Assembly (NCBI GenBank): GCA_030526505.1
Contig: JAUNCR010000006.1
Coordinates: forward strand, 1-47,011
DNA length: 47,011 nucleotides
Origin: Spirochaetales bacterium
Lineage (GTDB): Bacteria > Spirochaetota > Spirochaetia > Treponematales > Treponemataceae
Direction: 5' to 3'
Of this stretch, positions 1 through 47,011 are shown piece after piece (the stretch's first letter is position 1; each line of letters starts with the position of its first letter). The position numbers and the translations under genes are program-made. The notes below the pieces were generated by a model. It worked only from the letters and a program-made list of their open reading frames with translations, was not told the DNA's origin and did no database searches.

Positions 1-404
1 ATGGCAAGAAGGCATCTTTCAACAATATTTTTCCACAACAACAAGGTTCTTATTGGAGCTGGCAAGAACCATTTTTTCAGATAATGAACCGCTAGAGTTT
101 CTATTAATACGCTTTCAATGCTTTCCGTTTCCGGAATCTGTTCAACATTTTTAAGCAATTCCGGATCATCAAGATATTTTTCTGTAAGTGCACCAAAGAG
201 ATTCAGGACATCTCTTTCCTTAATGAGGTTTCCATCATAGAAAATTAAAAAAGATCCTATATTTGTATTACAGTTTGTATCAAGAATTCCTTCCTGCACC
301 TCAATCAGAGTCTGGGCCAGTAATGCTTGCTTAGAAGAATATTCGTCTTTGTCGTACAAAAGCCTAAGTCGTCCAGGCAAAGAATGTTTTACACTAACCA
401 GCAT
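1..404 (-). CDS. HMA_2-type metal-binding protein, probably N-terminus of a P-type metal ATPase (partial)
   Basis: The reading frame starts at ATG 404 and stays open to the window edge, giving 134 codons with the 3' end missing. A strong GGAGG lies 6 nt before the ATG. The first 60 residues carry the pattern of an HMA_2 ferredoxin-like fold: a start like VKHSLPGRLRLLY, a helix ending in VQEGILDTNCNTNIGS, then FLIFYDG. In known proteins this fold precedes heavy-metal-translocating P-type ATPases or stands as a small membrane-associated protein. The later part (near KKWFLPAPIRTLLLW) could lead into a membrane segment. It follows the DUF6110-like gene by about 30 nt on the same strand, so the two are probably one metal-export operon. 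The ATPase body itself is not visible. Confidence 0.65.
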   Translation of the reverse strand, partial: MLVSVKHSLPGRLRLLYDKDEYSSKQALLAQTLIEVQEGILDTNCNTNIGSFLIFYDGNLIKERDVLNLFGALTEKYLDDPELLKNVEQIPETESIESVLIETLAVHYLKKWFLPAPIRTLLLWKNIVERCLLA

Positions 405-435
405 TACCAGCCTCCATTTTTGAGAAAAAAATTAA

Positions 436-645
436 TTATGCCTTTGAAGCGGCATACTTTTTCTCTGCTGCAATATCCTGAGCATCTTCCTTCAAAGATT
501 GAGCAAAAGCCGCAGCATCATCCTTAAGCTCCATCCCTTTTGCTACTACACCAGCACATGCTTTCTTAAAGGCTGGAGTTCTGATGATGGTATAGGCAGC
601 CACACCTGCTACTGCACCAACAAGAAAAGCCGTTGTCTTTGTCAT
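436..645 (-). CDS. Small DUF6110/YtxH-like membrane-anchored protein
   Basis: This 69-residue protein has an N-terminal hydrophobic, Ala/Gly-rich segment (residues 5-22, FLVGAVAGVAAYTII) followed by a charged Ala/Lys/Asp-rich amphipathic helix. That is the shape of DUF6110/DUF1490/YtxH-like small proteins often found directly before heavy-metal P-type ATPases. The start is well supported: AAGGAG sits 6 nt upstream of ATG 645. It is first in an operon with the HMA_2-domain gene downstream, behind two dyad operators at 670-707. Molecular function is unknown. A role as a metal-pump accessory is inferred from context only. Confidence 0.6.
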   Translation of the reverse strand: MTKTTAFLVGAVAGVAAYTIIRTPAFKKACAGVVAKGMELKDDAAAFAQSLKEDAQDIAAEKKYAASKA

Positions 646-669
646 GACCTACTCCTTAATATTAATTTT

Positions 670-707
670 GTTAGCCTTATCTAACATTAAAGTTAGTATA
701 CACTAAC
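670..707 (-). promoter_or_regulatory. Two tandem DtxR/TroR-like dyads in front of the metal operon
   Basis: Two 16-bp dyads of the form GTTAG-N6-CTAAC lie upstream of the 645 start: GTTAGCCTTATCTAAC at 670-685 and GTTAGTATACACTAAC at 692-707. Their centres are 22 bp apart, about two helical turns, so two dimers could bind the same face. The half-site resembles the DtxR/IdeR/MntR-type TTAGGnTAnnCTAA core. Control of the downstream metal-ATPase genes by a metal-responsive repressor is inference. Confidence 0.5.
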
Positions 708-782
708 ACAATCTTATATTCAAGGCATCAGTAAAATAAAAAAATGAAATTAAAATGTTAAACGAAGTGAAGGATAATATAT

Positions 783-803
783 GAGGGGCTGCCCCCCCCT
801 GTT
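783..803. repeat. C-rich dispersed 21-mer, copy 1
   Basis: A GAGGGG start, a C-run and a TGTT end make a 21-bp motif lying just past the araC-type gene's stop codon. A near-identical 21-mer sits inside the GH13 gene at 21740-21760. The GGGG and CCCC blocks can pair. No T-run follows, so it is not a classical terminator. Confidence 0.4.
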
Positions 804-818
804 CGCCGTGTGGTCGAA

Positions 819-1739
819 TTATTCGGCACCAAGTTTTTTCCTGTATTCGCCTGGCGTAACACCGAAATGCTTTTTGAATCTGCGGCAGAAATAGGCATCG
901 CTTTCAAAACCTGTTTCCAATGCAATAAAGTCGATTTTCTTTTCTGTGGTTTTAATTAAATCTGCGGCTTTTTTCAACCGGAACGAAATCAAATAATTTA
1001 CAGGAGTGTCATTCAAATATCGTGCAAAAATATTTAGGGCCGTACTTTTACTTACATTTACTGACTGCGCGATTTTTTCAAGTGATATGGAATCTCTGTA
1101 ATTCTGCTGAATGAATTGCATCATCAACTGCAATTGCGCCTGCCCACCCACCTTATTTTCCGGCTGATTCAAATCAGAAGATAAATCCGTGATTTTATAG
1201 ATCTGTTCCCACAATCCAAGAAGTGTTTGTTTCGTGGAAAGTTCCTTTAATTTACCACGGCGCTGTATGTGAATTAAATTTTTTATGGTCTGCAAGATTT
1301 TTTTATCTTCCTGATTCTCTGGGATGAACACCTGGATTTTTTTTGAAGACTGCAAGATTGGAAGAATATATTTTTTATAGATTAAACTTTCTTCGGAAGA
1401 AATAAAGGCCGGAGAAAAAAGAAAGTTTGGAGTTGTTGCATTTTGCTCCGAAGTAAATTTGTGAATCACTTTTGTATTTATAAAAATGGCGCTTCCTTCA
1501 TTTATGGTGATGTGATCCGTTCCTGCAAAACATTCAACCCTTCCTTCCTCTACAAGCATGAACTCCAGTTCTAAATGCCAATGCCAGTCTATGCAGCGGA
1601 AGTCGAACATGTCCATATTCTCATCATAAAACCGGAATGGATATTCAGGCGTTCCGTGAGAAATTGTTTCCCTTAAGGTTTCATCAATTTGAACTGAGGT
1701 GAATCCTGTGGCAGTGTTTTTTTTCTCCGATGCACCCAC
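819..1739 (-). CDS. AraC-family transcriptional regulator (cupin + double HTH)
   Basis: About 306 residues. The N-terminal half has a cupin-like sensor core, with a WHWHLELEFMLVEEGRVECFAG stretch split around two His in a W-H-W-H motif, typical of AraC-type sugar sensors. The last about 100 residues are the AraC HTH pair: a first helix set around ISLEKIAQSVNVSKSTALNIF and a second ending with the family signature FCRRFKKHFGVTPGEYRK. An in-frame ATG exists at 1751, but GGAGG (1745-1749) overlaps it. The same GGAGG is 5 nt before GTG 1739, so GTG is the more likely start. The gene is divergent from an MFS permease, with tandem direct repeats between them that look like its own sites. It probably controls uptake of a sugar or related solute. 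Confidence 0.85.
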   Translation of the reverse strand: MGASEKKNTATGFTSVQIDETLRETISHGTPEYPFRFYDENMDMFDFRCIDWHWHLELEFMLVEEGRVECFAGTDHITINEGSAIFINTKVIHKFTSEQNATTPNFLFSPAFISSEESLIYKKYILPILQSSKKIQVFIPENQEDKKILQTIKNLIHIQRRGKLKELSTKQTLLGLWEQIYKITDLSSDLNQPENKVGGQAQLQLMMQFIQQNYRDSISLEKIAQSVNVSKSTALNIFARYLNDTPVNYLISFRLKKAADLIKTTEKKIDFIALETGFESDAYFCRRFKKHFGVTPGEYRKKLGAE

Positions 1740-1767
1740 ATCTGCCTCCATTTTTTTTATAAACTTG

Positions 1768-1801
1768 CGATATAGTGCAACAAAACAACGATTTATTGCA
1801 A
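1768..1801 (+). promoter_or_regulatory. Tandem AraC-type binding site
   Basis: Two direct 13-bp repeats, CGATATAGTGCAA (1768-1780) and CGATTTATTGCAA (1789-1801), match at 11 of 13 positions and are exactly 21 bp apart. That is the classical geometry of an AraC-family operator. The second repeat overlaps the putative -35 (TTGCAA) of the MFS gene, as in direct activation by contact with RNA polymerase. Confidence 0.6.
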
Positions 1802-1823
1802 GTATAAGTGTATAACTTATTAT
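1796..1823 (+). promoter_or_regulatory. Putative promoter of the MFS gene
   Basis: TTGCAA (1796-1801) and TATTAT (1818-1823) are separated by 16 bp. Transcription would start near 1830, leaving almost no 5' leader before ATG 1835, and no Shine-Dalgarno is visible there. Confidence 0.4.
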
Positions 1824-1834
1824 ATATTACAATC

Positions 1835-3031
1835 ATGAACACAACAACAAAACCAAATTACAAGAAAACTTTACGGGCCTGCTATTTAGGCTTCATCACT
1901 CAGGCGATTGCCGCAAACTTTGCTCCATTGCTGTTCCTTAAGCTCCACAACGATTATAAGATTGCATTGGGACTCATAGCACTCATTCCAACCGCCTTCT
2001 TTTTTACCCAGCTGGTGGTAGACATTTTCTGCGCCAAGTTTGTTGACAGGATCGGTTACCGCGTGAGCATTGTGGCTTCCGAAGCCTTTTCTGCCATCGG
2101 CTTGATTGCCCTGGCTTTTCTCCCAGAGATTCTTCCATCTGCCTATGTTGGAATCATGATCAGTGTTGTTCTTTACGCAATTGGCAGCGGCCTGATTGAA
2201 GTGCTCTGCTCTCCTATTGTTGAAGCCTGCCCTTTTGAAAACAAGGAAGCAACCATGAGCCTTTTGCACAGTTTTTACTGCTGGGGATGGCTTGGAGTTA
2301 CATTAATTTCTACTATACTATTCACAACTTTTGGTATTGATAACTGGAAATACATTGCCTGCTTCTGGGCTATTGTTCCTCTTTATAACATCTACAATTT
2401 TGCCACTTGTCCAATCGAGAAAATTGTTGAAGACGGAAAAGGCATGACAATCCTGCAGCTTTTCAAATCACCGCTTTTCTGGGTGGCAGTTGTCCTGATG
2501 GTTTGTTCCGGAGCAAGCGAACTTTCCATGGCTCAGTGGGCATCGGCTTTTGTTGAATCTGGTCTCGGTTTCAGCAAAACAGTATGCGATCTTGCAGGGC
2601 CTTGTCTGTTTGCAGTTACCATGGGTATCTGCCGTGTATTCTTCGGAAAGTTCGGCGAAAAGGTTGAGCTTACAAAATTCATGATTGGTTCCGGTATTCT
2701 TTGCCTTATCTGCTACATAATGGCTTCTCTTTCACATAATCCGATTGTTGCATTGATTGGCTGTGTCATGTGCGGGTTCTCAGTTGGAATCATGTGGCCT
2801 GGAACTTTGAGCATCTCTTCAAAAAAGATTTCAACCGGCGGAACTGCAATGTTTGCACTTTTAGCCATGGCAGGAGACTTGGGAGGATCAATCGGTCCAA
2901 GTACAGTGGGAATGATTTCTCAGCGAGCCGGAGACAACCTTCAGTACGGGCTTTTCTTTGGTGGAATATTCCCTGTTGTGCTGGTTATTTTCTTAATCAT
3001 CTTAAAATTTATGAAAGGAAAAGAATCTTGA
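1835..3031 (+). CDS. MFS transporter (probable sugar/solute permease)
   Basis: About 398 residues with roughly 12 hydrophobic segments, the usual MFS length. The loop after TM2 reads DIFCAKFVDRIGYR, matching the MFS motif A pattern (D-x-x-x-x-x-x-x-D-R-x-G-x-R). An upstream GTG at 1808 is possible, but ATG 1835 gives the standard cytoplasmic start before TM1. Neither has a ribosome-binding site. The gene diverges from the AraC-type regulator, whose presumed sites overlap its promoter. It resembles FucP/NanT-like MFS carriers of fermentative bacteria, but the substrate cannot be told from sequence. A 32-bp hairpin follows the stop. Confidence 0.8.
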   Translation: MNTTTKPNYKKTLRACYLGFITQAIAANFAPLLFLKLHNDYKIALGLIALIPTAFFFTQLVVDIFCAKFVDRIGYRVSIVASEAFSAIGLIALAFLPEILPSAYVGIMISVVLYAIGSGLIEVLCSPIVEACPFENKEATMSLLHSFYCWGWLGVTLISTILFTTFGIDNWKYIACFWAIVPLYNIYNFATCPIEKIVEDGKGMTILQLFKSPLFWVAVVLMVCSGASELSMAQWASAFVESGLGFSKTVCDLAGPCLFAVTMGICRVFFGKFGEKVELTKFMIGSGILCLICYIMASLSHNPIVALIGCVMCGFSVGIMWPGTLSISSKKISTGGTAMFALLAMAGDLGGSIGPSTVGMISQRAGDNLQYGLFFGGIFPVVLVIFLIILKFMKGKES

Positions 3032-3071
3032 GTTTAATATTAATATAGAAGAGTAATCCTCAGATAAGAAT

Positions 3072-3103
3072 TGCCCCATACAAATAAAAAATTGTCTGGG
3101 GCA
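3072..3103 (+). terminator. Hairpin after MFS gene (terminator without T-run)
   Basis: TGCCCCA (3072-3078) pairs with TGGGGCA (3097-3103), extended by ACAA/TTGT after one mismatch. The + strand continues with an A-run, not a T-run. It could be a processing or stabilising stem, or a weak terminator. Confidence 0.4.
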
Positions 3104-3116
3104 TAAAAAAAAAACA

Positions 3117-3144
3117 TTACATAAAATTTAAATAAAAATTACAA
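3117..3144 (+). promoter_or_regulatory. Pho-box-like 11-bp repeats upstream of Na/Pi symporter 1
   Basis: TTACAT (3117), TTAAAT (3128) and TTACAA (3139) recur with an exact 11-bp period, like PhoB/PhoP direct repeats. The stretch is very AT-rich, so chance is not excluded. The same pattern occurs twice near the phoBR genes at 6251-6296. Confidence 0.4.
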
Positions 3145-3193
3145 AAAATTAATTTTAAAAAAATTGTTATTTTGTCATAAGTTATGTATGGTT

Positions 3194-4837
3194 ATGGATG
3201 TAATATCACAGACTGTAGGATTCGTAGGTTCCCTTTGTTTATTGCTGTTCGGAATGAATATGCTCAGCAACGGCATTCAGAAAGGTGCCGGCAACGGGCT
3301 TCAGAAACTTCTTGGCAAAATAACAGGAAACCGTTTTTATGCAGTTCTGACAGGAATCGGTGTTACTGCCATCATCCAGTCTTCAGGCGCAACAACCGTT
3401 ATGGTCGTTTCCTTTGTTAATGCAGAAATCCTTACTTTGGAACAGGCAATCGGTGTAATTTTTGGTGCCAACATCGGAACTACAGTTACCGCCTGGATTG
3501 TTTCGTTCTTTGGATTCAGTTTTTCAATTTCCGCAATGGCTATCCCTTTGTTCGGGTTTGGCTACATACTGAAGTTTTTCAAAAAATATCCCATCCATAA
3601 CTTTGCAGAATGTTTCATGGGCTTTGCCCTCCTTTTCATGGGACTGGGACTTTTAAAAGAAAGCCTTACCCTTGGTCCTGCAGCAGGCAGAGTTTTTACA
3701 GTGATCAACAACTGGGGAATCGGAGGCATAGTCCTTGGCGTATTGATCGGCGCATTGATTACGGCTCTAATCCATTCAAGTTCCGCCATGACAGCAATCG
3801 TATTGACGATGGCCGCAAACGGAACCTTAAGCTGGGAACTTAGTGCCACCATCGTTCTTGGAAGCAACATCGGTTCAACGGTAGATGCAGTCATGTCCAG
3901 TTTTGGCGCAACTGTTAATGCCCGTCGAACAGCTTTTGTCCATGTGGCTTTCAATGTAACGGGAACCCTCATTGCACTTTCCATTTTCAAACCTTTCCTT
4001 AATCTTATAGATTTGATCGTTCCTCTTGAGCCTGCAGGAAACATTACGACACACATTGCAATGCTTCATACAGTCTTTAACATTTGTGCAACTGTAATAT
4101 TCCTTCCATCTGTTAATCAGATTGCAGCCATTGCCCGAAAAGTAATTCCAGAAACACAATCGGGAAAGGACGAGCATTATCGCCTTCCTGCAATCCTTCC
4201 TCACTCAAGGATGAGTGCAGAATTATATTCATATCAGATACACGCGGAAATCAGTAAAATGAGTGCAAAGGTTATGGAAATGTTTGATTCAATCTGCAAC
4301 AGCTTTATGAATCCGCAGAATGCAGAAAACGAAAATCAGCATGTAAAATATCTTGAAAACTATATAGACGAAATGAATGCCGCGATTTCAGAATTCCTTC
4401 AGAAATGTGCACGCCTTCCAAACGCAAATCATAATGACCGCAAGCATTTTTCAAAACTGATTCACATCACAGACACTTTGGAAAACTTAAGCGATGAAAC
4501 CTGTTCCCTGATGCACACCGTACAAAAATATGTTTCCAATGAAAGTTACAAACAAAACTCTGACCGTTCGAAAGAAATAGAAGATTACCTTGAAAGGGTC
4601 CGCATTTTTTATGAGCAGGTTTGCGTATATTTCACAATTGGTTTTACGGAAGAAGAAAAACATTCCGGTGAAGAAATAGAACAGAAAATTGATGCAACAA
4701 AGAAAGAATTAAAGAGAGCCAGCAGCAAACGACTTGAAGCTGGCGCCGATGTAAAAGAAGAATTGCAGTACATAGACATGGTCCGAAAGATTGAACGAGC
4801 CGGTGACTGTGTCTATGCAATCATGCAGAGTGTGTAA
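3194..4837 (+). CDS. Na+/phosphate cotransporter family protein with PhoU-like C-terminal domain (copy 1)
   Basis: About 547 residues of the NptA/PNaS family. Two inverted membrane repeats each hold the substrate motif: QSSGATTVM in the first (Gly where QSSSATT is usual) and HSSSAMTAIV in the second. The paired GANIGTTVTAWI and GSNIGSTVDAVM motifs are also present. Residues about 350-547 are soluble and helical, resembling a PhoU-type domain (repeated ETCSLMHTVQKY and RKIERAGDCVYAI segments). The start is uncertain: ATG 3194 or 3188, since neither has a clear ribosome-binding site. It presumably imports phosphate with sodium. Pho-box-like repeats upstream and the nearby phoBR genes fit phosphate-starvation control. 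Confidence 0.85.
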   Translation: MDVISQTVGFVGSLCLLLFGMNMLSNGIQKGAGNGLQKLLGKITGNRFYAVLTGIGVTAIIQSSGATTVMVVSFVNAEILTLEQAIGVIFGANIGTTVTAWIVSFFGFSFSISAMAIPLFGFGYILKFFKKYPIHNFAECFMGFALLFMGLGLLKESLTLGPAAGRVFTVINNWGIGGIVLGVLIGALITALIHSSSAMTAIVLTMAANGTLSWELSATIVLGSNIGSTVDAVMSSFGATVNARRTAFVHVAFNVTGTLIALSIFKPFLNLIDLIVPLEPAGNITTHIAMLHTVFNICATVIFLPSVNQIAAIARKVIPETQSGKDEHYRLPAILPHSRMSAELYSYQIHAEISKMSAKVMEMFDSICNSFMNPQNAENENQHVKYLENYIDEMNAAISEFLQKCARLPNANHNDRKHFSKLIHITDTLENLSDETCSLMHTVQKYVSNESYKQNSDRSKEIEDYLERVRIFYEQVCVYFTIGFTEEEKHSGEEIEQKIDATKKELKRASSKRLEAGADVKEELQYIDMVRKIERAGDCVYAIMQSV

Positions 4838-4838
4838 T

Positions 4839-6182
4839 TTAATCAGTTTTTCTTAGTGCTTTTCTTAATTTCTTTTCTATCTTGTGTAGTTTGATTATTA
4901 TTTCTTCACATTCAACAGCCTGTTCGCTGGAAAGTTCGTCTTTAGCTATAAGGGCTGTAATAAAGTTCTTTAGATATTCAGAAGATTTATTCAGGCTTAG
5001 TGCATCATCAATAATCTCCTGATCAAAACTTTCATTTTTTTCTTCAGCATCATTTATTTTGTTTTTAACGATTTTTGACCATTCAAGACATTGTTCTGTT
5101 CTAGCTTTTGTCAATGCAAGTGCACTGTCAGGATTATTCAGCAATCTGTAGTTCAAAACATCTTTTAATTCTGCAGAATCAATTTTAAATTCAATCTGAG
5201 ATGTCTGCTTTGAATCCTGAATAATTGATTTTACAATCTTTACCATAAACGGTAAAAGTGGAAGCCAGATTACGGACATTGTGATATTAAATACTGTGTG
5301 GGCATTTGCAATTTGTCTTGAAATGACGGCAATTTCATTTCCCTTTGGGCTGATCCATTGAATGAACTTTGCATAATATGGAATGAAGAAGAAAAACAGC
5401 AAGGTTCCTGAAACATTAAAAAGGGTATGAGCAATAGCTGTTCGTTTAGAATCTCTGGACTGTCCTATACAAGCCAGAATTGCAGTGATTGTTGTTCCAA
5501 TGTTGTCTCCAAAAAGAATTGGAATGGAACCTTTTAATCCAAGAATGCTGCTTCCATCAATGCCAGCCTGACTTGCAAGATTTTGTAGAACAGCAATTGT
5601 TGCGCTGGAACTCTGAACAATAGCCGTCATAAAGGTTCCTGTCAGGACTCCTAAAACCGGAATATCAGCAACACTTTTAATCAGTTCTGCAAAATATTCA
5701 CTTTTAGCAAGAGGCTTCATAACAGAGCCCATGGTTTCAATTCCAAGAAATAAAAGTCCAAATGCAAAAATTGTCATACCGATATCTTTTACTTTTTGAT
5801 TTTTTACAATAAAAGAGATGGCAAATCCAACAAAAATAAAAAGATAAATGTAATTGGAAATTTTGAAGGCAACTATCTGAGCCGTAATTGTTGTTCCAAT
5901 ATTAGCACCAAAAATGATTGAAATTGCCTGAGGCAGTCCCATTAAACCTGCACTTACAAAACCAATTGCCATTACAGTAGTTGCACTTGAACTTTGTAAA
6001 ACTGCTGTTACCAGAGCTCCTGAAACAACTCCCAAAAACGGATTTTTGGTGAAAATTTCAAGAATCTTTTTCATTCGTGAACCTGCAACCTTCTGCAGTT
6101 TTTCACTCATCAGATTCATTCCATAAATAAAAATGGCCAGTCCACCAAGAAGACCAAATAATGTTTTAAACCAAAATGGCAT
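4839..6182 (-). CDS. Na+/phosphate cotransporter family protein (copy 2)
   Basis: 447 residues from ATG 6182, chosen because AGGAGG (6188-6193) sits 5 nt upstream. An earlier in-frame ATG exists without such support. NptA/PNaS repeats carry QSSSATTVM and QSSSATIAV, with GANIGTTITAQI and GDNIGTTITAIL partner motifs. The C-terminal about 100 residues are helical and charged, shorter than in copy 1. It converges on copy 1 with a 1-nt gap and diverges from phoB. The shared upstream region has 11-bp-periodic TTTAC(A/G) repeats on this strand and a 27-bp perfect dyad in the leader. A phosphate importer under PhoBR control is the likely role. Confidence 0.88.
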   Translation of the reverse strand: MPFWFKTLFGLLGGLAIFIYGMNLMSEKLQKVAGSRMKKILEIFTKNPFLGVVSGALVTAVLQSSSATTVMAIGFVSAGLMGLPQAISIIFGANIGTTITAQIVAFKISNYIYLFIFVGFAISFIVKNQKVKDIGMTIFAFGLLFLGIETMGSVMKPLAKSEYFAELIKSVADIPVLGVLTGTFMTAIVQSSSATIAVLQNLASQAGIDGSSILGLKGSIPILFGDNIGTTITAILACIGQSRDSKRTAIAHTLFNVSGTLLFFFFIPYYAKFIQWISPKGNEIAVISRQIANAHTVFNITMSVIWLPLLPFMVKIVKSIIQDSKQTSQIEFKIDSAELKDVLNYRLLNNPDSALALTKARTEQCLEWSKIVKNKINDAEEKNESFDQEIIDDALSLNKSSEYLKNFITALIAKDELSSEQAVECEEIIIKLHKIEKKLRKALRKTD

Positions 6183-6206
6183 AAAAACCTCCTGTTTTAA
6201 TGACAT

Positions 6207-6233
6207 TAACAACAAAATGTCATTTTGTTGTTA
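6207..6233 (-). promoter_or_regulatory. 27-bp perfect dyad in the leader of Na/Pi symporter 2
   Basis: Arms TAACAACAAAATG (6207-6219) and CATTTTGTTGTTA (6221-6233) are perfectly complementary around a single central T. The dyad ends 14 nt before the Shine-Dalgarno of the 6182 start. It could be a repressor operator or a cruciform. As an RNA hairpin its one-base loop would have to open to 3-5 nt. Confidence 0.5.
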
Positions 6234-6250
6234 TGGATTTATGAAGTTCT

Positions 6251-6267
6251 TGTAAAGTTTCCGTAAA
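6251..6267 (-). promoter_or_regulatory. Pho-box-like repeat driving Na/Pi symporter 2
   Basis: On the minus strand TTTACG (6267-6262) and TTTACA (6256-6251) are spaced by 11 bp, with a weaker third unit (TTCATA) one period further on. They sit about 60 nt upstream of the start codon at 6182. Confidence 0.5.
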
Positions 6268-6279
6268 ACAAAATTCAAT

Positions 6280-6320
6280 TTTACATAGACTTTACATTCC
6301 AAAGATTGTTATTTTATATA
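6280..6320 (+). promoter_or_regulatory. Pho-box-like repeat and promoter of phoB
   Basis: TTTACA at 6280 and again at 6291 (11-bp period) are followed 18 bp later by TATATA (6315-6320) as -10. The second repeat occupies the -35 position, the typical layout of a PhoB-activated, autoregulated promoter. The start codon at 6340 has no obvious ribosome-binding site. Confidence 0.5.
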
Positions 6321-6339
6321 AAGTGTAAATAATGTAATC

Positions 6340-7008
6340 ATGATTTATATCCTTGAGGATGACGACAACATTCGTAAATTGATTAAATATTCTCTTAAAA
6401 GTCAGGGATTTGAAACCCAGGATTTTCCACTGCCCTCTCAATTCTGGCAGGCGCTGGGAAAACAAAAACCGGATTTACTTCTTCTTGACATCATGCTTCC
6501 TGAAGAAGATGGCATTTCAATACTAAAAAAAATCCGTGTAAACAAAGATTTTTCTTCCATTCCTGTGATCATGCTTACCGCAAAAGATTCAGAATACGAT
6601 GTTGTTACAGGCCTTGATGCCGGCGCTGACGATTATGTTACAAAGCCTTTCGGAATGATGGCCCTTGTTTCAAGAATAAAAGCCGTTCTCCGCAGATACG
6701 AAAAAACTGATTCAAAAAAAGAAGTGCTTGAAGCAGGTGGAATAACAATAGATGAAAATCAGCATTCCGTCTTTGCAGGTGGAAAGCAGATTTTCCTTAC
6801 TGTAAAAGAATTCGATCTTCTGACTTTGCTTATGAAAAATCGCGGGAATGTTCTTACCCGTGACCATCTGCTTGAAAACATCTGGGAACTTTCTTCTGAA
6901 GTTGAAAGCCGAACTGTTGATGTTCATATCCGTACACTTAGACAGAAACTTGGTGGATGCGAAAACAACATCGAAACAATTCGTGGTGTCGGTTATAAGT
7001 TTATTTAA
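6340..7008 (+). CDS. phoB: PhoB/OmpR-family response regulator
   Basis: 222 residues. The receiver domain (1-120) has the acidic cluster EDDD (6-9), phosphoacceptor D50 in PDLLLLDIML, T80 and K102 (VTKPFG). The winged-helix DNA-binding domain (about 130-222) ends in the family signature VDVHIRTLRQKLG and IRGVGYKF. It is followed 12 nt later by its histidine kinase. Location between two Na/Pi symporters with Pho-box-like repeats makes the phosphate regulator PhoB the best guess. The family assignment is certain, the stimulus inferred. Confidence 0.88.
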   Translation: MIYILEDDDNIRKLIKYSLKSQGFETQDFPLPSQFWQALGKQKPDLLLLDIMLPEEDGISILKKIRVNKDFSSIPVIMLTAKDSEYDVVTGLDAGADDYVTKPFGMMALVSRIKAVLRRYEKTDSKKEVLEAGGITIDENQHSVFAGGKQIFLTVKEFDLLTLLMKNRGNVLTRDHLLENIWELSSEVESRTVDVHIRTLRQKLGGCENNIETIRGVGYKFI

Positions 7009-7020
7009 GGAGGAAACACC

Positions 7021-8349
7021 ATGAAATCAAAATCACTTACCTTTAGAATCTTCATCAACACTTTCCTGGTAGGAACCCTCATCTATTTTATCTGCGCATT
7101 CCTTTTCATCTCAAATATGTACACTTATTTTGAAAAGCAGATATTTTCCGAATTGCAGACAGAAAGTAATTTTCTTGAAAAATATATTCTTGACGAAGAG
7201 CTTGGGCACCTTGCTTCCATCAAAACAAAAAACAGAATAACTTTGATTCATTCAGACGGTTTTGTATATTTTGACAACAAAGTCGATGTTTCAAAACTGG
7301 AAAACCACGGCGGCAGAAAGGAATTTCTTGAAGCAAAGAATAAGGGCTCAGTTCAGATTTCCCGCTTTTCTTCCACTACAATAGAAAAGACCCTTTATTT
7401 TGCAAGACTGCTTCCAAATGAAGATGTGCTTAGAATCAGCTGCAATCAGCATTCAGTCTGGGTTTTGATTTTAGGCATGAGCCAGATCCTTACGGTCATG
7501 CTTGTAATTGCAATCATCATTTCCGGTATTTCTGCATCCTGGATTAGCAAGAAAGTTGTTGAGCCTTTGAACAAAATAGATTTGGAAAATCCTGAGGCAA
7601 CTCCTGTTTACGAAGAGATGAATCCTTTTACAAAAAGGATCGCAGAAGAAAACTATGAAAAGTCCCAGAGGGAAGAACTTCGCCAGCAGTTTACGGCCAA
7701 TGTGAGCCACGAATTAAAAACTCCGCTTACAAGCATCAGCGGTTTTGCAGAAATTTTGAAAGCCGGCGGTACGGATGAAGACACGACAAAAGATTTTGCC
7801 TCGTCAATTTACGATGAAAGCCAGAGAATGATCACCCTTGTAAACGACATAATCAAGCTTTCCAAACTTGATGAAAAATCCATCAGTCTTGAAAAGGACC
7901 CCATCAGCCTTAGGGACATGTGCCGGGAGATTATGAACAGCCTTTCCGACAGTGCCTCTGCCAAAAATATTTCCCTGAACTTAAGCGGTGAATCCGGACA
8001 TATAAATGGCGTTCAGCCTGTAATTTACGAGATGATCTATAACCTTCTGGATAACGCAATCAAATACAATGTTCAAAACGGTTCTGTGAATGTTGAAATT
8101 AGAAAAATGATGGAATCTCAAAGGGTGATTCTTACAGTAAAAGACACGGGAATTGGAATTCCTGAAAACGAAAAGGACCGTATTTTTGAACGTTTCTACC
8201 GTGTGGATATAAGCCGCTCCAAGCAGCTTGGGGGGACAGGTCTTGGCCTAAGTATTGTTAAGCATGCGGCAAAATACCATGGTGCAAATATTCTTGTGAA
8301 CAGCGAAGTTGGAAAAGGAAGTACCTTTACCGTGATATTTCCGGTGTAA
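7021..8349 (+). CDS. phoR: Sensor histidine kinase, PhoR-like
   Basis: 442 residues with GGAGG 7 nt upstream. TM1 spans about 10-33 and TM2 about 148-172, flanking a periplasmic sensor of about 110 residues. The DHp helix has the phosphoacceptor H230 in NVSHELKTPLTS. The ATPase domain shows the N box (NLLDNAIKYN), G1 (DTGIGIP), F (ERFYRVD) and G2 (GGTGLGLSIV). All catalytic motifs look intact. It is in an operon with the response regulator just upstream. A phosphate-sensing role is inferred from the flanking Na/Pi symporters. PhoU and Pst genes are not in the window, but symporter 1 carries a PhoU-like domain. Confidence 0.85.
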   Translation: MKSKSLTFRIFINTFLVGTLIYFICAFLFISNMYTYFEKQIFSELQTESNFLEKYILDEELGHLASIKTKNRITLIHSDGFVYFDNKVDVSKLENHGGRKEFLEAKNKGSVQISRFSSTTIEKTLYFARLLPNEDVLRISCNQHSVWVLILGMSQILTVMLVIAIIISGISASWISKKVVEPLNKIDLENPEATPVYEEMNPFTKRIAEENYEKSQREELRQQFTANVSHELKTPLTSISGFAEILKAGGTDEDTTKDFASSIYDESQRMITLVNDIIKLSKLDEKSISLEKDPISLRDMCREIMNSLSDSASAKNISLNLSGESGHINGVQPVIYEMIYNLLDNAIKYNVQNGSVNVEIRKMMESQRVILTVKDTGIGIPENEKDRIFERFYRVDISRSKQLGGTGLGLSIVKHAAKYHGANILVNSEVGKGSTFTVIFPV

Positions 8350-8506
8350 AATGATAGAATTGATTATACAAATCAACAGGAATTGTTTTAAATACAAAGA
8401 TGTGACAAGGTAAATACTTACCTCAACTTTTTCGCAAGAAAAAAACAATAATTTCGCCATACTTTTTGCACACATATAAATCTAAAATGCCTCCATAAAA
8501 ACTACG

Positions 8507-8582
8507 GTGGTTGAGCCTGTCGAAACCACATTAATGGTCATTTCAACAGGTGATTTCAGAACTTGTCAAAGGGCTCAACCAT
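8507..8582. repeat. REP-like dispersed repeat, copy 1 (double)
   Basis: GTGGTTGAGCC (8507-) pairs with GAAACCAC (to 8529), and a second degenerate half follows to 8582 (ending GGGCTCAACCA). The core 'GTGGTT..tcgaca..AACCAC' also occurs at 10971-10996 and 24743-24767. The rest of the 8350-8606 gap is AT-rich with nothing else I can support; no M-box/Mg riboswitch was recognised. Confidence 0.5.
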
Positions 8583-8606
8583 CGTTCGAAAAAATGGAGG
8601 TAGAAA

Positions 8607-10424
8607 ATGAAAAATCTCTCTACAAAAAAACGCATAGTTCAGAATGCAGTTTTATTGGACACTGTAAAAAGCCGTCTCAATGATGCTGCTACATCTACTG
8701 TGCCAGAAGTACTTTCAAGGCTTGGTTCCCGGCTGACGGGATTAAGTGAAAATGAAGTCCGCGAACAGGTTCACCATTTTGGAAAAAACGCAATCACAAA
8801 AGGCAAAAAGAAAAGTCTTGGCAGGCGTATTGCAGAAGCTTTCATAAATCCGTTTACAGCAATTTTGATAGCTCTTGCTCTTGTTTCTGCTGCTACTGAT
8901 ATGGTTTTCCCGGCTTTAAGTCTGCTTGGAAATACGCCGGAAGATTTTGATCCTCTTACAGTAATCATCATTCTGACAATGGTTGTTCTTTCTGGTACTT
9001 TGCGCTTTGTTCAGGAATCCCGAAGTGGTAATGCGGCAGAAAAACTTCTTGCCATGATTACAATAACCTGTACTGTTACCCGTCGCAATCAGCCTAAAAT
9101 AGAATTACCTTTGGATGAAGTTGTTCCAGGAGACATCATTCATTTAAGCAGCGGGGACATGGTTCCCTGTGATGTACGCATCCTTGAAGCAAAGGATTTT
9201 TTTGTAAATGAATCAAGCCTTACCGGTGAAAGTGAAGGTGTGGAAGATGAAAAAGATATGGTTCTTCTGGGCTACCTTGCATTTCTGGATCCGCCAAAGG
9301 AATCCACTGCAGAAGCAATCCGCGCCCTTAAAAATCACGGAGTTGAAACAAAAATTCTTACCGGCGATAACGAAAAAGTAACACGAACAATCTGCCGTCA
9401 GGTTGGGTTGAAAGTAAACAGCATGATTCTTGGAAGTCAGCTGGAAAACATGAGTGATGAAGAACTGAGCCGTGTAGTTGAAAAAACTCAGGTTTTCGCA
9501 AAACTTACTCCTGATCAGAAAGCCCGTGTTGTAACCTGCCTTCGTCAGAACGGCCACACAGTTGGATTTATGGGAGACGGAATTAATGATGCACAGGCAA
9601 TGAAGGTATCTGATGTAGGAATTTCTGTAGACAGCACTGTTGATATTGCAAAAGAAAGTGCAGACATCATCCTCCTTGAAAAAGATCTGATGGTTTTGGA
9701 AGAAGGAATTGTAGAAGGCCGCAAGACTGATGCCAATATGATTAAATACATCAAGATGACTGCAAGCTCAAACTTCGGAAATATGTTCAGCGTTCTGGCA
9801 GCTTCGGCATTGCTTCCTTTTTTACCAATGATGAGCGTGCATCTGATTTTTTTGAATCTGATTTATGATCTTAGCTGTACAGCAATCCCTTGGGATAATG
9901 TGGATGAAGAATTCCTTGCCATTCCAAGAAAATGGGATGCTTCCAGTGTTGGAAACTTTATGATCTGGATTGGACCAACAAGTTCAATTTTCGATTTTAC
10001 AACTTACATTTTCATGTACTTTGTATTCTGCCCATTGTTTGTAAGTAACGGCGTTTTGTTCAATGACCTGGCAAATCATTTTGCTGGAAGCGAACTTGAA
10101 ATGATGCAGTTCAAATATGCCGCCATGTTCCAGGCCGGTTGGTTCATTGAATCAATGTGGAGCCAGACTTTAATAATCCATATGATCAGAACCCCTAAGC
10201 TGCCGTTTATTCAGAGCCGTGCAAGCCTGCCACTTACATTGCTCACCTTTACAGGAATTGCAGTGCTTACAGTCATTCCATTTACACCCTTTGGCACAAT
10301 GCTGGGATTTGCTGCCCTTCCTGCAAGTTACTTTGCATACCTCGTTTCTTGTATTCTGCTTTATATGATGCTTGCTACAAGTTTGAAAAAAGCATATGTA
10401 AGACATTACGGGGAATTGTTGTAA
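8607..10424 (+). CDS. mgtA: Mg2+-type P-type ATPase (MgtA-like) with an in-frame catalytic deletion
   Basis: 605 residues against about 900 for MgtA/MgtB. The N-terminus, TM1-2 and A domain are present (TGES at 206-209). The sequence then jumps within about 15 residues to [43 protein letters not shown] and the C-terminal membrane helices. Missing are TM3-4 with the ion-coordinating region, the DKTGTLT phosphorylation site and the whole nucleotide-binding domain, about 290 residues. The frame is kept and a good ribosome-binding site (GGAGG) precedes ATG 8607. Without the aspartate it cannot pump by the known mechanism, so it is either a recent deletion pseudogene or an assembly artefact. The downstream small membrane gene is 21 nt away. 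Confidence 0.8.
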
Positions 10425-10445
10425 AAAATGCACAGGAGGTACACA

Positions 10446-10874
10446 ATGAACTTAACACAATTTCACATAAACACATTTGGTACAACAGAACTTTGGGGAC
10501 TGAATCTTGGTTTTTATTTTACAATGCTGGCAGTTTTCATAATTGTAGTAATTGAAAATGCAGTTTTCTGGAGCATGAAGAAAAAAATAGTTACCACTGA
10601 CGATTTTCTTTTTGCCCTTAGAAATGATGCAGAACTGGACACAATCGAAAAGCTGTTTGATGCTTCGGCCGGAAAAATCCTGCTCCTAAAAAATGCAGAC
10701 TTCTATCTGGAAGAAGCTCTTCGCAATCAGACTCACGATGAAGTAATCCGCTTCCTGTTCCGCAATTTTGAATTTTCAGAAAAAGTGAATGATCGAAAAT
10801 TTTTACTATTAGCTTTGGAAAATTCAAATACTGATATTACAAGGTTGTATCTGGATAACTGTGGAGATAAGTAG
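10446..10874 (+). CDS. Small membrane protein of unknown function downstream of mgtA
   Basis: 142 residues from ATG 10446, supported by AGGAGG 7 nt upstream. One transmembrane helix lies at about 18-40 (LGFYFTMLAVFIIVVIEN). A basic turn and a soluble helical domain of about 100 residues follow, with spaced leucines and repeat-like helices (ALRNDAELDTIEKLF, ALRNQTHDEVIRFLF, ALENSNTDITRLYL). These three units, each A-L-x-N-x-(x)-x-D/E, look like ankyrin-like or HEAT-like helix pairs. I recognise no family. It forms an operon with the truncated Mg2+ ATPase, so a role in Mg2+ transport regulation is a guess from position only. Confidence 0.6.
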   Translation: MNLTQFHINTFGTTELWGLNLGFYFTMLAVFIIVVIENAVFWSMKKKIVTTDDFLFALRNDAELDTIEKLFDASAGKILLLKNADFYLEEALRNQTHDEVIRFLFRNFEFSEKVNDRKFLLLALENSNTDITRLYLDNCGDK

Positions 10875-10896
10875 AATTTGAATTTTCTTTTTCTGG

Positions 10897-11037
10897 CCGT
10901 TACCCCAAGTGTCTTCGCCACTTGGGGTCGCTACGTTCTAGGCTCCGCTAATCGCTTCATTGTTTGTTCTGGTGGTTTCGACAAAGCTCAACCACCGCCA
11001 CAAACAACGGCTTCGCCGCCCTGCACATCGCTAACGG
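10897..11037. repeat. 141-bp multi-hairpin intergenic element containing REP copy 2
   Basis: Terminal inverted ends CCGTTA (10897-10902) and TAACGG (11032-11037) enclose several hairpins. The first is a perfect 10-bp stem ACCCCAAGTG/CACTTGGGGT (10902-10928). The REP core GGTGGTT/AACCACC (10971-10996) is nested in TTGTTTGT/ACAAACAA arms. A third is CGGC-TTC-GCCG. The whole could fold like a cloverleaf. It fills the gap between two convergent genes and may also act as their terminator. Confidence 0.55.
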
Positions 11038-11047
11038 TTTATATAAA

Positions 11048-12313
11048 TCACCAGGGTTCTTTATATGACTGATTAAACATTCTGATTCTGCTTTTGAGGT
11101 TTTTATTCATATCATCCATATCAAAAACAGTCAGGTCTTTATCTGTTTCTTCAAGCCAGTCTGAAATGCTGTCGTACATTTCTCCATTTTTATTTTTGAA
11201 CTGTTTGTAAATTTCTTCCAATGCGTAAGTTCCGCCAACATCTTCAAAAATACCGTAGCCTTCACCTTCAATTGCAAGTGGGGCTTTGGTTTCTTCATTC
11301 TGAATAATCTTTTCAAGTTTTAAAGAAAACTGCCAGCCGTCTCCAAAGTCATAAGCAAATATACATTCATCATCGATCTCTTTAAAACACTCACGAATTT
11401 TTGTATCAAAGACGCTGAATTCTTTGGGCTTAATATGAACTTTTCCTTCCATGTCTAAAAAATATGGTTTTGAATCAAAACTTTCTTCATCAGGAATGGA
11501 CACTGTAAAATTATCCATTGTAAGCAGTGATTCAAGCATTGGAATTTTATTAAGTTCCTTTTTGGTTATTCCCTTTTCCTTGAGCATCTGTTCATATTTT
11601 TTAGAATTATCAAAGCTAAATTCGTACAAGTGTCCGCCTTGTGCTTCAAAAAGAGCTATAAGAAGAGAGCCGAGAGTACACATTTTTTCGTTGGAATCGA
11701 TTATAAACCGTCTCCAGATTTTTGTACTGAAATCTTCAAGCTGTGTATAAAATTGAAAATAAACTTTTGGTGCTTTTGGTTTTGGAGTTTTTATTTCAGG
11801 AGTTGTAACCGGCAGCTTCATAAAATCAGAAACAAAAACTTCTTTAGGTGTTCCATAGCCATCCTTTGAATCTCCCAGGTTTTTCATAATGTCACTGTTT
11901 ATGTATTTTTCGACTTCAGAAAGATTCCTATCATCCATTTTATATATCTGATCCAGGTACATTTTTTCATGATTCATTTTTGCAGTAAAAGAACGGTTCC
12001 ATGTTTTTGCGGCAAAGCTTGTTTCACAATTTTTAGAAATAAATTCGTTGTATATGCTTTCCCAGCCGTTTTCATTACAGATTCTTTTGATTTCAGCATT
12101 ACAGACCGTGCAGAATCGTTCAAAAGAATTGATACCCTTTGCAGGAAAAATCACAGAGACCATTGAATAGCTGTTGGATACAAAAAAATAATGTTTTCTT
12201 TCAATAAGAACACTGTCACAAATCCACTCGCAATAGCGGTTCTCAGCACTTTCTTCTGAAAGAACAATGTCCTTGATTTTTTCTATTGTTGAATTTGTAA
12301 ATCTAAAAAGCAT
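11048..12313 (-). CDS. PRiA4_ORF3-like (pRiA4b ORF-3) domain protein
   Basis: 421 residues, with GGAG 5 nt before ATG 12313. The C-terminal about 240 residues carry hallmarks of the plasmid pRiA4b ORF-3-like family: an IWRRFIID start strand, the YDFGDGW motif with following SLKLEKI, and EDVGGTYALEEI near the end. The N-terminal 180 residues are not recognised; they contain several Cys and Trp (CEWICDSVL, FCTVCNAEIKRICNENGW). The PRiA4 fold is common on plasmids and in genomic islands and has no settled biochemical function. It is convergent with the mgtA operon and 35 nt downstream of the AAA ATPase gene on the same strand, hence possibly co-transcribed. Confidence 0.75.
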   Translation of the reverse strand: MLFRFTNSTIEKIKDIVLSEESAENRYCEWICDSVLIERKHYFFVSNSYSMVSVIFPAKGINSFERFCTVCNAEIKRICNENGWESIYNEFISKNCETSFAAKTWNRSFTAKMNHEKMYLDQIYKMDDRNLSEVEKYINSDIMKNLGDSKDGYGTPKEVFVSDFMKLPVTTPEIKTPKPKAPKVYFQFYTQLEDFSTKIWRRFIIDSNEKMCTLGSLLIALFEAQGGHLYEFSFDNSKKYEQMLKEKGITKKELNKIPMLESLLTMDNFTVSIPDEESFDSKPYFLDMEGKVHIKPKEFSVFDTKIRECFKEIDDECIFAYDFGDGWQFSLKLEKIIQNEETKAPLAIEGEGYGIFEDVGGTYALEEIYKQFKNKNGEMYDSISDWLEETDKDLTVFDMDDMNKNLKSRIRMFNQSYKEPW

Positions 12314-12348
12314 ATTTTCTCCAAATTTCTATATCAACTTATAATTTA

Positions 12349-13542
12349 TTATCTGTTCATCAACCATTCCGCAATATCCCAAACAGCAATTCCTTCATAC
12401 TGATACAGGGGATGTTTTGTTCTGGCAATTATCATTTTAGGATAGGCATCTTTTATGCTTAAAAGTGGAACAGTTTCTCTTTCCATTGTTTCTGGTCGGG
12501 AAATGTCATCGCTTACCTGAATGTAGATTTTTTCGTCACGCTTGATGGCTACGAAATCAATTTCTTTTTTGTAAAGGACTCCTGTATAAACTTCATATCC
12601 TCTGCGCAAAAGTTCTATACAAACTATATTCTCGTAAATGCGTCCATAATCTAAATTCTTAGTTCCATGCTTAGCGTATTTAAAAGAATGGTCTGCAAGG
12701 TAATATTTGTCCTGACTTGCAAGATATTTTTTTCCTTTTATGTCATAGCGGCGGATTTTGTAGAATGCGAAAGAAGCACAAAGATATTTGATGTAAGAAG
12801 AAACTGTTTTATCGTCTGTTTTGCTTCCTTTTGATGTAAGTGTGTTTGCAACGCTTCTTGCTGAAACTTCCGAAGAAATATTGTCCACAAGAAAATCATT
12901 TAATGTGTCCAAAAGAGAAACATTTTTGATTTTATATTTCTGCTGAATATCACGGACAATTAATGTTTCAAAAACTTCATTAAGGTAATTGTATTTGTCG
13001 TCAATTGATTTGTATAAGTAGGAACCAGACATTCCGCCTTCCATTGCAAATCGGTCAAAGGCCTGCTGTAAATCCTGACATTCAAAATACGAGAGAAATT
13101 CTTTAAAACTAAAAGGAAAAACTTCTACAGAAAAAGTTCTTCCTGTAAACAATGTTGCCAGATCATTGGAAAGTAAAAAGGCATTTGAGCCTGTTATATA
13201 GATATGATATTTTTCTGAAGCATGAAACGAATTTATTGCCTGTTCAAAATCCTTGCAAAGCTGAACTTCATCAATCAGAAGGAAATTTTCTTTTTCTGGA
13301 GAATACAAATTTTCAACATATTCATTCAGTGCAGAAGCATTTTTTAGTGTTGAAAACTGAAAAAGATTGTAATTTATATGAATGATGTTGGCATTGGAAA
13401 TGTTGCGTTTAAGATATTCAATGAACATTTCCAGAAGTTTGGATTTTCCGCTTCGCCTGATTCCTGTAATAACTTTGATATCTGGTGTATTTATGGAGTT
13501 TATCAGTTTTTGTAAAAAATCCTGTCTTTTCAGTACTTTCAT
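12349..13542 (-). CDS. AAA ATPase with DUF4143 domain
   Basis: About 397 residues from ATG 13542. A TTG 15 nt earlier is possible, and no clear ribosome-binding site is seen for either. The N-terminal P-loop domain has Walker A GIRRSGKS (about 27-34), Walker B FLLIDEVQL and the sensor YITGSNAFLLS. The C-terminal half is DUF4143-like with a PD-(D/E)xK-type core: ENIVCIELLRRGYEV, then EIDFVAIKRDEKIYIQVS. This family is widespread in gut anaerobes and spirochaetes, often in many copies in variable regions, and its job is unknown. A nested four-half-site dyad lies immediately upstream (13563-13650), suggesting autoregulation. Confidence 0.85.
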   Translation of the reverse strand: MKVLKRQDFLQKLINSINTPDIKVITGIRRSGKSKLLEMFIEYLKRNISNANIIHINYNLFQFSTLKNASALNEYVENLYSPEKENFLLIDEVQLCKDFEQAINSFHASEKYHIYITGSNAFLLSNDLATLFTGRTFSVEVFPFSFKEFLSYFECQDLQQAFDRFAMEGGMSGSYLYKSIDDKYNYLNEVFETLIVRDIQQKYKIKNVSLLDTLNDFLVDNISSEVSARSVANTLTSKGSKTDDKTVSSYIKYLCASFAFYKIRRYDIKGKKYLASQDKYYLADHSFKYAKHGTKNLDYGRIYENIVCIELLRRGYEVYTGVLYKKEIDFVAIKRDEKIYIQVSDDISRPETMERETVPLLSIKDAYPKMIIARTKHPLYQYEGIAVWDIAEWLMNR

Positions 13543-13562
13543 AGACACATTATACAAATTTT

Positions 13563-13650
13563 ATTTCGCATTTTCAAGAAAATTTCAATATTGCGGAATA
13601 GAAAATAAAATATATTCCGCAAAATGAAAAACAATTTAAAATTGCGAAAT
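13563..13650. promoter_or_regulatory. Nested symmetrical operator with four half-sites
   Basis: The outer pair ATTTCGCA (13563-13570)/TGCGAAAT (13643-13650) and the inner pair TTGCGGAATA (13591-13600)/TATTCCGCAA (13613-13622) share exactly the same centre, 13606.5. All four are versions of TTGCGRAATA. The array lies between the divergent AAA ATPase gene (start 13542) and the reading frame starting at 13624. Confidence 0.5.
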
Positions 13651-13757
13651 AGTTCAGCTTTTATTAAATTACTTGAGGCAGAACAGGGGGAAGCTTTTAC
13701 AGAACAAACAATTCCTCAAACAAAACATAAACGGGCATTTTTCGATTTAGCTGGTAA
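13624..13757 (+). pseudogene. 5' fragment of an unidentified small gene
   Basis: ATG 13624 directly follows the inner operator arm. The first about 45 codons look protein-like (KLRNSSAFIKLLEAEQGEAF, then HKRAFFDLAGKI), and the frame then runs antisense through the PIN remnant. The fragment is reminiscent of small antitoxin-like proteins, but I cannot assign a family. Composition and context suggest a gene broken at about 13757. Confidence 0.3.
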
Positions 13758-14017
13758 AATTCAGAAAAGATTTCCATGCATTATTCAAAACTTCTGGATT
13801 TTCAATTTCAATAAATTTCAGCAACTCAATTATTTTTGCAGATACAAGAGGTCTTTCAATTTTATATACACCGCAAAGAACATAGATTACTTCGGCAATT
13901 ACAACTTCTTTAGCAAACGCTCCGTTCTTTATCACAATTTCAGTTTGTTTTGCCATTTCCTCATTATCATTCAAAAGAAAACGCAAAATAGTATTTGCAT
14001 CCAGCAGTTTTTTTCAT
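13747..14017 (-). pseudogene. PIN-domain (VapC-like) toxin remnant, frameshifted and truncated
   Basis: In the -1 frame the sequence reads LLDANTILRFLLNDNEEMAKQ, a typical PIN-domain start with the first catalytic Asp, and continues to NNAWKSF, where it stops. A normal PIN protein has about 40 more residues with further acidic ligands. The only sensible ATG (14017-14015) is out of frame with this because of a run of seven A after it; six would restore M-K-K-L-L-D. So both a frameshift and a 3' loss are visible. The ATGA overlap with the reading frame upstream is typical of antitoxin-toxin pairs. Confidence 0.55.
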
Positions 14018-14064
14018 GCTTCGTATTTCTCCTTCATTGCATTGCCCCAAGCTGATTTTTCTTT
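14014..14064 (-). pseudogene. C-terminal tail of the cognate antitoxin (remnant)
   Basis: Sixteen codons ending KSAWGNAMKEKYEA-stop overlap the PIN start as ATGA. Upstream the frame has no start codon and collides with an unrelated fragment at about 14065. It looks like the surviving end of an antitoxin gene. It is short, so support is weak. Confidence 0.3.
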
Positions 14065-14142
14065 AAAAAGATAGAAACAAACCCTGACTCCCCAGAATAC
14101 ATTCTGACTGTATGGGGAATCGGTTATAAATTTGTGGAATGA
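14065..14142 (+). pseudogene. C-terminal tail of an OmpR-family response regulator (remnant)
   Basis: The frame reads KKIETNPDSPEYILTVWGIGYKFVE then TGA. This is the very conserved last strand-turn-strand of the OmpR/PhoB winged helix (compare IRGVGYKF at the end of the PhoB-like protein here). No start and no receiver domain exist upstream, only the antitoxin tail on the other strand. Confidence 0.6.
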
Positions 14143-14154
14143 AAATCGTTCAGT

Positions 14155-14184
14155 TATTTAAATCAATACAAATTGATTTAAATA
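14155..14184. repeat. 30-bp AT-rich perfect palindrome
   Basis: TATTTAAATCAAT (14155-14167) and ATTGATTTAAATA (14172-14184) are perfectly complementary around ACAA. It lies about 60 nt beyond the stop of the Crp/Fnr gene and next to the gene remnants. It could be an operator, cruciform or junction scar; there is no T-run. Confidence 0.5.
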
Positions 14185-14245
14185 GCAGTAAGTATTTTTC
14201 CTAATGCTAAAAACCTAAATTAATGGAATCCTATCCTTCTGATTC

Positions 14246-14854
14246 TTATTCAATTTTTTTAAGAATAAAATGATTTTTCCGGGTTTCTATTAATCCTTCT
14301 TTTACCATTTTAGAAAGTTCACCACTCATAGCAGATCGTTCAAGGTTTAAATAATCAGCTAACTGCTGGCGGTCAAAAGGAATATCAAACTCCATAGCCT
14401 GATTTATTTTTGCCTGATAAGTTAGATATGCCGTCAGTCTTGCCCGAATTGTTTTTGCTGAAGTAAACATGATTTTTTGAGAAAGCTTTAAATTTTTCCT
14501 GCTGCAGATATTCACGAGAATCTGGGACAATTTGATTTTCGACTGAACGTCCTTTCCATTCATGATTTCCTGGATATTTATAAATGCAATCTCACAATTT
14601 TCTGTTACCTGAACATCAACCATTAATGGTTCGCCGGTAATTGCGTAAGTTTCTGCAAAAAATCCACCAGTCTCAATTTTATCAAGAATGATCCTGTTTC
14701 CCCAAAAATCGTTTTGTTCAATCTGAATGCTTTCACTGAGAACAATTCCCATATTTTCTATTACATCACCTGCATAGAATATGAACTGTCCTTTTTCGTA
14801 TTTTTTCTTCTTCTGAACAAAATGCATAAGACGTTCTGAAATATTTTTCTGCAT
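14246..14854 (-). CDS. Crp/Fnr-family transcriptional regulator
   Basis: 202 residues from ATG 14854, chosen for GGAGG 4 nt upstream rather than an earlier in-frame ATG. The N-terminal cyclic-nucleotide-binding-type barrel starts FVQKKKKYEKGQFIFYAGD and includes GGFFAETYAITGEP. The C-terminal winged helix is FDRQQLADYLNLERSAMSGELSKMVKEGLIE. No N-terminal Fnr cysteine cluster is seen. It is divergent from a ferredoxin gene, with a shared dyad at 14868-14883. This Crp/Fnr plus ferredoxin arrangement recalls HcpR-type regulators of nitrosative stress genes, but hcp itself is not present here. Confidence 0.88.
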   Translation of the reverse strand: MQKNISERLMHFVQKKKKYEKGQFIFYAGDVIENMGIVLSESIQIEQNDFWGNRIILDKIETGGFFAETYAITGEPLMVDVQVTENCEIAFINIQEIMNGKDVQSKIKLSQILVNICSRKNLKLSQKIMFTSAKTIRARLTAYLTYQAKINQAMEFDIPFDRQQLADYLNLERSAMSGELSKMVKEGLIETRKNHFILKKIE

Positions 14855-14867
14855 TCTTCCTCCGATT

Positions 14868-14910
14868 TGTTGTTTTAACAACATTTTTATTTTACATCAT
14901 AAGTTATATT
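14868..14910 (+). promoter_or_regulatory. Crp/Fnr-type operator and ferredoxin promoter
   Basis: The dyad TGTTGTTTTAACAACA (14868-14883) has 7-bp perfect arms. TATATT at 14905-14910 is a good -10. If transcription starts 7 bp after its last base (14917), the dyad centre (14875.5) is at exactly -41.5, the class II Crp/Fnr activator position. No good -35 is seen, as expected. For the regulator gene the same site lies just upstream of its ribosome-binding site and could repress it. Confidence 0.6.
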
Positions 14911-14943
14911 TTGTGTAACGATAAGATATGGAGTGTGTGTAAA

Positions 14944-15663
14944 ATGATCAGAAAGATTGTAAACATTGATGAAGAAAAATGTACTGGATGTGGACTTTGC
15001 GCTAATGCCTGCCACGAAAATGCAATTGTTATGGTTAATGGCAAAGCCAGATTGATTAAGGATGATTTTTGCGACGGATTTGGAGACTGTCTTCCAGTTT
15101 GTCCTGCAGGAGCCATTACAATAACAGAACGTGAAGCAGCAGCTTATGATGAAAAAGCCGTTGAAGAACGCAAGAAGCTTATTGAAATGGAACATCATCA
15201 TGAAGGCGGTTGTCCAGGAAGTAGAATCCGTATGATGAATCAGAATAATTCCGGACAAAAACCTGAAGTTCCAGCTGAAAGAGCCTGCGTTTCCCCAAAA
15301 TCTCAGCTCACAACCTGGCCGGTTCAAATCAAACTTTTGCCACCAGCAGCACCATTTTATGATGGAGCAAATCTTCTGATTGCTGCTGATTGTACTGCCT
15401 ATGCTTATGCAAATTTCCATCAAGAATTTATTCGTGGAAAAGTATGTTTGATTGGCTGTCCTAAACTAGATCAGATTGATTATACAGAAAAACTAACTCA
15501 GATTATTCAGAACAATAACATAAAAAGTGTTACAATAGTTCGTATGGAAGTGCCTTGCTGTGGCGGACTCCAATATGCAGCTGAAGAAGCCATTAAAAAC
15601 AGCGGGAAATTCCTTCCATGGCGTGTAGTCACAATTTCAATTGATGGAAAAATTTTAGAATAA
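14944..15663 (+). CDS. 4Fe-4S ferredoxin-type protein (FrdX-like, associated with hybrid cluster proteins)
   Basis: 239 residues. The first cluster motif CTGCGLCANACH and the second, CDGFGDCLPVCP, lie in the first 60 residues. The widened C-x5-C-x3-C of the second is typical of the ferredoxins found beside hcp. The rest (about 130-239) is a conserved domain with DCTAYAYANFH, GCPKLD and VPCCGGLQ, whose extra cysteines may bind metal. The ATG at 14944 is preceded by GGAG 10 nt upstream; an upstream TTG is less likely. Its promoter carries a dyad placed for activation by the divergent Crp/Fnr protein. The known family links it to electron transfer in NO/hydroxylamine detoxification. This role is inferred. 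Confidence 0.8.
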   Translation: MIRKIVNIDEEKCTGCGLCANACHENAIVMVNGKARLIKDDFCDGFGDCLPVCPAGAITITEREAAAYDEKAVEERKKLIEMEHHHEGGCPGSRIRMMNQNNSGQKPEVPAERACVSPKSQLTTWPVQIKLLPPAAPFYDGANLLIAADCTAYAYANFHQEFIRGKVCLIGCPKLDQIDYTEKLTQIIQNNNIKSVTIVRMEVPCCGGLQYAAEEAIKNSGKFLPWRVVTISIDGKILE

Positions 15664-15901
15664 AATGGTGCGACAATTTTGACTGTGGAAAAAGACTTTA
15701 ATTCAGAGCTTGATAAAATGAAATTCGATTAGCATTTTTATTTACATCAATAAGAATTTGCGTGGGTAACGTTTTTATTTTTGAAATTTGGGAGCATTAC
15801 CCAAACAAACAGAAATTGTCTTAAATAAGACTTTGTGTCGATAACGTTCTTGGTTCTAATCTTTTTACTTCAATTTTTTATGGGCTTTGTGGGGTGATGC
15901 T
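15664..15901. other. Intergenic region between ferredoxin and hipA (convergent)
   Basis: Contains a 20-odd codon open stretch ending VEKDFNSELDKMKFD-stop right after the ferredoxin (possibly a gene tail), a perfect small hairpin GTCTTA-AA-TAAGAC (15818-15831), and distant inverted arms TGGGTAA/TTACCCA. No clear T-run terminator for either gene was found. Confidence 0.25.
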
Positions 15902-17071
15902 TTAAGTCCGTAAATTATTTTTCTTCATTTTCTCTTCCAGTTCCGTACGAATCCCAAAAATCGTCTTAGGATTAATATTCAACTGTTCGGCAAGAAGCTT
16001 GAAATCATCATCACACACTTTATCCAGCTCATAATGAGAGCCGATTTTCATGGAAAGTTTACGAGTTAAGCCTGGATATTCAATTGTAGAAACGCAATCG
16101 TAAATTGGAGCAAGTCTTGCTTTGCCGTTTTTGTCATAAAGAATTGAATAGTTTTTTGAATGGGCATCGCAGTTTCCAATCAGATAGTTGAATAAAACCT
16201 GTGTGAGAAAATCACGCAAATCTAAAATTGGCATTACTGAATGGGCTTTTATCAATTCGTAAATGTCTTTTATTCCAGGTCCGCCATCTGCCTGATATTT
16301 TTGATCTGTCATAATTCCCAGTGCCTGACACATGTCTTCCTGATGGAGCCGTTTAATTTTTCCATTTTCAATAATTCTGTCATAACGCTGAACAATGTAA
16401 ACATCGCGACCGGCAATATTTTCTACCCAACAGTCTGGAGTTTTTATTCCGCATTTTTTTGCAAGCTGAATGCAGTTATATTCATTTTGTGCAAGGGTAG
16501 ATAAAGTTCCTTCTCGGGTTGGTTTTAAGATATGAGTTGAGGGCGCTCCGTTCAAAGGCAAATACCATTCACCATTGAAATAAGCAAGCGGTAATTTTTC
16601 CTGTGCTCCTGCTAAAGAAAGTCGGAGTTTATCTTCTGATTTTATAAAAGGCCGCTGCTGAATATTTTTTACATATTCTTCCAGTTTTGTTTTATCAATC
16701 TTTTCGTAATTTTTGCTGTTGATGTCGTATTCTGTTTTTAGATTTTCAGGATTAAAATCCTCGTTGGCAATTGTTATAAAACCTGCACATTCCTGACCAA
16801 GTGCTTCCAATAATTTTACTGTGCTTAATTCTGAAATATGAAGATAATCTGCAACTCTCTTACGGGTGAATTCTTCCGGGAGTAAACCTGAAAAAAACGG
16901 AATGCATTGTTTCTGAGTGAACTCTACATTACTCAAAGGGAGTGATAAAGAAATTGCAACGGAAGAAGAGTCTGCAAGATATTCATCACAATATTTGAAA
17001 ACAATTCCTCTGTCTTCCGTTGTACTGAGAGTTCCGCATTTTTTTATTCCAAAATAAACATTCAAAATCAT
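15902..17071 (-). CDS. hipA: HipA-family serine/threonine kinase toxin
   Basis: 389 residues. The N-terminal subdomain has the HipA-N features SLSLPLSNVEFTQKQ and PFFSGLLPEE. The kinase core includes RLSLAGAQEKLPL, the catalytic loop GNCDAHSKNYS (Asp, Asn) and the metal-binding YDCVSTIEYPG. Length and motifs look complete. In the known family HipA phosphorylates an aminoacyl-tRNA synthetase (GltX in E. coli) and causes growth arrest. It overlaps the upstream hipB by one base, so the two are translationally coupled. Nearby broken TA remnants (13747-14064) fit a variable region. Confidence 0.9.
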   Translation of the reverse strand: MILNVYFGIKKCGTLSTTEDRGIVFKYCDEYLADSSSVAISLSLPLSNVEFTQKQCIPFFSGLLPEEFTRKRVADYLHISELSTVKLLEALGQECAGFITIANEDFNPENLKTEYDINSKNYEKIDKTKLEEYVKNIQQRPFIKSEDKLRLSLAGAQEKLPLAYFNGEWYLPLNGAPSTHILKPTREGTLSTLAQNEYNCIQLAKKCGIKTPDCWVENIAGRDVYIVQRYDRIIENGKIKRLHQEDMCQALGIMTDQKYQADGGPGIKDIYELIKAHSVMPILDLRDFLTQVLFNYLIGNCDAHSKNYSILYDKNGKARLAPIYDCVSTIEYPGLTRKLSMKIGSHYELDKVCDDDFKLLAEQLNINPKTIFGIRTELEEKMKKNNLRT

Positions 17072-17289
17072 TATTCATCCTCGCGGTTTATAAGAGAAAT
17101 ATTAATTCCAAGCATCTGAAGGCATGACAGAACTTTTCCAATGTGGAGAGATTCTTTGCCGTTTTCCAGTTCAGAAAAAAAACGGTTTCCTACATTGCAC
17201 ATTGCGGCACATTCTGCCTGAGTAAGCCCTAATGATTTGCGGCGATTTTTTACAGCTTCTGAAATATCGGAAATTGATATTACGTTCAT
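17071..17289 (-). CDS. hipB: HipB-family antitoxin (Xre HTH)
   Basis: 72 residues, nearly all a helix-turn-helix of the Cro/Xre type: VKNRRKSLGLTQAECAAMCNVGNRFFSELENGKESLHIGKVL. That matches the HipB pattern of HTH followed by a short C-terminal strand (INISLIN). It neutralises HipA and represses the operon. Three copies of an operator lie upstream (17305-17418). No strong ribosome-binding site is seen before ATG 17289. Confidence 0.9.
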   Translation of the reverse strand: MNVISISDISEAVKNRRKSLGLTQAECAAMCNVGNRFFSELENGKESLHIGKVLSCLQMLGINISLINREDE

Positions 17290-17304
17290 AATTTTGATTA
17301 TATA

Positions 17305-17418
17305 TTACCGAACGGGAAAATTCCATATAAAAACGCTGGATTTTTAGATATTTTTACCGTTCGGGAATGTTTAGCCAGTTTCTATTGAAAGTATACTATT
17401 TTTTTTACCGAACGGGAA
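17305..17418 (-). promoter_or_regulatory. Three hipBA operator copies
   Basis: TTACCGAACGGGAA occurs at 17305-17318 and 17405-17418, and in the flipped-core version TTACCGTTCGGGAA at 17354-17367. The core CCG(AA/TT)CGG is a dyad. Spacing is 49 and 51 bp, close to five helical turns. This is typical of cooperative HipB operators, but with a core unlike the E. coli TATCC-N8-GGATA. The remaining gap to 17583 is AT-rich and shows nothing else. Confidence 0.65.
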
Positions 17419-17583
17419 TAAATTAGCTTTCTTTATTAACCATTCGTCAAAATTAACAGTTGCTTATCTTATCTATGCCTTTTAAGCATAATTTATCATA
17501 GAAATTAAGTTTTTGCTATTTCCTTTTACTGCTTTTATATTTTACTTGAAGCCTCACAAATCTTTTTTTATAAGAGGTGATTT

Positions 17584-18354
17584 ATGAAAAAAATAATTAA
17601 ACTTTTGGCTTCTGATCCTTCTTTCTGTGGTGAATCCGGAGGGCAGCCTCGTTATATGAATTCACCTGACATCAATACAGAAGATTTTCAGGCAGCCGTT
17701 GATTTTTTGAGTGTTCAGGAAAATGTTGATTCGGAAAAAATCGGAATCATTGGAATCTGTGGATGGGGTGGAATGGCAATTAATGCGGCAGGAATTGATA
17801 CCCGCGTAAAAGCAACTGCTGTTATGACAATGTATGACATGAGCCGTATTTCTGCAGATGGATATTTTGATGCAAATGACAACGAAGAGTCACGCTATGT
17901 GGCAAGAGTTGCAACAAACAAAGCCCGCACAGAATGTTTTGCCAAGAGTGAATATCCAACTCAGGGTGGGCTTCCAAACGAAAAACCTGCCGAAGAAGGA
18001 TTTTTCCAGCAATACTGGGATTATTACAAAACAGAAAGAGGCTATCATCCACGCTCACTTAATTCAAATATGGGATGGGCTGCAACTGCTAATACAAGCA
18101 TGATGAATACAAGACTTTTGCGTTATTCAAATGAAATCAGAAGTGCAGTTTTAATCGTTCACGGTGAAAAGGCTCACAGTCGCTATATGGGTGAAACAGC
18201 GTACAAGGACATGATTAAAGGTAACAAATATACATCAAACAAAGAGCTGATGATTATTCCAAATGCTACTCACTGTGATTTGTACGATGGCGGAAATGGA
18301 AATTACATTCCTTGGGAAAAGCTAGACAGTTTCTTTAAGACGAATTTGAAGTAG
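17584..18354 (+). CDS. Alpha/beta hydrolase (dienelactone-hydrolase-like), N-terminally shortened
   Basis: 256 residues with AGAGGTGA before ATG 17584. It contains the family blocks FCGESGGQPRY, a DF..AVDFLS helix, the nucleophile elbow GICGWGG with Cys (as in dienelactone hydrolases) and the catalytic His in NATHCDLYD. Full-length relatives have about 90 more residues before the ESGG block, including the oxyanion strand. Here MKKIIKLLA, which reads like a signal-peptide start, joins straight to that block. An internal in-frame deletion at about codon 9 is the simplest explanation. Activity is doubtful. Substrate unknown. Confidence 0.7.
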   Translation: MKKIIKLLASDPSFCGESGGQPRYMNSPDINTEDFQAAVDFLSVQENVDSEKIGIIGICGWGGMAINAAGIDTRVKATAVMTMYDMSRISADGYFDANDNEESRYVARVATNKARTECFAKSEYPTQGGLPNEKPAEEGFFQQYWDYYKTERGYHPRSLNSNMGWAATANTSMMNTRLLRYSNEIRSAVLIVHGEKAHSRYMGETAYKDMIKGNKYTSNKELMIIPNATHCDLYDGGNGNYIPWEKLDSFFKTNLK

Positions 18355-18379
18355 AAAATCGGCTTAGGGTATGGAGTGG

Positions 18380-18451
18380 TTGCCGAAGGCAAGTGCGAAG
18401 CACCGCGCGATAGCAAGCCACGGAACACCCGACCGGCAGATTGCTGCCGGT
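18380..18451 (+). repeat. String of small GC-rich hairpins after the hydrolase gene
   Basis: Consecutive perfect stem-loops: TTGCC-GAA-GGCAA (18380-18392), GTGC-GAA-GCAC (18393-18403) and ACCGGCAG-ATTG-CTGCCGGT (18432-18451). The GC content is far above the surroundings. It may be a repeat-element insertion or a structured RNA. A short open stretch after it (to 18574, ending KAEIVLSLLK) may be a gene tail. Confidence 0.45.
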
Positions 18452-18578
18452 AAGCCCCAAAACTGGAATTTTACAAGACTCGGAAAACTGGATATGAATG
18501 ATGCAAAAGAAATCAGAAAGTTTTTGAATGCAGGAAACGGGAAGGCTGAGATTGTGTTGAGTCTTTTGAAGTAAAAGT

Positions 18579-18632
18579 AAAAAACTGTGGTAGTTGGGAG
18601 CAGCATAGCGCTTAACTACCACAGTTTTTTTT
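18579..18632. terminator. Strong bidirectional terminator between hydrolase region and copA
   Basis: AACTGTGGTAGTT pairs with AACTACCACAGTT, flanked by an A-run on the left and eight T on the right. The stem with A/T extension is about 17 bp. It serves both convergent genes. Confidence 0.85.
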
Positions 18633-18837
18633 AACCAATAATCCCTTCGTATTCGTAACCCGCTTCAGTTACGGCAGCCTTTATAAGAGCTTCGTCAACT
18701 TCTTTTGAAGTGGTGATTGTTACGAGATTTTCTTCATGAGATGGAACTGCACTTTCGATTCCTTCGATTGCTTCAAGAGCCTTTTTTACATGACCCTCGC
18801 AGTGACCACACATCATTCCTTTTACTGTAATTTTCAT
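18631..18837 (-). CDS. copZ: CopZ-like copper chaperone from an internal in-frame start in copA
   Basis: ATG 18837 lies inside copA in the same frame, and AGGAG (18848-18844) is 6 nt upstream, an ideal ribosome-binding site. The product would be 68 residues beginning MKITVKGMMCGHC, precisely the start of free CopZ/HMA chaperones, with the usual length. It could be made both as a fusion and as a free chaperone. The other reading is a recent fusion of copA and copZ that kept the old signal. Both explain the sequence. Confidence 0.6.
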   Translation of the reverse strand: MKITVKGMMCGHCEGHVKKALEAIEGIESAVPSHEENLVTITTSKEVDEALIKAAVTEAGYEYEGIIG

Positions 18838-21180
18838 AGTTTTCTCCTGTATAGAATTAATTATTTTTTCCTGAAAATCTTTTTTGCTTTCAGGATTTTG
18901 CACTGAATGATTTTGGGTGTCTTTGTAAAGCCTTACAAAATTAAGTCGAAGGGCATTTGAAACGACACAGAAACTTGAAAGTCCCATGGCTGCTGCTCCA
19001 AACATAGGATTCAATGTCCATCCAAATAGTTTAATGAAACATCCTGCAGCCAGTGGAATTCCAATTGCATTGTAAATAAATGCCCAGAAAAGATTTTCAT
19101 GAATGTTTCTTATGGTAGCACGACTGAGTTTCACTGCATCGGTAACTTTCATCAGACTGTTTTTCATAAGGACAATTTCTGCAGCATCGATGGCGATATC
19201 GGTTCCATCCCCAATTGCAATACCTGTATCTGCCTGAGTAAGGGCTGGAGCATCGTTAATGCCGTCGCCTACCATAATGACTTTTCCTTTTTCCTGAAGT
19301 TTTTTAATGTTGTCGGCTTTGTCACCTGGCAGAACTTCTGAAATTATATTTTCAGTTTTTATTCCTGCCTGCTCCGCTATATAGGATGCAGTCTGCTTGT
19401 TGTCACCGGTAAGCATGAATACTTCAAGCCCCATGGATGTAAGTTCTGAAATTGCCAGCTTTGAATCCGATTTTATAGTGTCTGCAGCAAGGATGATTCC
19501 AAGGAAATCGTTTTCTGTAGCAAAGAATAATGGGGTTACTCCCTTTGGAACTGAACTTGAAGCAGCATCAATTTTTCCCTGAGTGATTTCCGGGCAATTG
19601 GACAAGATAAAATTTTTATTTCCGCCATAAGTCCAGATTCCGTTTACAAGTGCTTTTACACCTTTTCCGGAAACAGCTTCAAATTTTTCAGCAGGGTGAA
19701 TTTCAATTCCTTCTTTCTTTCCGTATTCCACAACCGCTTTTGCCAATGGATGTTCAGACTGATTTTCAAGAATGCAAGCAGCTTTAAGAAGTTCCTTTTC
19801 GCTGATATTTCCTTCAGGATTTATTCCAATGACATAAGGTTTTCCTTCTGTTATGGTACCGGTCTTATCAAGAACAACGAATTTTGCTTTTCCTGTCTGT
19901 TCCAGGCTTTCTGAAGTTTTAAAGAGAATGCCGTTTCTAGCCCCGGTTCCGTTTCCTACCATAATGGCAACAGGAGTAGCAAGTCCCAAAGCACAAGGGC
20001 AGCTGATTACCAGAACAGAAACTGCGCGGCTCAAAGCATATCCAGCAGACTGTCCTGTCAGAAGCCAGACTGTAAAAGTGATGAGTGCAATAGAAATAAC
20101 TGCGGGAACAAAAACTCCCGAAACTTTATCTGCAATTTTTGCGATAGGAGCTTTTGTTCCGGCCGATTCACTTACCATGCGGATAATTCCGGCAAGTGTA
20201 GTATCTTCTCCAACACGGGTTGCCTTGCAAACAAGGAATCCAGAAGTGTTTATGGTGCTGGCAGAAACCTGCTGGCCGGGATTTTTTTCAACGGGAATGC
20301 TTTCTCCTGTAAGGGCTGATTCATCTACAGCACTTTCACCTTCCAGGACAACACCGTCAACTGGAATATTGTCACCAGGTCTTACAACAAATTTATCTCC
20401 AACCTGAACCTTCTCTATTTCGACTTCGATTTCTTTTCCGTCTTTAAGAATGACTGCCGTTTTAGGAGCAAGTTTCATCAATGACTTCAAAGCATTTGTA
20501 GTTTTCCCTTTTGAATATGATTCCAGAGTTTTGCCAATAGTGATTAAAGTCAAAATGGTAGCCGCAGATTCAAAATAAAACTGATCCATGAAATACATAA
20601 CCTGCTCATGGTTACCATGCAATACAGAATCCGTCATGGCAAAAAGAGCATAAACACTGTAACCAAAAGATGCTGTAGCACCCAGGGCAACAAGGGTGTC
20701 CATATTTGGAGAACGGTGGAAAAGCCCCTTAAATCCGCTGATAAAAAATTTCTGGTTTATAACCATTATCAAGCCGGAAATTAAAAGTTCGTAAATTCCC
20801 ATGGCAACATGGTTTCCATTGAGGAAAGACGGAAGCGGCCAGTTCCAGAGCATATGTCCCATGGAAACATACATTAATGGAATAAGAAGAAGGACAGAGG
20901 CAACGAGCCTTTTTTTCATTTTAGGAGTTTCGGTGTCTTTTAAAGAATCCTCGGAATCAGCCTGAGAAGATTTTTTACCGGCATTTTTCAAGCTGGCACC
21001 ATAACCTGCATCGGTCACTGCCTGAATGATGTCCTGTGCACTTGCAGTGCCTTCCACTCCCATGGAATTTGTCAGGAGATTTACAGCGCAAGAGGTAACG
21101 CCTTCCACTGAATTAACGGCTTTTTCAACTCTTGCCACACAGGCCGCACAACTCATGCCTATAACATTATACTGTTCCAT
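18631..21180 (-). CDS. copA: Copper-exporting P1B-type ATPase with C-terminal CopZ domain
   Basis: 849 residues. The N-terminal HMA domain has GMSCAACVARV. The A domain has the TGES loop and the membrane motif is SCPCALG (CPC at about 393-395). DKTGT has its phosphorylated Asp at about 436, followed by SEHPLA in the N domain and GDGINDAPAL in the P domain. Residues about 782-849 form a second complete HMA domain with GMMCGHCEGHV, unusual at the C-terminus. An internal ATG with its own ribosome-binding site starts exactly there. It sits 19 nt after csoR in a copper-controlled operon. The reaction is ATP-driven Cu+ export across the inner membrane. All catalytic motifs are intact. Confidence 0.95.
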   Translation of the reverse strand: MEQYNVIGMSCAACVARVEKAVNSVEGVTSCAVNLLTNSMGVEGTASAQDIIQAVTDAGYGASLKNAGKKSSQADSEDSLKDTETPKMKKRLVASVLLLIPLMYVSMGHMLWNWPLPSFLNGNHVAMGIYELLISGLIMVINQKFFISGFKGLFHRSPNMDTLVALGATASFGYSVYALFAMTDSVLHGNHEQVMYFMDQFYFESAATILTLITIGKTLESYSKGKTTNALKSLMKLAPKTAVILKDGKEIEVEIEKVQVGDKFVVRPGDNIPVDGVVLEGESAVDESALTGESIPVEKNPGQQVSASTINTSGFLVCKATRVGEDTTLAGIIRMVSESAGTKAPIAKIADKVSGVFVPAVISIALITFTVWLLTGQSAGYALSRAVSVLVISCPCALGLATPVAIMVGNGTGARNGILFKTSESLEQTGKAKFVVLDKTGTITEGKPYVIGINPEGNISEKELLKAACILENQSEHPLAKAVVEYGKKEGIEIHPAEKFEAVSGKGVKALVNGIWTYGGNKNFILSNCPEITQGKIDAASSSVPKGVTPLFFATENDFLGIILAADTIKSDSKLAISELTSMGLEVFMLTGDNKQTASYIAEQAGIKTENIISEVLPGDKADNIKKLQEKGKVIMVGDGINDAPALTQADTGIAIGDGTDIAIDAAEIVLMKNSLMKVTDAVKLSRATIRNIHENLFWAFIYNAIGIPLAAGCFIKLFGWTLNPMFGAAAMGLSSFCVVSNALRLNFVRLYKDTQNHSVQNPESKKDFQEKIINSIQEKTMKITVKGMMCGHCEGHVKKALEAIEGIESAVPSHEENLVTITTSKEVDEALIKAAVTEAGYEYEGIIG

Positions 21181-21199
21181 AATTTGCAGCCCCCCTTTT

Positions 21200-21514
21200 C
21201 TATCTCATCATTTTCTGAAGTGTGTTCAACAGTTCATCAATGATTTCGTCATTTCCTTTTCTGATGTTTTCTGCAACGCAGGTTTTCATGTGATTTGCAA
21301 GGAGGACTTTGTTAAAACTGTTCAAAGCTGAATTGACGGCAGAAACCTGAATAAGGATGTCCGTACAGTAGGCGTCATTTTCCAGCATATTTTCAATGCC
21401 GCGAACCTGCCCTTCTATGCGTTTCAGCCGGTTCATTAAATCTTTATACTCTTTATCATCCCGTTCTTTATGCTTTCCAGAACAAAAAGGACAATTTTCT
21501 TTTGTTTCTTTCAC
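21200..21514 (-). CDS. csoR: CsoR-family copper-sensing repressor
   Basis: 104 residues, beginning at GTG 21514. The CsoR/RcnR helical core is clear: LMNRLKRIEGQVRGIENMLE, then the Cu+ ligands Cys (DAYCTDIL), His and Cys (ANHMKTCV), the C-H-C set of CsoR rather than RcnR. An N-terminal extension has two more Cys and a His (CPFCSGKH). It precedes copA by 19 nt. The promoter carries the typical ATACCC/GGGTAT operator between -35 and -10, and transcription would begin at about the GTG, so the messenger may be leaderless. Cu+ binding would release the DNA. Confidence 0.92.
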   Translation of the reverse strand: MKETKENCPFCSGKHKERDDKEYKDLMNRLKRIEGQVRGIENMLENDAYCTDILIQVSAVNSALNSFNKVLLANHMKTCVAENIRKGNDEIIDELLNTLQKMMR

Positions 21515-21521
21515 AATATTT

Positions 21522-21551
21522 AATATACCCCTATAGGGTATACCAAGTCAA
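21522..21551 (-). promoter_or_regulatory. csoR-copA promoter with CsoR operator
   Basis: On the minus strand TTGACT (21551-21546) and TATATT (21527-21522) are spaced by 18 bp. The operator TATACCCCTATAGGGTATA (21524-21542) lies in the spacer and overlaps the -10, ideal for repression. The expected start site is within a base or two of the GTG codon. Confidence 0.75.
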
Positions 21552-21593
21552 GAAAATCATCCTTTGGGGCGATCCAGAAATCAAAAGCTATCT

Positions 21594-23369
21594 TTACTGT
21601 TCCGGGCTGAGCACTAAAGCAAATCCATTGTCTAAAAGTTCATTGCCATTAAGGTTATGGGAAAGAAGAATCTTATTGCCTGAAAGATTACCCAGGCTAA
21701 AACTCTTCTTGCTGCAGTTTACATAGACATGGATTGCTTGAGGGGTCTGTCCCCCCTGTTTCTTTACAAAGTGGAGGACTCTCGGTGATTTTTCTTCACG
21801 GATGAATTTTATATCGCTGCTTCTAAGGGCTGCGCAATTCTTTCTGAGTGAAATGAGTTTCTTTGTGAATTTAATTCTGTCGTCAAACATCCCGCTTTCA
21901 ATTTCAGACCATGGCATGCACCTTCTGTTGTCGGGATCATGTCCACCTTCAAGAAGAACTTCAGTTCCGTAATAGATGCATACTGAACCTGGCAAGGCAA
22001 AAAGAATTGCAAGGGCGCACAAAGCCTTGTCCGTGCTTTTAAGCCTGTTTGTAATCCTTATGGTGTCGTGGCTGTCCATCTGGTTCAGGAGAACTTCGTT
22101 GGTCTGGCTGTAATACATGGAAAGGCAGCGGTTAAGGTTATGTTCAAGATCAAGAGCCGTTGATTCTTCGTATCCAAGGAAAGTTGAAATTGCCTTCTGA
22201 ATCGGATAGTTCATTACGGCATCGAATTCTTTTTCCCTTAGCCACGGAATTGAATTGTGCCAGATTTCCCCTACTATATAGAAATCTTTCTTTACCTTTT
22301 TTGTTTCGGCATAAAGGCGCTTCCAGAATTCATGGGAAACTTCGTTTGCAACATCAAGACGCAACCCATCAACATCAAAATCCTTTATCCATTTTTTACA
22401 GACATCAATAAAGTAATCCTGAACCTCTGGATTGTTTGTGTTCAGTTTTGGCATGTTGTCAACAAAAGCGAAGGAATAGAATTTTCCCTTGCTTGCATTG
22501 GGCTCTCCGTCACGGATGTCAAAATCCTTTACAAAGAACCAGTCCCTGTATTTTGAATGCTCCTTGTTCTTCAACACATCCTGCCAGGCAAAAAATTCTT
22601 TTCCGCAGTGATTGAAAACTCCGTCCACCATTATTCTGATTCCGCGTTCATGAGCTTCCTTTACAAGACGCGCAAAAGTTTCGTTGGTTCCAAAATCACT
22701 GTCGATGGAAAGGTAATCTTCAGTGTCGTATTTATGCTGGCTTGAAGACTGGTTTACCGGAGTTGAATAGATTCCCGTAATGCCAAGGTCCTTAAGGTAG
22801 TCCAGCCTGTCTATTATCCCCTGAAGGTTTCCGCCGTAACATTCATGATTCGAAACCGGCTGACCAAGTTTTGACCAGGGAAGAAATGCTTTTTTGCATT
22901 CTGCATACTCTCCCTTTGAAAATCTTGACGGAAAAATCTGATACCACACGCAGCTTTTCACCCATTCAGGAGGCTGAATTATATCCGCGCCATTCATCCA
23001 TGGAAAAATAAAGAACTCGCTGTACTTTCCGCTTGATGCATCTTCAACAGAAGAAAATCCTGATTCTGCAAAAACGATTTTTTCATTGCCGCTGTATATT
23101 ATGAAATAATAGCGGAGCCTCTTGAACTTTGGCGCAACAACAATTGACCATAGAAGATTTGATTCAAGTTCCATGCAGTCCCTAATCTCAGAGACCGAAC
23201 CACCCCAGACACCGTGTTCTCCCATTACTCCACCGTCAAAAGGATCACCCCAGACTATTTCAACTTTGTCAATGTCCTTTCCAGTCTTGAGTGAAACGCG
23301 AACTTCATTTTCATTGAGGCAGTAACAGTAGTTGTCAAAAGCCTTGTGGTCAATTGCAGAATAATTCAT
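21594..23369 (-). CDS. GH13 alpha-amylase family enzyme (neopullulanase/cyclomaltodextrinase-like)
   Basis: 591 residues, no signal peptide, so cytoplasmic. An N-terminal beta domain (1-120) precedes the barrel, which starts CVWYQIFPSRFSKG. Conserved regions: DGVFNHCG, GLRLDVAN (nucleophile about D339), VGEIWH (acid/base about E368), MDSHDT (about D435). The arrangement is that of GH13_20 enzymes cutting maltodextrins, cyclodextrins or pullulan. Near the C-terminus a C-rich dispersed 21-mer is embedded in frame (21740-21760), encoding QGGQTP. It is upstream of csoR on the same strand but with a separate promoter between. The start ATG 23369 has no clear ribosome-binding site. Confidence 0.88.
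   Translation of the reverse strand: MNYSAIDHKAFDNYCYCLNENEVRVSLKTGKDIDKVEIVWGDPFDGGVMGEHGVWGGSVSEIRDCMELESNLLWSIVVAPKFKRLRYYFIIYSGNEKIVFAESGFSSVEDASSGKYSEFFIFPWMNGADIIQPPEWVKSCVWYQIFPSRFSKGEYAECKKAFLPWSKLGQPVSNHECYGGNLQGIIDRLDYLKDLGITGIYSTPVNQSSSQHKYDTEDYLSIDSDFGTNETFARLVKEAHERGIRIMVDGVFNHCGKEFFAWQDVLKNKEHSKYRDWFFVKDFDIRDGEPNASKGKFYSFAFVDNMPKLNTNNPEVQDYFIDVCKKWIKDFDVDGLRLDVANEVSHEFWKRLYAETKKVKKDFYIVGEIWHNSIPWLREKEFDAVMNYPIQKAISTFLGYEESTALDLEHNLNRCLSMYYSQTNEVLLNQMDSHDTIRITNRLKSTDKALCALAILFALPGSVCIYYGTEVLLEGGHDPDNRRCMPWSEIESGMFDDRIKFTKKLISLRKNCAALRSSDIKFIREEKSPRVLHFVKKQGGQTPQAIHVYVNCSKKSFSLGNLSGNKILLSHNLNGNELLDNGFALVLSPEQ
21740..21760. repeat. C-rich dispersed 21-mer, copy 2, inside the GH13 gene
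   Basis: GAGGGG, CTGTCCCCCC and TGTT in order, nearly the same as the intergenic copy at 783-803. It is read in frame as part of VKKQGGQTPQA just before a beta strand (IHVYVN), and looks like an insertion into a loop. Confidence 0.4.
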
Positions 23370-23448
23370 ATTTGGATTTTAAATAATTGTAGAGGAAAAT
23401 AGCAATAAGGCGGAATTTGAAAATATAAGGAAAGTATTTAAAATGAAA

Positions 23449-23479
23449 AAAGCCCGACGATTAAAAATCATCGGGCTTT
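23449..23479 (-). terminator. Terminator of the dapA-asd operon
   Basis: AAAGCCCGACGATT pairs with AATCATCGGGCTTT. The one mismatch is a G-U pair only in minus-strand RNA, which then continues into a T-run. That orientation fits termination after asd. Confidence 0.75.
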
Positions 23480-23516
23480 ATCATTATTTAATCCTACAGG
23501 TTATCGAAGAATCGTA

Positions 23517-23607
23517 TTTCAAAACCGCTACGCGATTTTGAAAACCCGAGTTTCAACTTGTCCGCAATCCGCGTCCATTTCTGCGCCGCAGAAACCGTTG
23601 AAACTCG
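23517..23607. repeat. Structured intergenic element between asd and its terminator
   Basis: The first hairpin is TTTCAAAA (23517-23524)/TTTTGAAA (23536-23543). A second, larger one has perfect 11-bp arms CGAGTTTCAAC (23547-23557)/GTTGAAACTCG (23597-23607) enclosing a perfect TTTCTGC-GCC-GCAGAAA (23578-23594). It lies in the 3' untranslated part of asd and looks like a palindromic repeat element. Confidence 0.5.
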
Positions 23608-23615
23608 CCTGTAAA

Positions 23616-24713
23616 CTACAGATTGTCAAAAAAACCTTTTACCTTCAACAATTCTGCGTTGAGGATACCACCCATTGCAGCACCGCGCTTTGTGTTGTGG
23701 CTGAGTGCTACGAACTTGATGTCGAATACATTACATGGGCGAAGGCGTCCAACTACACATGCCATACCCTTTCCTGTTTCGCGGTCGCGGCGTGGCTGTG
23801 GGCGGTTTTCTTCTTCACGGTAAACGATTGGCTGTTCTGGTGAAGATGGAAGGTTAAGTTCCTGTGGAACAGACTTGTATGCTGCCCAGATCTTCTTGAT
23901 TTCTTCCATGCTTGGCTTCTTGTCACCAAACTCAAGGGAAACACATGCTGTGTGTCCGTCGATTACAGGAACGCGTGTACATGTTGAAGAAACAACTGGA
24001 AGAGCTGCGTTTTCAATCTTTCCGTCCTTTACAGTTCCGAGGATCTTGAGGCATTCTTTTTCTGTCTTTTCTTCCTCACCGCCGATGAATGGAACGATGT
24101 TGTCGATCATGTCAAATGAAGGAACACCAGGATATCCTGCACCAGAAGTTGCCTGAAGAGTTGTAACAACCATCTTCTTAACTTCGTATCCAGCCTGAAT
24201 GAGGGCGTGAATTGGCATCATGTATGTCTGGAGGGAACAGTTAGGCTTAACTGCGATGAATCCCTTGTCCCAACCGTGATGCTTCTTCTGGTCTGCGATT
24301 ACATCAAGGTGTGCGTGATTGATTTCTGGAACGAGCATTGGAACATCTTCTGTCCAGCGGTTTGCCGAAGCATTTGAAACTACAGGAATTCCTTCTGCAG
24401 CATATGCTTCTTCAAGGTTCTTGATGTCTTCCTTCTTTGGAAGTTCAAGGGCGCTGAATACAAACTTACACTTTCCGATTGCTGCCTTAGCATCGTTTGC
24501 ATCCTGGATAACAAGGTTTGCAACATCTGCAGGAATGTCTTCACCGATGAGCCACTTGGAAGCAACAACATCCTTGTAAACCTGTCCTGCACTTCTTGGA
24601 GAAGCTGCAACATATGTTACCTTGAAAAATGGATGATTTTCCAAGAGCTTGATATAACGCTGGCCAACCATACCTGTTGCGCCCAAAACACCTACTGAAA
24701 TCTTATCTGCCAT
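23616..24713 (-). CDS. asd: Aspartate-semialdehyde dehydrogenase
   Basis: 365 residues. The NADP-binding start is VGVLGATGMVGQRY (8-20), the catalytic Cys is C159 in VKPNCSLQTY, and the substrate-binding ATSGAGYPG and HTACVSLE blocks follow. The length and insertion pattern fit the archaeal/fungal-type Asd branch rather than the E. coli branch. AAGGA is present 8 nt before ATG 24713. It reduces aspartyl phosphate to aspartate semialdehyde, the substrate of DapA just upstream in the same operon. Together they feed lysine and the wall diamino acid. The REP-like copy 3 lies between the two genes. Confidence 0.93.
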   Translation of the reverse strand: MADKISVGVLGATGMVGQRYIKLLENHPFFKVTYVAASPRSAGQVYKDVVASKWLIGEDIPADVANLVIQDANDAKAAIGKCKFVFSALELPKKEDIKNLEEAYAAEGIPVVSNASANRWTEDVPMLVPEINHAHLDVIADQKKHHGWDKGFIAVKPNCSLQTYMMPIHALIQAGYEVKKMVVTTLQATSGAGYPGVPSFDMIDNIVPFIGGEEEKTEKECLKILGTVKDGKIENAALPVVSSTCTRVPVIDGHTACVSLEFGDKKPSMEEIKKIWAAYKSVPQELNLPSSPEQPIVYREEENRPQPRRDRETGKGMACVVGRLRPCNVFDIKFVALSHNTKRGAAMGGILNAELLKVKGFFDNL

Positions 24714-24742
24714 AATATTTTCCTTTATGAATCAATATTATT

Positions 24743-24767
24743 GGTGGTTTCGACAAGCTCAACCACC
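24743..24767. repeat. REP-like dispersed repeat, copy 3
   Basis: GGTGGTT and AACCACC arms around TCGACAAGCTC, in the 71-nt gap between dapA and asd. The core is the same as at 10971-10996 (one base longer loop there) and 8507-8529. In the messenger it would form a stable stem between the two cistrons. Confidence 0.65.
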
Positions 24768-24784
24768 ATAATCATACTTTTTTT

Positions 24785-25690
24785 TTACAAGCCGCACTTT
24801 GCAAGAGCGTCTTCAATAACTTTCTTTGCGCTGTCTGTAACTTCAACAAGTGGAAGTCTAACTGCACCGGCAGGCATCTTCTTGTAGTTCATTGCATACT
24901 TGATGCTTGTTGGGTTTCCGTCTACGAAAGCTGCCTTGAAGAATGGCTGGAGTCTGTAGTGGATCTTGCGTGCTTCCGCAAAGTTTCCATCGAGACAGTA
25001 GTGAGCCATCTGTGTAACCAAAGCTGGAGCAAGGTTTGTAACAACAGAAATGATTCCGTCTCCGCCTGCTGCCATCAATGGGAGTGTAAGTCCGTCATCA
25101 CCGCTCATTACGCTGAATTCAGGATTTGCAAGCTTGATCTTTTCGATAACTTCCATCATCTGGTTGATGTTACCAGAAGCTTCCTTTACACCAACGATGT
25201 TAGGGAGCTTTGCGATGCGTTCGAGAGTTGCAGTAGGGATGTTCTTTCCTGTACGACCTGCAATGTTGTATACAACGATTGGAATGCCAACCTTAGAAAC
25301 TGCTTCGTAGTGGCGGAAGATACCTTCGTCACTTGGCTTGTTGTAATATGGAGTAACAACGAGGGCGTAATCAGCACCCTTTGCCTTTGCGCGTTCAACA
25401 TAGCGAACAGCATCGAGTGTGCAGTTGCTTCCGGCTCCTACCATTACCTTAACGTCTTTGCCGTTCTTTGAGTTGAATTCTTTTACCTGCTTTATTGCGA
25501 TGTCGATAATCTTGTCTTCTTCATCTTCTGTGAGGGTTGGAGTTTCACCTGTAGTTCCTAAAGGCAAAAGTCCGTCAATTCCCTGATCCAACTGAAACTG
25601 AACATTCTTGGCAAATCCGTCGTAATCAACAGATCCGTCAGCGTTCATCGGCGTAATCATTGCTGTGTAAGCACCGTGAATTGCTGCCAT
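24785..25690 (-). CDS. dapA: 4-hydroxy-tetrahydrodipicolinate synthase
   Basis: 301 residues, a (beta/alpha)8 lyase. The substrate loop is LGTTGETPTL (44-53), Y141 is in YNIAGRTG and the Schiff-base K169 is in VGVKEASGN. AGGAG is placed 7 nt before ATG 25690. It condenses pyruvate with aspartate semialdehyde, the first step towards diaminopimelate and lysine. It is first in the dapA-asd operon, with its own promoter at 25725-25753. No lysine riboswitch was recognised upstream. Confidence 0.95.
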   Translation of the reverse strand: MAAIHGAYTAMITPMNADGSVDYDGFAKNVQFQLDQGIDGLLPLGTTGETPTLTEDEEDKIIDIAIKQVKEFNSKNGKDVKVMVGAGSNCTLDAVRYVERAKAKGADYALVVTPYYNKPSDEGIFRHYEAVSKVGIPIVVYNIAGRTGKNIPTATLERIAKLPNIVGVKEASGNINQMMEVIEKIKLANPEFSVMSGDDGLTLPLMAAGGDGIISVVTNLAPALVTQMAHYCLDGNFAEARKIHYRLQPFFKAAFVDGNPTSIKYAMNYKKMPAGAVRLPLVEVTDSAKKVIEDALAKCGL

Positions 25691-25724
25691 AATTGAACTC
25701 CTATAATAAGTTTTAATTGCGGTG

Positions 25725-25753
25725 ATTATGACACTTTATATAGAAAAAATCAA
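25725..25753 (-). promoter_or_regulatory. dapA promoter
   Basis: TTGATT (25753-25748) and CATAAT (25730-25725) on the minus strand are 17 bp apart, giving a leader of roughly 28 nt. Confidence 0.55.
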
Positions 25754-25792
25754 TAAATTTACTTTAACGTCTCTCTTTAATCCACCATGAAT

Positions 25793-25827
25793 AAAAAAAA
25801 AGAACCGGCATCGCCAGTTCTTTTTTT
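25793..25827 (-). terminator. Orphan terminator upstream of the dapA promoter
   Basis: GAACCGGC (25802-25809) pairs with GCCAGTTC (25813-25820), flanked by A9 and T7. The single mismatch is a G-U pair only in minus-strand RNA, pointing to a leftward transcript. No leftward gene is visible between this site and 26040. The rest of 25691-26040 holds the dapA promoter, two dyads (25959-25998) and the 26041 promoter. Confidence 0.6.
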
Positions 25828-25958
25828 GGAGGTCTTTGACACATTTTTACATGCATTTTTAAATAATTTTTACATTTTTTTTAAATATTTATTCCGTCTC
25901 TTTCAACCTTATGGCTGAGATAATACATTCACCAATTTACGCCCGCAACTTTCATAAT

Positions 25959-25998
25959 ATACCATAAATTAGGTATTTTTATACCATGATATGGGTAT
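25959..25998 (+). promoter_or_regulatory. Two tandem dyads upstream of the 7TM-LuxR gene
   Basis: ATACC-N8-GGTAT occurs at 25959-25976 and 25981-25998. The centres are 22 bp apart (two helical turns), ending 7 bp before the -35 at 26006. They are good candidates for binding by the LuxR-type HTH encoded just downstream. Confidence 0.55.
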
Positions 25999-26005
25999 TT
26001 TTTCA

Positions 26006-26033
26006 TTGATTTTAAAATAACTTTGGTTATAAT
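26006..26033 (+). promoter_or_regulatory. Promoter of the 7TM-LuxR gene
   Basis: TTGATT (26006-26011), a 16-bp spacer and a perfect TATAAT (26028-26033). The predicted start site coincides with ATG 26041, so the mRNA is probably leaderless. Confidence 0.65.
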
Positions 26034-26040
26034 TTCACAT

Positions 26041-28338
26041 ATGCCTACAATCAGATGGATTATTATCCTTTTTCTAGCCCTATTTCCACCCATTTTTTCT
26101 TATGGGACAAGCTTTCCTTCATCTACTTCTGGCCTCATTGCAAATCCTGAGGTATCAGCCCATCCCATAATAAACTCCACGGCTAAAATTTTCCTGGATG
26201 ATTCAAACCTCAAGGAATGTGCAGACATTCCCGGCCAAGTATTCCAAAAAACAGTTTTTCCTTACTATCCGGGAACATATAACGGAACCATTTGGATTGA
26301 CATAGAGATTGAAAAATCAGACGAATTCAACAAACAGCCATTCACTCTTTTCATCGATGCCGATTTCATTGATTTTCAGGAGACCTACATTTGTTCAGAA
26401 GGATCATGGAACCTCATATCAAGCGAAACATACCTATCCGCCATTACTTCAAACCCTCTGATTCCAATAATCAGGGATTTTTATGGCAAGGACAACATCA
26501 TCCATATCAGGGTAAAGATGCGTTCATGCAGGGGAGATCCCATCAGCGTGAAAATTTATCCTAACAATGAACTTTTCAAAACCACAACAATTTCCCTTTC
26601 CTGGTTTTACCTTAGCGGAGGAATTGGTGCATGCATCTTTTTCTTTCTATTAATAGTTGGAATTCTGTTGAAAGATCCGGCATACATTCTTCTTGCACTG
26701 TCATCCCTTTTCTACATATTGAGGGCCATGCAGGTCAGGGATGTAATACCCATCATTCTATCGAACCATACGCTAAATCTGTCAAACTCGGCCAAACTGG
26801 AATATCTGATGGACTGTCTGGGCATCCTTTCAATTTCCTTTTGTGCTCATTTTTTCAGTTTTATCGACAGGATAAAAGGTTCCGTTTCAAAGCTGCTCAT
26901 TGCCATTATCGAATTGGGCCTGATAAAATTACTTTTGCTCGTAACGATTGATTCCAACCTGATACTTTTCATAAGCTCCATCATTATTTCAATACTGCAA
27001 AACGGACTCATCATCTATACCCTCATAAAAAATATCATCAACAACAATGCAAAGAACAAAATCATATTCTTGTGCTGGGAATCATTTTTTACCATAAGTA
27101 CCATACTCAGAATAGTTTTGCTGGCAAGAAATTTCGCTTTCCTTCCTCTTCCTGATTTCATTGAACCAAACGACATGATTTCATCAGCCATCGGTTTTTT
27201 CCTGCTGTATATTCCTCCACTTTACACCATTGGACGAAGATTCAACATAAGATATCAGTATGTCCAGACAGAATACCAGAATCTTGAAATCAAATTCCTT
27301 AACAGGACCAAGCTTGAAAAACTAACCGATTCCGTATCTACACCTATTGCAAACCTAGCATCCTCTGTCCTGAATTCTGCATGTATTCTTTCAAAGCTGA
27401 ACTTCTCTGCAGTAAATGCCGCCTATATTGAATTGATAAAAAGAGAATCATCAAAAATAAACGATCTTCTGGTTGCCGTAAGAATTCTTGAAGGCACAGA
27501 AGAACCCCGGAAAACACCTATTCTTTTGCTTAATTTTTTCAACAGCTGCATGATGACCATAAGAAGAGTCGCAAGCGAAAAAAACTGTAATGCTTCCCTT
27601 ACAACAGCAATAGCCAATGACACCATCATTTCAGCAGACCCAAGAATTCTTCAGCTCCTGTTCATCATTACACCAACAAGCATAATATCCCTTTCAAAAC
27701 CAAACACAAAGGTTTCCATTTACATAGAAGAAGATGACGATAATCTTTTTATCATGACCGTTGCAAACCATTTTGCTTCCGAAGAATTGGATTCTCCACA
27801 GAGCATAGCAAAAGCATTGAATGAAAATTCTTACTTCGATTTCTTAAACGAACTTTCAAAAATTTACAGGGGCACAATGGAAATTCACCCGCTAAAGGAA
27901 AGCTGCCGAATGAAGTTCAAGTTTCACTTTGACAAAATCGAAGATACGTCAGACATTAAGGTCGTTACTGACAAAACGACATTTGAAATTTCCGATAATT
28001 CCCAGCGCCTTTTTAAGGATATGGAAAAACAGAGAGACATTGACAAGCCGGCTGAAGAACCAGACATTCAGACAGAACAGATTAAAGAGGCCACAAGCCA
28101 TACGCTCCAAAGCATAGAAGAAGAAAAAGCACAACCGGCAGTCAAAGACATTTTTGACCGGTTTGATTTTTCAACAAGGGAAAAGGAAATCGCCACACTG
28201 ATAATAGAAGGAAAGAGTGACAAGGAAATCGCTTTTCAGCTGAGCATTTCCCCACAGACAGTCGCAACGCACAACAAGAAGATTTTCAAGAAAACTGGCG
28301 TTCACAGCAGAGTTGAGTTAATTAACAAAGTCAGATAA
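26041..28338 (+). CDS. 7TM-DISM receptor fused to a degenerate kinase module and LuxR-type HTH
   Basis: 765 residues from ATG 26041. The signal peptide is about 1-21 (WIIILFLALFPPIFSYG). Residues about 40-180 form an extracytoplasmic beta domain like 7TMR-DISMED2 with W/Y-rich strands (TIWIDIEIEKS). Seven hydrophobic helices lie at about 188-405. A helical stretch (about 420-485) and an ATPase-like stretch (about 500-630) resemble histidine kinase parts but lack the phospho-His and clear N/G boxes. The final 60 residues are a LuxR/GerE HTH (FSTREKEIATLIIEGKSDKEIA then SPQTVATHNKKIFKKTGV). This reads as a membrane-anchored one-component transcription factor. Ligand and targets are unknown. Tandem dyads upstream suggest autoregulation. 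Confidence 0.8.
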   Translation: MPTIRWIIILFLALFPPIFSYGTSFPSSTSGLIANPEVSAHPIINSTAKIFLDDSNLKECADIPGQVFQKTVFPYYPGTYNGTIWIDIEIEKSDEFNKQPFTLFIDADFIDFQETYICSEGSWNLISSETYLSAITSNPLIPIIRDFYGKDNIIHIRVKMRSCRGDPISVKIYPNNELFKTTTISLSWFYLSGGIGACIFFFLLIVGILLKDPAYILLALSSLFYILRAMQVRDVIPIILSNHTLNLSNSAKLEYLMDCLGILSISFCAHFFSFIDRIKGSVSKLLIAIIELGLIKLLLLVTIDSNLILFISSIIISILQNGLIIYTLIKNIINNNAKNKIIFLCWESFFTISTILRIVLLARNFAFLPLPDFIEPNDMISSAIGFFLLYIPPLYTIGRRFNIRYQYVQTEYQNLEIKFLNRTKLEKLTDSVSTPIANLASSVLNSACILSKLNFSAVNAAYIELIKRESSKINDLLVAVRILEGTEEPRKTPILLLNFFNSCMMTIRRVASEKNCNASLTTAIANDTIISADPRILQLLFIITPTSIISLSKPNTKVSIYIEEDDDNLFIMTVANHFASEELDSPQSIAKALNENSYFDFLNELSKIYRGTMEIHPLKESCRMKFKFHFDKIEDTSDIKVVTDKTTFEISDNSQRLFKDMEKQRDIDKPAEEPDIQTEQIKEATSHTLQSIEEEKAQPAVKDIFDRFDFSTREKEIATLIIEGKSDKEIAFQLSISPQTVATHNKKIFKKTGVHSRVELINKVR

Positions 28339-28370
28339 AATCATTCCATTGTTTATTTAGGGGTATTCAT

Positions 28371-29432
28371 ATGAGCGGAAATACATTTGGAGACATTTTC
28401 AAGGTAACAACTTTTGGGGAAAGCCACGGAGCAGGACTGGGATGCATTATTGACGGTTGTCCTTCCGGCATTTCCTTTGACCAGGATTTTCTCCAGCACG
28501 AAATGGACAGAAGAAAACCAGGTGCTAAAAGTGCCGCTGTAACAAACAGAAAGGAAGCCGACCAGGCTGAAGTTTTGAGCGGAATCTTTGAAGGAAAAAC
28601 AACAGGTACTTCCATCGCAATCCTCATCAGGAATTCAAACCAACACTCATCTGACTACAACAACATCAAGGATAAATTCCGCCCAGGCCATGCGGACTAT
28701 ACCTTCTACGAAAAATATGGAATCCGCGATTACAGGGGCGGCGGCCGTTCAAGCGGCAGGGAAACCTGCGCCCGCGTTGCAGCAGGAGCCTTTGCAAAAA
28801 TGCTCCTCAAGACCATGGGCATCCAGGTAATTGCATACACAAAAAAAGCAGCTGGAATCGAAGGTACAAAAGTTGACTTTAACGAAATCGAGAAAAATCA
28901 GATAAGGGCGGCAGACAAGGATGCAGCAGTCCTCATGCAGCAAAAAATAGAAGAATACCACAAGCAGGGAAATTCCTGCGGCGGAATCGTTGAATGCGTA
29001 GTAAAGGGACTTCCAGCAGGACTTGGAGAACCTGTATTCGACAAGATGGATGCTGCCCTTGCCCATGCCATCGTTTCCATCGGCGCCGTAAAGGGAATTG
29101 AATTCGGACTCGGTTTTGATGTTGCAGACAGCAACGGCCTTGAAAACAACGACTTCATGAGAAAGGGACCTGTCTTTGAAACGAACAATGCCGGAGGAAT
29201 TCTTGGCGGCATGACCAACGGGAACGACCTTGTTTTCCGTGCAGCAGTAAAACCTGTTCCAAGCATCTACCAGCAGCAGCAGACAATCGACATCAACGGC
29301 AATGAATGCGACATGCTCATTGAAGGCCGCCATGATGTTTGCCTTTGTCCTCGCATTGTTCCTGTAATTGAAGCAATGACTGCCATTACAGTTGCAGACA
29401 TGATCCTCAGAAACAGAAGCAGCAGAGTTTAA
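28371..29432 (+). CDS. aroC: Chorismate synthase
   Basis: 353 residues. Family signatures are GESHGAGLGCIIDGCPSG near the N-terminus, the middle RPGHADYTF and GGGRSSGRETCARVAAGA, and the late GGMTNGNDLVFRAAVKP. All are in the right order and length for AroC. AGGGGT lies 6 nt before the ATG. It converts EPSP to chorismate with reduced flavin, the last common step to aromatic amino acids. It follows the 7TM-LuxR gene by 32 nt and precedes dacA by 2 nt, so it may be co-transcribed with both. Confidence 0.96.
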   Translation: MSGNTFGDIFKVTTFGESHGAGLGCIIDGCPSGISFDQDFLQHEMDRRKPGAKSAAVTNRKEADQAEVLSGIFEGKTTGTSIAILIRNSNQHSSDYNNIKDKFRPGHADYTFYEKYGIRDYRGGGRSSGRETCARVAAGAFAKMLLKTMGIQVIAYTKKAAGIEGTKVDFNEIEKNQIRAADKDAAVLMQQKIEEYHKQGNSCGGIVECVVKGLPAGLGEPVFDKMDAALAHAIVSIGAVKGIEFGLGFDVADSNGLENNDFMRKGPVFETNNAGGILGGMTNGNDLVFRAAVKPVPSIYQQQQTIDINGNECDMLIEGRHDVCLCPRIVPVIEAMTAITVADMILRNRSSRV

Positions 29433-29434
29433 TT

Positions 29435-30868
29435 ATGGAAAACTATACTCCAGACTATTTTAGCGACGACTATGAAGAACCACAGGGCAGGAAGAATCTC
29501 CGCAGCCTGCTTCTGCCCATACTTGCACTTGCATTTCTATTTCTTACAGTCTTCACCATCTGTCTTGGAGTTTCTGTTCATAGGCTGATCAACCCAAAAT
29601 CTCCTGCAGCCCTTTCCGACACTCAGAAAAGTGAACTTGACGAAGTTCTTTCCCAGAATTTTTATGAACCGATAGTAAGATCCCTGCCATATAAAACGAT
29701 TCCAGCAAACCTTACAGTCAATGCGGAAAGCGCAATACTCATCGACCAGGATACAGGAAATGTCCTATTTGAAAAAAATGCTGACATGCTTATTCCACCT
29801 GCATCAATGACCAAACTGGTTGAAATGTATGTTGTCTACGAAGCAGTAAGGAACGGAGAAGTAAGCCTTGATGATGTTGTTCCGCTTCCACCAGAGAGCT
29901 GGGCAAAAAACCTTCCTTCAGACGCCTCCATCATGTTTCTTGGAGAAGGACAGAAGGTCACTTTAAGGGAACTGCTGTTAGGTCTTGCCATCGCCAGCGG
30001 AAACGATGCTTCAATCGCAGTTGCAAATTATGTCTGCAAGGATATGGATTCCTTTGTAGAAAGAATGAACAGGGTAATAAGGGACCTTGGGCTTAAGAGA
30101 ACTCATTTTGTTGAATCAAGCGGATACAGCGAAAAAAACATTACCACGGCAAGGGAATTTGCATCTTTCTGCAGAATCTACCTTAGGGATTTCCCGGAAG
30201 CCATCGACAACTACCACAGTCAGAAAGTCCTCATGTACCCTTTGGAAAAAAACCTGCCGTTAGACCAGAAGGAAAAGGGTGATTCAGAAGCGGTAATCCA
30301 GTACAACACGAACAAGCTTCTTGGAACCCTTGACGGCTGTGACGGATTAAAAACAGGATTCATCTATGAAAGCGGATATAACCTTGCCCTTACCGCACAG
30401 AGAGGCAGAAGAAGATTCATATCAGTAACGATGAAGGGTCCGGGAACAGGAAGCGTCCAGGGAAACAAATATAGAGTCCTTGACGGAACGGAGCTTATGG
30501 AATTTGCCTTCAGCAAATTTGCATCATACATTCCGGAAGGCGAAGGCCATTCCTTTGTAGTAGGCTGTTCGGGATCTTCAGAAAAAAGCATCAGGCTTGT
30601 TCCGGCAGAAAACGAAAGTTTTTCCGTTCCCTTCATTGCAGGAACTTCACCGGAAGATGCCGCTTCAAAGATTCATGTTACGGCAAACATTCCAAACTAT
30701 CTTTACGGAAGAATTGAATGCGGACAGGAACTCGGAACAATCACCTACAGTCTGGAAGGAAAGAACCTTAGGACAATCTCACTCGTTGCAGACAGAAAAA
30801 GCCAAAGAAAGAACATCTTTGGCCGTTTATGGGGAAAAATCACATACAGGACTGCAGGATTATTTTAA
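29435..30868 (+). CDS. dacA: D-alanyl-D-alanine carboxypeptidase (PBP5/6 type)
   Basis: 477 residues. One N-terminal membrane helix at about 24-47 (LLLPILALAFLFLTVF) after a charged cytoplasmic tail acts as signal anchor. The serine peptidase S11 motifs are S124-M-T-K127, S188-G-N and K306-T-G, all intact. Residues about 370-460 form the beta-rich C-terminal domain of PBP5, and the end lacks an obvious second membrane helix. It trims the terminal D-Ala from muropeptides in the periplasm. It starts 2 nt after the aroC stop and its 3' end overlaps the convergent gene by 9 nt. Confidence 0.9.
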   Translation: MENYTPDYFSDDYEEPQGRKNLRSLLLPILALAFLFLTVFTICLGVSVHRLINPKSPAALSDTQKSELDEVLSQNFYEPIVRSLPYKTIPANLTVNAESAILIDQDTGNVLFEKNADMLIPPASMTKLVEMYVVYEAVRNGEVSLDDVVPLPPESWAKNLPSDASIMFLGEGQKVTLRELLLGLAIASGNDASIAVANYVCKDMDSFVERMNRVIRDLGLKRTHFVESSGYSEKNITTAREFASFCRIYLRDFPEAIDNYHSQKVLMYPLEKNLPLDQKEKGDSEAVIQYNTNKLLGTLDGCDGLKTGFIYESGYNLALTAQRGRRRFISVTMKGPGTGSVQGNKYRVLDGTELMEFAFSKFASYIPEGEGHSFVVGCSGSSEKSIRLVPAENESFSVPFIAGTSPEDAASKIHVTANIPNYLYGRIECGQELGTITYSLEGKNLRTISLVADRKSQRKNIFGRLWGKITYRTAGLF

Positions 30869-33076
30869 TCCGCGCACATCCGTAATTTCATAGCCGCTTT
30901 CAAGAATTGCAGCAATAAGAAGATCTAGTTTTTCATGCACATAGTCTTTTCTTGTTCCATTTGCTTTTCCAACGCATACAGGAACCACCATACCCTCTTC
31001 AAGTTCTTCTACAAGGCCATTGATGATTTCTGATGCCGACTTGTATTCTTCGCCCTTTTCATTTGACCTTTCATAGGTAGTCCTGTCGCTGAACTTTGAA
31101 AATGCAGAAACATATTCATAGCCTGCAGAATTACCTGAAGTCCTGATAAGTTCCGTGTCATGATAGTAAGGTGCATGCCACAAAAGCGAAAGTTCTTTTT
31201 TTGTCACTGCAAAGAATTCGTCTTCATTGCGGGCAAGACCACGGGTAATGAAACTTCCGTCAATTACAAAATTGTTTTCCACAAGATCGGCTGCAGTATA
31301 GAAAAGTGAACCGCAGTCATTTCCTGAATTTGCAATAAGCTTTGCCTTTTCTGGATAGCGCCTGATGAATTCACCGTTTACAAAGAAAGTTCCCTTGATT
31401 CCGTATTCAGAAAGAACCTGAAGCACCTTTCCAAGCCCCTCGGCATTTTCCATTGCATCCAGAGCAAGAGCTACCTTCTTTCCGTTTTCCGAATCCTTCA
31501 TTGCATCCGGGAATACTGAATAGGTAAAGGTTTTGCCGGAAAGGCAGCGTACGAAAATTGTATTTTCATATTTTGCATTTGTTGCTTTTCCAACATAAGC
31601 ACGATATCTTCCGTTCTTATCCCTTGCATTCAATTCTACATCTGGGATTCTGTATGGTACCCATATGTTCTTTTCTGCATCATAGCAATAGAATCCCTTT
31701 CCTTCTGAAATTTTTGTAACGATGAATCCCGCGTTCCAGTATGCCCTGTCTACGGAAGAAAGGAAAAGTATGCTGGATTCTTTAGAAACGCAATTGAAAA
31801 GGCTTACCGTATTCTTTCCGCCAACATAAAGCGCATTTCTTCCTGCCCATGCAACTGAAACTACAGTTTCCCTGTCGTAGGAGGCTGTCTCAGACATGAG
31901 TGCAAGGTCGAAGATTTTAAGTACGCCGCTGTCAGTATAGGCAATCTTCCTGCAGTCAGGAGACAGAACAGGAGCAATCGATCTGCTTGCCTTCACCAAT
32001 ACAGACATGTTGTTTTCAACGGAATACATTGTTCCGACTTTTTCAATGCTTGAGTAATTCAGGCTTTCATTCCAGAGGAGAGCCTTTCCGTCGGCTGTCC
32101 AGAACATTTCGTAGCCAAGTGATGTTCCTGCAACTTCCGTAAGGGGACTGATCAAATCTATTTTAGCATGAACATTTTTTTCTTCTGCTCCAACAGAATA
32201 GAGTGACAGAATATTTCCTCTTGAAATGACTGCCATTCTGCTTCCGGTTCCATTGCACCAGAACTTGTCTGTAAGGCAATTGAATTCTATTGGAAGGCGT
32301 GCAATGATTTTTCCGTTTCCAACAAGGGAAGAATAAAGTCCTCGTGTATAAAGTTCATTCTGATCAATGCTGTATACTACATCATCCTTAAGGTAGATGA
32401 TTTTCTTTGACTGTGTCCACTGAACGCTATCAATGGAACCTTCGCCTATTTTCCTGAAGTTTTCATTAACCTGAAGGTTTTTTACCACTGCATCAGGAGT
32501 TGCAAAATAAACTGCATTGTTGTTTTCGTAAAGGAGGGCTTTTCCGTCCGGAGCCCATTTAACTTTTACCGAAGAATAGTCCAGGTCCACATTTTCAACC
32601 AGAACCTTCTGCAAAAGAGTCTTTGAATTTACAAGGACAAGATTACCGGAAGCCTTTTTCACAGGCTCAACAGTGCAGTACCATTTTCCGTCAGAACTTG
32701 CCGCTACAGGGAAAGTACGGAGGTTCTTTCCACGGTTTCCTTCGGTAACTCTTGTTATCTTTCCTTCTTCAGTACTGTATCTTGAAAGTCCATCTCTGTT
32801 CCTAACCTGAAGAATCTTTCCTTCATCAAGAAGTTCAAGTCTTTCTGGAAAGCAGGTAAGGAGAACTGGAACTGAAGTGATTTTTTCATCGCCAAGTTTC
32901 GTGCAGTAAAGGCTCTTGTATTCAGCAACGCCGGGAACTTTCTGTTCGGCTGTAAAAAGAAGCCTGTCATCGGAGGCAACATCAATGTCATCGAGTTTCA
33001 CGCCGGCATAAACACTTGATGCCGAAACCAGGATTATTGTTCCAAGAAGATAGTTAAGCAGATTTGTTTTCTTCAT
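30860..33076 (-). CDS. Secreted beta-propeller protein with degenerate polysaccharide-deacetylase domain
   Basis: 738 residues. The signal peptide is residues 1-24 (NLLNYLLGTIILVSASSVYA). Residues about 25-500 form repeated four-strand units of WD40/TolB-like type (VKWAPDGKALLYEN, MFWTADGKALLWNE, VLSPDCRKIAYTD). From about 525 a NodB-like domain begins: VALALDAMENAEGLGKVLQ, then GIKGTFFVNGEFIRRYPEKAKLIANSG. The metal-binding motifs are not canonical: LDAM replaces FDDG, and NDCGSLFYT replaces the H-x3-H helix. It is therefore probably non-catalytic or altered, acting as a wall-binding periplasmic protein. It is followed upstream in the operon by the LysM-M23 gene. Confidence 0.7.
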   Translation of the reverse strand: MKKTNLLNYLLGTIILVSASSVYAGVKLDDIDVASDDRLLFTAEQKVPGVAEYKSLYCTKLGDEKITSVPVLLTCFPERLELLDEGKILQVRNRDGLSRYSTEEGKITRVTEGNRGKNLRTFPVAASSDGKWYCTVEPVKKASGNLVLVNSKTLLQKVLVENVDLDYSSVKVKWAPDGKALLYENNNAVYFATPDAVVKNLQVNENFRKIGEGSIDSVQWTQSKKIIYLKDDVVYSIDQNELYTRGLYSSLVGNGKIIARLPIEFNCLTDKFWCNGTGSRMAVISRGNILSLYSVGAEEKNVHAKIDLISPLTEVAGTSLGYEMFWTADGKALLWNESLNYSSIEKVGTMYSVENNMSVLVKASRSIAPVLSPDCRKIAYTDSGVLKIFDLALMSETASYDRETVVSVAWAGRNALYVGGKNTVSLFNCVSKESSILFLSSVDRAYWNAGFIVTKISEGKGFYCYDAEKNIWVPYRIPDVELNARDKNGRYRAYVGKATNAKYENTIFVRCLSGKTFTYSVFPDAMKDSENGKKVALALDAMENAEGLGKVLQVLSEYGIKGTFFVNGEFIRRYPEKAKLIANSGNDCGSLFYTAADLVENNFVIDGSFITRGLARNEDEFFAVTKKELSLLWHAPYYHDTELIRTSGNSAGYEYVSAFSKFSDRTTYERSNEKGEEYKSASEIINGLVEELEEGMVVPVCVGKANGTRKDYVHEKLDLLIAAILESGYEITDVRGLK

Positions 33077-33089
33077 ATTCTACTTTCCT

Positions 33090-34274
33090 CTATTTAATTA
33101 CTGTAAGCGGATCAACAGGCTTGTAGTTTTTATAAACGGTAAGATGGAGGTGAGGGCCTGTTGAATATCCTGTGCTTCCTACAAGACCGATTCTTGCACC
33201 CTGAGAAACCCTGTCGCCTTTTTTTACAAGGCTCTTGCTCATGTGTGCATAAAGGGTCTGGTATCCGTCAATGTGTTCAACAACTATGTAATTTCCGTAC
33301 AAAGAAGAGAATGCAGACTTCAATACCCTTCCGCTTCTGCAGGCATAGATTGGAGTTCCTGTTGGGCATGCCATGTCGATTCCCTTGTGTGTGGAAGCAA
33401 CTCCAGTGATTGGATCAAGCCTGTAACCGAATCTTGAAGTGATTCTGTACTTTGCCTTGAGAGGATTTGTAAAGATTTCTCCCATTGCCCTCTGAAGTGT
33501 ATTTGAATCAAGCCTTGCACCTGGAATGAAAAGTTCCATTCCTTCTTTCAAAACTTCTGATGAAAGATCGTTTGTATCAAGGATGTCTGTTACCGATGCA
33601 CCGTATTTCTTTGAAATTGAACCGATGCTTTCGTTTCTTGCAACAGTATGAATAAGTCCGTCCACAGAAGGAACCTTAAGTTTCTGACCTGAGTAAACTG
33701 AACGAACATTTCCGATTTTGTTTACTGCAATCAAAGTAGAGATGTTGGAAAGGCCAAACTTGTGGCAGATACCGCTGATGGTATCCCCCTGCTTTACCGT
33801 ATAGTTCTGGAAAGAAACCGCTTCTTTCATTGCATTTGCAGAAGAAATAACCTTCACGCTGTCTTCTGTAAAGATGTTTCCTTCGCTGTCGTAGTAGCTT
33901 GTCTGTCCAAAAGCAAATTCAGACATGGCGCCTTCAACAATATTGCTTTCAGCCGAAAGAGAAGCCGACATGTCGATTTTATGGAAGAAACTTTCCTTAT
34001 AGTTTATGAGTTTTGACATTCCGTATGGAATTGCACAGAAAACTGCAACTGCTGGAATTACAAGGAGGAACTTTGCATTCTGCCTGATGCGTACGCATGA
34101 AAGGGAAACTCTTCCGCAGAATCTTTCCCATGCGGAATGGAGGGAAAAGGAATCCGTGAAAACAGAAGGCATTCCCATTGAAAATCCATTGCGCCCTGCT
34201 GTTACTGCACCTGCCCTTACTCTCTTTGCTTTTCTTGGTCTGCTGCTTGCTTCAAAACAATCGATAACTTCCAT
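33090..34274 (-). CDS. LysM-containing M23 family endopeptidase
   Basis: 394 residues. A cytoplasmic tail of about 65 residues with many Arg precedes one membrane helix (about 69-86, FLLVIPAVAVFCAIPYG). Two LysM modules follow (YTVKQGDTISGICHKFGL and HTVARNESIGSISKKYGA). The C-terminal LytM/M23 domain has the zinc ligands in THKGIDMACP, the catalytic YAHMS and HLHLTVYKN. All three ligand positions are present, so it should cut peptide cross-links. The gene lies 13 nt upstream of the propeller/NodB-like gene on the same strand. The divergent lepB operon starts 60 nt away. It probably acts in periplasmic wall remodelling. Confidence 0.88.
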   Translation of the reverse strand: MEVIDCFEASSRPRKAKRVRAGAVTAGRNGFSMGMPSVFTDSFSLHSAWERFCGRVSLSCVRIRQNAKFLLVIPAVAVFCAIPYGMSKLINYKESFFHKIDMSASLSAESNIVEGAMSEFAFGQTSYYDSEGNIFTEDSVKVISSANAMKEAVSFQNYTVKQGDTISGICHKFGLSNISTLIAVNKIGNVRSVYSGQKLKVPSVDGLIHTVARNESIGSISKKYGASVTDILDTNDLSSEVLKEGMELFIPGARLDSNTLQRAMGEIFTNPLKAKYRITSRFGYRLDPITGVASTHKGIDMACPTGTPIYACRSGRVLKSAFSSLYGNYIVVEHIDGYQTLYAHMSKSLVKKGDRVSQGARIGLVGSTGYSTGPHLHLTVYKNYKPVDPLTVIK

Positions 34275-34333
34275 ATTTTGATTATCGTCAAAAAAAACAT
34301 CCGATATTAGACATTATTGACGATGTATTATAT

Positions 34334-34840
34334 ATGGAAAAAAACAAGGCGGCAGGATACGCAAAATCCCTTTTAATCGGCATTTGTATAGGTATTCTTG
34401 TTAAAATATTCATTCTGGACATTCTGGTTGTAAGCGGAAGTTCAATGGAACCCACTTTAAAAGACGGTCAGAAAATCCTGGTGAACCGGCTGGCTTATGG
34501 TCTTGCAAAACCTTTTGGAAGCAGCCTTATGTTCTCCTGGAATCAGCCTGAAGAAAACGAGATCATTGTTTTTCTTTACAATGGCAGGCATGTGGTAAAA
34601 CGCTGTGCAGCCGTGGAAAACACTCTACTAGAATATTCAACTGAATCGAGTTATACTTTGAGAATAAAGGACAAAGAGTACCCGCTGACGGAATTACAAT
34701 ACAATCTTCTAAAGGAAACAAGATTCGTACCGGAGGGAACTGTTCTTGTCATCGGAGACAACCACTCAAATTCTATTGATTCAAGAACTTATGGTTTTGT
34801 TCCCCGAAGGAATATTTTGGGTAGGATCAGGGGCAGATGA
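34334..34840 (+). CDS. lepB: Signal peptidase I
   Basis: 168 residues, the short Gram-positive-like form with one N-terminal helix (about 12-33). The catalytic Ser is S37 in SGSSMEPT and the general base Lys is K89 in HVVKRC. The box E motif is GDNHSNSIDSRTYGFV. It cleaves signal peptides of exported proteins at the outer face of the inner membrane. The last four bases (ATGA) overlap the PBP gene downstream. No strong ribosome-binding site is seen before ATG 34334. Confidence 0.92.
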   Translation: MEKNKAAGYAKSLLIGICIGILVKIFILDILVVSGSSMEPTLKDGQKILVNRLAYGLAKPFGSSLMFSWNQPEENEIIVFLYNGRHVVKRCAAVENTLLEYSTESSYTLRIKDKEYPLTELQYNLLKETRFVPEGTVLVIGDNHSNSIDSRTYGFVPRRNILGRIRGR

Positions 34841-36711
34841 ATTCTAATTTCAAGAAAGCAGGCTTTATTTTAACTCTCTCAGGTCTCGGTTTGCTTACTG
34901 CCCTCGTAACCTGGAAATTTACAGTGCTTGCCTTTGGCCCTCAGAAAAAATTCACGCCTTCAACTGCTACAGTGGAAAGAGGTTCCATCGTGGACAGAAA
35001 CGGTAAGCCACTTGCCGTTCAGACAAACTTCTATCACTTTGTCGTCACTCCAAAACTCATTAAATCCCCTGAAGAATTTGCTGCCAATGTTGCTCCAATT
35101 CTTGGCTGCAGCATCAACGAGATTCAGGAAAAAATCGAATCAAACAGAAAATCAAGTTTCATCTACCTCAGAAAGAAAATCTCTCAGGACCAGTATGATG
35201 AGCTTGTTAAAATTGTCAGGCAGAACGGATATTCAAACTTTACCCGCTTCGACAAGATTCCTGGACGCATTTATCCGGAAAACAACCTTGCAAGCCAGCT
35301 TATCGGCTACATGGGTGATGACGGTGTCGGCTTGAGCGGAATCGAATACTCACAGCAGTCGATACTTTCCCCGGAACCTGATGTTACTTCTTCCGGAACA
35401 ATTCACGGTGACAATGTTTACCTTACCATTGATGCAGGACTTCAGTACAAGCTTCAGAAAATTGCGCTGGACGCCCTTAATTCCACACAGGCTGAAAGCA
35501 TCATGCTCATTGCATCGGATGCAACAAACGGTGAAATACTTTCCTACATCAGCCTTCCTTCAGCAAACCTGAACGAATACGGTTCTGCCTCTACTTCTGA
35601 AAAAACTGATAGACCTTCAATCACGGCATACGAACCGGGTAGCGTTTTCAAAATCTTCTCCGTGGCTTCTTTCCTCAATGCAGAATCCATCACTCCTGAT
35701 GACAGCTTCCTTTGCGACGGAATCTACAAGAGAAAAACTAATCTTGGCGAAACAATAAAGATCACCTGTCTTGAACACCATGGATGGCTCAACGCAAGAA
35801 CTGCCCTCAAGTATTCCTGCAACGACGCCCTTTCACAGATGAGTGAAAAAATCTCAACCGACGATTTCCTTTCCTACATCAGGCTTTTTGGATTCGGTGA
35901 ACGAACGGGAGTAGAACTTCCTTCAGAGACAAGGGGTTCCGTAAAAAATCAGAATGACAAATACTGGTCTGCCCGAAGTAAGCCAACCATGTCCATCGGT
36001 CAGGAAATCAGCGTAAGCGCACTGCAGATGGTTCAGGCCGCTTCAGTTCTTGCAAACAAGGGTGTCCTCATAAAACCTACATTCATCCAGCGCATTACTG
36101 ACATTGACGGAAATGTAAAATACCAGCACGAACCGACATACGGCAACAGAGTCCTCAGAAGTTCAACAGCAGAATACCTTTTGAGCTGTATGGAAACAAC
36201 GGCACAGAGCGGTACAGGTACGAAGGCCTCCCTCCGCGACATTTCCATTGGCGTTAAGACAGGTACAGCACAGATGGCAGATCCTGTACACGGCGGTTAC
36301 AGCCACACGGACTTCCTTTCTAACTGTATGGCCATATTCCCTGTAAACAATCCTCAGATCATACTCTACATTGTCCTTCAGAAGGCAAAGGGTGAAACCT
36401 ATGCAGGACGCATTGTTGCGCCTGTAATTGCAGACGCAGCAGACGAAATCATCGACCATCTTGGAATCAACCGAGAAAATGCAGCAAGCCTTGAACACTC
36501 AGGAAAATTCTCGCTGAATGAAATCAAGCCTCTTAAAATATCAAAACTCGTTCCTGACTTTAAGGGACGCTCAAAAAGGGACCTCCTTCCACTCCTGGAC
36601 AGAACAGACATCAAGATTATGATTGATGGCGAAGGATGGGTTGTTGACCAGAATCCTGAACCTGGTACACCAGTAACGGAGAACATGACCATTGAACTCT
36701 TTTTGGAATAG
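34837..36711 (+). CDS. FtsI/PBP2-type penicillin-binding protein with PASTA domain
   Basis: 624 residues. The N-terminal membrane anchor is about 9-30. The dimerisation domain begins ATVERGSIVDRNGKPLAVQ. The transpeptidase domain has S269-V-F-K, S-C-N at about 327 and K474-T-G. One PASTA domain ends the protein (VPDFKGRSKRDLLPLL, then GWVVDQNPEPGTPV). The layout matches FtsI/SpoVD class B PBPs that cross-link septal or side-wall peptidoglycan. It is translationally coupled to lepB (ATGA), and the next gene starts at a TTG 20 nt before its stop. The neighbourhood lacks mra/mur genes, so septal versus sporulation-like naming is left open. Confidence 0.9.
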   Translation: MNSNFKKAGFILTLSGLGLLTALVTWKFTVLAFGPQKKFTPSTATVERGSIVDRNGKPLAVQTNFYHFVVTPKLIKSPEEFAANVAPILGCSINEIQEKIESNRKSSFIYLRKKISQDQYDELVKIVRQNGYSNFTRFDKIPGRIYPENNLASQLIGYMGDDGVGLSGIEYSQQSILSPEPDVTSSGTIHGDNVYLTIDAGLQYKLQKIALDALNSTQAESIMLIASDATNGEILSYISLPSANLNEYGSASTSEKTDRPSITAYEPGSVFKIFSVASFLNAESITPDDSFLCDGIYKRKTNLGETIKITCLEHHGWLNARTALKYSCNDALSQMSEKISTDDFLSYIRLFGFGERTGVELPSETRGSVKNQNDKYWSARSKPTMSIGQEISVSALQMVQAASVLANKGVLIKPTFIQRITDIDGNVKYQHEPTYGNRVLRSSTAEYLLSCMETTAQSGTGTKASLRDISIGVKTGTAQMADPVHGGYSHTDFLSNCMAIFPVNNPQIILYIVLQKAKGETYAGRIVAPVIADAADEIIDHLGINRENAASLEHSGKFSLNEIKPLKISKLVPDFKGRSKRDLLPLLDRTDIKIMIDGEGWVVDQNPEPGTPVTENMTIELFLE

Positions 36712-38503
36712 TAACCTCAATCTGTTCAAGGAAAGGTTTCCCGCCCTTGCAGCAAACCTTACTTCAGAACCAAGCCCAGATTTAATTCTTGAAGAAGCAA
36801 AAAACGGTTCCATGACGGCAAAGTCCGGTAGCCTTATGCTCCATTCCAAATACAACCCAGAAAGGGAAGCCGATACCCTTGTAGAATCCTTTGATCCTTC
36901 AAAACATGAGAATGCAGTCTTTCTTGGTTTTGGTCTTGGATACGGTCCTGTTGCCCTTGCAAAGAAAAATCCTCAGGCAACCATCATCCTCATCGAAAAG
37001 GATTCAAAAAGATTTTTTTCGGCACTCAATGCCATTGACTGGACTCCGATTTTCAGGCACCAGAAAATTATCCTCATCCTTGAAGCAAATGTTGAAGAAG
37101 TTGCATCAGTAATTTCAAAATGCAAGACAGATGCTACAAAAGTCTTCAAATCAAAGGCTCAGGCTGCACACAACGAAGCTTATTTTCAGGCCATTGAAAA
37201 CGCCCTCATTCAGAATTCACAGAAAGAAGAAATAAACACAAACACTCTGGAAAAGTTTGCAAAGCTTTGGCTCAACAACAGTTGCAGAAATCTGGATTAC
37301 CTGAACCTTTTTGACGGGGTAAAAAAATATGCAGGTCTTGGGAAGGACATTCCCTTTGTAATTCTTGCAGCGGGACCAAGCCTTCAGAAAATTCTTCCTC
37401 ATCTTGCAGAAATCAAGAAGCGCTCCATGATAGTCTGCGTGGACACAGCCCTTCACGCCTGCCTTAAGCAAAAGGTTGAACCGGATTTCATAATCCTTAC
37501 GGATCCACAGTACTATGCTTCCCTGCATCTGGAATTCCTTTCATCGCCTTCTTCCATTCTCATAACGGAAATTGCAGCCTATCCTTCCGTACTCAGGTTT
37601 AAATGCAAGGAAACAGTTTTATATTCTTCCATGTTCCCAATCGGCCAGTTTTTTGAAGGCAAAACGGAGGATAAGGGAAAACTTGCGGCTGGCGGCAGCG
37701 TTACAACCAGCGCATGGGATTTTGCACGCCTTTGCGGATCAACAAAAATATTCATGGCTGGCATGGACCTTGGATTCCCAGGAAAGGAAACCCATATACG
37801 CGGTTCAAGGTTTGAAGAAAAGGCCCACGGTGCAAGTACAAGGACAGGCAATGCAGAAAGCGCTAACATTTCAACTCTGTTCAGCGCATGCCCTTCAATT
37901 GCAAAGGATTACAACGGCAACCCAATTCTGACGGACAAGAGGATGTCCCTTTTTTCATGGTGGTTTGAAACCCAGTGCACCAATGCAAAAACCGTTGGAA
38001 CAGACACCTATTCCCTTACGCCGGAAAGCCTTGCCATCAAAGGCATCGAACCCTTCAGCCTGCAGGAATTCCTCAGTCTGGGCGAAATACAGGATAAAAA
38101 ATCAGCCTTCATGAACGAAGCGGAATCCAACGGCAAAAGTTCTTCAATTTCAAAAGCTGAATTTGAAGGCATCAAGAAACAGTTTGCAGACAACCTTGAT
38201 GAACTTGAATCAATTGCAAAAAAAGGAATAGAATCCGCAACAAGGGCAATTCAGGACAGAACAAAGATGTCCCAGTCCCTAGCCCGCCTGAATGAAATAG
38301 ACAACCTCATCATGAAATCAAAGGCAAAGGATGCCGCATCCCTGGTTTTCCCCACAAAACGCCAGCTTGAAAAAATTGCCTCGGAAATTCCCAATACATC
38401 TGAATGGGAAAAGACAATCTACCCTATCCAATATTCAAAACTCATATACACACAGCTTCTTTCTTCCGTAAAACTATTTAAAAAATTCTTCTCAAGGTTT
38501 TAA
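36692..38503 (+). CDS. DUF115/Maf-type glycosyltransferase-like protein
   Basis: 603 residues. The only sensible start is TTG 36692, overlapping the PBP gene by 20 nt with GGAG 9 nt upstream. This keeps the typical beginning FWNSNLNLFKERFPAL. A nucleotide-binding-like region comes first (FLGFGLGYGPVALAKKNPQATIILIEKD). The DUF115/6-HMP-kinase-like core follows: PFVILAAGPSLQKILPHL, VCVDTALHACLKQKVEPDFI and FMAGMDLGFPG. The C-terminal about 130 residues are helical. Maf proteins of this type attach nonulosonic acids to flagellins, and in Treponema they are numerous. That target is inferred from the family, since no flagellin gene is near. Confidence 0.78.
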   Translation: MNSFWNSNLNLFKERFPALAANLTSEPSPDLILEEAKNGSMTAKSGSLMLHSKYNPEREADTLVESFDPSKHENAVFLGFGLGYGPVALAKKNPQATIILIEKDSKRFFSALNAIDWTPIFRHQKIILILEANVEEVASVISKCKTDATKVFKSKAQAAHNEAYFQAIENALIQNSQKEEINTNTLEKFAKLWLNNSCRNLDYLNLFDGVKKYAGLGKDIPFVILAAGPSLQKILPHLAEIKKRSMIVCVDTALHACLKQKVEPDFIILTDPQYYASLHLEFLSSPSSILITEIAAYPSVLRFKCKETVLYSSMFPIGQFFEGKTEDKGKLAAGGSVTTSAWDFARLCGSTKIFMAGMDLGFPGKETHIRGSRFEEKAHGASTRTGNAESANISTLFSACPSIAKDYNGNPILTDKRMSLFSWWFETQCTNAKTVGTDTYSLTPESLAIKGIEPFSLQEFLSLGEIQDKKSAFMNEAESNGKSSSISKAEFEGIKKQFADNLDELESIAKKGIESATRAIQDRTKMSQSLARLNEIDNLIMKSKAKDAASLVFPTKRQLEKIASEIPNTSEWEKTIYPIQYSKLIYTQLLSSVKLFKKFFSRF

Positions 38504-38541
38504 GTTATCCGTCCGATAATAAAAGCGTGCTGTGATAGAGA

Positions 38542-38594
38542 GTTGTACAGACGGTTCTTTTTCGAAAGAAAAGACATCCAGACGCCTGTGTAAC
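38542..38594 (+). other. Structured stretch in the region after the Maf gene
   Basis: A perfect TTCTTT-TTCG-AAAGAA hairpin (38555-38570) is enclosed by imperfect arms GTTGTACAG (38542-38550) and CTGTGTAAC (38586-38594). Downstream is the terminator at 38651. It could be a 3'-derived small RNA. No known RNA family was recognised. Confidence 0.3.
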
Positions 38595-38650
38595 GGAAGA
38601 TTTGATCATAGTATGCAACTTTAGTTTGCTTTATAAAATCTCCATGAGGA

Positions 38651-38691
38651 AAGGTCAAAGAAGTTTTAGGCTTTGACCTTTTCATTTTTTT
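38651..38691 (+). terminator. Terminator of the lepB-PBP-Maf operon
   Basis: AAGGTCAAAG (38651-38660) pairs with CTTTGACCTT (38671-38680), followed by a T-rich tail to 38691. Confidence 0.75.
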
Positions 38692-38733
38692 AAACCTGCC
38701 ACCTCATTTTTTCCTTAAGACTTAAACTTTGAG

Positions 38734-38761
38734 TAATCATTTTCAAATTTTCTGCCGAAAA
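38734..38761 (+). promoter_or_regulatory. Possible sigma-28 (FliA) promoter for the HD-GYP gene
   Basis: TAAT (38734-38737), a 16-nt spacer and GCCGAAAA (38754-38761) resemble the FliA consensus TAAA-N15-GCCGATAA, 22 nt before the start codon. One base differs in each box and the spacer is one longer. Confidence 0.35.
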
Positions 38762-38783
38762 TACATAAGGGAAAAAAGATATT

Positions 38784-40238
38784 ATGAGTAACATTAAAAT
38801 TGCAGACATAAAACCTGATAAGCGCTTCAAAAGTCCAGTAACATTAGACAAAATGTTCCTCATTACCGTTCCTCCATGCCCAATCACAAAGGGTCAGCTT
38901 GTTAACCTTGCAAAATGGGGATTTAAGGAAGTTCAGGTTGAAGAAGAATTGACAGTTACTCCAACAGCAGCTCCAAAGGCACCTTCTGCAACAGCAAAAA
39001 TTTCCCTTGAAGAAACAGAATCAGTAGACATTTCAGAATTCGGTGCAGACTCAGACACCACTTCAAATGAAAACATTCCTGATAAATTTAAAACTTCAGA
39101 ATCCGTAGACATTTCAGCCTTTGACGATTCGGTTTCAAAGCCGGAACCAATCGTAAGCAAGAGTTTCTCAAACACAACAACAAGGGCACAGACTTCCCTT
39201 TCCGCATACCTTTCAACTCATGATCCACAGGGTGCAGACGAAGCATTGAAGTTCTCTGTCGGAATGAGGGGCGACGGTCCTATTTCTGAAGAAGAAGATA
39301 CAAAGTACATGGAATCAGCCCAGAAGACTTACGAAAAGTTCATGGACTACATCAACCATGTATATACCCACTATGCAACCCACAAGGAAATTTCAGATAC
39401 TGAGCTTAACGGAAAAGCCCTTGAACTCTGTAACTTCGTTCGCGAAACAAAGAAATTCATCCTTAGAATTTCTCCTAGCTATGAAGCACGCAACAAGAAC
39501 TTCCTCATAAGCCACAGCATGAGAACTGCAGTCCTTGCAATCGTAATTGGAATGCAGCTGAATATGCCTTATGAAAAGCTCATCGAACTTGCAGTTGCAA
39601 GCATCCTTCACGAGATTGGACAGATTCGACTTCCACCTCAGCTTTACATGAACGACAAGCCTCTTACACCTTCAGAAAAGGCACAGATGGCTACACATAC
39701 AGTTGTTGGATACAACATCGTTAAGCAGGCAGGATTCCCGCTTACAATTCAGCTTGGTGTTCTTGACCACCACGAGCGCGAGACCGGTACCGGATATCCA
39801 AGAAAGCTTTCGGGAGCATCAATTTCAACCTATGCAAAGATTATTGCAGTTGCATGCTCTTACGAAGCAATCACTGCACCTCGCCACTTCAAGGAAGCAA
39901 GAACAACTTACGAAGGCATGATTGAAATGCTCAAGAACTCAAACCACCTTTATGATGATACTGTCGTAAAGGCTTTGCTCTACAGCGTTTCCCTCTACCC
40001 TATCGGTGCCTATGTTTACCTTGCAAACGGAAAGGTCGGACAGGTTGTTGATGTTTCTCCTTCAAGTCCAAAGAATCCAATCGTAAAGATTGTAGGCGGC
40101 GTTAACAAAGATGGTTCTGCAAAAATGGTTCAGACAGACGATGCAATGCTTAGGATTGTTCGCGTAATGACTGAACAGGAAACAAAAGATTTGATGGATG
40201 CTCTTGGTGAGACCAGCAAGAATTATTTTTCAAGTTAA
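38784..40238 (+). CDS. HD-GYP domain protein (cyclic-di-GMP phosphodiesterase family), altered motif
   Basis: 484 residues. An N-terminal DUF3391-like domain (1-55, IADIKPDKRFKSPVTLDKMFLI) is followed by an acidic low-complexity linker with repeated SVDIS motifs. The HD-GYP core spans about 230-430. Signature positions: first His at about 244 (SHSMRTA), HEIGQ at about 276 where HDIGK is usual, HTVVGYNIV, LDHHERETGTGYP where GDGYP is usual, and SYEAIT. The HD-to-HE and GDGYP-to-GTGYP changes may reduce activity or turn it into a receptor. AAGGG precedes the ATG. The convergent AKR gene carries its terminator. Confidence 0.85.
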   Translation: MSNIKIADIKPDKRFKSPVTLDKMFLITVPPCPITKGQLVNLAKWGFKEVQVEEELTVTPTAAPKAPSATAKISLEETESVDISEFGADSDTTSNENIPDKFKTSESVDISAFDDSVSKPEPIVSKSFSNTTTRAQTSLSAYLSTHDPQGADEALKFSVGMRGDGPISEEEDTKYMESAQKTYEKFMDYINHVYTHYATHKEISDTELNGKALELCNFVRETKKFILRISPSYEARNKNFLISHSMRTAVLAIVIGMQLNMPYEKLIELAVASILHEIGQIRLPPQLYMNDKPLTPSEKAQMATHTVVGYNIVKQAGFPLTIQLGVLDHHERETGTGYPRKLSGASISTYAKIIAVACSYEAITAPRHFKEARTTYEGMIEMLKNSNHLYDDTVVKALLYSVSLYPIGAYVYLANGKVGQVVDVSPSSPKNPIVKIVGGVNKDGSAKMVQTDDAMLRIVRVMTEQETKDLMDALGETSKNYFSS

Positions 40239-40248
40239 AAATTAGAAA

Positions 40249-41031
40249 TCAATTGAAGAAGAGGCGGATATCTTCCACCTCTTTTTTAAATTCTTCATCG
40301 ATTACTGGCGGATGGTTATTGAAGTAAAGGATCTGCTGAAGCTCTTCGTCAGTATGTGCCCCCCAAACAGGAACTACATTTTCGTACTGCTGGAAAAATC
40401 CGAAAGCGAGAGGAATGTTATTTACGATTCCACCGTTAAGCGGCTGCATGGCAATGCAACCCACATCTTTCTTTTCACAAAGAGTAACAAGTTCTACAAC
40501 CTCTTCCGGAGAAATCATGCTGAAAGGAAACTGAACGGTTTCATACAATCCGCATTCAATTGCATCCCTAACAAGATCATAATTTTCAGTGGCAATTCCA
40601 ATGTGACGAATTATCCCCTTGTCCTTAAGGGTAAGCATTTCATTGTAGAGGCCGTCGCTTCCGTCTTTCTTTGGAACAACGAGAGGATCTTCAATCTGAT
40701 AAAGATCGATGTAATCGGTTTCAAGGGCAAAAAGGCTGTCGTTAAGGTCTCGTCTGATTTCTGCCGCTGTCTGCCCTGAAGTTTTTGTTGAAAGAATTAC
40801 ATTGTGCCTGATTCCGTGAAGTGCAGAGCCAAGGCGTTTCTCACATACAAGTTTGGAATGGGAAGTATCAAAAAAATTCATTCCGCCTGAATAGGCATGG
40901 TGAACGATGGCACAGGCCTTTTCATCAGCATCTTCTCCGAAAGCTTCGATTTCCTTACAGTCAAGGCTCATTGCCCCAAAGGAGTTTTTGCTGACGAGAA
41001 GATTTGATTTTCCAAGTGAAATGAATTCCAT
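40249..41031 (-). CDS. Aldo/keto reductase family protein with altered catalytic tetrad
   Basis: 260 residues from ATG 41031, which gives the standard AKR beginning EFISLGKSNLLVSKNSFGAM. An upstream TTG/ATG adds only an odd tail. Barrel blocks are NFFDTSHSKLVCEKRLGSAL, VILSTKTSG, TDYIDLYQIEDP, IRHIGIATENYDLV and QFPFSMI. The Asp (FDT) and Lys (STKTSG) of the usual Asp-Tyr-Lys-His set are present. The Tyr position holds Lys or Leu and the His position holds Glu (QIEDP for QIHxP). Substrate and activity are therefore open. It ends 10 nt from the convergent HD-GYP stop and is 63 nt downstream of glyS. Confidence 0.82.
   Translation of the reverse strand: MEFISLGKSNLLVSKNSFGAMSLDCKEIEAFGEDADEKACAIVHHAYSGGMNFFDTSHSKLVCEKRLGSALHGIRHNVILSTKTSGQTAAEIRRDLNDSLFALETDYIDLYQIEDPLVVPKKDGSDGLYNEMLTLKDKGIIRHIGIATENYDLVRDAIECGLYETVQFPFSMISPEEVVELVTLCEKKDVGCIAMQPLNGGIVNNIPLAFGFFQQYENVVPVWGAHTDEELQQILYFNNHPPVIDEEFKKEVEDIRLFFN
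40259..40287 (+). terminator. Terminator of the HD-GYP gene, inside the AKR 3' end
   Basis: AAGAGG (40259-40264) pairs with CCTCTT (40278-40283), extended by GGA/TCC after a mismatch, with six T following. It encodes the last residues of the convergent AKR protein on the other strand. Confidence 0.6.
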
Positions 41032-41094
41032 AGGTGTTATCCCGATAAATACAAGGGTCTGCATCACACAAGGCAATGCAAACCCTATTTTTTA

Positions 41095-42561
41095 TTAGCT
41101 GCGTGCTACAGGCTTGTAGTTCTTAATCTGGTTGAAGATGTAACCGGTAAGTTCATCAAGCTTAACGCGTTCCTGTGCCATTGTGTCACGGTTGCGAACT
41201 GTAACTGTGTTGAAGTCTGCGCTGTTGCTGTCGAGTGTATCGTAGTCTACTGTTACGCAGAATGGAGTACCAACTTCATCCTGACGGCGGTAGCGCTTAC
41301 CAACAGTTCCGCTCTGATCGTAGTCAGTAACGAAATCTTCCTTGAGCATGTTCTGGATTTCCTTTGCCTTTTCAGCAAGTCCGTCCTTCTTCATCAATGG
41401 GAGAACTGCAACTGTGATAGGTGCCAACTTTGGATGGAGGTGGAGAACTGTTCTGTAGTCTTCTGGCTGTCCGGCTTCTGCCACGTTCTGTTCTTCGTAT
41501 GCTTCACAGAGGAACATGAGGAAGTTGCGGTTAAGACCTGCAGATGTTTCAACTACATAAGGAATGTACTTCTTGTTTCCATCTTCCTGGTCGATGTATG
41601 CCATGTCCTTCTTTGAGTATTCCTGGTGCTGTGAAAGGTCGAAGTCAGTTCTTGAGTGGATACCTTCGATTTCTTCAAAGCCGATTGGGAAGTTGTATGT
41701 GATGTCGTAAGCGTCCTTAGCATAGTGGGCAAGCTTGTCGTGGTGGTGCCACTTGAGCTGTGCTTCTGGAATACCGTACTTGAGGTAGAATGCCCAGCGG
41801 TCCTTTCTCCAGCGTTCGAATGTTTCGTCTTCTGTACCTGGCTTACAGAAATATTCCATTTCCATCTGTTCGAATTCTGCTGTACGGAAAATGAAGTTCT
41901 TGAAGATGATTTCGTTGCGGAACGACTTACCAACCTGAGCAACACCGAAAGGAATCTTCATGCGGTTAGACTGAACGATGCTCTTGAAGTCTGTGAAGAT
42001 ACCCTGACATGTTTCTGGGCGAAGGTAAATGAGGTGCGATTCATCAGCGATTGGGCCCTGGTATGTCTTGAACATAAGGTTGAATTCGCGAACTGCTGTA
42101 TATTTCTTTTCCTTGCTTCCACAAACCGGGCAGTTGATGTTTGACTTGATGAAAGTTTCCATTTCTTCGTGTGTCATTGTATCAACTGGCTTTCCAGGAT
42201 TCTTTTCTGGGTTTGCAGCAACGAAGTCTTCGATCATTTTGTCTGCACGGTGACGAGCCTGACATTCGAGACAGTCAATCATTGGATCAGAGAAGTGATC
42301 TGCGTGGCCTGAAGCCTTCCATGTTGTGTGGTGCTGGAAAATTGCGGAATCAAGTCCAACAACATCATCATGAAGCTGTGTCATGTAATGCCACCATTCG
42401 TTCTGAATGTTTCTCTTGAATTCTACACCCAAAGGACCGTAATCCCATGCTCCTGCCTGACCGCCATAAATTTCCGATGCCTGATATACAAATCCGCGGC
42501 GTTTGCACAATGAGATGATTTTGTCCAAAGTGCATGAATGATCAACAGTTTTTTCTGCCAT
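41095..42561 (-). CDS. glyS: Glycyl-tRNA synthetase (homodimeric type)
   Basis: 488 residues, the single-chain class II GlyRS and not the alpha2beta2 form. It begins LDKIISLCKRRGFVYQASEIYGG and has GAWDYGPLGVEFKRN. A zinc-binding insert supplies two pairs of Cys (DCLECQARH, NCPVCGSKEK). Class II motifs 2 and 3 follow (GKSFRNEI; ETSAGLNRNFLMFL). The anticodon-binding domain ends the protein. AGGAG lies 7 nt before ATG 42561. A hairpin (42576-42595) is in the leader and TATAAT at 42617-42612 is the probable -10. No T-box was recognised. It charges tRNA-Gly. Confidence 0.95.
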   Translation of the reverse strand: MAEKTVDHSCTLDKIISLCKRRGFVYQASEIYGGQAGAWDYGPLGVEFKRNIQNEWWHYMTQLHDDVVGLDSAIFQHHTTWKASGHADHFSDPMIDCLECQARHRADKMIEDFVAANPEKNPGKPVDTMTHEEMETFIKSNINCPVCGSKEKKYTAVREFNLMFKTYQGPIADESHLIYLRPETCQGIFTDFKSIVQSNRMKIPFGVAQVGKSFRNEIIFKNFIFRTAEFEQMEMEYFCKPGTEDETFERWRKDRWAFYLKYGIPEAQLKWHHHDKLAHYAKDAYDITYNFPIGFEEIEGIHSRTDFDLSQHQEYSKKDMAYIDQEDGNKKYIPYVVETSAGLNRNFLMFLCEAYEEQNVAEAGQPEDYRTVLHLHPKLAPITVAVLPLMKKDGLAEKAKEIQNMLKEDFVTDYDQSGTVGKRYRRQDEVGTPFCVTVDYDTLDSNSADFNTVTVRNRDTMAQERVKLDELTGYIFNQIKNYKPVARS

Positions 42562-42575
42562 TTTATTTCTCCTTT

Positions 42576-42617
42576 TCGCTATTGGCTTGTAGCGATAAAA
42601 AATTTTGCCATATTATA
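42576..42617 (-). promoter_or_regulatory. glyS -10 box and leader hairpin
   Basis: TATAAT at 42617-42612 on the minus strand, then a leader containing TCGCTA/TAGCGA arms (42595-42576) that end 2 nt before AGGAG. The stem may influence initiation. No convincing -35 was seen. Confidence 0.4.
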
Positions 42618-42642
42618 ACAGAAAGCAACGAATAATAAAAGC

Positions 42643-42741
42643 ATGTGAAAAATAAAGAAGAAACTAAAATTGGCGGGTCCCTCCTTCCCCTTCTTCCCTG
42701 CGTCCCACCCGTCAATAATTGGAACTCTTTATTTTTCACAT
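42643..42741. repeat. 99-bp inverted-repeat element between glyS and the propeller gene
   Basis: Perfect 16-bp arms ATGTGAAAAATAAAGA (42643-42658) and TCTTTATTTTTCACAT (42726-42741) enclose a second weaker pairing (AATTG-CGGGT / ACCCG-AATT) and a strand-biased C/T-rich loop. It looks like a MITE-like insertion or a long hairpin. Confidence 0.5.
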
Positions 42742-42810
42742 AGTCTATTTGCAAAATGCTTGCAAAGGGGCAAAATTGCAATTTGTAATGTTTTTCTATA
42801 AAATGGTGGA

Positions 42811-43875
42811 ATGAATTTTAATAAGAAAAAAAGAAACTATTTAATCCCATCCGTAACGATTTTCTGCATACTATACATAATTTTTGCAATGCGCCCAAAT
42901 GGAACTGAAATTCATTTCACTCCTGAGTGGACCGAAGACATCCACCACATCCAGAAGGCAGCGCCAGGGGACAAGCGCATCCCATACAGACTTAGCAACA
43001 ACATAGGTTATTTCACTGAAGAGGGAAAAATCGACAGCTGCATCGATTTCCCTTTCAAGTCTGCCATTTCACGCAAATGGTACTGCACTTACCTTCAGGA
43101 CAACACAAACACCGAATTTTTCCTTCCTGACGGAACAAAAGCCGGTGAGATTTCAGAAACAGGTTTTCCTTTCATTGACGAAGACAGGATTTATGTAATG
43201 CTTCCGGGCGGAACTTCCTTTTCAAAACTTGATGCAGAAGGAAAACGCCAGTGGACTTATGAAAACTATTCCCCAATCACAGCCTTTTCTTCAAGCCAGG
43301 GTGGAACAGTTGCAGGCTATGCCGACGGTTCAATCATCAGCTTTGACAGGGAAGGCAAAATCAGCCAGAAATTCAATCCTGGCGGAAGCGACATCGAGGT
43401 AATACTTGGTGCAGACATTTCCGAAGACGGAAACATCATTGCCTGCGTTTCAGGACAGAGCAACCAGAGGTTTGTTGTTGCAGAAAGAAATGCAGGACAC
43501 TCAAGAATAATTTTCCATGAATATCTTGGCAGCCAGCTCAACAGGCAGACACTGGTAAAGTTCACGAGAAATTCCGACTTTGTTTACTATAACTTTAAGG
43601 GCGGACTTGGAATCGTAAACCTTTTCAATTCAACAACAAAGAAGATTCCCATCAGCGGAAAAATCCTTCAGATTGAATTTTCGGACAATGACGAACTTGT
43701 TTTCGTATTGAGCCACGACAACTCGGTGTTCACTGTAACGGTTCTTGAAAAAAACACTCACCAGATGGCAAACTTCAGTTTCAAAGGTGAAAGTTCTTTC
43801 ATACAGACAAAGGGCAATTCCCTTTTCATTGGACGCGACAACAAGATTTCACGCATCTCCATCTCAAGGAAGTAA
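42811..43875 (+). CDS. Membrane-anchored beta-propeller protein of unknown function
   Basis: 354 residues. One N-terminal membrane helix at about 9-27 (YLIPSVTIFCILYIIFAM) anchors a periplasmic domain of about 320 residues made of repeated beta strands (YADGSIISFDREGKI, ADISEDGNIIACVSG, IQTKGNSLFIGRDNKI), like PQQ/WD40-type propellers. No catalytic motif is visible. It starts after GGTGG with TTGCAA-N15-TATAAA as a possible promoter, and is 2 nt from the M23-like gene that follows. It probably scaffolds wall or outer-membrane-related complexes; this is inferred from architecture. Confidence 0.6.
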   Translation: MNFNKKKRNYLIPSVTIFCILYIIFAMRPNGTEIHFTPEWTEDIHHIQKAAPGDKRIPYRLSNNIGYFTEEGKIDSCIDFPFKSAISRKWYCTYLQDNTNTEFFLPDGTKAGEISETGFPFIDEDRIYVMLPGGTSFSKLDAEGKRQWTYENYSPITAFSSSQGGTVAGYADGSIISFDREGKISQKFNPGGSDIEVILGADISEDGNIIACVSGQSNQRFVVAERNAGHSRIIFHEYLGSQLNRQTLVKFTRNSDFVYYNFKGGLGIVNLFNSTTKKIPISGKILQIEFSDNDELVFVLSHDNSVFTVTVLEKNTHQMANFSFKGESSFIQTKGNSLFIGRDNKISRISISRK

Positions 43876-43877
43876 AA

Positions 43878-44744
43878 ATGAAAAAGAATGTACTTGCAGC
43901 AATCCTTGCTCTTTCAGCAGTCTCATTGGCAAACGCCTTCGACTGGCCTTTGGCAGAAACTACTCCAGATACAGTTGCCTCCGGATTTGGACAGCTTAGG
44001 GGCGGCACCCTCAGTTCTTCCGTAATCTACAAGGAAGATGCTGTAGTCCGTTCTTCAGACGACGGAATTGTAATTGCAGTAATCGACGATCAGTCTGAAG
44101 CCTTCGGATGGTTTGAATCCTCTCTTGGAACTGCAGCAATAATTTCCCACAGCGACGGACTTTCAACAGTATACGGCAACCTTAATTCCAACAGCCTTCA
44201 CGAAACCCTTGGCGAAACAGAAAGGATCAAGGCATACGGGAAGATTGCAACAAGCGGCAATTCCGGATGGCAGGAAAGCAGCAACGGCCTTGAATTCAAG
44301 GTGTTCGACAAAAAGAACCTTGCATCCGTAAACCCAAAAATCCTCATGCCTCGTGTCGTAAAGGAACCTCACCTTGAAGCAGGTTCAGTTTACCTTATGG
44401 ACAAGAACGGCAATTTCCGCAACATCAATACGGAAAAAAGAATTGCAGCGGGAACTTACTTTGTATACAAGACAAGACAGTCAAAGGTTGTTCCATACAA
44501 GACAATAGTTGCCGTAAACGGAGAAACAGCAGAAACCATCGTTTACGACACAATCAAGGAAAACAACGGAAAGCTCGGACTTACAGGAAACGGACACTAT
44601 TCGACACAGGACATTTACCCTGATGAAGAAAAACAGCTTCTTGCAAAGGTTCAGCTTACAAAGGGGCAGAGCACCCTTACAATCACCCTGGTAAACATTC
44701 AGGAAAACTCAACGCTGATCCACTACAAGCTGGACATCTACTAA
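43878..44744 (+). CDS. Secreted M23/LytM-like protein lacking zinc ligands
   Basis: 288 residues with a signal peptide at 1-20 (VLAAILALSAVSLANA). The LytM-like fold runs through VASGFGQLRGGTLSSSVIY, VRSSDDGIVIAVI, AAIISHSDGLSTVYGNL, YGKIATSGNSG and GLEFKVFD. In active enzymes the first block carries H-x3-D and the last carries H-x-H. Here these are absent (LEFKV for HLHFE), so it is presumably a non-catalytic regulator like EnvC/NlpD domains. A second beta domain follows (about 165-288). It is in an operon with the membrane-anchored propeller, ended by a strong terminator. Confidence 0.72.
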   Translation: MKKNVLAAILALSAVSLANAFDWPLAETTPDTVASGFGQLRGGTLSSSVIYKEDAVVRSSDDGIVIAVIDDQSEAFGWFESSLGTAAIISHSDGLSTVYGNLNSNSLHETLGETERIKAYGKIATSGNSGWQESSNGLEFKVFDKKNLASVNPKILMPRVVKEPHLEAGSVYLMDKNGNFRNINTEKRIAAGTYFVYKTRQSKVVPYKTIVAVNGETAETIVYDTIKENNGKLGLTGNGHYSTQDIYPDEEKQLLAKVQLTKGQSTLTITLVNIQENSTLIHYKLDIY

Positions 44745-44780
44745 AAAGAAAAGGCTGTCAGAAATGACAGCCTTTTCTTT
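44745..44780. terminator. Bidirectional terminator
   Basis: A perfect 16-bp stem AAAGAAAAGGCTGTCA (44745-44760)/TGACAGCCTTTTCTTT (44765-44780) with GAAA as + strand loop. It serves the convergent M23-like and histidine phosphatase genes. Confidence 0.9.
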
Positions 44781-45576
44781 ATATTTCAAGATAATTTCCA
44801 AAGTATCCCGAAGCCGAAGCATGCTCGCCATTGCTTTCAAGATGCTTTACATCCCCCATTCTCTGAACGCGCCAGACAACTTCTCCAGGCACCCTTTCTT
44901 CTGCTCCAAGAACTGTTATTGATGAAGGGGCAACAAAGAACCCCTGCCAGAGCTGGGCAGGACTCATTCCAGTCAGGTGGCTGATGATTGCAAACATAAC
45001 CCCCAGATGGCATACGAAAACGATTTTCTTTGGATCAAGGTCTTTCTGAAATTGGTCCAGGTGAGTGTCTATTTTTGCTTCTTCCGGAGTAAGGTTTGGA
45101 AAGCAGTTGTAGATCGGAATGTCATCCCTAAGCCGGTTGTAATCCCAGGAAGCAAGGATTTCATCAATGCCATTGCAAACTTCCCTGTAATGGCCCTCTA
45201 TGTCCCCGCTTTTCATCAGTTTTGTCTTGAACCAGTTTTTGTCGCTACGGTATTTTTTTTCTTCATAATAATCATGGGGCATGATGTCCCAGCAGATTCT
45301 TTTTTTCTTGGTTTTAGGATCAATGCAGTCGTAGGAAAATTCACGAAGCCAGGGAAGTGTCGTTACAGGAACAGGAGGCTTTGTCATGTCCACATTTATT
45401 TTTGAAAGGCATGCCTCTGCTGTTTTCTGTGCCCTTCCCATAGGAGAAACATAGAATTCAGTTGCATTGAATCCTGCAAGCCTGTCTGCCAGAAGTTCAA
45501 GTTCCCTCTTTCCCTTCTCGGTCACTGAATCAATGGAATAGTCTGGGTCAGCGTGACGAATAAATATTAAATGCAT
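44779..45576 (-). CDS. Histidine phosphatase family protein
   Basis: 265 residues. The phosphoglycerate-mutase-like start IFIRHADPDYSIDSVTEKGKRE has the nucleophilic His in RHA. SPMGRAQKTAEA supplies the second Arg and FVCHLGVMFAII the second His. The middle part is longer than in simple cobC-type enzymes, with DPKTKKKRICWD. The substrate is unknown. It overlaps the YigZ gene by 10 nt and shares the terminator at 44745-44780. Confidence 0.87.
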   Translation of the reverse strand: MHLIFIRHADPDYSIDSVTEKGKRELELLADRLAGFNATEFYVSPMGRAQKTAEACLSKINVDMTKPPVPVTTLPWLREFSYDCIDPKTKKKRICWDIMPHDYYEEKKYRSDKNWFKTKLMKSGDIEGHYREVCNGIDEILASWDYNRLRDDIPIYNCFPNLTPEEAKIDTHLDQFQKDLDPKKIVFVCHLGVMFAIISHLTGMSPAQLWQGFFVAPSSITVLGAEERVPGEVVWRVQRMGDVKHLESNGEHASASGYFGNYLEI

Positions 45577-46154
45577 GTGATTTTCCCTTTGCTCAGATTT
45601 TTTATCATTTCTTTAAGTTCTTCATATTCTGAAGCATGGATTTTACCGCTGAGCTTTACGCCGGTTGCAAATTCTTCGGTCATGTCGCTTATATGAAAAA
45701 CTTCGATTTTTCTTTTTATGGTTTCGTAGATTCCCCAGTCGCACTCAAATGAGAATTCGCTGCGCTCAATGTATTCTTCAGTTTCGCAGAGTGCAAGGAC
45801 TTCCTTTACGCTGTCCCCGTAAGCCTTTACCAGACCGCCGGTTCCAAGAAGGGTTCCGCCAAAGTAACGGGTAACAGTAACAAGAATGTTTGTGATTCCA
45901 CTGCCCTTCAGCACATCCAGCATGGGACGGCCTGCTGTTCCGGAAGGCTCGCCATCATCGCTCATGCCGCAGGCTTCTGCCTTTAGACCGCTGATAAAGC
46001 AATGGCATACATGAGTTGCATCGCTGTATTTGATTTTCTGCTCGTGTAGTTTTTCCCTGGCTTCTGCCTGTGTCGTTACTGTAAAAACTTCGGCAATGAA
46101 ACGAGAACCTTTTATGTTTATTTCGTTTACAGGATTATTGAGCAGTACTTTCAT
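45567..46154 (-). CDS. YigZ/IMPACT family protein (UPF0029)
   Basis: 195 residues. The IMPACT-type N-terminal domain has SRFIAEVF, ATHVCHCFISG, SDDGEPSGTAGRPMLDVL and VTRYFGGTLLGTGGLVKAYG, all strongly conserved. The C-terminal ferredoxin-like UPF0029 domain follows. The bacterial role is unclear (translation- or stress-linked). It overlaps the membrane protein gene upstream by 20 nt and the phosphatase gene downstream by 10 nt, so the three form one translationally coupled operon. Confidence 0.9.
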   Translation of the reverse strand: MKVLLNNPVNEINIKGSRFIAEVFTVTTQAEAREKLHEQKIKYSDATHVCHCFISGLKAEACGMSDDGEPSGTAGRPMLDVLKGSGITNILVTVTRYFGGTLLGTGGLVKAYGDSVKEVLALCETEEYIERSEFSFECDWGIYETIKRKIEVFHISDMTEEFATGVKLSGKIHASEYEELKEMIKNLSKGKITCI

Positions 46155-47004
46155 TTTCTTTTTTATCAGCCTGAATCATTCCGTTTTCACTTAGAAGCGA
46201 ATAGTAGTAAACGGGAATGCTGGCATAAGCCTTTGCAACAATCGTATATTCCTGTGTAAATGCAAGGAAACCAATGAGCATGGAAAAGAAATTCGAGATG
46301 ATTGAATTCCTTGCAGAAAGCATGGTGTTGATTCCAAAGAATATGATGATGAAGACAATGTTCTTCAAGCAGGCATAGATTACAAAACCGATGAAATGGA
46401 AATATTTTCCGATCATCAGTGAAAAACTTTTACCCATTGCCTTTGGTGCAGAAATCTTCTTGTCGTCAAAGAGTATGTTCCAGGAAAACAGGAATGGAAT
46501 GGAAAGAAACATTCCGCATCCGAAGAAAACGGCGCAGAATACGGCAGCAAGCCCAACTGTGCTTGCAAATGCAACATTTTCTTTTTCTGCAGACGGATCC
46601 AGAAAGACTTCTGCAACAAGATCAAGGATGTCCTGCTTGTGGAAGAAAATCACTGCAGATGCAATGACTGCAGCAACAATCATTATGACGGTGAAAACTA
46701 CAGAAACAAAATGAGCCCTTCTAGTCCGGTCCCTTAATCCTGAAGAAAAAACGCCCATGACATCTTTTCTTGCAAGAATCACTTTCGTAAAAAAGGAAAG
46801 GATTCCGTACAGAAACTGAAAGGAAAAGAAGAATACAAAATCCGTACTTACAGCAGACAAGGCAAAGGTTGAAAAGCTCAATCCATTTGTTCCGCCTGCC
46901 ATTACAGGTGACATGGTCAGGCTGAACAAAAAGGACTGCACAAGATGAAACAGAAGAATGATGAACACGCACTTGCTCAGATTTTTACCAAGCCGCACCC
47001 TCAT
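46135..47004 (-). CDS. Polytopic membrane protein of unknown function
   Basis: 289 residues with about six hydrophobic helices: about 12-30, 48-68, 99-121, 148-172, 204-226 and 232-255. No family motif was recognised; the layout resembles integral membrane proteins annotated only as conserved in spirochaetes. ATG 47004 is 8 nt from the window edge. The frame is open to the edge, so an earlier start cannot be excluded, although MRVRLGKNLSKCVFIILL looks like a natural beginning. It is first of a coupled operon with the YigZ and phosphatase genes. Confidence 0.6.
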   Translation of the reverse strand: MRVRLGKNLSKCVFIILLFHLVQSFLFSLTMSPVMAGGTNGLSFSTFALSAVSTDFVFFFSFQFLYGILSFFTKVILARKDVMGVFSSGLRDRTRRAHFVSVVFTVIMIVAAVIASAVIFFHKQDILDLVAEVFLDPSAEKENVAFASTVGLAAVFCAVFFGCGMFLSIPFLFSWNILFDDKKISAPKAMGKSFSLMIGKYFHFIGFVIYACLKNIVFIIIFFGINTMLSARNSIISNFFSMLIGFLAFTQEYTIVAKAYASIPVYYYSLLSENGMIQADKKENESTAQ

Positions 47005-47011
47005 TACTTCA

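Follow-up and report, generated by a model that had tools for sequence, protein, structure and literature searches.

A predicted membrane-bound, kinase-dead 7TM-DISM transcription regulator and its probable autoregulation of an aroC-dacA operon in gut Treponema

The window analysed here, a whole stretch of 47,011 nucleotides from a gut Treponema genome, encodes a protein that is quite probably a transmembrane transcription regulator (TTR) derived from a 7TM-DISM hybrid kinase, which autoregulates the regulator-aroC-dacA operon and is most likely its activator. This explanation draws on several aspects computed here, which include the architecture of the protein, the loss of catalytic residues, a single loss of the receiver, a conserved operon, and conserved phased sites that are confined to this promoter. 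From these we infer the binding, the membrane-bound action, the activation, the leaderless start and the nature of the ligand. In the proposed mechanism, a RetS-like periplasmic domain together with seven helices would sense a signal at the membrane, and the dead kinase fold would be kept as a dimerising scaffold which relays the signal without phosphotransfer. A flexible linker would let the paired HTH domains reach the DNA from a protein still embedded in the membrane, and HTH dimers may occupy two NarL-type 7-2-7 sites on one helix face, just upstream of the -35 of the regulator's own promoter. The bound dimers would then, most likely, activate the regulator-aroC-dacA operon.

Architecture of the regulator and its relatives

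The gene and the domains of its product are located as follows.

26041-28338, forward strand: regulator gene, 765 aa, stop included (open reading frame from ATG 26041 to the stop at 28338)
26044-26097, forward strand: N-terminal hydrophobic helix, a signal peptide or anchor, residues 2-19 (AlphaFold2 model)
26176-26586, forward strand: DISMED2-like periplasmic beta domain, residues 46-182 (Z 15.1 to 3jyb; orthologs match PF07696)
26563-27246, forward strand: seven transmembrane helices, residues 175-402 (AlphaFold2 model; orthologs match PF07695)
27238-27492, forward strand: DHp-like helical hairpin without the phospho-His, residues 400-484 (model, alignment and structure comparison)
27502-27939, forward strand: pseudo-CA domain of GHKL fold, lacking N and G2 boxes, residues 488-633 (alignment and structure comparison)
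27940-28167, forward strand: charged linker, mostly of low confidence, residues 634-709 (a degenerate receiver stands at the same place in most orthologs)
28168-28326, forward strand: LuxR/NarL-type HTH, residues 710-762 (PF00196, E=7.4e-16)

ATG 26041 is the most likely start, and the TTG at 26023 was set aside in its favour because most orthologs have their ATG 6-7 nt past the -10.

A first-pass annotation had read this protein as a 7TM-DISM sensor with an outer domain, a kinase-like region and a LuxR HTH in one chain. The HTH is found directly, as the C-terminus gives a GerE match with 58 bits against a Pfam cut-off of 23.5, while 7TMR-DISM, DISMED2 and HATPase have no Pfam match in the window protein alone, even at E<=10. 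Pfam thus sees only the LuxR HTH, and the 7TM-DISM claim needed relatives and structure, both of which bear it out. Among 36 aligned orthologs, 7TMR-DISM_7TM (PF07695, best 9.6e-09) and DISMED2 (PF07696) are each matched by 18, Response_reg by 24 and GerE by 33, and a HATPase family by 2-3 only (HATPase_c in 2). In the AlphaFold2 model (29 sequences, mean pLDDT 78, pTM 0.55) the N-terminal hydrophobic helix is followed by the beta domain and seven transmembrane helices, then by a helical hairpin and an alpha/beta domain, and the HTH comes last, after a poorly ordered linker; the relative placement of these domains is not claimed, as the pTM is low. Residues 46-182 of the model resemble the RetS periplasmic domain 3jyb (Z 15.1, rmsd 2.3, 129 aligned). 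The kinase-like region likewise takes a histidine-kinase fold at residues 407-633, with a DHp hairpin and a GHKL-type CA domain, and matches the solved structures of GacS, HK853, RetS and ETR1 (ETR1 CA domain: Z 17.0, 146 aligned, 2.5 A; GacS: Z 16.5, 265 aligned). The 7TM part reaches similar Z values against receptor 7TM bundles, which is weak evidence since these are helical bundles. With GerE and seven modelled transmembrane helices in one chain, the protein has the build of a TTR, and the 7TM module (orthologs and model) with its DISMED2 extracellular domain places it among the 7TMR-DISM receptors.

In 200 genomes of the genus, a profile search recovers about 25 strong full-length orthologs besides others that are more distant. 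A more distant member is also carried by T. porcinum (L157). Strong members (E <= 1e-15) in an order-wide profile search occur in this genus only (1 of 83 genera). The orthologs are typically about 930 aa long, receiver included, and are mostly 20-30% identical to the window protein; the HTH is the most conserved part, and the linker sequence is not conserved. The receiver is present in 26 members and absent from seven, namely the window protein, L004, L034, L094, L095, L100 and L107. On a quickly built tree, in which L107, L109 and L104 have long branches, these seven form one clade (SH-aLRT 99) and a single change, so that by this tree the window's clade lost its receiver once. The family would descend from a 7TM-DISM hybrid histidine kinase with LuxR output, as a part of the explanation that is considered quite probable as a whole.

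Treponema genomes also carry related proteins of other composition. Three proteins of about 470 aa (L084:1718-3133, L086:1409-2896 and L088:1469-2860) have DISMED2 and 7TM joined directly to a LuxR HTH, the kinase being absent. A paralog from another Treponema genome (L075:1814-4600) is apparently an intact 7TM-DISM hybrid kinase with a receiver and a LuxR HTH in one chain.

The L075 paralog has the 7TM ahead of the kinase motifs HELLSP, NLIDNA and GFGLGL, and a complete receiver followed by the LuxR HTH behind them; its His, both N-box Asn, the G2 glycines, and the receiver Asp/Thr/Lys are all present. Aligned to it, the window protein has Thr in the phospho-His column (a slightly shifted alignment would give Asp), Ile and Ser for the N-box Asn pair, and Asn/Asn/Tyr for the G2 glycines. 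The set of an active histidine kinase (phospho-His, N-box Asn, G1/G2) is absent from the window protein in this alignment, as had been proposed for the phospho-His and ATP boxes, and a complete kinase core, named beforehand as the finding that would count against this reading, was looked for against L075 and not found. Every aroC-linked member examined has degenerate motifs. Isolated catalytic residues survive in some of them (L004 and L035, for instance, have a His in the vicinity of the H-box), and no ortholog examined has a working set. Judged from the alignment, the regulator's kinase is dead, and residual phospho-chemistry is conceivable in those relatives which keep single catalytic residues.

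The same decay is seen in the receiver. The window protein lacks the receiver with a phospho-Asp that a hybrid two-component regulator would have. In most orthologs a receiver lies between the kinase and the HTH, with the phospho-Asp usually replaced by Asn, Glu or Ser; in L101, L108, L110 and L111 the Asp is present, but the acidic pair or the Lys is missing. The receivers of L038, L093 and L112 have the acidic pair and the Lys intact and Glu in place of the phospho-Asp, a possible built-in phosphomimic. That GacS and RetS are among the closest kinase folds could be taken to mean that the regulator still acts in phosphosignalling, as the partner or decoy of another kinase (as RetS is with GacS), its HTH being secondary. 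This is very improbable, considering that the phospho-His is not conserved, that the receiver Asp is mostly replaced or the receiver lost, and that the HTH outlasts every other part of the protein.

Paired dyads and the promoter

The features upstream of the regulator gene are as follows.

25959-25976, no strand: distal dyad ATACC-N8-GGTAT, of NarL 7-2-7 type (exact; recurs before orthologs)
25981-25998, no strand: proximal dyad ATACC-N8-GGTAT, its centre 22 bp from that of the distal dyad (exact; recurs before orthologs)
26006-26011, forward strand: -35 TTGATT (promoter read; the proximal dyad ends 7 bp before it)
26019-26028, forward strand: small palindrome AACTTTGGTT between -35 and -10 (most orthologs that carry dyads keep it, with the consensus AACYnnRGTT)
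26028-26033, forward strand: -10 TATAAT (16 bp spacer after the -35; the ATG follows after 7 nt)

Both dyads had been proposed earlier as the likely target of the regulator, and their positions, exactness and distance to the -35 hold as described. They are the only exact ATACC-N8-GGTAT matches in the 2.64 Mb genome, which is about 90% complete, and a reversed control pattern also gives 2 matches. Hence single dyads are expected about twice by chance, and it is the phased pair and its recurrence that are remarkable. The paired pattern TACC-N8-GGTA-N6-TACC-N8-GGTA occurs once in the genome at 0 mismatches, and everywhere else 3 are needed, which is the control level. The genome scan for the pair, from which a regulon was to be defined, has therefore located the pair and returned no regulon beyond the regulator's own promoter, so that the regulator looks like a single-operon autoregulator. 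A relaxed search within the window gave 27 dyads at <=2 mismatches against 9.5 expected; the weak ones were not taken as sites, as they are scattered and the exact and paired searches show no second target.

The pair travels with the gene across genomes. Upstream regions of orthologs were searched for TACC-N8-GGTA pairs with 18-36 bp between centres and <=2 mismatches in all, and 23 of 33 orthologs carry one (19 at 22 bp, 3 at 33 bp and 1 at 21 bp), spacings that amount to two or three helical turns. As the orthologs are mostly 20-30% identical, the sites outlast most of the protein sequence; owing to the relatedness of the genomes, they do not count as independent observations. Exact pairs with any gap of 6-17 were found at 15 places in 13 of 23 genomes, control patterns giving 0, and 13 of the 15 places are this promoter. 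It holds the only copy in 12 of the 13 genomes, and the two remaining places form one cluster in genome G217. Dyads were not found in the most distant aroC-linked subgroup (L071, L077, L080, L081, L083, L087 and L089), which may use other sites. Three members (L035, L097 and L098) have dyads 33 bp apart and an apparent degenerate third dyad 22 bp further on. The 7-2-7 geometry, present at the window promoter and conserved before orthologs, is that of an engineered high-affinity NarL site, TACCCCTAAAGGGGTA, which has the same TACC-N8-GGTA arrangement and is bound as a dimer by the NarL output domain (PMC4549865). The dyad pair as the predicted target of the regulator is thus strongly supported by the cross-genome comparison. 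Several LuxR-HTH proteins are encoded in Treponema genomes, and one of them, rather than the window protein, might bind the dyads; this is improbable, as a regulator shared in this way should have further targets, but the pair occurs once per genome, at this gene.

The window promoter is sigma-70-like. In most members the -10 sits 30-31 bp past the proximal dyad, and in 13 of the 18 scored the ATG follows 6-7 nt past the -10. As the -10 mostly abuts the ATG, the regulator mRNA is probably leaderless; in Leptospira, also a spirochaete, such mRNAs are common (PMC5243855). At the small palindrome, the sequence TAACYNNRGTTATAMT occurs once in its own genome, and the palindrome is possibly a second operator.

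The position of the dyads bears on the sign of the regulation. Twofold dyads would suit a dimer that the 7TM and kinase-like scaffold holds together, and two phased dyads would fit cooperative binding. Activation is suggested by their position, on one face and ahead of the -35, and the several orthologs with weak -35 hexamers keep their dyads, as expected of an activated promoter. The sign stays uncertain, as the centre of the proximal dyad lies at about -51 from the expected start, which is neither classical class I nor class II. The same protein and sites could alternatively make an autorepressor, whose bound dimers hold the operon down and release it on signal. Autoregulators are often repressors, and the conserved palindrome AACYnnRGTT adjoins the -10; however, dyads lying wholly upstream of the -35 on one face occupy the usual place of an activator, and the weak -35 hexamers do not suit repression either, which makes an autorepressor possible but rather unlikely.

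Operon context and mode of action

The genes and the hairpin around the regulator are as follows.

28371-29432, forward strand: aroC, chorismate synthase, 32 bp downstream of the regulator (no terminator-like site between)
29435-30868, forward strand: dacA-like D-Ala-D-Ala carboxypeptidase, following aroC
24785-25690, reverse strand: dapA, divergent, with its own promoter-like site at 25753-25725 (gene annotation, synteny)
23616-24713, reverse strand: gene beside dapA, presumably asd-like (the same neighbour in orthologs)
25795-25827, reverse strand: hairpin resembling a terminator, between dapA and the regulator, with U-rich runs on either side (similarly placed hairpins before the G027, G021 and G009 orthologs)

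The regulator stands upstream of aroC and dacA, as the first-pass annotation had it, and since the gap to aroC is 32 bp without a terminator-like site, the regulator, aroC and dacA are likely co-transcribed. This arrangement is widespread, and in about 33 Treponema genomes the regulator adjoins aroC-dacA and/or dapA (divergent from dapA-asd). RgsP, a 7TMR protein with DISM features, has a role in the cell-wall growth of Rhizobiales (PMC6107284), and on this account a cell-wall signal for the regulator would be a reasonable guess, no more. Further downstream, 30860-33076 encodes a long N-terminal part, with weak beta-propeller-like matches, ahead of a polysaccharide deacetylase domain.

Rfam lists no known RNA in the window at the gathering threshold, so the hairpin at 25795-25827 is not a listed riboswitch at that threshold; it may end a short unlisted transcript. 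Between the hairpin and the dyads (25840-25930), a pyrimidine stretch like TCTCTYTYCA recurs in several relatives.

The low-confidence linker (about 664-701 in the model) is of variable length, and the possibility raised earlier, that regulated proteolysis frees the HTH to act as a soluble factor, would make this long disordered segment the cleavage zone. This seems quite improbable: a freed factor would not need confinement to a single site, the orthologs do not share the linker sequence, and the dimerisation mediated by the scaffold would be lost. Action from the membrane, as preferred here, could be taken further. The regulator may be a self-tethered switch, membrane-bound, with its own promoter as its only DNA site and the dead kinase as a purely mechanical relay. 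With a probably leaderless mRNA and a nascent protein inserting at its own gene, the regulator would find its target by staying where it is made. This idea is a doubtful one, and if true, self-tethering would be a solution to the search problem that membrane-bound transcription factors face.

The locus presents an orthologous series within one genus, from kinase-dead proteins with a degenerate receiver to kinase-dead proteins that have lost it, and beside the series stand an intact hybrid-kinase paralog and kinase-less 7TM-LuxR paralogs. Living relatives thereby show a route by which a two-component sensor can decay to a switch made of one protein, and the locus raises the question of the role of a dead kinase fold kept over long evolution. 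Since the prediction gives the DNA target to the base and places it at one promoter alone, the mechanism is testable with a single reporter.

Comparison with known systems

The locus had been put forward as a poorly described system. That part stands, and no description of this regulator family was found in the literature searched, which omits most subscription journals. It is not new in kind, as the regulator, by its build, falls in the known broad class of TTRs and ChiS is a studied kinase-like example. The HTCS of Bacteroides resemble the plan of the orthologs, with sensor, kinase, receiver and HTH in one chain. HTCS keep an active kinase and receiver, with an AraC-type HTH, whereas the window regulator has lost the phosphotransfer parts. 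The Pseudomonas 7TMR-DISM hybrid kinases RetS, LadS and SagS share DISMED2, 7TM and the kinase fold with it. RetS has no HTH, whereas the window regulator has its LuxR HTH output in the same chain; RetS instead acts through another protein. That protein is GacS (PMC12148439). NarL/FixJ response regulators share the HTH type and the 7-2-7 geometry of the DNA site (PMC4549865), but they are soluble and controlled by phosphorylation, and the window regulator is predicted to be membrane-bound, with the receiver absent.

TTRs such as ToxR, CadC and TfoS, and the hybrid TTRs, are one-component regulators acting from the membrane, as is proposed for the window regulator. A survey of TTRs found Spirochaetota enriched in such regulators, proposed that membrane one-component regulators may have evolved from two-component systems, and suggested that hybrid TTRs are recent and not conserved at the genus level (PMC10269533). 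In contrast to the hybrid TTRs surveyed, the window family consists of kinase-dead orthologs in synteny across a genus. It thus fits the idea of a two-component origin and is an exception to the non-conservation at the genus level.

ChiS of Vibrio cholerae is a hybrid sensor kinase of the membrane that binds DNA (PMC10208484, PMC8092284, PMC11856585), and both ChiS and TfoS do so from the membrane (PMC11856585). Like the window regulator, ChiS joins a membrane kinase-like protein and a DNA-binding domain in one chain, and, as is proposed for the window regulator, it relays a signal from the periplasm to DNA binding. ChiS has a HAMP domain and a cryptic DNA-binding domain of a variant HTH type, and controls chb and tfoR; the window regulator has 7TM-DISM and a GerE HTH instead, lacks the kinase boxes and (in its clade) the receiver, and its own promoter is the only site found. 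By analogy, ChiS would be the closest studied mechanism for the window regulator, the likeness proposed here being one of mechanism rather than of family.
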